A program made the translations under genes and the position numbers. A stretch of 36,697 bases of DNA from Bacteroidales bacterium (GTDB lineage Bacteria > Bacteroidota > Bacteroidia > Bacteroidales > UBA932), in NCBI GenBank assembly GCA_024401925.1, contig JAKSKD010000017.1, positions 1 to 36,697 on the forward strand, in the 5' to 3' direction. Below are positions 1 to 36,697 of this stretch, piece after piece. How positions within the stretch are numbered: position 1 is the stretch's first letter; the number at the start of each line of letters is the position of its first letter. Below the pieces are notes generated by a model, which ran no database searches, had not been told where the DNA came from, and saw nothing but the letters and a program-made list of their open reading frames with translations.

Positions 1-104
1 TTCCTAAAGAAATCAACGCTCTCGAATTTTTCTGTTCTCGGTACTTGTTGTACTTATTCTTTCAATATTTTCAAAGAACTTCCGCTTTATTCTGAAGCGG
101 GCTG
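1..104 (-). promoter_or_regulatory. candidate rRNA-operon leader with boxA-like motif
   Basis: On the minus strand, downstream of the promoter, a perfect 6-bp hairpin (CCGCTT at 82-87 with AAGCGG at 95-100) is followed by GTTCTTTGA (71-79). That motif resembles the antitermination boxA found ahead of 16S rRNA genes in this phylum. No open reading frame starts here. The 16S gene itself would lie outside the window, so identity rests on the leader alone. Confidence 0.45.
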
Positions 105-135
105 CAAAGATAACTACTTTTTCTTTCCTACCAAA
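105..135 (-). promoter_or_regulatory. strong leftward promoter, probably of an rRNA operon
   Basis: Read on the minus strand, this has TTTG (132-135), a 19-base spacer and TATCTTTG (105-112), a full match to the Bacteroidota -33/-7 consensus. It fires toward the left edge, where no ORF is seen. The leader features just downstream suggest the transcript is a ribosomal RNA operon. The promoter is directly visible; the target is inferred. Confidence 0.7.
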
Positions 136-140
136 CTTTT

Positions 141-173
141 TTTGATAATTTATACGATAATTCTTTATCTTTG
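141..173 (+). promoter_or_regulatory. promoter of the hexosaminidase gene
   Basis: TTTG (141-144), a 21-base spacer and TATCTTTG (166-173) match the Bacteroidota consensus. The -7 box ends only 3 bases before the ATG at 177, so the transcript should begin at or within the start codon, making the mRNA leaderless or nearly so. It is back to back with the leftward promoter at 105-135. Confidence 0.7.
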
Positions 174-176
174 AAT

Positions 177-1832
177 ATGAAAAAAATAATACTACTCATA
201 ATGGTGCTTGCAACGTGCACTCTGAATGCCCGGCAAGCCGACGGAATCAGCGTAATTCCTCGCCCACAAAGCGTCACCCTTCTTAAAGGAACCTTCCGCG
301 CAAGTGGCGCAGCAGTCAACTGCGACCCAAGTCTTGACGCCAAGACCCAACAGGCAATCCAAAGATTCGCCAGCCAGCTTTTCCTGGCCAGCGGCAAGCC
401 AAGTTCCTTTGCCGCGGCACCGGGCATAGTCGAGACGGCTAAGGCCGGAAACGGACGCGGATTCGTATTTTGCAGGGATTCCTCACTGGAGCCGGAAGAA
501 TATACCATAAACATCCAGCCCAAATGCGCCATTGTTTCCGCATCCGACTTCAATGGTTTTCTCTATGCCATACAGACAATGAAACAGTTGCTTCCTCCGG
601 CTGTTTACAGCAAGGATGCAGGCTCTGAAACCCTGACACTCCAGTGTATGGAGCTGAGGGACAAGCCACGCTTCAGATACCGCGGAATGCATCTTGATGT
701 GGCCAGACATTTCTTCCCGGTGGAAGAGGTGAAAAAGTATCTGGATATTATGGCCACATTCAAGCTCAACCGTTTCCACTTCCACCTGACTGATGATCAG
801 GGATGGAGAGTCGAAATCAAAAAATATCCGCTCCTGACCGAAGTGGGAGGATATCGTTCCGGGACAATGATCGGACGGGATTTCAGCAGCGATGACGGGA
901 TAACGTATGGAGGCTTCTACACCCAGGAGCAGATAAAGGATATCATCTCATATGCTGACCATCTGGGAATCACCGTGATTCCTGAGATAGACCTGCCGGG
1001 GCATATGCTTGCCGCACTTTCCGCATACCCGGAACTGGGATGTACCGGAGGCCCATACGAAGCCTGGCACAAATGGGGCATCGCCGAGCAGGTCCTTTGC
1101 CCGGGAAAGCCGAAGACACTTCCTTTCCTCCGCGACGTGCTCGATGAGATTGCAGATCTGTTTCCATCAGAATATATTCATATCGGCGGCGACGAATGCC
1201 CGAAAGTTGAGTGGGAGAAATGTCCTGACTGTCAGGCTCTCATCAATGAGCTCGGCCTGGAGGACAAGGATGGTGTAAGTGCCGAGCAGTTCCTGCAGAA
1301 TTACATTATGACGGATATGCAGAATTTCCTTGCTACCAAGGGAAAGAAAATCATCGGATGGGATGAAATCCTCGAAGGAGACCTTGCGGAAGGAGCCACA
1401 TTGATGTATTGGAGAGGTGGCCATCCTGAAGTCGCAAACAGCGGCTATGACGTCATTATGGTGCCTACTGATTATTTCTATTTCGATTATTATCAGGTAA
1501 AAGATAAAGAAAAAGCCCCGGTAAGCATCGGAGGATATCTTCCATTGGAAAAAGTGTACAGCTTCGAGCCGTTGAACGAAGTCAAGCCGGAGAATATGGA
1601 CCACATTCTGGGGGTCCAGGCAAATCTCTGGACCGAATACATCCCGAGCAATGAGCATCTGGAGTATATGCTGCTTCCAAGAATGCTGGCACTCTGTGAG
1701 GACCAGTGGTGTACACCGGAGAACAAGGACTATGACCGCTTCCTCAAGGATGTCATAGAGCACGAATTCAAGGTGTTCGACGTCCTCGGATACAGCTACT
1801 GCAAGGAGGTCATAGGAGACCCTGCGCTGTAA
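177..1832 (+). CDS. beta-N-acetylhexosaminidase, GH20 family
   Basis: A 551-residue exported glycoside hydrolase that should release terminal N-acetylhexosamine from glycans. Residues 1 to about 20 form a Sec signal peptide ending near LNA; a LATC stretch is a poor lipobox, so a soluble periplasmic form is likelier than a lipoprotein. An N-terminal GH20b-like domain precedes the catalytic barrel, which starts around FRYRGMHLDVARHF. The family's catalytic Asp-Glu pair is D339-E340 in HIGGDECPK, and HLTDDQGWR is also conserved. ATG 177 is chosen because the longer TTG start at 171 lies inside the -7 box. The gene stands alone and faces the cyclophilin gene across a shared terminator hairpin. 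Family assignment is firm; the natural substrate (host glycan, chitin fragment or peptidoglycan) cannot be read from sequence. Confidence 0.93.
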   Translation: MKKIILLIMVLATCTLNARQADGISVIPRPQSVTLLKGTFRASGAAVNCDPSLDAKTQQAIQRFASQLFLASGKPSSFAAAPGIVETAKAGNGRGFVFCRDSSLEPEEYTINIQPKCAIVSASDFNGFLYAIQTMKQLLPPAVYSKDAGSETLTLQCMELRDKPRFRYRGMHLDVARHFFPVEEVKKYLDIMATFKLNRFHFHLTDDQGWRVEIKKYPLLTEVGGYRSGTMIGRDFSSDDGITYGGFYTQEQIKDIISYADHLGITVIPEIDLPGHMLAALSAYPELGCTGGPYEAWHKWGIAEQVLCPGKPKTLPFLRDVLDEIADLFPSEYIHIGGDECPKVEWEKCPDCQALINELGLEDKDGVSAEQFLQNYIMTDMQNFLATKGKKIIGWDEILEGDLAEGATLMYWRGGHPEVANSGYDVIMVPTDYFYFDYYQVKDKEKAPVSIGGYLPLEKVYSFEPLNEVKPENMDHILGVQANLWTEYIPSNEHLEYMLLPRMLALCEDQWCTPENKDYDRFLKDVIEHEFKVFDVLGYSYCKEVIGDPAL

Positions 1833-1856
1833 GTTCAAGATACATATTGTATGCAA

Positions 1857-1882
1857 AAGCCCCCGATTCACATCGGGGGCTT
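1857..1882. terminator. bidirectional terminator hairpin
   Basis: A perfect 9-bp GC-rich stem (GCCCCCGAT at 1859-1867 with ATCGGGGGC at 1872-1880), extended by AA/TT, has a 4-base loop. It lies between two convergent genes. The U-run is short in both directions (four T on the minus strand), so termination may be imperfect. The rest of the 1833-1954 gap holds only a six-codon MKKLFD reading frame, which I do not call. Confidence 0.7.
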
Positions 1883-1954
1883 AGCATTCTAACCTAAAAT
1901 TAACCTATGAAAAAACTATTCGACTAGTGATAAAGCAATCACCGTGCCAAAGTT

Positions 1955-2629
1955 TTATTCCTCGACTAATTTTATTGAAATTATTTTTACATCCTCAAGA
2001 GGACAGTCTCTGCCGTTGACCTCCACTGAAGCAATCTTGTCAATGGTGCTTAGGCCCTCGACGGTCTCTCCGAATACTGTGTACTGGCCGTCAAGCTGCG
2101 CACAAGCCACCTCGTCCTGGACGATATAGAACTGAGACCCGGACGAAGCCTTTGTAGGATTGGCCGTGTCGCCTTTGCGTGCAGCGGCAAGAGCACCCTT
2201 CTTATGGTTATATTCAGGGACGAACTCTGCCGGGACAGTATAATCAGGACCGCCGGTACCGAATCTTGCAGCATTTGCAGGATCCTTCGTAAGAGGGTCC
2301 CCGCCCTGAATCATAAAGCCGTTGATTACGCGGTGGAACAGAAGTCCGTCATAATAACCGCTGAGCGCAAGTTTTGCGAAATTCTCGCGGTGTTTCGGGG
2401 TGCCGCTATAGAGTTTTACCCTCATTGTGCCATAATTGGTAACAATGTCAAACAAAGGCTCTTCAGCCAGATTTGCCAATTTGTCCATAACTTTGATTTG
2501 TTTTAGTGAATCTGCCGCAGCTTCCTGCTCTTCCTGAGCCTGAAGCTCACCCTTCTTCTTACCTCCACAGCTGACTGCAACAACAGCAAGGACAGCAAGG
2601 GAAAGTGCTAAAAATAATGTTCTTTTCAT
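1955..2629 (-). CDS. cyclophilin-type peptidyl-prolyl isomerase lipoprotein
   Basis: A 224-residue lipoprotein that should speed cis-trans isomerisation of prolyl bonds in exported proteins. The signal peptide ends in AVSC, giving lipidation at Cys21. A charged, Gln/Glu-rich linker runs to about residue 55, followed by one cyclophilin domain. The signature LLFHRVINGFMIQGGDP lies at about 96-112 and includes the active-site Arg and the family's GG; SGSQFYI and the FG..V segment follow. The gene overlaps the upstream flippase gene by 4 bases (ATGA), so the two are probably translated together. A link between the flippase and this foldase is not obvious; shared envelope location is the only common theme. 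Confidence 0.93.
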   Translation of the reverse strand: MKRTLFLALSLAVLAVVAVSCGGKKKGELQAQEEQEAAADSLKQIKVMDKLANLAEEPLFDIVTNYGTMRVKLYSGTPKHRENFAKLALSGYYDGLLFHRVINGFMIQGGDPLTKDPANAARFGTGGPDYTVPAEFVPEYNHKKGALAAARKGDTANPTKASSGSQFYIVQDEVACAQLDGQYTVFGETVEGLSTIDKIASVEVNGRDCPLEDVKIISIKLVEE

Positions 2630-4086
2630 ACTTTATCTGTTTTGATTTCTTTCCATATAAAATAGCAGTACAACGCCAGGAAAAGGGTTTCTATTGCCAT
2701 TTTCCATATGTCGCCGACATTCTTAAGCGCAAACATAGATATTACCCAAAGACTCAAGCCGAGCCCGACAAACGCACCGATACGCTTGACATCATAGGCG
2801 ATAGGATATTTCTTCTGGCCGATGAACCAGCTCATAAGCATTGCCACACCATAACCGGCAAAACCTCCCCACGCACACGCCCAATAGCCTATCTTCGGGA
2901 CGAATATTACATTGACGGCTATCATCACCGCAACGGCCACTGCATTGATAATCGCACCCCACCACGTCTGGTCCGTAAGCTTGTACCAGAATGAAAGATT
3001 GAAATAGATGCCCATAAACAGTTCCGCCAGCATCACCACAGGCACGACATCAAGACCTTCCCAATATCCGCTTCCAATGATGTGCTTCAGCAAAGGCAGA
3101 TAGAAAATTACGGCAAGGAATGCAAGGATGGAGAAGATGATAAACCATTTCATTCCATCCGCAAGAGTCCTGTCATTGGCCTTTCCCTTCGATTCTCCGA
3201 AAACTATCGGTTCGTATGCATAGCGGAATGCCTGCACAAGCATACTCATTATCATCGCAATCTTCACGCAAGCCCCATAAACGCCAAGCTGGACCCTTCC
3301 ATCCTGACCCGGCATAAGCTGAGGCAACAGAATCTTGTCGGCAACCTGATTCATCATACCGACTACGGACATAAGGAGCAGCGGCCAGGTATATTTCAAC
3401 ATCTTCCGGCACAGTGCACTGTCAAACCTGATACTGAGGATCTTCATTTCCGGGACGAAGGCGAAAGTAATCAGTGTCGTACAGATTAAATTTATCAGGA
3501 ATATGAAGCCTACACCATAGTCGTATCTGACGTACGCCTCCTCAAGTCCCGGATACCTTCCGAAAAACTTCGGGAGCACAAGGAAGACAAACAGATTCAA
3601 CAGGATACTCGCAAAGATGAAGGCCATCTTCAAGCTCATAAACTTGAGCGGGCGCCTCTGCTGACGCAGACGAGTATATAGTATGGCCTGAAAAGCATCC
3701 AGAGCAGTGATTATCGCAAAGCACCCGATATACTCGGGATGAAGCTCATAGCCGAGAAATGACGAAATCGGTCTGAGGAAACAAAACACCACCAGCAGGA
3801 ACACTACCCCCACGGAGCCAACCATCTTGAGCGCAGTCGAATAGACCTTGTCAGGATTCTCTGCCTCCTTGTTTGAGAAACGGAAGAATGTTGTCTCCAT
3901 TCCGAATGTGAGGAACGCGAGCAGAAGCGCAGTCCAGGCATAAAGATTGGACACTATGCCGTACCCACCGCTTTCCATAGGGATCACACGGGTATGGAGA
4001 ATCACCAGCAGATAATTCAGAAATCTGCCCACGATGCTGCTCAGTCCGTATATCGCAGTATCTTTTGCCAGAGACTTTAGATTCAT
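2626..4086 (-). CDS. MOP-superfamily polysaccharide/lipid flippase
   Basis: A 486-residue integral membrane protein with about 12-14 hydrophobic segments spread over its full length. The N-terminus (AKDTAIYGLSSIVGRFLNYL) and overall pattern match Wzx/MurJ-like members of the MOP exporter superfamily, which flip lipid-linked sugars across the inner membrane. Conserved charged residues in the first helices and the FRF segment after helix 2 fit that family. No glycosyltransferases adjoin it, so it is not part of a visible O-antigen or capsule cluster. In Bacteroidota, isolated genes like this are annotated as lipopolysaccharide biosynthesis proteins; a MurJ-like role cannot be excluded. It is first in a two-gene unit with the cyclophilin lipoprotein. 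Confidence 0.8.
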   Translation of the reverse strand: MNLKSLAKDTAIYGLSSIVGRFLNYLLVILHTRVIPMESGGYGIVSNLYAWTALLLAFLTFGMETTFFRFSNKEAENPDKVYSTALKMVGSVGVVFLLVVFCFLRPISSFLGYELHPEYIGCFAIITALDAFQAILYTRLRQQRRPLKFMSLKMAFIFASILLNLFVFLVLPKFFGRYPGLEEAYVRYDYGVGFIFLINLICTTLITFAFVPEMKILSIRFDSALCRKMLKYTWPLLLMSVVGMMNQVADKILLPQLMPGQDGRVQLGVYGACVKIAMIMSMLVQAFRYAYEPIVFGESKGKANDRTLADGMKWFIIFSILAFLAVIFYLPLLKHIIGSGYWEGLDVVPVVMLAELFMGIYFNLSFWYKLTDQTWWGAIINAVAVAVMIAVNVIFVPKIGYWACAWGGFAGYGVAMLMSWFIGQKKYPIAYDVKRIGAFVGLGLSLWVISMFALKNVGDIWKMAIETLFLALYCYFIWKEIKTDKV

Positions 4087-4090
4087 ACCG

Positions 4091-4098
4091 TAAAGATA
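4091..4098 (-). promoter_or_regulatory. -7 box of the flippase operon
   Basis: TATCTTTA on the minus strand differs from TAnnTTTG at the last base. It ends 4 bases before the ATG at 4086, so any transcript would be essentially leaderless. It lies just downstream of the tsf terminator. Confidence 0.45.
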
Positions 4099-4100
4099 AC

Positions 4101-4128
4101 AAAAAAAGACCGCGAAAAACCCGCGGTC
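4101..4128 (-). terminator. rho-independent terminator of the rplM-rpsI-rpsB-tsf operon
   Basis: GACCGCG (4108-4114) pairs with CGCGGTC (4122-4128), giving a 7-bp GC-rich stem with a 7-base loop. On the minus strand seven T residues (4107-4101) follow directly. It sits 22 bases after the tsf stop codon. Confidence 0.85.
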
Positions 4129-4149
4129 CCTTTTATCGATAGATGAAAA

Positions 4150-5145
4150 TTAGTCGTTGAGTGAGAATCTCTTGAAGATTACTACTTTTGCATCCTTGTC
4201 GGCTGCTGCCATAGCATCCTTCACTGACTGCTTTCCGTCGCCCATCTGATACTCCTGCTCTTCGAGAGTCATCTCTTTGAAGAACTTCTGGAGACGTCCG
4301 TTGGCGATGTTTTGAACCATCTGCTCAGGAAGGTTCGCTGCCTTCTCTGCGCCTACAGTCTTGATGATCTCACGCGCCTGTGCAGCCTGCTCAGGTGTAA
4401 GCCATCCCTTTGCTGTATTTGATTCGATGTGGTCTTCGCTGTCCACGTGTGCAGGATTGATGCCGGCTTTCTTCAAAGCTGCGTCAACTGCCTTCTGAAT
4501 CTGCTCTTCCTTTGTCTTCTCGATAGCGACTGCAAGTTCGTTGTCAACAACTTCCTTAGGGCAGTCAGCTGCGGAGATTGATACAGGATTCATAGAAGCG
4601 ACCTGCATAACGACACCCTTTGCGAGCTCAGCAGGGATTTCCTTGCTGAAACCTACGAGAGCACCGAGCTTTCCGTTAAGTACGTGTACATATGAAGAAA
4701 TGAAAGGAGCCTCAACGAGAGCATAATATGCGATCTCGTGCTTCTCACCGGTCTTACCGGTCTGCTCAGTAACGGCAGCCTCAACTGTGCGGCCGTCTGC
4801 GAGCTTGCAAGCGTTAAGAGCCTCAGCATCAGCAGGAGTATTAGCGATTGCTGCATCAGCAATAGCGTCAGCGAGAGTCTGGAATTCGCTGTTCTGTGAT
4901 ACGAAGTCGGTTTCGCAACCGAGGCATACGAGAATAGCCTTGTTTCCGTTTACCCTTGCCTTTACTGCTCCTTCGGAAGTATTGCGGTCAGCTCTCTTAG
5001 CTGCCACAAGCTTTCCCTTTTCGCGGATGATGTCAACTGCTTTGTTGAAATCGCCGTCAGCTTCTACGAGGGCGTTCTTGCAGTCCATCATACCAGCGCT
5101 TGTCATTTTACGTAATTTCATTACGTCTGCTGCTGTAATTGCCAT
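4150..5145 (-). CDS. tsf: translation elongation factor Ts
   Basis: A 331-residue EF-Ts, which exchanges GDP for GTP on EF-Tu. The N-terminal UBA-like segment (VMKLRKMTSAGMMDCKNAL) and the EF-Tu-contacting TDFV motif (79-82, followed by SQN) are plain. The protein is longer than the E. coli form (283 residues). The added length appears in the core and the C-terminal coiled region, as in other Bacteroidota. It is the last gene of the ribosomal operon, 18 bases after rpsB, and is followed by a strong terminator. Confidence 0.97.
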   Translation of the reverse strand: MAITAADVMKLRKMTSAGMMDCKNALVEADGDFNKAVDIIREKGKLVAAKRADRNTSEGAVKARVNGNKAILVCLGCETDFVSQNSEFQTLADAIADAAIANTPADAEALNACKLADGRTVEAAVTEQTGKTGEKHEIAYYALVEAPFISSYVHVLNGKLGALVGFSKEIPAELAKGVVMQVASMNPVSISAADCPKEVVDNELAVAIEKTKEEQIQKAVDAALKKAGINPAHVDSEDHIESNTAKGWLTPEQAAQAREIIKTVGAEKAANLPEQMVQNIANGRLQKFFKEMTLEEQEYQMGDGKQSVKDAMAAADKDAKVVIFKRFSLND

Positions 5146-5163
5146 AGTGCTTGTATCTTTAAA

Positions 5164-6012
5164 TTATTCTTCAGTTTTTGCTTCCTCTGCTGCCGGAGCC
5201 TCTGCTGCAGGAGCTGCTTCAGCTTCTACATCAACTGGCTTGGCACCTTTGCGGGCACGGAGGTTCTTCTTGGTTGGCTGCGCTGCAGCAGCTTCTTCCT
5301 CAGCAACTTCCTTGTCTTTCTCAAGCTTACGCTCGTCGAGGCCTTCCTGGATAGCCGCACAAAGTGCTTTCAATACACAAGTGATAGACTTTGTTGCATC
5401 GTCATTTGCCGGAATAACATAATCAATAGGTGAAGGATCGCAACATGTATCAACCATAGCGAATACCGGTATGTTAAGACGATTGGCTTCCTTAACGGCG
5501 TTGGCTTCCTTCTGGATGTCAACTACGAAGATAGCTGAAGGGAGGCGGCTCATATCGCGGATTGAACCGAGGTTCTTCTCGAGTTTAGCTCTCTGACGGT
5601 CAACCTGGAGACGCTCTCTTTTAGCGAGTTTGTCAAATGTACCATCTTCTTTCATCTTGTCGATGGTGCTCATTTTCTTGATAGCTTTACGGATAGTTGG
5701 GAAGTTGGTAAGCATACCGCCGGCCCATCTTTCTGTAACTGAAGGCATATTAACAGATGCTGCCATCTCTGAAACGATGTCCTTGCCTTGTTTCTTTGTG
5801 GCTACGAAGAGGATTTTGCGACCTGATTTAGCAAGGTCTTTCATTACCTCTGCAGCCTCGTCTATCTTGACGATAGTCTTGTGCAGGTCAATGATGTGGA
5901 TTCCATTCTTCTGGTCGAAGATATAAGGAGCCATCTTAGGATTCCACTTACGAGCCAAGTGACCGAAGTGAACACCTGCATCAAGCAATTCTTGGAAATT
6001 TGTTCTTGACAT
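5164..6012 (-). CDS. rpsB: 30S ribosomal protein S2
   Basis: A 282-residue S2. The family core from GVHFGHLARKWNPKMAPYIF to the central coiled-coil (KEDGTFDKLAKRER...) and the DPSPIDYVIPANDDA segment is intact. After about residue 225 comes a low-complexity tail rich in Ala and Glu. This tail is longer than in E. coli S2 (241 residues) and unlikely to sit in the ribosome core. The gene lies between rpsI and tsf. The 135-base gap before it is unusually long for this operon and can fold (see the leader entry), suggesting separate control of S2 and EF-Ts. Confidence 0.97.
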   Translation of the reverse strand: MSRTNFQELLDAGVHFGHLARKWNPKMAPYIFDQKNGIHIIDLHKTIVKIDEAAEVMKDLAKSGRKILFVATKKQGKDIVSEMAASVNMPSVTERWAGGMLTNFPTIRKAIKKMSTIDKMKEDGTFDKLAKRERLQVDRQRAKLEKNLGSIRDMSRLPSAIFVVDIQKEANAVKEANRLNIPVFAMVDTCCDPSPIDYVIPANDDATKSITCVLKALCAAIQEGLDERKLEKDKEVAEEEAAAAQPTKKNLRARKGAKPVDVEAEAAPAAEAPAAEEAKTEE

Positions 6013-6147
6013 TTCTTTAATCTTTAATTTTTCTTTTCGTCAATCTTCGGGTAGCGACCTTGTCGGTCCCGGAGATTTCCCGCAGCGTGGCAGCCATCCT
6101 CAAGACGGTTTAATAACCACGACTGTGCATAAAACAACAATGAATAA
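6013..6147 (-). promoter_or_regulatory. candidate structured leader upstream of rpsB
   Basis: On the minus strand this gap can form two hairpins. Hairpin A pairs CGTGG (6117-6121) with CCACG (6086-6090) and encloses a 5-bp inner stem (CCGTC 6104-6108 with GATGG 6094-6098, loop TTGAG). Hairpin B (about 6048-6082) is closed by CGGG/CCCG and contains GACC/GGTC around a 5-base loop. An A-rich single strand leads to the start codon. S2 commonly represses its own rpsB-tsf mRNA in bacteria; whether this RNA is the S2 target is inference. Confidence 0.5.
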
Positions 6148-6537
6148 CTAACGTTTACTGAACTGGAAGCGTCTACGTGCACCAGGCTGGCCAGGTTTCT
6201 TTCTCTCGACCTCGCGAGGATCGCGGGTGAGGAATCCTGCTGCCTTCAATGTAGAGCGGTAAGCCTCTTTGTCAACCTCGCAAAGTGCGCGGGAGATACC
6301 GAGTCTGATAGCTTCTGCCTGACCCTTGGTACCACCACCAACGATGGTGACCTTGATGTCAAACTGGCCTTCAGTCTGGGTTACTGCGAGAGGCTGGTTC
6401 ACAACGTAACGGAGAGTCTCCTCCTTGAAGTAGTCTTCGAGGGGACGGTCGTTGATTGTGATATTACCTTTTCCAGCTACGATATAAACGCGAGCTACAG
6501 CTGCTTTACGTCTTCCAAGGGCGTGTGTCTGTTCCAT
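6148..6537 (-). CDS. rpsI: 30S ribosomal protein S9
   Basis: A 129-residue S9 of normal length. The family start [11 protein letters not shown], the [19 protein letters not shown] core and the basic C-terminal tail ending in SKR, which reaches the P-site tRNA, are all present. The tail reads RRRFQFSKR where many bacteria have RRRPQFSKR. The gene begins 9 bases after rplM, in the usual rplM-rpsI order. Confidence 0.97.
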
Positions 6538-6546
6538 TTGCTCTGT

Positions 6547-6999
6547 TTAAATTTCGTTCAACTTAATTTCTTTAGGGTTCTGTGCCTGGTGTGGATGCTC
6601 CGGACCTGCATAGATAAACAGGTTGTGGAGAATGTCGTCACCAAGACGGGTCTTAGGAAGCATACCCTTTACTGCCATCCTGACCAATTCAGTAGGTCTC
6701 TTCGCGAGGATCTCCTTAGGAGTGGTGAAACGCTGTCCACCAGGATATCCTGTGTAATGAACATAGACACGGTCTGTCATTTTGTTACCCTTGAGGATAA
6801 CCTTCTCTGCATTGATTACGATAACGTTGTCACCGCAGTCAACGTGAGGAGTGTAGCCAGGTTTGGTCTTGCCACGGAGGACAAGAGCAACTCTTGCTGC
6901 AAGACGGCCGAGTGCCAGATCAGTAGCATCGATAACGACCCACTCTTTCTTTACAGTTGCTTTGTTAAGCGATACTGTTTTGTAGCTTTGTGTGTCCAC
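6547..6999 (-). CDS. rplM: 50S ribosomal protein L13
   Basis: A 150-residue L13, the family's normal length. Key segments are KEWVVIDATDLALGRLA, the HVDCGDNVIVINAEK region and RLAVKGMLP-like VRMAVKGMLPKTRLG. The start chosen is GTG at 6999 (protein begins VDTQSYKTVS in raw translation), because this matches family N-termini. The only longer start, a TTG at 7062, lies inside the -7 promoter box and cannot be in the mRNA. It is the first gene of the rplM-rpsI-rpsB-tsf operon and has a strong leader hairpin. Confidence 0.95.
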   Translation of the reverse strand: MDTQSYKTVSLNKATVKKEWVVIDATDLALGRLAARVALVLRGKTKPGYTPHVDCGDNVIVINAEKVILKGNKMTDRVYVHYTGYPGGQRFTTPKEILAKRPTELVRMAVKGMLPKTRLGDDILHNLFIYAGPEHPHQAQNPKEIKLNEI

Positions 7000-7033
7000 T
7001 GTCTTGATCTTTAAATAGTTAATAATAAAAATT

Positions 7034-7060
7034 GCGATCCCTACACAAAATAGGGGTCGC
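7034..7060 (-). promoter_or_regulatory. rplM leader hairpin, candidate r-protein regulatory element
   Basis: GCGATCCCTA (7034-7043) and TAGGGGTCGC (7051-7060) form an uninterrupted 10-bp stem with one G-U pair and a 7-base loop. It lies directly after the -7 box at the very 5' end of the operon. No U-run follows, so it is not a standard terminator. A 5'-terminal stem could stabilise the mRNA or bind L13. Its outer arm touches the promoter, so the first pair or two may not be transcribed. Confidence 0.55.
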
Positions 7061-7067
7061 AAAGATA
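7060..7067 (-). promoter_or_regulatory. -7 box of the ribosomal protein operon
   Basis: TATCTTTG on the minus strand is an exact consensus match. A TTG lies 17 bases upstream as a weak -33. The expected transcript start is near 7053-7056, leaving a leader of about 55 bases ahead of GTG 6999. Confidence 0.65.
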
Positions 7068-7087
7068 CAAAAATTATTTGAAAACAA

Positions 7088-8164
7088 CTAAATTGACTTG
7101 CTAATAGCAGTAATCAGTGTCTCTTCAAACTCCTCCTGCTCTTTTAAAGAGTAGAATCCAACTTTTATCGGCACCTGGAACAACCTTTCCTTGATTGCCA
7201 TCGGAACATTCCTGACATCCCTTATCCTCTGTGCATCCTTCTCCGTGGTGGCTATGGCCGATGTAGGATTTTTCTTCAGTGCAGCAGTAATTTTCCGGAT
7301 ATCAGAATACGTATATCTATAGTGGTCTGCAAACACGAAGCGTTTTACAATACGATATGTATCGCAAAGATAGTTGCGCAACAGGGTATCATTTGCTATT
7401 CCGGAGAAAAGAATGAGCTTTTTGGAATATATGTAACGCGAATCACATTCCGGGTACACGGCCACAGGTGGGCAGTAATTGATGGTAGTGAAGAACAGAT
7501 GCTGGTTCTCAGTAATGCCCAGCTTGCTCCTCCATTCTTCTTTTTCTTCATCCTGAAGATAATTCGGGCATTTAGTAACAATCACAATATCCGCATATTC
7601 CAGCCTCTCCGGCAAATCCCGCAGGCGTCCGAAAGGGAGAAGACGGTCCTCAAATATAGGGCGGTTGTAATCCACAAGGACGATATTCACACCACACTTC
7701 AATTTGCGGTACTGGAACGCATCATCAAGAATGATGAGGTCAATTTTAGGGATCCTCTTATCCCGGCACTTTGCCGCTTTCTTCGATGTCAGGAGAGTCT
7801 CCGGATTGCAAAGGAATCCGCAGCCTTCCACCCTGTCCTTATCCACGGCCACCGTTATGTCCGGAAACTTGTGCTTGATCTGGAGAGGTTCGTCGCCATA
7901 CTCATAAGCGGTTCCGTCCGACGGGACATTCTGAAACCCCCTGCTCTTCCGTCTGTATCCCCTCGAAAGAACAGCAATATCCTTGCAGGACCATTCAGCA
8001 CTCTTCTGCAATGTCCTTATGATAAGCTCGGTATGGGGAGTCTTTCCAGTGCCTCCGACTGTAATGTTTCCAACACAGACTGTGGGCACTTTGCAAGTCT
8101 CGTGCCCGCACCACCCCTTATCATAAGCCAGATGCCTTATTTTCAATGCCCACCTGTAAATCAT
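7088..8164 (-). CDS. lpxK: tetraacyldisaccharide 4'-kinase
   Basis: A 358-residue lipid A kinase that phosphorylates the 4' position of the tetraacyldisaccharide precursor, giving lipid IVA at the inner membrane. The family's N-terminal amphipathic segment precedes VGNITVGGTGKTP, whose P-loop GGTGKT spans 37-42. SRGY, DDAFQ(Y) and the ATTEKDAQR segment of the second nucleotide-binding lobe are all present. The start overlaps the dus stop by 4 bases (ATGA), so dus-lpxK is a coupled pair. The gene confirms an outer-membrane, lipid A-bearing organism. Confidence 0.95.
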   Translation of the reverse strand: MIYRWALKIRHLAYDKGWCGHETCKVPTVCVGNITVGGTGKTPHTELIIRTLQKSAEWSCKDIAVLSRGYRRKSRGFQNVPSDGTAYEYGDEPLQIKHKFPDITVAVDKDRVEGCGFLCNPETLLTSKKAAKCRDKRIPKIDLIILDDAFQYRKLKCGVNIVLVDYNRPIFEDRLLPFGRLRDLPERLEYADIVIVTKCPNYLQDEEKEEWRSKLGITENQHLFFTTINYCPPVAVYPECDSRYIYSKKLILFSGIANDTLLRNYLCDTYRIVKRFVFADHYRYTYSDIRKITAALKKNPTSAIATTEKDAQRIRDVRNVPMAIKERLFQVPIKVGFYSLKEQEEFEETLITAISKSI

Positions 8165-9195
8165 ATTCCATACACATTCGTGCTTCCGCGGAGTTCTTCA
8201 TCGCCCCAGCGCTCAGCTACATAATCCAATACCTTATATAATTCATCAGGATCGTTTGTCGTAACCAATTTGATCCTGGTATCCTTGAAGTCTGTCAATC
8301 CCTTGAAATAGCAGGAAAGATGCCTTCTCATTTCAAACACACCGATAACCGGTCCTTTCAGTCTCAGCGACAGCTCCAAATGTCTTTTAGCCAGTTCCAC
8401 CCTCTCGACGACTCCCATAGGAGGAAGTTCCTCACCCGTCTTCAAAAAGTGTTTTATCTCTTTGAATATCCAAGGATGGCCGAACGATGCCCTTCCGACC
8501 ATTATTCCATCCACTCCATACCGGTCGAAATACTCCTTCGCTTTGGCCGGAGTCGTGATGTCGCCATTTCCTATAATCGGAATATGCATCCTCGGATTTT
8601 CTTTCACCTTACCTATCAAAGTCCAGTCCGCCTCGCCCTTGTACATCTGCTGCCGCGTCCTGCCGTGAATGGTGAGCGCCTTGATTCCGCAATCCTGCAG
8701 TCTCTCAGCCAGGTCAACGATAATCTTGGAATTCTCATCCCAGCCCAGCCTCGTCTTCACCGTCACCGGTTTGCTGACAGCTTCGACAACGGCCTTGGTG
8801 ATAGCCACCATTTTGTCCGGTTCCCGCATCATCCCGGAGCCCGCTCCTCTGCCGGCAATCTTGCTTACCGGGCATCCGAAATTTATGTCAATCACATCGC
8901 ACCCGTGCCCCCCGGCAATCTCCTGTGCCCTATCCGCCATCTTTGCCGCTTCCACGAGGCTTTCCGGAATATGTCCATAAATCTGGATTCCTATCGGCGA
9001 TTCCTCGTCGGAAGTCTTCATCTTGGCAATCGCTTTTACGGCATCACGTATCAGCCCGTCGGACGGAACAAACTCGGTATAGACCATATCCGCCCCATAC
9101 TCCTTACAGATTACTCTGAAAGAAGCATCCGTGACATCCTCCATAGGAGCCAGCAGAACAGGCCTTTCTCCAAGGTCCAATGCACCAATTTTCAT
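8161..9195 (-). CDS. dus: tRNA-dihydrouridine synthase (DusB type)
   Basis: A 344-residue FMN enzyme that reduces uridines in tRNA D-loops to dihydrouridine. An FMN-binding TIM barrel starts at LAPMEDVTDASFR. The catalytic Cys108 lies in NFGCPVSKI, followed by GAGS. HGRTRQQMYKGEADW and the phosphate-binding GNGDI...GIMVGRASFGHPW are present. The helical tRNA-binding domain follows from about residue 240. The pattern is closest to the DusB/NifR3 branch, though the exact target uridine is not readable. It is translationally coupled to lpxK, with no evident functional link. Confidence 0.94.
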   Translation of the reverse strand: MKIGALDLGERPVLLAPMEDVTDASFRVICKEYGADMVYTEFVPSDGLIRDAVKAIAKMKTSDEESPIGIQIYGHIPESLVEAAKMADRAQEIAGGHGCDVIDINFGCPVSKIAGRGAGSGMMREPDKMVAITKAVVEAVSKPVTVKTRLGWDENSKIIVDLAERLQDCGIKALTIHGRTRQQMYKGEADWTLIGKVKENPRMHIPIIGNGDITTPAKAKEYFDRYGVDGIMVGRASFGHPWIFKEIKHFLKTGEELPPMGVVERVELAKRHLELSLRLKGPVIGVFEMRRHLSCYFKGLTDFKDTRIKLVTTNDPDELYKVLDYVAERWGDEELRGSTNVYGI

Positions 9196-9206
9196 AAATC
9201 GGAGAG

Positions 9207-9214
9207 CAAAATTA
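9207..9214 (-). promoter_or_regulatory. -7 box of the dus-lpxK operon
   Basis: TAATTTTG on the minus strand fits TAnnTTTG and ends 11 bases before the dus ATG, so the leader would be only a few bases. It lies immediately after the sdhC terminator. Confidence 0.6.
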
Positions 9215-9220
9215 CAACAA

Positions 9221-9251
9221 AAAGCCGGGCGGAAGAATACCGTCCGGCTTT
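9221..9251 (-). terminator. rho-independent terminator after sdhC
   Basis: AAAGCCGG (9221-9228) pairs with CCGGCTTT (9244-9251). The stem extends inward to about 12 pairs (one G-U) around a 7-base loop. On the minus strand the T-run is part of and follows the stem. It lies 24 bases after the sdhC stop and separates sdhC from dus. Confidence 0.85.
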
Positions 9252-9275
9252 TTTATTCACTTACTTATAAACAGT

Positions 9276-10001
9276 CTATATTATCGCGTTGGCGTGGAGG
9301 AATGCATTGACGGCAACTACTACGAACACGAGAACGATAACAGTTACAACAATGTTTCCGATGACCTTCACTCTCTTGAACCAGGTTGTGCCGTTCCAGC
9401 CCACTGTCTGGAACATGCTCCAGAAACCGTGTGTAAGATGGAACCATATTGCGGCAAACCACAGGATATAGAGAAGGAGGATATACCAGCGGCCGAATGT
9501 AAATTCAAGAAGCACGTACGGATTGTTCTCATATACTCCGATGCCTACCAGTTCAGGAAGCTGCATATGTGCCCAGAAATGGAAGAGGTGGAAACAGATG
9601 AAGCCGAAAATCACAATTCCGAGGACGAACATATTCTTTGCTGCCCAGGAATCAGTGTTGGCCTTGCTTGCAACTTCATAACGGTTGAATCCTCCGCGGG
9701 CCATGATATTCTTCAATGTGAGCCAGCATCCGTAAAGGATATGTACGAGGAAACCGAGGGCAAGGACAGGGACCATAATCGAAATGACCGGAGTGGACAT
9801 GAAGTCACAACCGAGTTTGAAAAGTCCGTCTCCTGCTGAGAACAGTTTGTCATCCGCAAGGGCAATACCCCATTTGTGCGTAAAAGAATCGATTACGGAG
9901 AAGAAATTGATGGTACCGTGAAGAAGGAGAAACAAGATAAGGAATGCTCCGCTGACACTCTGGATGAATTTCTTTCCGATTGAAGAATTAAATATGAACA
10001 T
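9276..10001 (-). CDS. sdhC: succinate dehydrogenase/fumarate reductase cytochrome b subunit
   Basis: A 241-residue membrane anchor of the type B, two-haem class that passes electrons between menaquinone and the SdhA-SdhB catalytic pair. Five hydrophobic segments are visible. Candidate axial haem ligands are H28, H87, H138 or H141, and H188 or H191, spaced as in Wolinella FrdC-like proteins. The N-terminus FNSSIGKKFIQSVSGAFL is characteristic of the family. In this phylum the gene normally heads a sdhC-sdhA-sdhB operon. Here it is followed by a strong terminator and the unrelated dus gene, and faces pyrH upstream, so the catalytic subunits must be elsewhere. Confidence 0.92.
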   Translation of the reverse strand: MFIFNSSIGKKFIQSVSGAFLILFLLLHGTINFFSVIDSFTHKWGIALADDKLFSAGDGLFKLGCDFMSTPVISIMVPVLALGFLVHILYGCWLTLKNIMARGGFNRYEVASKANTDSWAAKNMFVLGIVIFGFICFHLFHFWAHMQLPELVGIGVYENNPYVLLEFTFGRWYILLLYILWFAAIWFHLTHGFWSMFQTVGWNGTTWFKRVKVIGNIVVTVIVLVFVVVAVNAFLHANAII

Positions 10002-10039
10002 TGTAAAAAAAATTTATTCAGCCTAAATCTTGATGTCTG

Positions 10040-10047
10040 CAAATATA
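10040..10047 (-). promoter_or_regulatory. -7 box of sdhC
   Basis: TATATTTG on the minus strand matches the consensus and lies 38 bases before the sdhC ATG. No clear -33 TTTG is seen. It is divergent from the pyrH promoter. Confidence 0.55.
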
Positions 10048-10056
10048 GGCTCTTTC

Positions 10057-10088
10057 TTGCAAGTTTCATAATTTTCTTCGTAAATTTG
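10057..10088 (+). promoter_or_regulatory. promoter of pyrH-frr-pepP
   Basis: TAAATTTG (10081-10088) matches the -7 consensus. TTG at 10057-10059 lies 21 bases upstream as a partial -33. The ATG of pyrH is 25 bases downstream. Confidence 0.55.
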
Positions 10089-10113
10089 TTTTTCCCAAAC
10101 ATCGATGTGAGTA

Positions 10114-10818
10114 ATGTATAAAAGAGTCTTATTGAAACTGAGCGGAGAGAGCCTCGGCGGCCCTTCCGGGAAAGGAATCGACGAAAACAGTCTGAATGAA
10201 ACAGCTGTTGAAATCGCACAGGCAGTGAAGGAAGGTCTGCAGGTGGCCATTGTAAACGGAGGTGGCAACATCTTCAGAGGTCTCCAGGGCGTAGGCCGTG
10301 GATTCGAGAGAGTGAACGGAGACAAGATGGGAATGCTTGCGACCGTCATCAATTCGCTGGGACTTGCTATGGCACTGCGCGACCAGGGAATCAAGGCGGA
10401 AGTCTTCACAGCGACTCCGATGGAGCCGATTGCAAGATACTATGTCCGCGAAGCCGCTGTGAAAGTGCTTGAAGAAGGAGGCGTGGCCCTTATCGCCGGG
10501 GGTACCGGGAACCCATTCTTTACAACCGACTCAGGTGCGGCTCTGAGGGCTCTCGAAATCGGAGCTGATGCCCTTTTGAAGGGAACCAGAGTGGACGGAG
10601 TCTATACAGCCGACCCGGAAAAGGACCCTGCAGCCGTAAAATACACTGAACTTACGTTCGACAAAGCTCTTGCCGACCATCTGAAAGTGATGGATCAGAC
10701 TGCATTCGCACTTTGCGAGCAGGGTGATATTCCTATTGTCGTTTTCGATATGACTAAGAAAGGAAATCTCACCCGTCTTCTGAAAGGTGAGGCTCTCGGA
10801 ACCATTGTACACAAGTAA
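10114..10818 (+). CDS. pyrH: uridylate kinase
   Basis: A 234-residue amino-acid-kinase-fold enzyme that phosphorylates UMP to UDP with ATP, feeding all pyrimidine nucleotides. It has the family start KRVLLKLSGESL, NGGGNIFRG, the GDKMGMLATVIN loop, the GGTGNPFFTTDSGAALRA segment and the DGVYTADP nucleotide loop. Length is normal. It starts a three-gene unit with frr 18 bases downstream; the pyrH-frr pair is conserved across many bacteria. Confidence 0.97.
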   Translation: MYKRVLLKLSGESLGGPSGKGIDENSLNETAVEIAQAVKEGLQVAIVNGGGNIFRGLQGVGRGFERVNGDKMGMLATVINSLGLAMALRDQGIKAEVFTATPMEPIARYYVREAAVKVLEEGGVALIAGGTGNPFFTTDSGAALRALEIGADALLKGTRVDGVYTADPEKDPAAVKYTELTFDKALADHLKVMDQTAFALCEQGDIPIVVFDMTKKGNLTRLLKGEALGTIVHK

Positions 10819-10836
10819 ACCAATAATCAAGACAAT

Positions 10837-11406
10837 ATGCTGACAGACAGAGCAAAAGAAATTGTAGCCGCCGCTGACAAGAAAATGCAGGACGCGGTCA
10901 ATTTCCTTGAGGAAGACCTCAAGACATACAGGGTTGGCAAGGCCAATCCTTCAATCTTCAACAACGTCAACGTCAATTACTACGGGACTCCTACACCTAT
11001 CCCTCAGGTTGCTTCGATCAACACACCGGATGCTCGCACACTGGCCATCCAGCCTTGGGAGAAGAATTTGATTCCTGCCATCGAAAAGGCAATCATCGAC
11101 AACAATCTCGGATTCACTCCATCAAATAACGGGGAAATCATCCGTTGCTCCGTGCCACCGCTCACAGAAGAGAGGAGAAAGGAACTTATCAAGAAAGCCG
11201 GCGCCGCAGGAGAGAACTCAAAAGTTGTAGTCCGCAACGCCAGAAGGGATGCAATCGAACAGCTGAAGAAGGCCCAGAAGAACGAAGGACTCTCAGAGGA
11301 CACCGAGAAAGAAGCTGAGGAGGAAGTTCAGAAGATTACAGACAAGAATGTCAAAGCAATCGACGAACTCATCGCAGCCAAGGAAAAGGAAATAATGACT
11401 GTCTAA
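10837..11406 (+). CDS. frr: ribosome recycling factor
   Basis: A 189-residue RRF that, with EF-G, splits post-termination ribosomes. The three-helix-bundle family features are clear: the YRVGKANPSIFNNVNVNYYGTPTP segment, AIQPWEKNLIPAIEKAI, and VPPLTEERRKELIKKA. Length is close to the usual 185. It lies between pyrH and the aminopeptidase gene. Confidence 0.97.
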   Translation: MLTDRAKEIVAAADKKMQDAVNFLEEDLKTYRVGKANPSIFNNVNVNYYGTPTPIPQVASINTPDARTLAIQPWEKNLIPAIEKAIIDNNLGFTPSNNGEIIRCSVPPLTEERRKELIKKAGAAGENSKVVVRNARRDAIEQLKKAQKNEGLSEDTEKEAEEEVQKITDKNVKAIDELIAAKEKEIMTV

Positions 11407-11434
11407 GCCTACGGAAAACATTTATAAGGAAAGG

Positions 11435-13144
11435 GTGGAGGCTGTCCGCAGCCTTATGCGCAGCAACAACTGGGATGCTGTCATAATCGGCGGGTCAGAC
11501 CCTCACAGCAGCGAATACCCGGCTCCACGGTGGAAGCAAGTGGAATGGGTTTCCGGCTTCACAGGTGAGGCCGGAGATATTGTCATTACTCTGGATCACG
11601 CCGGGCTATGGACGGACACCAGATATTTTATTCAGGCCAACCGTCAGCTGGAAGGCAGCGGAATCGTGCTGCACAAGACCAGAGTTCCCGACCAGATTCT
11701 CATTCCGCAGTGGCTTTCCGAGAATGCTTTTCCCGAGAAAGAAAGCGTGAATATCGCCATTGACGGCCTATGCCAGAGAGTCAGCGACATCGAGGAACTG
11801 AAATCGGCCTTCGGTGAAGACACGACTGTCCGCATAGTCAGCATCCCGGATATGCTGGATGCTATATGGCAGGACAGGCCAGCGGTACCGGTGACTCCGA
11901 TAATCGAACTGGCCGACGAGCAGGTCGGGGAAAGCAGCGATGACAAGATTGACTGGCTGCGTTCCTTCATCAGGAAGAAAGGGTGCAACTCAATGCTGGT
12001 ATGCGCATTGGATGAAATCGCCTGGCTCCTCAACGTCAGGGGATCCGACATAGAGTATAACCCTCTGGTTATTTCATACTTGATTATTACCGAAGAAGAA
12101 GTCCGGTGGTACACCCGCGAATCCTATGATGACATATATGTAGCTATCTCCGAGAATTGCGGGAAAATGTATGTCGATCCTGACTCCCTCAACTATCATA
12201 TCTACACGATGCTGCCGAAAGAGAGCATCGTGCTCGGACCTTCACCGGTTGCTCTGCGCAAGGCGGTTAAGAATGAGGTTGAGATTGAGAGTATGAGGGA
12301 TGCTCATCTGGAGGATGGCCTTGCAATGGAAAAATTCCTTTTCTGGCTTGAGACATCCCTGGAAAACGGGGAGCAGGTCGATGAATGGGAGGCCTCGGTG
12401 AAACTTTCTGAATTGCGTGGAGAAATCCAGGGTTATGCTGGTGACAGTTTTGAAACGATCAGCGCCTACGGGCCGGGAGGAGCACTTCCGCATTATATCA
12501 CGCCAAAAACCAATGCTCCGAAACTCATAAGGCGCGGATTATACCTCTGCGATTCCGGAGGGCAATACTCATTCGGAACCACGGACATTACGAGAACTAT
12601 TCCTCTCGGGCCGTGCACAAGGATGGAAATGGAAGATTACACTCTGGTACTGAAGGGTCACATCAACCTTGCAATGGCGGTATTCCCGAAGGGAACGGCA
12701 GGATGTCAGATCGATGCCATCGCCAGGATGCCCCTGTGGAAAACCGGAAGGAATTTCGGACACGGAACCGGGCACGGCGTAGGCTTTTTCCTTGGTGTTC
12801 ACGAGGGCCCGCAGGATATCAGGCAGAATTTCAACAGGCAGGCCCTGCTGCCGGGAATGATTGTTTCCGACGAGCCGGGAATCTACCGTGAAGGTCTGCA
12901 CGGAGTAAGACACGAGAATCTACTCTTATGTAAGGAAGCCGGAAGCAGCGAATTCGGAGAGTGGCTTGATTTCGAGACTTTGACCCTTTGTCATTTCGAC
13001 ACTGACGCCATTCTCAAGGAACTCCTGAACAATGATGAAATTAAATGGCTGAACGACTATAACGAAAGGGTGTTCAGGACTCTGTCTCCAAGACTCCCGG
13101 CAGAAATCGCTCTCTGGCTCAGGGACAAGACAGAACCTATATAA
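11435..13144 (+). CDS. pepP: Xaa-Pro aminopeptidase (aminopeptidase P, M24B)
   Basis: A 569-residue dinuclear-metal enzyme that removes N-terminal residues preceding proline. Two creatinase-like domains come first, then the pita-bread catalytic domain. Metal ligands visible are D373 and D384 (CDSG...TTDITRT), H447 (in GHGTGHGVG), E480 (SDEPGIY) and E494 (RHENLLL). It is of the large three-domain kind. No ATG fits the family N-terminus; GTG 11435 is used. A CTG at 11399, overlapping the frr stop region, would add 12 family-like residues, so the true start is uncertain. It ends overlapping convergent hemW by 8 bases. Confidence 0.93.
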   Translation: MEAVRSLMRSNNWDAVIIGGSDPHSSEYPAPRWKQVEWVSGFTGEAGDIVITLDHAGLWTDTRYFIQANRQLEGSGIVLHKTRVPDQILIPQWLSENAFPEKESVNIAIDGLCQRVSDIEELKSAFGEDTTVRIVSIPDMLDAIWQDRPAVPVTPIIELADEQVGESSDDKIDWLRSFIRKKGCNSMLVCALDEIAWLLNVRGSDIEYNPLVISYLIITEEEVRWYTRESYDDIYVAISENCGKMYVDPDSLNYHIYTMLPKESIVLGPSPVALRKAVKNEVEIESMRDAHLEDGLAMEKFLFWLETSLENGEQVDEWEASVKLSELRGEIQGYAGDSFETISAYGPGGALPHYITPKTNAPKLIRRGLYLCDSGGQYSFGTTDITRTIPLGPCTRMEMEDYTLVLKGHINLAMAVFPKGTAGCQIDAIARMPLWKTGRNFGHGTGHGVGFFLGVHEGPQDIRQNFNRQALLPGMIVSDEPGIYREGLHGVRHENLLLCKEAGSSEFGEWLDFETLTLCHFDTDAILKELLNNDEIKWLNDYNERVFRTLSPRLPAEIALWLRDKTEPI

Positions 13145-14150
13145 GATTGCTGATTATATCGTCTGAGACGAACCATTTATCTTCAGGGATTGACATACCG
13201 TCAACCCCTTCTTTTGTCCTCAGCCCCAACATAATACGCTCTTCACGTATTTCCTTGTCGATCAGAATCTCGCCGCTTCTTGTCCAGCTGTCAAGCGTCT
13301 GGCTGTTCCAACTCCTTACCTGCTCGGGGACAAGCCGCAAAGAATGTGCTCCCGGGCCGAGACCGACATACGGGAGCCTCTTCCAATATGCAGAATTGTG
13401 GACAGCCTCGAAACCCGGTCTTGCAAAATTGGATATCTCATAATGGTTGTACCCTGCCTTTCCCAGCTCGCGGCACAAAATGTCGTACTGACTCCGGCAT
13501 TGCTCCTCTGGTGCCTCAGTGTAGCGGCCGTCACGTACCATCCCCGCAAGTGCGCTACCTTCTTCTATTGAAAGTTGATAAGCGGAAATGTGCTCCGGGC
13601 ATAAGTCCAGAGCCTTTCTGATTGTCTCAATCCATTTTTCTTCCCCAAGTTGGGAAAGCCCGAAAATCAGGTCAATGCTGATATTACCGAAACCTGCCTT
13701 CCTCAGAAGTTTGAACGCATTAAACGCACCTGCTGATGTATGGCGCCGGTTCATCCATTTCAAGATTCCATCGTCAAAGGATTGCACACCCATACTTACC
13801 CTGTTCACTCCAAGACTCTTCAACTCACGCACATACTCTTCTCCACCGGAAGTGATATCGTCAGGATTCACTTCCACCGTGAACTCATCATAATCTTTAT
13901 ACCCGAGTTTTACGACAATGGACTGAAGGGCTTCCAGTGGAATTACTGATGGGGTTCCGCCGCCGACATACAATGTCTTCACGGATTGCGCACGGACCGC
14001 ATCAATTTCCTCACGTCTCTCATCAATCTCCCTGAATATCCCTTCGACAAAGTTCTGCACCTGCTGCAGGCCCTTTCCGGAACATAGTTCAGAATAGAAG
14101 TCGCAATAGGTGCAGAAACTTTTGCAAAATGGAATATGAAGATATATCAT
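13137..14150 (-). CDS. hemW: HemW-like radical SAM protein, shortened C-terminus
   Basis: A 337-residue member of the HemN/HemW radical SAM group. The iron-sulfur cluster motif is C9-xxx-C13-xx-C16 (HIPFCKSFCTYCDF). GGGTPS, the EVNPDD segment and MGVQSFDD, where HemN/HemW proteins continue, are conserved. HemW is thought to deliver haem to respiratory enzymes rather than act as a coproporphyrinogen oxidase. Typical members are about 375 residues. Here the C-terminal domain appears compressed: EERIMLGLRTKEGVDG is followed within about 10 residues by the family's ending (FVSDDIISNLI). The start shares one base (TAATG) with the upstream coiled-coil gene's stop. Confidence 0.9.
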   Translation of the reverse strand: MIYLHIPFCKSFCTYCDFYSELCSGKGLQQVQNFVEGIFREIDERREEIDAVRAQSVKTLYVGGGTPSVIPLEALQSIVVKLGYKDYDEFTVEVNPDDITSGGEEYVRELKSLGVNRVSMGVQSFDDGILKWMNRRHTSAGAFNAFKLLRKAGFGNISIDLIFGLSQLGEEKWIETIRKALDLCPEHISAYQLSIEEGSALAGMVRDGRYTEAPEEQCRSQYDILCRELGKAGYNHYEISNFARPGFEAVHNSAYWKRLPYVGLGPGAHSLRLVPEQVRSWNSQTLDSWTRSGEILIDKEIREERIMLGLRTKEGVDGMSIPEDKWFVSDDIISNLI

Positions 14151-15058
14151 TATCTGAGAAGAAGCTCCGCTGTGCCGAGAAGAGCCTGTTCTGTGTAGGC
14201 TTCAACGGTATAGACGCCCTTTGAGAACTGGGAGATTCCATTCAGATAGATGCTGAGTTCAACCTCTTTCCCTTCATAATCCACCTCACGGGATGCAGAA
14301 GCAATCATAGTGGTTCCCTGACAGGTGAATGACACCTGACTGTCGTTGACCAGCAAAATTCCATCAGGATCTTTGACACGGACATATATCCTTACAGGGC
14401 CCTTCGGGGCAAGTTCATTTTCCACGAGGCTCAAAGTCGTCATCATCCTGATGACACGCTTGCTGTTGTCAGTCACCTTGTCAGATGAATTGTATGCCTC
14501 TATCCTCAGGCCACGTGCCTTGATAACAGACCCGGCTGCAACCTGGCCGGAGAGATCCTCCACCCTTGCGGTAAGTTCCTGATTGGCTTTTCTTGATGCC
14601 GCAGCCTCGCGGCGGGCAGCGTCAGCCGCTACGGTAAGCTGGTGATTGAGGGTATTGAGGGAATCTATCTGGACGATATAGCTCTTCATAATGCTTCTGA
14701 GCGTTCCGAGTTCCTTCTCATATTGCCTCATCTTGGCACGGTTGGTGGCTTCGGTCTTCTGAATCCTTTCAACGAGTTGAGCAACCTCCTCGCGGGATGA
14801 GTCCAGCTGGGTGTTGATTGCATCATAATCCGATGAAAGGTTGTCATAATCGTTCTGGAGGAGTATTATCTGCTCCGTAAGATCCTTTTTCTCATCGTTC
14901 AAATCGTGGACGAGGGATGCCTTGGATATCCAGATATAAGCAAGCAGTATCGCCAGGACGGCTGCAACTGCTATCAGAATGTACATTGTCTTCTGGAGAC
15001 CATTATTCTTCCTTTCGCGTTCTTCGCGGTCGAGTCTCTCGAGTGGATCTTCTGTCAT
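14150..15058 (-). CDS. single-pass membrane protein with long coiled coil, function unknown
   Basis: A 302-residue protein. An acidic/basic N-terminal stretch of about 22 residues is followed by one membrane helix (about 25-45). A coiled-coil region (about 48-170) is rich in Asp, Glu, Gln and Leu with repeated heptad spacing. The C-terminal half (about 175-302) looks like a beta-rich domain (IRIYVRVKDPDG..., SFTCQGTTMIA). The arrangement suggests an inner-membrane anchor with a periplasmic rod. Similar proteins are common conserved hypotheticals in Bacteroidota. ATG 15058 is preferred to a TTG at 15067. It is coupled to hemW by TAATG. I cannot assign a function. Confidence 0.8.
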   Translation of the reverse strand: MTEDPLERLDREERERKNNGLQKTMYILIAVAAVLAILLAYIWISKASLVHDLNDEKKDLTEQIILLQNDYDNLSSDYDAINTQLDSSREEVAQLVERIQKTEATNRAKMRQYEKELGTLRSIMKSYIVQIDSLNTLNHQLTVAADAARREAAASRKANQELTARVEDLSGQVAAGSVIKARGLRIEAYNSSDKVTDNSKRVIRMMTTLSLVENELAPKGPVRIYVRVKDPDGILLVNDSQVSFTCQGTTMIASASREVDYEGKEVELSIYLNGISQFSKGVYTVEAYTEQALLGTAELLLR

Positions 15059-15113
15059 AATCTTCAATTTATAATTAACACGGCGAAAATAGCAAATTTC
15101 GTGCAGATATTCA

Positions 15114-15121
15114 TATCTTTG
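15114..15121 (+). promoter_or_regulatory. -7 box of the 158-residue membrane protein gene
   Basis: TATCTTTG is an exact consensus match and ends 5 bases before the ATG at 15127, so the mRNA would be leaderless or nearly so. No clear -33 is visible. Confidence 0.55.
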
Positions 15122-15126
15122 TCCAT

Positions 15127-15603
15127 ATGAAATACATTATCAGAGTTATCAAGTACTTTGTGTACATCAGCCTTATTATGACGCTGATTCTTGTAGTGCT
15201 TGCCGCTGCAGGCTTTATCAGCAAAGACATCAACGTGATTTTCAGGGACGGATACAGGTCTTTATGGAAGATTGGAGCTATGTTTCTGGCCGTTGCGGCA
15301 GTATATCCCCGTTTCGGATTCACCAAGCGCGGAGCCATTATCCTTGGGGAGTACAAGGACATCAGGGACGGAGTAGTGGACTTTATGAAGGACCGCAACT
15401 ATGTTTTGGAAAAAGAAGAGGGCGAGAATCTGTATTTCCGCCAAAAATCCGTACTTAACAGAGCAACAAGAATGTTCGAAGACCGCATCAGCCTCACCAG
15501 GGATCTGTCAGGTTTTTATGTGGAAGGTCTCACGAAAGACGTGACGCGGCTCGTATATGGTCTTGAATACAAATTTAAGGAAGGAGAAGAGGAAACTCAA
15601 TAG
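15127..15603 (+). CDS. conserved-looking small membrane protein, function unknown
   Basis: A 158-residue protein with two membrane helices (about 9-30 and 44-62) separated by a short loop. A basic and acidic C-terminal domain (about 65-158) ends in Glu-rich residues. No catalytic motif is visible. It is a lone gene, transcribed from its own promoter divergently from the coiled-coil gene and overlapping convergent DUF3109 by 7 bases. It resembles hypothetical Bacteroidota inner-membrane proteins; no function is proposed. Confidence 0.7.
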   Translation: MKYIIRVIKYFVYISLIMTLILVVLAAAGFISKDINVIFRDGYRSLWKIGAMFLAVAAVYPRFGFTKRGAIILGEYKDIRDGVVDFMKDRNYVLEKEEGENLYFRQKSVLNRATRMFEDRISLTRDLSGFYVEGLTKDVTRLVYGLEYKFKEGEEETQ

Positions 15604-16175
15604 CCGAGATGCTTTGCAGCGGCGCACAATGCGTCGTAGAATTCTTCTCCATAGGCATCAACAAGGGGTTTGCGCAAGAATTGATACACGCGGACCCCTT
15701 CTTTTTTTCCTTTCTCAAAGGCGTCCGCACATATGCTCCAATGGTGGACATTCAAAGCCTGACCGCCACCTGTCAGTTTCGTGACTCTGATAGGGTACAA
15801 CTTGCAAGATATCGGTTTTGGGAGCCCGCATTTCTCGATGGCGCAAAGGCAATTGTCCCCTTCGAAACGGGCAAAAGCACATTCTTCCGTACCCGGGACC
15901 ACTGGCGTCACGATATCATTTTCAATATCTATTTCAAAGAAGCCTTTCTTATCTACAGTTTCCCGACCCCTGTCACTCATCAGCGGTGAAAATTCAGGGT
16001 AATTTTTCTCAAGCGGCTCCAGTTCTTCCTCCTTCAGAGGCGCTCCATACTCACCGGCTATGCAGCATTTTCCTTTGCACTTTTCGTAATCACAGGAAAA
16101 ATACTCCATCAGGACGTCCTCAGAAACAAGACAATCCCCGATTGCAACTATCGTTCCGAATCCCTTATCGTTCAT
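15597..16175 (-). CDS. DUF3109 family cysteine-rich protein
   Basis: A 192-residue protein with the family hallmark CDYEKCKGKCCIAGEYGAPL (C28, C33, C37, C38) and further cysteines in EECAF, NCLCAIEKCG and ISCKLYPIRV. The spacing suggests a bound metal or iron-sulfur cluster, reminiscent of YkgJ/UPF0153-type zinc or iron proteins. The family has no established reaction that I know of. Its start overlaps the upstream M16-like gene's stop by one base (TAATG), so they are co-translated. No export signal is visible, so it should be cytoplasmic. Confidence 0.88.
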   Translation of the reverse strand: MNDKGFGTIVAIGDCLVSEDVLMEYFSCDYEKCKGKCCIAGEYGAPLKEEELEPLEKNYPEFSPLMSDRGRETVDKKGFFEIDIENDIVTPVVPGTEECAFARFEGDNCLCAIEKCGLPKPISCKLYPIRVTKLTGGGQALNVHHWSICADAFEKGKKEGVRVYQFLRKPLVDAYGEEFYDALCAAAKHLGY

Positions 16176-17818
16176 TATCTAAAAGAAATCTCTACGCTGG
16201 ACCCGGACACAAGGTCCCTGAACACTGCATTGACATCAGAAGATTTAACCCCTGACACCTTTCCTTTGTATCCGTTCATGAAATCCTTCCCATCCGAATA
16301 CCTGAGTCTGGCAGCTTCAATCGTGCCCCGCGGCCCACTGAGGCGACGGCCGAGTTCATCGGTAAGAGCCGACTTATCAGCCTTGAGGGCGTCCTCCCGG
16401 ATATTGGTTTTCAGTGCATCTTCAACAGCAGCTTTCAAATCTACCATCAGCATCACGGGGTTCTTCGGCTCCCGGCAGGACACTGCAACAAACACCCTCT
16501 CTGAAGGGAAATATTCTATAGTCTCCTCCACGCTTATCTCCGCATCCTTGAGCGTTGCCCTCAGCCGGTTTTCCAATTCAATCCTTGCAATCTTCAGAGC
16601 CATATAACTTGCGGATGTCACCGGCATTTCTGCGGAAATCACTATATCTGCACGCTGTGTGTTCCGATTGGGAGAGTTAAGGGTAATGCTGGAATTACCT
16701 GAGCGCATTACATACTGAACCATAGGCCGGACTGAATAGGCACTGCTTGTCAGGAAACCACCGGTCGTCTGCTCGACTGTCTTCCGGGCATCAAACGGGT
16801 CCAGGTCTCCGACCAGAATGATGACGCCGTCATTCACCCGGGAAAACTGAGTGTCGAAATATTTCTCCACCCGTGAAGGGAAATCCTCCGGGAGGTTGTG
16901 CAGATATCTGAACTGGGTGTAACGGTAGTCAGGTCTCATCAGTCTGTCAGCAGACGCGGCCGGATTCACCTCATTTCCCTTTTTCTTCAACCCTTCATTA
17001 TATTGCCCGAAGGCTTTAGAATTGAGCGACCTTTCATTTGCAACAGAAGCCAATGCGACAAGAAGCGTACGGAGCTCCGACGATGGGGCAGAACCGTAAA
17101 TCTCCATATCCGAGATTGACACCTTACAATCCATACTGATTCCACGGATATTGAGAGAATGCTTGAAATCGTACCATTTCATTCCGGATATATCGAACAG
17201 TCCCAACATATCCCCGACATATGGGCCTTCCCCGGCTCCAAGTCCCGGAATTTCCGAAAAACCACCCCTTATCACAAGACTATAGCTGAAACGGCCCTTC
17301 GGCTGCGTTGACTTGCAGATAACGCGCACCTCATTCGACAAGATCCACATAACGCCTCCAGTCACCGGCTCCGTCGTCTCGGCTTTCACCTTGTTCTTCG
17401 TTCTCGTACGGAGTAAATTGAAATCGATGGCAGGAATGTCTTCCGCTTTGCTCTTACCGGAATAATCCTTCAGGAAGGCCTTGACATAATTATTGAAAAG
17501 TCCAAGTTCTTCTTCATCACTCAGCCTGTGCGATGTAAGGAACTTGTTGTATTCCGGCCTTGACGAAGCGACACTTCTTGCTCCGATATATTCCTGGAGA
17601 GAAACTCCCTGTCCGGAGATGGCTGCAAGTACGTTTTCGCGAGTGACGGCAGAACGTCCGGCACGATTATTCAGATATTCAATTCTATTTTTCGTTATGT
17701 AGTTGAGTTCCTCGGCATAAATATTGACTAAGAGATCTTCCGTAGTCTGGGCAAAAGCCGCGAAAGGCAACATAGCCAATATGAGGCAGAAAATATATAA
17801 CTTGACTTTTCCGAACAT
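16175..17818 (-). CDS. exported M16-like protein lacking the zinc motif (pseudopeptidase)
   Basis: A 547-residue protein with a Sec signal peptide (1-23, cleaved near AFA). An unassigned helical region runs to about 150, then an M16 peptidase-like region. GGVMWILSNEVRVI... and LVIRGGFSEIPGLGAGEGPYVGDML line up with the M16 N-terminal lobe, in which active enzymes have HxxEH where this protein has P199-xx-G202-D203. The zinc ligands are therefore missing and the protein is probably not a protease. Later segments (DGVIILVGDLDP..., and NTQRADIVISAEMP) fit the M16 C-terminal lobe pattern. It is coupled to DUF3109. ATG 17818 is used because a TTG at 17830 falls in the promoter. Homology is by eye. 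Confidence 0.75.
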   Translation of the reverse strand: MFGKVKLYIFCLILAMLPFAAFAQTTEDLLVNIYAEELNYITKNRIEYLNNRAGRSAVTRENVLAAISGQGVSLQEYIGARSVASSRPEYNKFLTSHRLSDEEELGLFNNYVKAFLKDYSGKSKAEDIPAIDFNLLRTRTKNKVKAETTEPVTGGVMWILSNEVRVICKSTQPKGRFSYSLVIRGGFSEIPGLGAGEGPYVGDMLGLFDISGMKWYDFKHSLNIRGISMDCKVSISDMEIYGSAPSSELRTLLVALASVANERSLNSKAFGQYNEGLKKKGNEVNPAASADRLMRPDYRYTQFRYLHNLPEDFPSRVEKYFDTQFSRVNDGVIILVGDLDPFDARKTVEQTTGGFLTSSAYSVRPMVQYVMRSGNSSITLNSPNRNTQRADIVISAEMPVTSASYMALKIARIELENRLRATLKDAEISVEETIEYFPSERVFVAVSCREPKNPVMLMVDLKAAVEDALKTNIREDALKADKSALTDELGRRLSGPRGTIEAARLRYSDGKDFMNGYKGKVSGVKSSDVNAVFRDLVSGSSVEISFR

Positions 17819-17827
17819 AACTATGGA

Positions 17828-17835
17828 CAAAAATA
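17828..17835 (-). promoter_or_regulatory. -7 box of the M16-like/DUF3109 operon
   Basis: TATTTTTG on the minus strand matches TAnnTTTG and ends 9 bases before the ATG at 17818. It lies 13 bases from the divergent -7 box at 17849, so the two promoters overlap. Confidence 0.6.
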
Positions 17836-17848
17836 AAAAATAAATTAC

Positions 17849-17856
17849 TAATTTTG
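17849..17856 (+). promoter_or_regulatory. -7 box of the TPR protein/U32 operon
   Basis: TAATTTTG matches the consensus. It gives a leader of roughly 35-40 bases before ATG 17899 with no evident structure. Confidence 0.6.
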
Positions 17857-17898
17857 TTTTCCACGCTTCAATGCAAACAAACTAAAATCAATATTATT

Positions 17899-18834
17899 AT
17901 GAAGAAAATCGTTCTTACACTAATTGCAGTGGCACTTTCTGCAAGTTTTGCATTTGCACAGGACCTTGCACAGGCAACGGAAACCTACAACAATGGTGCT
18001 AACTCGCTTTCTGCCGGAGATAAAAATGCGGCTCTCGAGTATTTCCAAAAAGCTCTTACCTTAGCTACAGCTTGCGGAGAGGACGGAGCTGAACTTGTTG
18101 ATAATATCAAGAATGTAATTCCAAACCTTACACTTTCCATTGCGAAAGACTTCGTAAAGGAATCAAAATTCGATGAGGCTGTTGCTCAGATTGAAAAAGC
18201 TGTCGCAGTTGCAAAGGAATTTGGTGCTGACGAGATTGTGGCAGAAGCTGAAACACTCGGACCACAGGTTCTTATGTCAAAAGCAAGCTCACTTTTCTCT
18301 GCAAAGGATTTCGCAAATGCCGCTGAAGCATTCAAGGCAGTTCTCGCAAGCGACCCTACCAATGCTGCCGCAGCCCTTCGTCTCGGCCAGTCATTGAACA
18401 GCCTTGGCGACAAGGATGGTGCAATCGCGGCTCTTGAGCAGGCCGCAGCAAACGGACAGGAGGCAAATGCCAACAAACTACTCTCTACAGTATATCTTCA
18501 GAAGGCACAGGCCTCTCTCAAGGCAAAGAATTTCGCCCAGGTTATCGAGGCTGCTGAAAAGGCCAATGAATATAACGAGAGCGCAAATGCATACAAGCTC
18601 GCAGCAAGCGCCGCAAGCCAGCTTAAAGATAATGCAAAAGCAATCTCATTCTATGAGAAATATGTTGAGCTTGCACCTAATGCGAAGGATGCCAGTGGCG
18701 TGAAATTCACTATCGCAGCCCTCTATCAGCAGGCAGGCAACAAGGCAAAGGCTCTTGAATTCTACCAGAAGGTTGCTTCTGACGCAACATACGGAGCACA
18801 GGCTAAGCAGCAGATTGACGCTCTCAACAAGTAA
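17899..18834 (+). CDS. exported tetratricopeptide repeat protein
   Basis: A 311-residue protein with a cleavable signal peptide (about 1-21, ending AFAQ). The rest is Ala/Lys/Glu-rich helical repeats. At least five TPR-like units can be traced, for example around NGANSLSAGDKNAALEYFQKAL, ASSLFSAKDFANAAEAF, LGQSLNSLGDKDGAIAALEQA and YEKYVELAPNAKDA. Such repeats mount protein-protein contacts in the periplasm. No enzymatic domain is present. The upstream TTG at 17854 lies in the -7 box, so ATG 17899 is the start. Its stop overlaps the next ATG by one base (TAATG). Confidence 0.88.
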   Translation: MKKIVLTLIAVALSASFAFAQDLAQATETYNNGANSLSAGDKNAALEYFQKALTLATACGEDGAELVDNIKNVIPNLTLSIAKDFVKESKFDEAVAQIEKAVAVAKEFGADEIVAEAETLGPQVLMSKASSLFSAKDFANAAEAFKAVLASDPTNAAAALRLGQSLNSLGDKDGAIAALEQAAANGQEANANKLLSTVYLQKAQASLKAKNFAQVIEAAEKANEYNESANAYKLAASAASQLKDNAKAISFYEKYVELAPNAKDASGVKFTIAALYQQAGNKAKALEFYQKVASDATYGAQAKQQIDALNK

Positions 18835-20600
18835 TGAAGACTCTTGAACTTCTTGCTCCTGCAAGGAATACAGACATCGGCATCGCAGCGATTGATTGCG
18901 GTGCCGATGCCGTATATATAGCAGGTCCCGGATTCGGGGCACGCAAGGCCGCCGGAAATCCGATTGACGATATCCGGAGGCTATGCGAATATGCCCACCG
19001 GTTCGGGGTGAAAATCTTCCTCACAGTCAATACGATAATATATGAGGATGAAGTACAGGAAGTTCACAATCTGATGCTTGAGGCACAGGACGCCGGAGTT
19101 GATGCTTTCATCGTACAGGATCCGCTTATCACAGGATTCAAGGATATCAATGTCCCGCTCCACGCATCCACGCAATGCTCTATCCGAACTCCTGAACGGG
19201 CACGGGAACTGGAGGCACTCGGTTTTGAAAGGCTTGTACTGGAAAGGGAACTTTCAATTGAACAAATCAGGAAAATACGGGAAGCCGTTTCCTGCGAACT
19301 TGAGGTATTCGTGCACGGGGCACTCTGCGTATGCTACAGTGGGAAATGCAACCTGTCCGAGCACATTGACGGCAGAAGTGCCAACAGAGGTGAATGCATA
19401 CAGGCCTGCCGCTCGCTCTACAACCTCGAAGACGCAAACGGGAAAGTACTTGTCGAAAACAAGGCACTGCTTTCTTTGAAAGACCTCAGGCTCAAAGAGA
19501 GACTTGAAGATCTTGCCGGGCTCGACATAATTTCCTTCAAAATCGAAGGCCGCCTCAAGAATGCATCATATGTCAGAAATGTCGTCCGGGAATATTCTTT
19601 GGCGCTGGACCGTCTGATTGAGCAGCACCCGGGAAAATACCGCAGAGCCTCATTCGGAAAAGTGTCCGGGGGATTTACCCCTGATTCCACAAAAACATTC
19701 AACAGAGGCTACACAGAGCTGTTCCTAGACGGAGAAAGAGGCAGGTGGTCATCGATGGATGCGCCGAAATCTATGGGCGAAATGATAGGGAAAGTCCTCT
19801 CGATTCGCAATGCAGGCCAGTCTGACTGTGAAATAGAAGTGGCTCCATACAACAAGGGTTTGCAACTCAGCAACGGAGACGGATTCGCATTCCTTTCAGG
19901 GAAAGAGATTGTCGGATTCCGCGGAGATGTCTGTAGCGGAAGCCGTATCAGATGTAAAAAAATACAGGATTTAGGAATTGGAGACGCCCTGTTCAGAAAC
20001 ATTAATGCGGCTTTCGAGAAACAAATGGATGCTAATCCTTGCAAGAGAGAAATCACCGCAACCGTATCATTATCCGTCAAGGACGGGTACACCATAATCG
20101 CGGAAGCCAAGGGAGATGACGGAAAAACAGCAACACTCTCCATTCCTGCCGGGCAAACAACGGCAGAGAACAGAGAGCGGATGCTCAGCCTCCTTGAAAA
20201 TCAGCTGTCAAAGAAAGCCGGTATCTATTCCTTTAGTTTGAAGGCTGTAAATATTGATACTACTGACGGCACTATTCCATTCATAAGCACAGCCGGGATC
20301 AATTCCATCCGCAGGGAACTGGCATCAAAACTTGAATCCATCGCTGCGGAAAGGCAGTTCCGGAAATGCTTCCCATCCGTTGACGTAATCGGCCCGTCTT
20401 CCGACTGGTATGAACTGACCCACGACAGAAATGCTGAACTTATGAGGAGCAAATACTGTATCCGATTCGAACTTGGCCTTTGTCCGACAAAGCAGAAGGC
20501 AAGAGAGAGCGGCCCTCTTTTCATAACTAACAATGGAAGGAAACTGGCGCTGGGATTCGACTGCCGGAACTGCGAAATGACCGTCAGGGAAGTCATCTGA
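18834..20600 (+). CDS. U32-family protein, likely RNA hydroxylation (RlhA/TrhP-like)
   Basis: A 588-residue peptidase U32 family protein. The N-terminal barrel begins ELLAPARNTDIGIAAIDCGADAVY. The U32 signature EVFVHGALCVCYSGKCNLS is complete, followed by the Cys-rich ANRGECIQACR. A C-terminal extension from about residue 330 fits the DUF3656-bearing branch, and the final residues carry another CxxC (CRNC). Family members RlhA and TrhP in E. coli make 5-hydroxycytidine in 23S rRNA and 5-hydroxyuridine in tRNA using prephenate; older annotation as collagenase is probably wrong. The four conserved Cys may hold an iron-sulfur cluster. It is coupled to the TPR gene and overlaps the convergent lipoprotein gene by 8 bases. 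Confidence 0.88.
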   Translation: MKTLELLAPARNTDIGIAAIDCGADAVYIAGPGFGARKAAGNPIDDIRRLCEYAHRFGVKIFLTVNTIIYEDEVQEVHNLMLEAQDAGVDAFIVQDPLITGFKDINVPLHASTQCSIRTPERARELEALGFERLVLERELSIEQIRKIREAVSCELEVFVHGALCVCYSGKCNLSEHIDGRSANRGECIQACRSLYNLEDANGKVLVENKALLSLKDLRLKERLEDLAGLDIISFKIEGRLKNASYVRNVVREYSLALDRLIEQHPGKYRRASFGKVSGGFTPDSTKTFNRGYTELFLDGERGRWSSMDAPKSMGEMIGKVLSIRNAGQSDCEIEVAPYNKGLQLSNGDGFAFLSGKEIVGFRGDVCSGSRIRCKKIQDLGIGDALFRNINAAFEKQMDANPCKREITATVSLSVKDGYTIIAEAKGDDGKTATLSIPAGQTTAENRERMLSLLENQLSKKAGIYSFSLKAVNIDTTDGTIPFISTAGINSIRRELASKLESIAAERQFRKCFPSVDVIGPSSDWYELTHDRNAELMRSKYCIRFELGLCPTKQKARESGPLFITNNGRKLALGFDCRNCEMTVREVI

Positions 20601-21777
20601 TTTCGAACATCAGTTCGACATCCCCGAATTTCTCATACTTTCCGTTGTACTTCTCAAGATACTCACGGGCAAGGGATCCCCGCCAAACAATATCATCCTT
20701 ATCTTTATACGGTATGTCAAGGTCGAACCCATAACTTTTTGACATCACCTTGACTGTTGCCGAACACTTCCAATTCGTCGTGATACCACCATCATCTTCT
20801 GTGATGAGAAAAGCATAGTCCTCCATCTGATCCGTCCAGTTGGAGACAACGATAGTGTTGAACGGGACAGGTTTATCTTTCTGTCCCCGTCTTACCACTA
20901 CCATAAAATCCGTGACCGAAGGCTGATAATTCCGCATTTCTTCCTCAGTTTTAGCTTTAAATCCATTTACGCCGCCCATTTTGATGAAGAATTCAGATGC
21001 TCCACCGAACCAGGAATCATAATTTCTCTTCATTATAAACTGCTTGAGGATGAGTGTATGGAAGCCGGATGATGCCTTTGTAGATACGTCTATCTCTCCT
21101 CCTCGGCCCCAATCGGGATCTTCTTTCCGTCTCATTTCAAGGGATTTGTATGAACTGTCATCATTCCTGTTGATTACCCATACCGGTCTCTTTTCCGCCA
21201 TAGCCTCATCCACTTCTACTTCTATTACATCCCGGGACCCGTCGGGGTTCAGGACGATTTCATAACCTTTATTGGTGGAAGATGAGTTCTCCGGGTCAAA
21301 AGTCAGAATCGGAAGAGTCTGGCCATTCCAATTCTCAGAATAAGGCCAATATATCTGAGTGCCGGAGCCGATCAACTTTTCAATATACTCCTCCACGGAT
21401 CGAGCATCGCTTAACCCGGCTTTCGTCCGGAATTTGGATTCAAGTTGACTGCGTATCAGTTCTCTCATTGGACAACTGTAGGTTGAGGCTTTGGTCCCGG
21501 AGACATCCCCGACTCCGTTACCCGGGCTGTTAAACAAATCCTTCATCAGATATTCCTCATCATAGCCGTTTTCGGATGATGAGCAGACTGCATTATGGAC
21601 CTCACGCAGCTGTTCCTGCTGCATCGGTAAGTCGGCAATAAGCCTTGCCACTTCCGGAAGCGGGCATTCGGAAACAGGTTCATTTTCTTCTGAAAATTCC
21701 GGTTCGGTTTGGAAAGAGTCACACGAAACGGCAAGGACCGATACAGCCACTATTGCCAGGCATTTTGATATCTTCAT
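20593..21777 (-). CDS. lipoprotein of unknown function
   Basis: A 394-residue protein with a type II signal peptide and lipobox AVSC (Cys19). An acidic linker (PEFSEENEPVSECPLPE) follows, which could act as a surface-export signal in Bacteroidota. The body is hydrophilic, rich in charged and aromatic residues, with no repeat or catalytic motif that I recognise. A segment around 240-330 (FHTLILKQFIMKRNYDSWFGGASEFFIKMGG...) may form a beta-rich C2-like or immunoglobulin-like domain, but this is a guess. It is a single gene. No clear -7 box is visible in the 102-base gap upstream (21778-21879). Confidence 0.75.
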   Translation of the reverse strand: MKISKCLAIVAVSVLAVSCDSFQTEPEFSEENEPVSECPLPEVARLIADLPMQQEQLREVHNAVCSSSENGYDEEYLMKDLFNSPGNGVGDVSGTKASTYSCPMRELIRSQLESKFRTKAGLSDARSVEEYIEKLIGSGTQIYWPYSENWNGQTLPILTFDPENSSSTNKGYEIVLNPDGSRDVIEVEVDEAMAEKRPVWVINRNDDSSYKSLEMRRKEDPDWGRGGEIDVSTKASSGFHTLILKQFIMKRNYDSWFGGASEFFIKMGGVNGFKAKTEEEMRNYQPSVTDFMVVVRRGQKDKPVPFNTIVVSNWTDQMEDYAFLITEDDGGITTNWKCSATVKVMSKSYGFDLDIPYKDKDDIVWRGSLAREYLEKYNGKYEKFGDVELMFEIR

Positions 21778-21879
21778 AATTCATTCTCCTTTACAATGGC
21801 AAAGAGAACGAATAACATCAGTATTGGCAAAAAGGAAACAAATAAAATTGAAAATCAGCAATAGACAGCTTTCTGAGGT

Positions 21880-22716
21880 TTATTTTCTGAAAGTGACGAA
21901 GCGATTTTTTCCAAAAATATCCACAACAGCCTGTACATCAATGAATCCGGCAGTTCTGAACAACTCAATCGTTTCTTTTCCGAACCTTTCGTTTATCTCC
22001 ACCGCCCCGAACCCACCATCATTCAAAAGTTCAGTTGCCCAAGCCGCAACTGCATAATAGAAGCGCAACGGATCCTCGTCCGGCACAAAAAGCGCCAGTC
22101 CGGGTTCGTAATCAAGGACATTGTTCCTCATATCAAGCTTTTCCCCGTTCAGGATATATGGAGGATTGGACACAATCACATCGAATTTTCCCATCCTTTC
22201 ATCAGAAGGACCCAATATGTCACCTTCGACAAAATGCACTCGGCTGTCGGAATATTGATTTTCGGCCACATCCAAAGCATCCCGGGAGATATCAATACCC
22301 ACTATTTCAGAAGCTTCAGACTCAAACGCAAGGCTCCAAGCAATACAGCCCGAGCCTGTACAGAGATCAAGCACACGATTTCCGGGTTGGATTTTCCCAA
22401 GAACAAGTTCCACCAGTTCTTCCGTCTCCGGGCGCGGAATCAAAACCCTCCGGTCAACCTTGAAATCCCGTCCACGGAAACAGGTCTTTCCTAAGACATA
22501 TTGGACCGGTTCTCCTCCCACAAGCCGCTCCATATCGCTTTTCAGAATATCGGCAAAGGATAAGGGCAGCTCGAATGATGGTTCGACGATATGAGTATAA
22601 CGTTGTGTGCCAAGTCTCCCGCAGCAAAGCAGGAGCATAATATTCCTTGCCTCTTCGGCCGGATACAAAGACTGCAGTAAAGCAGTCCCGCTGTCGATGA
22701 ATCCGGCCAGAAGCAT
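21880..22716 (-). CDS. prmC: release factor glutamine N5-methyltransferase
   Basis: A 278-residue SAM-dependent enzyme that methylates the GGQ glutamine of RF1 and RF2, raising termination efficiency. A helical N-terminal substrate domain is followed by the Rossmann domain. Motifs visible are RPETEELVE (95-103), VLDLCTGSGCIAWSLA (SAM site, about 115-130), GIDISRDAL, and the catalytic NPPY (184-187). It is the last gene of ponA-ddl-prmC, and its start shares one base with the ddl stop. Confidence 0.95.
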   Translation of the reverse strand: MLLAGFIDSGTALLQSLYPAEEARNIMLLLCCGRLGTQRYTHIVEPSFELPLSFADILKSDMERLVGGEPVQYVLGKTCFRGRDFKVDRRVLIPRPETEELVELVLGKIQPGNRVLDLCTGSGCIAWSLAFESEASEIVGIDISRDALDVAENQYSDSRVHFVEGDILGPSDERMGKFDVIVSNPPYILNGEKLDMRNNVLDYEPGLALFVPDEDPLRFYYAVAAWATELLNDGGFGAVEINERFGKETIELFRTAGFIDVQAVVDIFGKNRFVTFRK

Positions 22717-23732
22717 TAAGCGTTCTCTATGATTGCAGTAAGAAAATCAGTGATTTCCATCCCGGCCGCGCGAACCATTTTAGGCACAAGAGATGCGCTG
22801 GTCATTCCCGGAATAGTGTTCACTTCGAGGAAATACAAACCCTCCTCTGATGAAATATAGTCAATTCTAACGACTCCGCTACATCCAAGTTTACTATACA
22901 GCTTTACAGTAGTCTCCTGGACTTTTGCAGCAAGTTCATCAGGAATCTCAGCCGGACAAACTTCCTTGCTCAGGCCGTTGTATTTGGCATCATAGTCAAA
23001 ATAATCGTTCTCGGAGATGATTTCAATCACAGGAAGAGCACGGACAGTCTTTCCGTCAAAGAATGCCGCACAAGTCAGCTCCCGCCCGGATATACCCTGC
23101 TCGACAATTACAGTTCCGCCTTCGTTAAATGCATAATTCACAGCATCAGCAATTCCGGAAGCATCATTGACCTTTGTGATTCCGAAACTTGAACCTCCAT
23201 TGGTAGGTTTTACAAAAACCGGGAATTTCAGAGTCTTCACAACCTTTTTTGCGAACGCATCTACATCTTCACCGTAACGGATGAATGCATCAGGTGCAAA
23301 ATGAACAAAGTCCGCATCGTGGAGGTAGCTCTTGCACGAATATTTGTCAAAAGCCACACTGGAGACGAAAGAGCTGCACGTACTGTGAGGGATATCAAGC
23401 ATTTCAAGATAGCCTTGAAGCTGCCCTGTCTCGCCAGGTGCCCCATGCTGCATAATGTACGCAAAATCGAATCTGATTTTCTCTCCGTAAATGCTGACAG
23501 AAAAATCAGTTTTGTCAATTTCGGGTCTTGAACCCTCAGGGAAAGTCACTCTCATTGAATTTTTCTTCCTATAGGCCACAAGAGACCACTTTCCGAATCT
23601 CGCGAAAATCTGATAAACATCATATTTCGTATCATCAATCCTGGAAGCCGTAAACTCCCCGCTGCGGCACGCAACTTCCCACTCTGAGGAATCACTGCCA
23701 TAAATAACTGCAATAGATTTATACTTCGACAT
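22716..23732 (-). CDS. ddl: D-alanine--D-alanine ligase
   Basis: A 338-residue ATP-grasp enzyme that joins two D-Ala for the peptidoglycan stem peptide. The N-terminal lobe carries IAVIYGSDSSEWEVACRSG and the HGAPGETGQLQGYLEMLDIPHS region. The ATP-grasp lobes carry FVKPTNGGSSFGI, EQGISGRELTCA and FLEVNTIPGMTSASLVPKM. ATG 23732 is used, one base after the ponA stop; a longer frame would run into ponA. Placed between a PBP1 gene and prmC, it fits a cell-wall unit. Confidence 0.95.
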   Translation of the reverse strand: MSKYKSIAVIYGSDSSEWEVACRSGEFTASRIDDTKYDVYQIFARFGKWSLVAYRKKNSMRVTFPEGSRPEIDKTDFSVSIYGEKIRFDFAYIMQHGAPGETGQLQGYLEMLDIPHSTCSSFVSSVAFDKYSCKSYLHDADFVHFAPDAFIRYGEDVDAFAKKVVKTLKFPVFVKPTNGGSSFGITKVNDASGIADAVNYAFNEGGTVIVEQGISGRELTCAAFFDGKTVRALPVIEIISENDYFDYDAKYNGLSKEVCPAEIPDELAAKVQETTVKLYSKLGCSGVVRIDYISSEEGLYFLEVNTIPGMTSASLVPKMVRAAGMEITDFLTAIIENA

Positions 23733-23733
23733 A

Positions 23734-26121
23734 TCAGTCAAAAAAATGTTCTTCTTCGATATTCTCTCCAACAGCAGCGTCTTCGTCGCCTCCGCTGCAA
23801 TTCAGGTCAAGACTCATTCCCGGAGGCGCTATAAACTTGTCCATCTCACTGATTCCCAGCGTCCCGTCCTTGATTACCTTATTCATAAAAATCCCCCAGA
23901 TAGGAAGTGCCATATTGGCACCGCTTCCCAGCGCAAGGGTCTGGAAATGGATCTGACGGTCTTCCGCACCGGCCCAGATTCCCGCGGTAAGTGTCGGAGT
24001 GTAGCCAATAAACCAGCCGTCAGCGTGGTCATTGGTGGTACCTGTCTTTCCAGCAATCTCGCCCCTGAGACCATACCTGCTGCGTAGCCTGCTTCCAGTT
24101 CCCTGATTGACGACTCCCTGCATCAGATTGGCCATCAGATACGCAGTCTGCTCACTGATGGATTCCTTCTTCCGGTTCGTAAATTCCGACAGGACATTAC
24201 CCTGGCTGTCCTCAATTCTTGTCACATAGAGAGGGGTGATATAAACTCCCCTTGACGGGAATGTATTATACGCCGATACCATCTCAAAAAGCGATATGTC
24301 GGCCGATCCAACACATAAAGAAGGAACCTCGTCAATATGGGAGTGAATTCCCATCTTGTGCATCATCTGGGCCATAGCCTGCGGGCCGAACTGCTTCATC
24401 AAGAAAGCCGAAATATTATTGGAGCTGTTCGTCAGCCCCCATTTCAATGTAACTGTCCTTCCAATCCATTCCTCTTTATCTGTACTCTCAGGAGTCCAGA
24501 CATCTTCGTTGACAATAAACGACTGAGGCACATTCACAACCTTGTGGCAAGGGCTCAGGCCTTCCTGCATAGCCAACGTGTAGAGGAAAGGCTTGATGGT
24601 GGAGCCGACCTGACGCTTTCCCTGGCTTACATTGTCATATTTGAAATATTTGTAGTTCGGGCCTCCGACATATGCCTTCACGTGTCCGGTCTCAGGTTCG
24701 ATTGCAACAAAACCTGCCCTCAGGATAGATTTGTAGTAGCGGATGGAATCGTCAGGAGTCATCGTGACATCCCTGTATCCTTTCCCTTCCCAGTCAAAAA
24801 TCCTCATCTTCACAGGGACAGAGAAACTATTGGCAATTTCATCCTCGGAATACCCATCTTTCTTCATCATCCTGTATCTGTCACTCCAACGTCGTGCCTG
24901 CCTCATAAGTACATCTATCGTATGCTGGTCGATGTCATTTGAGAACGGAGCGTGGGTCTTGCCCTTCAAATCATTATTGAAATCCTTCTGGAGAGTCTTT
25001 CCAAGGTGCTCAGCAACTGCCTCCTCGGCATATTTCTGCATCCGGTAGTTGATGGTCGTATAAATCCTGAGTCCGTCAAGGTCAAGGTTGTACCTTTCTC
25101 CATTTGCCTTGGTGTTCTTATTGAGCCATCCGTAGAATTCATCATCAGCCCAGCGTAACGAATCTGCAGAGAAATCTTCAGGATTGGCATAAGAGGACCT
25201 TTTCGGTTTTTGGGCGTTCATCTCCCTCCTCAACATATCCCTGAAATATGGAGCCAGACCTGAATTGTGGTCCTGTACCTGATATGAAAGTGTGATAGGA
25301 ATCTGTTTGATGGAATCGGCCTCGGCCTTTGAAAGTCTGCGATACTCTTCAGCTACTCCGGCACGCCCCGGAAGTTTGGTCTTCACCATCCTGTCAATGA
25401 CAAGATTCCTCCTGGCGAGGGCCTTGTCCGGATTAAGCACCGGGTTATATCTGGTAGGCTTGTTCACCATTCCGATCAACATAGCGCTCTCCTCAAGCGT
25501 AAGTTCAAAAGGAAGTTTTGCAAAGAAAGTCTCGGAGGCCGCTCTGATTCCATATGCACTGCTTCCGAAGAATATGGAATTGAGATACATATCCAGTATT
25601 TCGTCCTTTGTGTAGTCTTTCTCCAATTTCACGGCTGTGATCCATTCCTTCATTTTGATCCAGACCATCTTTATCTTCGACCACCCCGGTATCTTGCTGT
25701 TTATCTCTTCACGCGGATAAAGTGTCTTGGCAAGCTGCTGCGTGATGGTACTGCCTCCTCCCTGACTTGAATCGTGAAGGAACAAAGTCTTAACAAATAC
25801 TCTGGCCAGACCGATCATATCTATTCCGGAATGGGAATAGAAACGGGCATCTTCCGTAGCTACCGCGGCGTGGATCAGGTATGGTGACAATTCCTCATAA
25901 CTGACATATGTCCTGTTCTCGACATGGAATGTCGTGAGAGTTTCGCCGTCCTCTGCAATTATCTGAGTCGCAAGCTTATTGTCCGGATTCTCCAATTCTT
26001 CGAAAGACGGAATCTTCGCGAAAAGGGCCACCATCAGGAGCAGGAAAAAAACCAGCCCTGCACCGCCCAGCAGAATAGTCCAAAACCACTTGATTATCTT
26101 CTTTTTAACTTCTTCTGTCAT
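23734..26121 (-). CDS. ponA: class A penicillin-binding protein (PBP1A type)
   Basis: A 795-residue bifunctional glycosyltransferase/transpeptidase. One membrane helix (about 10-34) is followed by the GT51 domain with catalytic E90 (AVATEDARFYSHSGID) and GGSTITQQLAK. A linker follows, then the transpeptidase with S507 (QVGSTIKPF), SSNN and K692 (GKTGTTNDHADGWF). The C-terminus is short and acidic, with no extra outer-membrane activator domain that I can see. ATG 26121 is chosen because a TTG at 26151 overlaps the -7 box. It leads ponA-ddl-prmC and is divergent from topA. Confidence 0.95.
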   Translation of the reverse strand: MTEEVKKKIIKWFWTILLGGAGLVFFLLLMVALFAKIPSFEELENPDNKLATQIIAEDGETLTTFHVENRTYVSYEELSPYLIHAAVATEDARFYSHSGIDMIGLARVFVKTLFLHDSSQGGGSTITQQLAKTLYPREEINSKIPGWSKIKMVWIKMKEWITAVKLEKDYTKDEILDMYLNSIFFGSSAYGIRAASETFFAKLPFELTLEESAMLIGMVNKPTRYNPVLNPDKALARRNLVIDRMVKTKLPGRAGVAEEYRRLSKAEADSIKQIPITLSYQVQDHNSGLAPYFRDMLRREMNAQKPKRSSYANPEDFSADSLRWADDEFYGWLNKNTKANGERYNLDLDGLRIYTTINYRMQKYAEEAVAEHLGKTLQKDFNNDLKGKTHAPFSNDIDQHTIDVLMRQARRWSDRYRMMKKDGYSEDEIANSFSVPVKMRIFDWEGKGYRDVTMTPDDSIRYYKSILRAGFVAIEPETGHVKAYVGGPNYKYFKYDNVSQGKRQVGSTIKPFLYTLAMQEGLSPCHKVVNVPQSFIVNEDVWTPESTDKEEWIGRTVTLKWGLTNSSNNISAFLMKQFGPQAMAQMMHKMGIHSHIDEVPSLCVGSADISLFEMVSAYNTFPSRGVYITPLYVTRIEDSQGNVLSEFTNRKKESISEQTAYLMANLMQGVVNQGTGSRLRSRYGLRGEIAGKTGTTNDHADGWFIGYTPTLTAGIWAGAEDRQIHFQTLALGSGANMALPIWGIFMNKVIKDGTLGISEMDKFIAPPGMSLDLNCSGGDEDAAVGENIEEEHFFD

Positions 26122-26148
26122 ACCCTTGGTTCCAATGTGTTTCAGTTG

Positions 26149-26156
26149 CAAAATTA
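26149..26156 (-). promoter_or_regulatory. -7 box of ponA-ddl-prmC
   Basis: TAATTTTG on the minus strand matches the consensus; the leader to ATG 26121 would be about 20-25 bases. It is only 5 bases from the divergent topA -7 box, so the two promoters must share the same DNA. Confidence 0.6.
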
Positions 26157-26161
26157 ACGAT

Positions 26162-26182
26162 TAAATTTGGAAAATAACTTTG
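26162..26182 (+). promoter_or_regulatory. topA promoter, two alternative -7 boxes
   Basis: TAAATTTG (26162-26169) and TAACTTTG (26175-26182) both match TAnnTTTG. TTTC at 26140-26143, 18 bases before the first, is a partial -33. Leader length to ATG 26224 would be 35-50 bases. Confidence 0.55.
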
Positions 26183-26223
26183 ATTATGCTTTTCTTTGCA
26201 GTCTGGAAAACAAAACAGACGAT

Positions 26224-28479
26224 ATGGAGGGAAAAAATCTTGTAATTGTCGAGTCTCCCGGAAAAGTCAAGACTATCGAAAAATATCTGGGCAAAGATTA
26301 TACCGTAAGAGCCAGCATAGGGCACATCCGTGATCTTCAGGAAAAGAAACTCAGCATCGATATGGAACACGGTTTTGCTCCTGAATATGTTGTTCCTGCC
26401 GGGAAGAAAAAATTGGTTTCAGAGCTGACAAAACTCGCACATGATGCCGATACAGTTTGGCTGGCATCCGATGAAGACCGTGAAGGAGAAGCCATATCCT
26501 GGCATCTTTCTGAGACACTGCGCCTGGACCCGGCCAAGACCAGGCGCATCGTTTTCCACGAAATCACAAAAACGGCAATCCAAAACGCCATCGAGCACCC
26601 GAGAGATATAGATATGAACCTTGTCAATGCCCAGCAGGCCCGCCGCGTGTTGGACAGACTGGTGGGATTTGAACTTTCCCCTATACTATGGAGAAAGGTT
26701 CAGCCGAGGCTTTCTGCAGGAAGGGTTCAGTCAGTCGCATTGAGGCTTATTGTAGATAAAGAGCGCGAGATTCTGGCATTCAAGAATGAGCCGTATTATA
26801 AAGTGGAAGCCATCTTCTCTCCAAAAATCAAGGCTCAGCTCGACACTCGTTTCAAGGACGAAGCAGAAACCAGAAAATTCCTTGAGGACAGCATTGGTGC
26901 CACATACACGGTTGGCTCAATTGAAGAAAAAGAAGGTCGCAGGTTCCCTGCCGCACCGTTCACGACTTCCACTCTCCAGCAGGAAGCCGGACGCAAACTC
27001 CATCTTCCTGTAAGTGTGACAATGCGCATCGCACAGAGCCTTTATGAAAGAGGACTCATCACATATATGCGTACCGACTCCACCAATCTTTCATCGTTGG
27101 CTATCAATACTTCCAGGACATTCATAACCAATAATTTCGGCGAGAATTACTCCCACCCGCGCCAGTTTACCACAAAGGCCAAGGGCGCACAGGAGGCACA
27201 CGAGGCCATCCGCCCTACTTTCATTGAAAATGTAGAAATCAGCGGCACCGCCCAGGAGCAGAAACTTTATTCCCTGATATGGAAGCGCACAGTTGCATCA
27301 CAAATGGCAGAAGCCCAGCTGATGAACACAAATATTAAAGTCGATTCGGACAAACGCCCCGAGAAATACAACATACAGGCATCGCGCATTCTCTTTGACG
27401 GCTTCCTGAAGGTTTATATGGAAAGTGTTGAAGATGAGGTAGAAGACGAGGAGAACACATCCCTGCCGGCCCTCAGGAAAGGTGATATTCTGAAGGATAC
27501 ACTCATTTCTGCAGAATGCAAGTTCACCCAGGCTCCGTCCCGTTACTCCGAGCCTTCTCTCGTCAAGAAACTTGAAGAACTCGGAATCGGACGTCCGTCC
27601 ACATACGCGCCTACTATTTCCACTCTTACTACAGGACGTGGATATGTCACTAAAGGGGACAAGGAAGGGAAAAAAGTCACTGTCACAAATCTTGCCCTGA
27701 AGAATTCAGAAATCACCACGAAGCAGAAAATTGAAGTGATAGGCTCCGAGAAGGGGAAACTGCTCCCTCAGGAAATAGGAATGATTGTTACGGATTATCT
27801 GGTGAAGAATTTCACGGATGTACTCGACTACGATTTTACGGCAAATGTCGAACAGGATTTTGATGAAGTGGCAGAGGGAAAGAAAATATGGAATGAAATG
27901 ATTTCCGATTTCTATACCCCGTTCCATTCCAAGGTCGAGGAATCACTGAAGGACAATGACTACAGCAGCCACGTAAGCCGTGAGGTCGGCATCGCTCCTG
28001 ACGGGGAAAAATTGATTGCAAAATTCGGAAAATTCGGTCCGTATATTCAGAAAGGAGACCCTGAAAAGCGTCAGTTTGCAAATTTGGGGAAGGGAATGCT
28101 GATTGAAAATATCACACTCGAAGAAGCGCTCAAACTGTTTGAACTTCCAAGGACCTTAGGCGAATACAATGGAAATGAAGTCATCGCCACAAAAGGACGT
28201 TTCGGTCCATACCTGAAATATGGCAGTAAAAACATATCTCTGCCAAAGAATGCAGATCCTCTCAAGATAACTCTCGAGGAATGCATCGCCCTGATCGATA
28301 ATGAAAGTAAAGGGCAGACCGCCGGTCCGATAGCCCGATTCGGAGACATCCAAATTCTGAACGGCAGGTATGGCCCTTATATAAAGGCCGGTGGAAAAAA
28401 TTACCGCATTCCTAAAGGGAAGGACCCGGCAACTTTGACCGAAATGGAATGCAAGGATATAATCAGCCAAGCAAAATAA
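26224..28479 (+). CDS. topA: DNA topoisomerase I
   Basis: A 751-residue type IA topoisomerase that relaxes negative supercoils. The Toprim domain starts NLVIVESPGKVKTIEKYLG, with acidic residues in ASDEDREGEAISWH. The active-site tyrosine is Y281 in LITYMRTDSTNL. There are no zinc-finger CxxC pairs. Instead, the C-terminus has three GPY-containing repeats (KFGKFGPYIQKG near 600, TKGRFGPYLKYG near 656, NGRYGPYIKAG near 713), typical of this phylum's TopA. The TTG at 26167 lies inside the first -7 box, so ATG 26224 is the start. lrp begins 5 bases after the stop. Confidence 0.96.
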   Translation: MEGKNLVIVESPGKVKTIEKYLGKDYTVRASIGHIRDLQEKKLSIDMEHGFAPEYVVPAGKKKLVSELTKLAHDADTVWLASDEDREGEAISWHLSETLRLDPAKTRRIVFHEITKTAIQNAIEHPRDIDMNLVNAQQARRVLDRLVGFELSPILWRKVQPRLSAGRVQSVALRLIVDKEREILAFKNEPYYKVEAIFSPKIKAQLDTRFKDEAETRKFLEDSIGATYTVGSIEEKEGRRFPAAPFTTSTLQQEAGRKLHLPVSVTMRIAQSLYERGLITYMRTDSTNLSSLAINTSRTFITNNFGENYSHPRQFTTKAKGAQEAHEAIRPTFIENVEISGTAQEQKLYSLIWKRTVASQMAEAQLMNTNIKVDSDKRPEKYNIQASRILFDGFLKVYMESVEDEVEDEENTSLPALRKGDILKDTLISAECKFTQAPSRYSEPSLVKKLEELGIGRPSTYAPTISTLTTGRGYVTKGDKEGKKVTVTNLALKNSEITTKQKIEVIGSEKGKLLPQEIGMIVTDYLVKNFTDVLDYDFTANVEQDFDEVAEGKKIWNEMISDFYTPFHSKVEESLKDNDYSSHVSREVGIAPDGEKLIAKFGKFGPYIQKGDPEKRQFANLGKGMLIENITLEEALKLFELPRTLGEYNGNEVIATKGRFGPYLKYGSKNISLPKNADPLKITLEECIALIDNESKGQTAGPIARFGDIQILNGRYGPYIKAGGKNYRIPKGKDPATLTEMECKDIISQAK

Positions 28480-28484
28480 GAATT

Positions 28485-28973
28485 ATGTCTTCCTATCAGA
28501 TTGACTCAATCGACCAGAAAATCCTGACTCTACTGGCACAGGATGCGAGAAAACCTTTTTTGGAAATCGCTCGCGAGTGTGGCGTTTCCGGAGCGGCCAT
28601 CCACCAACGCGTAAAGAAACTTGAGGCCTACGGCGTCATTTCCGGTTCGCGTGCAATCATCAAACCTTCAGCTCTCGGTCTGGATGTATGCGCCTTCATT
28701 ACCGTGTCCCTGTCCGAAAACAACAAATATCCGGAAGTAATCAATGCTCTCAAACATGTCGAGGAAATAGTCGAATGCCATTTCGTGACAGGCAAGGCGG
28801 CACTTCTGCTCAAAGTCTTCTGCTTTGACAACGAACACCTTATGGATGTCCTTCTCAACACCATCCAGAAAGTGCCTTACATACAGTCCACCGATACAAT
28901 GATCTCACTTGAAGAAGTTTTCGAACGTCAGGTATGGGTGAAGAGCAAGCGCTCAGCCAAGTCCAAATCCTGA
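28485..28973 (+). CDS. Lrp/AsnC-family transcription regulator
   Basis: A 162-residue regulator. A winged helix-turn-helix (about 5-55: IDSIDQKILTLLAQDARKPFLEIARECGVSGAAIHQRVKKLEAYGVI) precedes the ligand-sensing RAM domain (about 65-150), which forms dimers and octamers and usually senses amino acids. Its targets are unknown. It is 5 bases downstream of topA and so likely co-transcribed; ATG 28485 avoids the 30-base overlap of a longer frame. Its 3' end runs 46 bases into convergent ispD. Confidence 0.92.
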   Translation: MSSYQIDSIDQKILTLLAQDARKPFLEIARECGVSGAAIHQRVKKLEAYGVISGSRAIIKPSALGLDVCAFITVSLSENNKYPEVINALKHVEEIVECHFVTGKAALLLKVFCFDNEHLMDVLLNTIQKVPYIQSTDTMISLEEVFERQVWVKSKRSAKSKS

Positions 28974-29626
28974 GGTGTAGTGATTTTGATATTGTACCTC
29001 TCTCCTTCGATATAGGTGAGAGGTATTCCTTTTTTCTCAGCCACTGACGCATCATCAGTGAACGCTGTGTCAAAAGGTAGAGCATATGCCAGCTTCAAAT
29101 CATCCGATTTGAAAAACTGGGGAGTTTGGGCGCCAAAAACGCTTGCTCTGTCCACATACGCCCCTTTTACAGGGAACAGTCGGCCTCCTTCTTTTCGAAG
29201 AACCTTCAATGTGTCAATCATAGGAACGACAGGAATCACGGCACGTTCGGACTCCATCATCAGCAGCATCGAACGTATCAGCTCCTCCGTGACGAGAGGT
29301 CTCACGCCATCGTGGACCGCTATAATTACACCTTCCGGAATCTTCTCCAAAGCGTTTTTTACAGAGTGGAATCTTGTTATCCCTCCCTCGACGATCAGTT
29401 GCGTAAAAGAAAATCCGACCTTCAGGCAATAGTCCTTCCAGGTCTTGATATAGTCTTTGGGGAGAACCGTGACAATATGCACGTCAGGCACTGCAGATAT
29501 GAACTTTTCGATACTTCTCTGGAGTATCGCGCGGCCTCCGAGTTCCAAAAACTGCTTGGGTGTACTGGAGCCCATTCTGGTTCCACTTCCGCCCGCAACG
29601 ATTATTGCATAAAATTTGCTTGACAT
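28928..29626 (-). CDS. ispD: 2-C-methyl-D-erythritol 4-phosphate cytidylyltransferase
   Basis: A 232-residue enzyme of the non-mevalonate isoprenoid pathway, which supplies undecaprenyl phosphate and menaquinone side chains. It transfers CMP from CTP to MEP. The CTP-binding loop GGSGTRMG (12-19) with K24 (PKQF), VHDGVRPLV, and TDDASVAEKKG are all characteristic. ATG 29626 is used; a TTG at 29647 falls in the promoter. It is a single gene whose last 46 bases overlap the end of the Lrp gene on the other strand. Confidence 0.95.
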   Translation of the reverse strand: MSSKFYAIIVAGGSGTRMGSSTPKQFLELGGRAILQRSIEKFISAVPDVHIVTVLPKDYIKTWKDYCLKVGFSFTQLIVEGGITRFHSVKNALEKIPEGVIIAVHDGVRPLVTEELIRSMLLMMESERAVIPVVPMIDTLKVLRKEGGRLFPVKGAYVDRASVFGAQTPQFFKSDDLKLAYALPFDTAFTDDASVAEKKGIPLTYIEGERYNIKITTPQDLDLAERLLFTHT

Positions 29627-29644
29627 ATGCGCTTGATATTGCAA

Positions 29645-29652
29645 CAAAAATA
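29645..29652 (-). promoter_or_regulatory. -7 box of ispD
   Basis: TATTTTTG on the minus strand matches the consensus, 18 bases before ATG 29626. It is divergent from the mreB promoter region. Confidence 0.55.
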
Positions 29653-29664
29653 AACTTTTTTTCG

Positions 29665-29672
29665 TACATTTA
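29665..29672 (+). promoter_or_regulatory. weak candidate -7 box of the mre operon
   Basis: TACATTTA differs from the consensus at its last base and follows a T-rich tract. It lies 36 bases before the mreB ATG. It is the best candidate in the gap, but not a clear match. Confidence 0.3.
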
Positions 29673-29708
29673 CACGATTCTTTTCGAACTAAGACTTACA
29701 CCTAGAAT

Positions 29709-30731
29709 ATGGCATTTTCATTTTTGAACCAAGAACTGGCAATTGACCTCGGAACAGCCAATACAGTCATCCTGATGAATGATCAGGTTGTCCTCGACGA
29801 ACCGAGTATAGTTGCTATTGACAATCATAACGGCAAATGCATCGCACTTGGGAAAAGAGCCAAGCTGATGCATGAGAGAGTCAATCCCGGAGTCAAGACA
29901 ATCCGTCCTCTCCGCGATGGTGTGATTGCAGACTTCAATGCTGCCGAGATGATGATACGCGGATTCATCAAACAGGTGAACAGCAAGCATCACTCAATCT
30001 TCACACCGAACCTCAAGGTGGTTGTCGGAATTCCTTCAGGAAGTACCGAAGTGGAAATCCGAGCCGTCAGGGATTCTTCCGAGCACGCAGGTGCAAGAGA
30101 CGTGTATTTAATTTATGAACCTATGGCCGCCGCTCTCGGTATCGGTCTCGATGTAGAGGCGCCAAAGGGCAATATGGTTGTCGATATAGGTGGCGGCACC
30201 ACTGAGATTGCAGTCATCTCGCTCGGCGGCATCGTCATCCAGGACAGCATCCGAACTGCCGGAGACGAATTCACAGCAGATATCCAGAATTATCTTCGTC
30301 AGCAGCACAACATCAAGGTAGGAGAAATCACAGCCGAACAAATCAAGGTGGGTGTCGGAGCTGTAATTTCTGACCTCAAGGAAGAACCGAAACCGATGGT
30401 TGTCAGGGGTCCTAACCTTATGACCGCGCATCCTGTTGATGCCAGCGTGACATATCAGGAAATCGCACACTGCATCGATAAATCTGTTGCCAAGATTGAA
30501 ACGTCAATCCTTCGCGTGATGGAACAGACTCCTCCGGAGTTGTATTCCGATATCATCACCAATGGGATCTTCTTATCCGGCGGCGGAGCACTGCTCAGGG
30601 GCCTTGCACAAAGGTTCTCAGAAAAAATCAATATTCCTTTCCACGTTGCTGAAGACCCTCTTCATGCTGTTGCGAGAGGAACCTGTATCGCACTCAAGAA
30701 TACTGACCATTACTCGTTCCTGATGCGATAG
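29709..30731 (+). CDS. mreB: rod-shape actin homologue MreB
   Basis: A 340-residue bacterial actin that polymerises on the inner membrane and guides side-wall synthesis. Nucleotide-binding motifs are DLGTANT (13-19), VGIPSGSTEVE, DIGGGTTEIAVISLGG and FLSGGGALLRGL. The hydrophobic N-terminus (MAFSFLNQEL) may bind membrane. It is the first of five contiguous morphogenesis genes, and mreC begins on the very next base after its stop. Confidence 0.97.
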   Translation: MAFSFLNQELAIDLGTANTVILMNDQVVLDEPSIVAIDNHNGKCIALGKRAKLMHERVNPGVKTIRPLRDGVIADFNAAEMMIRGFIKQVNSKHHSIFTPNLKVVVGIPSGSTEVEIRAVRDSSEHAGARDVYLIYEPMAAALGIGLDVEAPKGNMVVDIGGGTTEIAVISLGGIVIQDSIRTAGDEFTADIQNYLRQQHNIKVGEITAEQIKVGVGAVISDLKEEPKPMVVRGPNLMTAHPVDASVTYQEIAHCIDKSVAKIETSILRVMEQTPPELYSDIITNGIFLSGGGALLRGLAQRFSEKINIPFHVAEDPLHAVARGTCIALKNTDHYSFLMR

Positions 30732-31550
30732 ATGCCTAAGAACAAAAGAATACTTTCAGTGATATTCAGCGCAGCAGTCTTCCTGGTTTTGGAAATTGCT
30801 GCGTTTGCTATGCTGAATAATTCCGGAAGGTTCCAGAGCCTTTGGTTTTCACGGATAGGCCACAAAGTAATGGCCAACGTCTGGGGCAACAGCGAAAGCA
30901 TCAAGGATTATTTCGGGCTCAAGGAGAAGAATCAGGAACTTATGGTGAAAAATTTCCAGCTCTCAGAGGAACTTCGCGCCTACAAGGAGAAATACGGTCT
31001 GCCGGATGTCACTGCAAGTGATGACGATTTTAGTTATTTACTTGCCGGCATCATAAAAATAAGCCGTAACTCCCAGCATAATTACATAATCATAGACAAA
31101 GGCTATGAAGACGGTGTCACACCTCAGAGCGGACTTATTACGGACAAAGGAGTGGTCGGAATAATCAATTCAGTTGAAAGCCACTATTCTTTCGCTCTAT
31201 CGCTTATGAACACAGCGGTCAGCGTCAGCGCAAGGATAGGCCGCGACGGAGGCACAGGTCCCCTTGTATGGGACGGGAAAAGGTCCAACGGAGCGACACT
31301 GAAAGAAATACCCCTCCACTTCAAGTTTGAGGTTGGGGATACTGTGTGGACCAGCGGATACTCCGCCATTTTTCCAAAAGACATACCGCTTGGAATCATC
31401 GACGGATCAAAGATAATCAATGGGGCCATCAATGAATGCAGCGTCACTTTATTTGAGGATTTCAAGTCATTGAAATATGTTACCGTAGTAACCAACACCG
31501 GCCGGGACGAGATATTAAGTCTTGAGAACAGTGATATTATTGAGGACTAA
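30732..31550 (+). CDS. mreC: rod-shape protein MreC
   Basis: A 272-residue bitopic protein. A membrane helix (about 8-28) is followed by a coiled coil (about 60-95, EKNQELMVKNFQLSEELRAYKEKYG) and the periplasmic beta-barrel pair that contacts PBP2. The conserved stretches IDKGYEDGVTPQSGLITDKGVVGII and TSGYSAIFPKDIPLGII are clear. It follows mreB without a gap; mreD begins 4 bases after it. Confidence 0.95.
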   Translation: MPKNKRILSVIFSAAVFLVLEIAAFAMLNNSGRFQSLWFSRIGHKVMANVWGNSESIKDYFGLKEKNQELMVKNFQLSEELRAYKEKYGLPDVTASDDDFSYLLAGIIKISRNSQHNYIIIDKGYEDGVTPQSGLITDKGVVGIINSVESHYSFALSLMNTAVSVSARIGRDGGTGPLVWDGKRSNGATLKEIPLHFKFEVGDTVWTSGYSAIFPKDIPLGIIDGSKIINGAINECSVTLFEDFKSLKYVTVVTNTGRDEILSLENSDIIED

Positions 31551-31554
31551 GGCA

Positions 31555-32079
31555 ATGAAGACAGAACACTATTTCCTTACATTCTTCATCCTGACAGTTG
31601 CACAGATTCTGGTATGCAACTACCTGAACCTGTCCCACTACATCACCCTCTCATTCCTTCCACTGCTGGTGCTATGTATCCCCATTAGGTACGGCACAAT
31701 CCCGTCAATGCTTGTCGCTTTTGCCGCCGGTCTCTCCGTCGACATATTCTCCGAAGGCATTATCGGACTCAACGCGCTTGCGCTGGTACCCGTAGCCGCA
31801 TTACGCATCCCGATTATCAGAGCAGTGTTCGGAACAGGATTGCTCGCCAGGGGAGAGGACTTGTCCGTAGAGAAACACGGCCTCTTAAAGATATCTACCG
31901 CCATTCTTATTTCTCAATCCATTTTCCTGGTTCTGTATATTTGGGCCGATGGGGCAGGAATGCGTACCTTTGCCTTCAATCTGCTGAAATTTCTCTGTTC
32001 CCTCGGAGCAGGATTCGTGCTATCTATTTTCATACTTTTTTCAATTTTCAGCAACATCAAGGAAAGTAAATGGAAATAA
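31555..32079 (+). CDS. mreD: rod-shape protein MreD
   Basis: A 174-residue hydrophobic protein with about five membrane segments. It is poorly conserved in sequence, and is identified by size, topology and position between mreC and mrdA. ATG 31555 is preferred to an upstream in-frame start inside mreC. Its 3' end overlaps mrdA by 10 bases. Confidence 0.88.
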   Translation: MKTEHYFLTFFILTVAQILVCNYLNLSHYITLSFLPLLVLCIPIRYGTIPSMLVAFAAGLSVDIFSEGIIGLNALALVPVAALRIPIIRAVFGTGLLARGEDLSVEKHGLLKISTAILISQSIFLVLYIWADGAGMRTFAFNLLKFLCSLGAGFVLSIFILFSIFSNIKESKWK

Positions 32080-33914
32080 ACCGGCACCATAAACTGCTTA
32101 TTGGCTTGGGAGTGGCTGCAGCTATTCTCATTATCCGGCTTTTCACCATTCAAGTTTTGAACCCGGAGTACAAGGAGAACGCAGCAAACCAGTCCCTGGT
32201 TTATGAAACAATCTATCCTTCCAGAGGAATAATCTACGACAGGAATAAGAAAATTCTCGTAGGGAACAAAGTGGCATACGACATCCTTGTAACCCCAAGG
32301 GAAGTCACTAATTTTGACACCCTTGCCCTCGCCTCCGTCCTTAATGTGGATCCGGAGTTCATCAGGAGTAAGATGGATGAATACAAGAAAAACAGAAGCC
32401 GCATCGGTTATAATTCCGTTGTCCTCCTGAAGCTCATTCCGGCTGAGACATATTTGCAGTTTGCTGAAATACAATACAAATTCCGCGGTTTCCGCGGACA
32501 GGCCCGAAGTATCCGCGAATACCCTATCAATGCCGGAGGCAACTTACTGGGATATGTTTCCGAGGTGGATGAGAACTTTATCAAAAACCACCCGGGAGAA
32601 TACAAATCGGGAGATTATGCCGGAAAAACCGGAATTGAAGCGGCGAGAGAGGTTGACTTGAAAGGCGAGAAAGGGTATCACGTATATCTGAGAAACTCCC
32701 GTAACCAGATTAAATCTTCATACAACGACGGAGCCCTTGACAAGGAGGCTGTTCCAGGACAGGATATTATGACCACCATCGATGCAGAACTTCAGGAATA
32801 CGGCCAGCTGCTTATGCAGAATAAGGTCGGAAGCGTCGTAGCGATTGAGCCCGGTACGGGGGAGATTCTTGCTATGGTATCCAGTCCGGGAATCGATGTC
32901 AGTATGCTTGCAGACATAGGGCACCACTACAACGAGATTGTGACAAACCCTTACAGGCCTATGTTCAACAGGGCAGTACAAGCTCCATATCCTCCCGGTT
33001 CTGTCTTCAAACTTGTCAACGGACTCATCGGCCTTCAGGAAAAAGTGCTGGTCCCTTCACAGACATACCCCTGCAATATGGGATATTCTTACACCAGCAC
33101 ACGCAAACTTGGCTGCCACGCACACCCTTCACCCTTGAATCTTACCCAGGCCATTATGATGTCCTGCAACGGATATTTCTGCTACGTCTTCCGCAGCATT
33201 CTGGAAAACAAGAAGTACGGCGGGACTCCGGAGGCCTTTGATGTATGGCGCGATTATGTGACCAGTTTCGGTTTTGGAGACAAATTGGGAAGCGATGTGC
33301 CTGCAGAACTCGGCGGCACCATACCGACATCAAAATATTATTCCAAGATATACGGCAAGAACGGATGGAGGTTCAACACCATTATTTCCCTTTCTATCGG
33401 GCAGGGAGAAATCGGTGTAACTCCGCTCCAGATTGCCAACTTATGCGCTACAATCGCTAACCGGGGATATTATTACATTCCCCATATCGTCAAGAGCTCG
33501 GATGGAATCAAGATAGATGAGAAATTCAACGAACGCCACTATACGAAAGTGGACACTACTGAGTTCAAGAAGGTTATCAACGGTATGTACCTGGCCGTGA
33601 ACGGAGGCCCGGAGTCCGGTGGTACCGCTGTAGGTGCTGCAATTGAGGGTCTTGACCTCTGCGGCAAGACTGGAACGGCACAGAACCCACGAGGAGACAA
33701 CAACTCCGTCTTTATGTGCTTCGCACCGAAGGATGACCCAAAGATTGCTATTGCGGTATATCTTGAAAACGCCGGTTTCGGAGCCACCTGGGCCTGCCCG
33801 ATTGCCTCGCTGATGATTGAGAAATACCTGACCGGAGATATCCGCGAAGAAAGGAAACCGGTAGAACAAAGAATGATGGAGACTAACCTTTTGCAAAAAG
33901 TCAAGACTGATTAG
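32070..33914 (+). CDS. mrdA: penicillin-binding protein 2, class B transpeptidase
   Basis: A 614-residue elongation-specific transpeptidase that cross-links new strands made by RodA. One membrane helix (about 8-27) precedes the dimerisation domain with the conserved R-G motif (YPSRGIIYDRN). Active-site motifs are S311-x-x-K314 (PPGSVFK), S365-C-N367 and K533-T-G-T. It overlaps mreD by 10 bases and is followed one base later by rodA, the usual elongasome order. Confidence 0.96.
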   Translation: MEINRHHKLLIGLGVAAAILIIRLFTIQVLNPEYKENAANQSLVYETIYPSRGIIYDRNKKILVGNKVAYDILVTPREVTNFDTLALASVLNVDPEFIRSKMDEYKKNRSRIGYNSVVLLKLIPAETYLQFAEIQYKFRGFRGQARSIREYPINAGGNLLGYVSEVDENFIKNHPGEYKSGDYAGKTGIEAAREVDLKGEKGYHVYLRNSRNQIKSSYNDGALDKEAVPGQDIMTTIDAELQEYGQLLMQNKVGSVVAIEPGTGEILAMVSSPGIDVSMLADIGHHYNEIVTNPYRPMFNRAVQAPYPPGSVFKLVNGLIGLQEKVLVPSQTYPCNMGYSYTSTRKLGCHAHPSPLNLTQAIMMSCNGYFCYVFRSILENKKYGGTPEAFDVWRDYVTSFGFGDKLGSDVPAELGGTIPTSKYYSKIYGKNGWRFNTIISLSIGQGEIGVTPLQIANLCATIANRGYYYIPHIVKSSDGIKIDEKFNERHYTKVDTTEFKKVINGMYLAVNGGPESGGTAVGAAIEGLDLCGKTGTAQNPRGDNNSVFMCFAPKDDPKIAIAVYLENAGFGATWACPIASLMIEKYLTGDIREERKPVEQRMMETNLLQKVKTD

Positions 33915-33915
33915 T

Positions 33916-35364
33916 ATGTACAACTCAGTACGAAGAGAAAGAGGATTAAAGAACAGCATAGACTGGAAGCTGGTAATATGTTACCTACTGCTGGTTCTTT
34001 TCGGCTTTATGAATATCTATGCCTCCATCCATGCCACCACCGACGCACCCATCCTTTCTTTTGACTCACGCAGTGGCAAGCAGTTTGTCTGGATACTGAC
34101 ATCATTGGTTCTTGCGGCAATGATATTATTCATATTCAACCCACGATTATGGGAAGTAATTTCTTGGCCGACCTACCTGTTGGTTATTCTTCTCCTGATA
34201 GCGGTGATATTCCTCGGGGTCGAGGTAAAAGGCTCCCGATCCTGGTTCGAATTCGGCCCCATACGCTTCCAGCCAGCTGAAATTTCCAAGATAGCCACTT
34301 CAATGGTACTTGCCACGGTTATGAGCCAAAGCGGATTCAAGCTGAGAAACACCAAGGATTTCCTCATCACCGCCGCAGTCATAGGGCTCCCGATGCTGAT
34401 AATCGTCGCAGAGCAGGAAACCGGTTCCGCTCTGGTGTATCTCGGATATGTGTTCGTGCTCTATAGGGAGGGACTGTCAGGATGGCTCCTCACCATAATA
34501 GGTCTGGTAATTATTTTGTTCATTTTCACTCTAACCGGATCCCCATATATCTCAATAATCATACTTCTCGGTCTTTTGTCCATAAGCTACCGGGCACAGA
34601 ACGGGACACTCAAGGGTTGGTTTATCAGCGACCTGCTGGTAATTGTTTTTCTTGCTTTTCTACCGAAGATCTGCGGTCTGCTCGGATGGGCATTCTTCGA
34701 GAAGCTCAAGCCTATGGGAATACTATTGACAATATGTGGCCTGACTTTGCCTATTTATGCATTCCGTGCATTCAGGAAAAAAGATAATTTTCTCTGGGCC
34801 ATAATTTTTGCATTCATTCTCGGGCTGATTGTGATTGCTTCCACGAATTTCGTATTCAACAATATTCTTCAGGACCATCAGAAAAAACGTATTGAGGTTC
34901 TTTTGGGATTGAAGGATGACCCAAGCGGGGTCGGATATAATGTTCATCAGGCCAAAATAGCCATTGGCTCGGGAGGATTCTTCGGCAAAGGCTACCTGAA
35001 CGGGACCCAGACATCATTCGGTTTTGTTCCAGAGCAAAGTACCGATTTCATCTTCTGTACAGTAGGTGAGGAATGGGGGTTCATAGGATGCCTGTTCGTG
35101 ATATTGATGTATGTATGGATGATATACAGACTGATATATGATGCGGAGCGCTGTCGCGAGGCCTTTACAAGAATATACGGCTACTGCGTCGCATCACTTA
35201 TCTTTATGCACTTGTTCGTCAACATCGGTATGACAGTAGGAGTGATGCCCGTTATCGGCATACCTCTGCCGTTTATGAGCTACGGAGGTTCTTCGCTCTG
35301 GGCATTCACTATCCTGCTGTTCATCTTCATCGCCCTCTACAAAGAAGAAAAGAAATATTTCTAA
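33916..35364 (+). CDS. rodA: SEDS peptidoglycan glycosyltransferase RodA
   Basis: A 482-residue SEDS-family polymerase with 10 or more membrane segments. It builds glycan strands together with PBP2. Family landmarks are KGSRSWFEFGPIRFQPAEISK, EQETGSALVY, the long periplasmic loop with GVGYNVHQAKIAIGSGGFFGKG, and PLPFMSYGGSS near the end. It is about 110 residues longer than E. coli RodA, the extra length lying in the middle hydrophobic part as in other Bacteroidota. The operon ends here, with only 6 bases before the stop of a convergent tiny ORF. Confidence 0.95.
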   Translation: MYNSVRRERGLKNSIDWKLVICYLLLVLFGFMNIYASIHATTDAPILSFDSRSGKQFVWILTSLVLAAMILFIFNPRLWEVISWPTYLLVILLLIAVIFLGVEVKGSRSWFEFGPIRFQPAEISKIATSMVLATVMSQSGFKLRNTKDFLITAAVIGLPMLIIVAEQETGSALVYLGYVFVLYREGLSGWLLTIIGLVIILFIFTLTGSPYISIIILLGLLSISYRAQNGTLKGWFISDLLVIVFLAFLPKICGLLGWAFFEKLKPMGILLTICGLTLPIYAFRAFRKKDNFLWAIIFAFILGLIVIASTNFVFNNILQDHQKKRIEVLLGLKDDPSGVGYNVHQAKIAIGSGGFFGKGYLNGTQTSFGFVPEQSTDFIFCTVGEEWGFIGCLFVILMYVWMIYRLIYDAERCREAFTRIYGYCVASLIFMHLFVNIGMTVGVMPVIGIPLPFMSYGGSSLWAFTILLFIFIALYKEEKKYF

Positions 35365-35370
35365 CAGCTA

Positions 35371-35466
35371 TTATTCAAGCACTTTTCTTGCTTCGGTGTC
35401 AGGGTTGAGGACCATCCTTGTCTTAACATCGAAAATCATTGTAGATATATTCGCGTATCGTGCCAT
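35371..35466 (-). CDS. candidate 31-residue protein after the DUF2007 gene
   Basis: An ATG-to-TAA frame of 31 codons plus stop, beginning 7 bases after the DUF2007 stop on the same strand and ending 6 bases from rodA. The peptide is balanced and charged (MARYANISTMIFDVK then TRMVLNPDTEARKVLE), with no hydrophobic run. Operon-like spacing in a genome with almost no spare DNA favours a real gene. A start at the internal ATG (residue 10) is possible. No homologue is recognised and no function is proposed. Confidence 0.4.
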   Translation of the reverse strand: MARYANISTMIFDVKTRMVLNPDTEARKVLE

Positions 35467-35473
35467 ACTGAGT

Positions 35474-35695
35474 TTATTCTTCCACCTGGGGAGGATTTTC
35501 AATCAGCTTCATAGCAACCTCATAATCCGATGCATTGACCTTCACCTGCACCGGAAGTACATAAGGCACGCTCGGATATGCACTGCTGTCTCCGAACACC
35601 TGTGCCGGAATTCCGTTTTCATTCAGCATCCCTGCAACAATTTGCGCTTGAATTACATTGTTAAATTCAGCGACAGTCTTGAATTCCTCTTTCAT
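35474..35695 (-). CDS. DUF2007 family small protein
   Basis: A 73-residue protein matching the DUF2007 (putative signal-transducing protein) pattern: FKTVAEFNNVIQAQIVAGML at the start, then NGIPAQVFGD and a closing VQVKVNASDYEVAMKLIE strand-helix. The fold resembles small ferredoxin-like regulators; its ligand is unknown. Its start shares one base (TAATG) with the HAD gene stop, so the two are co-translated. Confidence 0.85.
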   Translation of the reverse strand: MKEEFKTVAEFNNVIQAQIVAGMLNENGIPAQVFGDSSAYPSVPYVLPVQVKVNASDYEVAMKLIENPPQVEE

Positions 35696-36309
35696 TATAT
35701 GTTGGCATTAATCAGTTCCTCAAGGTCGGACCCCTGTATCATAAGCGCAGTCCTGATTCCGAATTTCTGTGCCACTTCCAGATTCGTTACTGAATCATCC
35801 ACAAACAGCATTTCCCCCGGTTCGAAATCAATGTGCTCTAAGACATACTGGAATATCTCCAGTGAAGGTTTCTGCAGTTTAAGCTGGAATGAGTAGAAGG
35901 TGTCCTCAAACAATTCTTCCGCCGGATGGCCGGCCTCGTCGAGCATCCTGTGGAAATCTCCGACCGTCAGAGGGTTGTTGTTGCTGAGGATATATAATTT
36001 GTATTTCTTACTAAGACGCCTCAGAGAGTCAGGTATTCTCGGATCCATTCCGTCAAGTGCGCACAAGAATGCATACTTCATCTCTTCATTTGTGATTCCA
36101 GGACGACAGTGTGAGGCAAGCTCACGGTAGAATCCCTCCTCATCCAATTCTCCGCCCTCCAGCATTCCGAAAAGACCGAGCTGACGGTACCTGTTGAGGT
36201 ACTGGCCAACATCTTCGAATCCTATTTTCTTGAATTCTTCTATGCATCTTTCAAGATTTAGGTCCACCAACACCCCTCCCATATCAAAAATTATCGCCTT
36301 TGTCTCCAT
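35695..36309 (-). CDS. HAD-superfamily phosphatase (YihX-like)
   Basis: A 204-residue HAD hydrolase of subfamily IA. Motif I is FDMGGVLVD with nucleophile D9; the usual second Asp (D+2) is Gly11, as also seen in YihX-like sugar phosphatases where Asn occupies it. Motif II is ILSNNN, motif III the Lys in LQKPSLEIF, and motif IV LFVDDSVTNLEVAQ. An alpha-helical cap lies between motifs I and II. The likely substrate is a small sugar phosphate, which is not provable here. ATG 36309 is preferred; a longer frame would run past the promoter into the tRNA gene. Confidence 0.9.
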   Translation of the reverse strand: METKAIIFDMGGVLVDLNLERCIEEFKKIGFEDVGQYLNRYRQLGLFGMLEGGELDEEGFYRELASHCRPGITNEEMKYAFLCALDGMDPRIPDSLRRLSKKYKLYILSNNNPLTVGDFHRMLDEAGHPAEELFEDTFYSFQLKLQKPSLEIFQYVLEHIDFEPGEMLFVDDSVTNLEVAQKFGIRTALMIQGSDLEELINANI

Positions 36310-36329
36310 TGTTTTTCCCTCGTTTCCCC

Positions 36330-36337
36330 CAAATTTA
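36330..36337 (-). promoter_or_regulatory. -7 box of the HAD-DUF2007 unit
   Basis: TAAATTTG on the minus strand matches the consensus, 20 bases before the HAD ATG. It is 11 bases from the divergent tRNA promoter. Confidence 0.55.
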
Positions 36338-36348
36338 CACTTTTTTCG

Positions 36349-36356
36349 TATCTTTG
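36349..36356 (+). promoter_or_regulatory. -7 box of the tRNA-Leu gene
   Basis: TATCTTTG matches the consensus exactly and lies 12 bases before the mature tRNA 5' end, so the primary transcript would have only a few extra 5' bases for RNase P to remove. TTTC at 36323-36326 is a partial -33, with a 22-base spacer. Confidence 0.6.
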
Positions 36357-36368
36357 TGAAAATATTTC

Positions 36369-36664
36369 GCCTTGGTGGTGGAATGGTAGACACGAGGGAC
36401 TTAGACAAATTTGAGTGCTCCTTCCGAAAGGATGGAAGTAGAATGTCGTAAATTCAAGGAAGCCTTAACAGATAATGCTGATGGTAATCTTGAGCCAAGC
36501 TCCTGTAAGGAGAAGGTGCAGAGACTAGACACGACACACCTGAAAGATTCTTCTATGGTGAAGGAATAGTCCGGACTACAAACAGAAATGGTGGCGAAAG
36601 CCATAGTAGCAAGAAAATCCCTTGGGCAGTAATGTCCGTGTGAGTTCGAGTCTCATCCGAGGCA
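36369..36664 (+). tRNA. tRNA-Leu(UAA) interrupted by a group I intron
   Basis: Exon 1 is 36369-36402 and exon 2 is 36614-36664. Joined, they give an 85-base class II tRNA. The acceptor stem pairs GCCTTGG (36369-36375) with CCGAGGC (36657-36663, one G-U), then discriminator A36664. The anticodon stem is AGGGA (36395-36399) with TCCCT (36618-36622), around loop CUUAAAA with anticodon UAA. The long variable arm carries GGGC/GTCC, and the T-arm is GTGAG-TTCGAGT-CTCAT. CCA is not encoded, as usual in Bacteroidota. The gene cannot give a tRNA without splicing. Whether this is the only UAA-reading leucine tRNA in the genome cannot be seen here. Confidence 0.93.
36403..36613 (+). ncRNA. group I self-splicing intron in tRNA-Leu(UAA)
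   Basis: A 211-base intron that starts after U34 and ends in G36613, as group I introns do. Helices traced: P1, exon ACTT (36399-36402) with GAGT (36413-36416), giving the required U-G at the splice site. P2 is a GAAA-capped hairpin (about 36421-36437). P3 pairs TGTCGT (36444-36449) with ACGACA (36531-36536). P4 pairs TTCAAG (36453-36458) with CTTGAG (36489-36494). P6 is CTCC/GGAG (36500-36512). P7 pairs GACTA (36523-36527) with TAGTC (36567-36571). P8 is CACC/GGTG (36537-36560). P9 is CTAC/GTAG with an inner GAAA-capped stem. GGTGCAGAGACTA is the classic conserved core. There is no homing endonuclease ORF. Layout matches the small IC3-type introns of cyanobacterial tRNA-Leu. Confidence 0.93.
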
Positions 36665-36667
36665 CGG

Positions 36668-36697
36668 GAGAGTGGCAAGTTTGTCACTCTCTTTTTT
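36668..36697 (+). terminator. rho-independent terminator of the tRNA-Leu gene
   Basis: GAGAGTG (36668-36674) pairs perfectly with CACTCTC (36685-36691). The stem extends inward by one or two pairs, and six T residues end the window. It begins 4 bases after the tRNA. Confidence 0.88.

Follow-up and report, generated by a model that had tools for sequence, protein, structure and literature searches.

The group I intron in the trnL gene of cyanobacteria and plastids, which is located between U34 and A35 of tRNA-Leu(UAA) and belongs to subgroup IC3, serves in textbooks as the example of an intron that is both ancient and immobile, its shared site being taken as evidence of descent. To our knowledge, this intron does not contain an HNH gene. 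Splicing by guanosine attack is established for group I introns, and the Azoarcus tRNA-Ile intron is another member of subgroup IC3. Bonocora and Shub reportedly described in 2001 an endonuclease of the Synechocystis tRNA-fMet intron that is aimed at the anticodon region.

Most cyanobacteria carry the cyanobacterial tRNA-Leu intron, as do many algae and the green plants (PMC4476775). Interrupted tRNA-Leu-TAA genes are also reported from the Beggiatoaceae (Gammaproteobacteria), where the introns in these and in tRNA-Arg-TCT genes are called putative group I introns of undetermined type (PMC4853749). Collaborative homing, with a free-standing endonuclease at the intron site, is treated in a review on group I introns in bacteria from 2014; the word stem "Bacteroid-" is absent from this review, according to which the phage introns then known were all in protein genes (PMC3984707). 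Searching the openly licensed literature, we found no report of a tRNA-Leu(UAA) intron in Bacteroidota or of tRNA-Leu introns in phages.

Here, we analyze a split tRNA-Leu(UAA) gene present in a stretch of 36,697 nucleotides (the window), which corresponds to a whole contig of a draft Bacteroidales genome (1.86 Mb, 67 contigs, 89% complete). The gene, the U34|A35 site, the U.G at the 5' splice site and a similar core are shared with the cyanobacterial and plastid trnL intron. Like the Azoarcus intron it is compact and interrupts a tRNA gene, in that case another tRNA, and like the reported Beggiatoaceae genes it is an interrupted tRNA-Leu(UAA) outside cyanobacteria, those hosts being Gammaproteobacteria. 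We consider it likely that the window contains an endonuclease-free group I ribozyme representing the end stage of a mobile intron family, whose HNH endonuclease would be aimed at tRNA-Leu(UAA). The features of the locus are as follows.

36349-36356, + strand: possible Bacteroidota -7 promoter element, TATCTTTG (read directly).
36369-36664, + strand: split tRNA-Leu(UAA) gene, with a 211-nt group I intron between U34 and A35.
36369-36402, + strand: 5' exon of tRNA-Leu(UAA), acceptor to U34, ending in GGGACTT (read directly; ARAGORN on the spliced sequence).
36399-36416, + strand: P1, exon ACUU (36399-36402) with the internal guide GAGU (36413-36416), U34.G wobble (read directly).
36403-36613, + strand: group I intron of 211 nt, P1 loop without HNH gene (RF00028; covariation over 53 introns).
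36403-36412, + strand: P1 loop, site of the HNH gene in relatives (read directly).
36411-36615, + strand: possible P10 between U 36411-36412 and A 36614-36615 (proposed; neither U varies among the 53 introns).
36418-36438, + strand: P2 hairpin (both-side changes in 5 of 7 pairs).
36444-36536, + strand: P3, 36444-36448 with 36532-36536 (both-side changes in 3 of 5 pairs; 100% paired).
36454-36493, + strand: P4-P5-P5a as a unit.
36454-36458/36489-36493, + strand: P4 (both-side changes in one pair).
36463-36464/36483-36484, + strand: P5 (both-side changes in no pair).
36469-36471/36478-36480, + strand: P5a (both-side changes in one pair).
36494-36517, + strand: P6 and P6a as a unit.
36494-36496/36515-36517, + strand: P6 (invariant).
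36500-36503/36509-36512, + strand: P6a (both-side changes in 3 of 4 pairs).
36521-36572, + strand: P7 (guanosine site), 36521 and 36523-36527 with 36567-36572, bulged A at 36522 (six invariant pairs).
36537-36560, + strand: P8, 36537-36540 with 36557-36560 (100% paired; no both-side changes).
36576-36609, + strand: P9 and P9b as a unit.
36576-36579/36606-36609, + strand: P9 (one pair with both-side changes).
36592-36595/36600-36603, + strand: P9b with GAAA loop (three pairs with both-side changes).
36614-36664, + strand: 3' exon of tRNA-Leu(UAA), A35 to A73, beginning with AAAATCCC (read directly; ARAGORN on the spliced sequence).
36668-36697, + strand: possible terminator, inverted repeat GAGAGTG...CACTCTC followed by six T (read directly).

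The Rfam group I intron model RF00028 matches positions 36393-36594 with 54.2 bits (gathering score 50; E 3.1e-11), and this is the sole Rfam match at gathering threshold within the window. Split tRNA-Leu(UAA) genes escape ARAGORN in its default mode, which detected zero tRNAs in the window as it stands; when position 36402 is joined to 36614, the same mode calls tRNA-Leu(taa). At this locus, the intron option of ARAGORN returns a tRNA-Ser(aga) with a 209-nt intron, which is two bases off. A U.G at the 5' splice site and a G at the 3' end of the intron can be read directly, and the U.G wobble of P1 together with the terminal G places the splice sites at 36402/36403 and 36613/36614. The coordinates, splice sites and tRNA-Leu(UAA) identity given in the first-pass annotation, which had also suggested the Rfam comparison, are therefore borne out by the RF00028 score and by the ARAGORN call after joining. 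The search that yielded the 125 related loci described below demanded TT ahead of the intron and G as the last intron base; because both were built into the search, the agreement of these loci on the splice sites is not an independent test. Upstream of the gene, TATCTTTG is presumably a candidate -7 promoter element of Bacteroidota. A terminator search under a rule of loops of at most 8 listed none at 36668-36697.

The fold was analyzed on an alignment of 53 related short-type introns, out of 54 (L044, whose 3' boundary was mis-set, was left out), on which 47 pairs of P2-P9b were assigned by hand. The window intron forms 46 of these pairs, the exception being a U-U in P2. Over the 53 introns, 99.2% of the cells are paired, and both-side changes are found in 17 of the 47 pairs (91 cells), a level of covariation matched by none of 500 shuffles; shifting the partners by 1-3 columns lowers the pairing to 29-42%. 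P6 and P7 are invariant in these introns, and hence covariation neither supports nor opposes their pairs. In P1, TTGAGTGC (53 of 53 introns) and the guide GAG are also invariant. Positions 36462/36485, which adjoin P5, are A-C in 28, G-U in 22 and A-U in three of the 53 introns. The P3-P9 core with the P3/P7 pseudoknot and the bulged A in P7 is present in the window. Folded as a single sequence, the window intron gives no signal above shuffled sequences (z -1.06; equalled by 32 of 200). The claims that P1 and P3-P9 are foldable and that this is a group I intron are upheld by the window pairs and by the covariation, the latter claim also by an Rfam score over the gathering threshold. The subgroup is tentatively IC3, and we file the intron as group I with no assignment to the cyanobacterial/plastid trnL lineage, with which the family was compared here through approximate sequences of two primers (g and h).

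The neighbourhood of the gene is chromosomal, with mreB, mreC and genes for a PBP2-like transpeptidase, a RodA/FtsW protein and a topoisomerase, and the contig ends 33 nt past the tRNA-Leu(UAA) gene. Among 29 other tRNA matches in the draft genome, ARAGORN reads the leucine anticodons CAA, CAG, GAG and TAG, and there is no further UAA leucine tRNA among these 29. As tRNAs for Lys, Val, Ile, Gln and Tyr are likewise missing from the calls for the draft genome, its tRNA set is incomplete, and that this is the only UAA gene is a weak statement for the window's genome alone.

A survey of 249 genomes of the window's family, the search of Bacteroidales genomes proposed in the first-pass annotation, confirmed that the split gene recurs. 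The family is presumably UBA932 in GTDB. RF00028 matches 26 of the 249 genomes; on reading, 23 of these matches are tRNA-Leu introns, and the other three (L053-L055), an intron in 23S rRNA plus two false positives, were dropped. The core pattern of the intron is likewise found in 23 of the 249 genomes, and the pattern of an uninterrupted tRNA-Leu(UAA) in 169 (43 with a stricter version of that pattern); both together occur in none, and neither in 57. No uninterrupted gene was seen in any of the 23 intron-bearing genomes, so that reading of UUA in these hosts probably relies on the ribozyme. In the window's genus, a looser 3' pattern is missing too in 11 of the 13 genomes having neither pattern. 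Several near-complete genomes of this genus (G022, G058, G072 and others) lack both the intron and the uninterrupted tRNA-Leu(UAA) pattern.

Scanning named genomes with a pattern yielded at least 119 loci; one or both halves of a tRNA-Leu are present at 115 of these, and both halves are missing at four. Among the 80 matches listed, 76 are labelled Bacteroidales, Bacteroidia, Ca. Cryptobacteroides or, in one case, Porphyromonadaceae, many of them from rumen or faeces, and the remaining four are Gammaproteobacteria with the intron in another tRNA. The same intron is present in Candidatus Cryptobacteroides onthequi, in agreement with the Bacteroidota host proposed earlier. Given 26 loci, ARAGORN with its intron option reads 14 of them as Leu(taa). 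ARAGORN misreads L070, L073 and L075 as Ser and calls nothing in L066. Leu(UAA) introns are also found in other Bacteroidota families: in f37 and f13 (L076, L077; ARAGORN agrees), in f8 (L295; ARAGORN) and, by reading alone, in f31 (L066). The view that an intron at this site is the hallmark of cyanobacteria and plastids is thus incomplete, as these four families also have Leu(UAA) introns and interrupted tRNA-Leu-TAA genes are reported from the Beggiatoaceae (PMC4853749). Plasmid records gave no intron match, the only tRNA-like stretch being in three Vibrio records. By reading, group I introns are also present in other Bacteroidota tRNAs: Arg-like (L059, L062-L064, L067-L069, L083), Met/Ile-like (L057, L060) and Lys-like (L074).

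The 125 loci with both splice sites as searched represent 111 distinct introns, as some genomes were taken twice. According to their P1 loop, 80 are short, 30 contain about 510 nt more, and 15 are in between. An HNH-motif open frame is present in all 30 long introns, in L091 without its N-terminus. The 15 intermediates have clear HNH remnants in seven cases, weak ones in three (L150, L162, L175) and an unrecognised insert in five. The P1-loop inserts of L199, L147, L088, L168 and L129 look related by eye, and HNH is not recognisable in them. The stretch that follows the 5' splice site is complementary to the one preceding the guide strand, so that P1 would be extended by a long helix around the HNH gene (mean z -5.4; z < -2 in 26 of 27, against single-base shuffles).

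The HNH genes are under purifying selection, with a median dN/dS of 0.085 (range 0.04-0.20) based on 16 usable pairs out of 325 from 26 genes; some pairs repeat (L051 and its copy L136), and L091 (broken N-terminus) and L119, L142 and L148 (missed by the search string) were left out. Residues C102, H121, N133, C138, N140, C141 and H142 are invariant over the 50 rows of the HNH alignment, which omits L250 (stops), L136 and L151 (copies) and L115 (odd N-terminus). PF01844 is above its cut-off in both proteins scanned and PF13392 in one of the two, and the relatives' HNH proteins match phrog_10822 (2e-45). NCBIfam models gave weak matches to the HNH region, far under cut-off, and a PDB profile search gave only weak matches (best E 0.0034). 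The HNH profile has no match in the window's genome, and the window intron is without endonuclease. In 326 Bacteroidota genomes, the profile (E <=1e-15) identified two: L295, inside the tRNA-Leu(taa) intron of family f8, and L296, which is free-standing and abuts an intact tRNA-Leu(taa). These genomes are a separate sample with the same link between HNH and leucine tRNA.

The core pattern was found in 20 viral stretches, some of them outside tRNAs, and the HNH protein query gave 38 viral loci, 37 of which show 35-55% identity. Viral tRNA-Leu(UAA) genes are split at the same site without HNH gene in L210/L211 and with HNH gene in L213, the L217 group, L223/L235, L229, L230, L240 and L260-L262; L227/L237 are Leu(UAA) by eye with an odd 3' exon, and L250 is Leu(UAA) by eye versus Ser by ARAGORN. 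RF00028 remained below its gathering score in L210, L213, L217, L229, L230, L240, L250, L260, L267 and L268, and the core profile gave no match in L240, L250 and L260-L262. For these last five, sequence motifs and the two parts of the tRNA are the basis of the group I assignment.

Of 26 distinct viral HNH genes, six are inside tRNA-Leu(taa) by ARAGORN and two more by reading, and the HNH gene of L250 lies in the tRNA that ARAGORN calls Ser. For the 19 not placed inside a tRNA, the closest intact tRNA is a leucine tRNA in 14 cases (6.2 expected; 0 of 100,000 draws). Against this neighbour test, just six of these 14 are UAA, and at four of the loci leucine tRNAs are the only tRNAs. The terminase (TerL) model finds a match in five of the 14 viral records searched; it also matches 11 of 14 genomes in a cellular control set. 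PHROGs searches with ten flanking viral ORFs gave matches, none to a structural hallmark gene.

A profile of 108 core positions placed phage tRNA-Leu introns as the best matches outside the family (L223, 8e-26; L217, 1e-25; L227, 6e-25; L213, 1e-22; L230, 2e-20). Phage introns outside tRNA-Leu (L224, 3e-20; L228, 4e-19; L218, 5e-18) all scored better than L210 (4e-16), another phage tRNA-Leu intron, as is L229 (3e-13). A Bacteroidota intron in another tRNA (L060) gave 8e-16 and gammaproteobacterial introns 3e-15 to 3e-11, and the other Bacteroidota tRNA-Leu introns scored lower (L077, 8e-12; L070, 3e-10; L066, 5e-7). The Azoarcus tRNA-Ile intron, in an approximate sequence, reached 32.5 bits, under the phage Leu cores. 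By BLAST, parts of the core show 78-82% identity to Staphylococcus and Klebsiella phage introns over 36-38% of the intron. A scan of viral contigs for the cyanobacterial intron motif found none.

The first-pass annotation had proposed a tree of intron cores. In an unrooted tree of 57 sequences including a random sample of the family's introns, the family joins L213 and L230 (80%), next L217 and L223 (92%), and next L227 (91%); L210 joins at 71%, L229 is placed without resolution, and the other Bacteroidota Leu introns fall outside the family-phage group. HNH-bearing and short introns are intermixed in this tree, as expected from repeated loss. In the HNH tree, a 100% branch parts the family's proteins from all phage ones, and this tree thus gives no support to a recent exchange between phages and the family. 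For 23 introns with genus codes, which were taken from MAGs, the AU test rejected a single clade for each of three genera (p 0.005, 0.013 and 0.004); the genus labels need nine changes on the intron tree (minimum three), on which 13 of 19 inner branches are weak. The trees are based on 107-217 columns. Movement of the intron between genera would be the simplest reading of this tree. The first-pass annotation had left open whether the intron reflects transfer or an ancient spread; the evidence (patchy presence, the AU test, the dN/dS of the HNH genes and the phage core matches) leans to transfer and favours horizontal spread over ancient inheritance.

The fold, the splice sites, the presence and absence of the intron, the conserved HNH genes and their remnants, and the viral copies can be read from the sequences themselves, and they suggest the following mechanism. 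The ribozyme would excise itself from precursor tRNA-Leu(UAA) through two transesterification steps initiated by guanosine, with P1 docking the 5' splice site, P7 binding G and the terminal G at 36613 marking the 3' site; that the window intron is self-splicing is suggested by its conserved core and splice sites. The spliced product would be the sole UUA-reading tRNA found in the draft genome. In the relatives, the P1-loop HNH protein is a putative homing endonuclease that would cleave uninterrupted genes in the anticodon region, the intron then being copied into tRNA-Leu(UAA) during repair. Location, conservation and the link to leucine tRNAs argue for both the homing and this cleavage specificity. 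The viral contigs, which contain the same intron/HNH family in tRNA-Leu(UAA), are a plausible vehicle. The window intron is then probably what is left of a mobile intron that has kept its ribozyme and lost its endonuclease. Transfer would probably be from phage to host, as the greater diversity of the phage copies favours phages as the source, the trees being unrooted.

In a broader reading, which in our judgement has about an even chance of being correct, an HNH family dedicated to leucine tRNA genes cycles between free-standing genes next to intact tRNA-Leu, phage tRNA-Leu(UAA) introns and bacterial introns, with phage copies seeding the hosts and the anticodon site being a repeated homing target. 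If the latter is true, a shared site alone is no proof of common descent, and this would extend to the classic case of cyanobacteria and plastids. The family's HNH protein resembles the Synechocystis tRNA-fMet endonuclease in being a tRNA-intron enzyme linked to the anticodon region, there in another tRNA. As in collaborative homing, free-standing and intron-borne members of the HNH family are found at the same kind of gene; here, the target would be leucine tRNA genes, and cleavage is putative. One Bacteroidales family contains, at the same site, introns with intact, decayed or absent endonuclease, and HNH-bearing copies are present in viruses, so that a cycle of gain, decay and loss is testable within that family.

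The genus-clade rejection needs no phages, and the 100% branch between the family's and the phage HNH proteins would also be expected if homing occurred between bacteria only, via DNA uptake or conjugation, with the phage copies acquired from bacteria. We consider this alternative unlikely, though worth keeping in view, because diversity is far greater among the viral HNH proteins (37 of 38 share 35-55% identity with the query), viral HNH genes are also found free beside Leu tRNAs, and the unrooted core tree has the bacterial introns surrounded by phage Leu introns. Quite improbable is vertical descent of an ancient intron common to cyanobacteria and plastids that was lost from most Bacteroidota, with the HNH genes as late passengers. 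The gene, the U34|A35 position and the general core are the same, several Bacteroidota families hold Leu(UAA) introns, and the P4/P6 stretch has 1-4 mismatches (three in the window) to an approximate sequence of the plant trnL primer g; against this stand the 7-9 mismatches to primer h, likewise in an approximate sequence, the patchy presence beside uninterrupted alleles, the rejected genus clades, and the phage cores as best matches, with the other Bacteroidota Leu introns outside that group. An assembly artefact or an insertion in a dead tRNA gene is hardly credible, as the proximity to the contig end (33 nt) and a possibly missing second UAA gene in the incomplete draft set are opposed by 111 distinct introns with the same layout, compensated pairs across introns, and the uninterrupted gene in none of 23 intron-bearing genomes.

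Apart from these readings, selected dual coding, with the HNH frame running through the ribozyme core, was considered for the family and rejected, as just 34 of 80 short introns and 12 of 29 HNH introns keep the frame open as far as the stop in P7. In the phage introns L213, L217, L223, L227 and L230, one ORF runs from the P1 loop in frame through the core into L8, with its stop in P7, and by reading its L8 domain is zinc-ribbon-like plus helix-turn-helix-like.

There are 233 phage records with an HNH match, two of which were inspected. At L267 (positions 4900-5520 of PP511876.1, Dulem virus 42), an HNH gene is located between what by reading are leucine-type tRNA halves, which ARAGORN calls Met; a group I core was not found there. 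At L268 (2824-3610 of LR756511.1, a 595-kb phage record), ARAGORN reports a tRNA-Leu(taa) with a 700-nt intron containing an HNH gene of the same family, and the core profile has no significant match. L269 (2410-2720 of MT708547.1, Klebsiella phage Muenster) is, by reading, a tRNA with a CAU anticodon that a group I intron interrupts (RF00028, 104.1 bits); it is located in a phage tRNA array, and both the tRNA and the intron are unannotated in that stretch.
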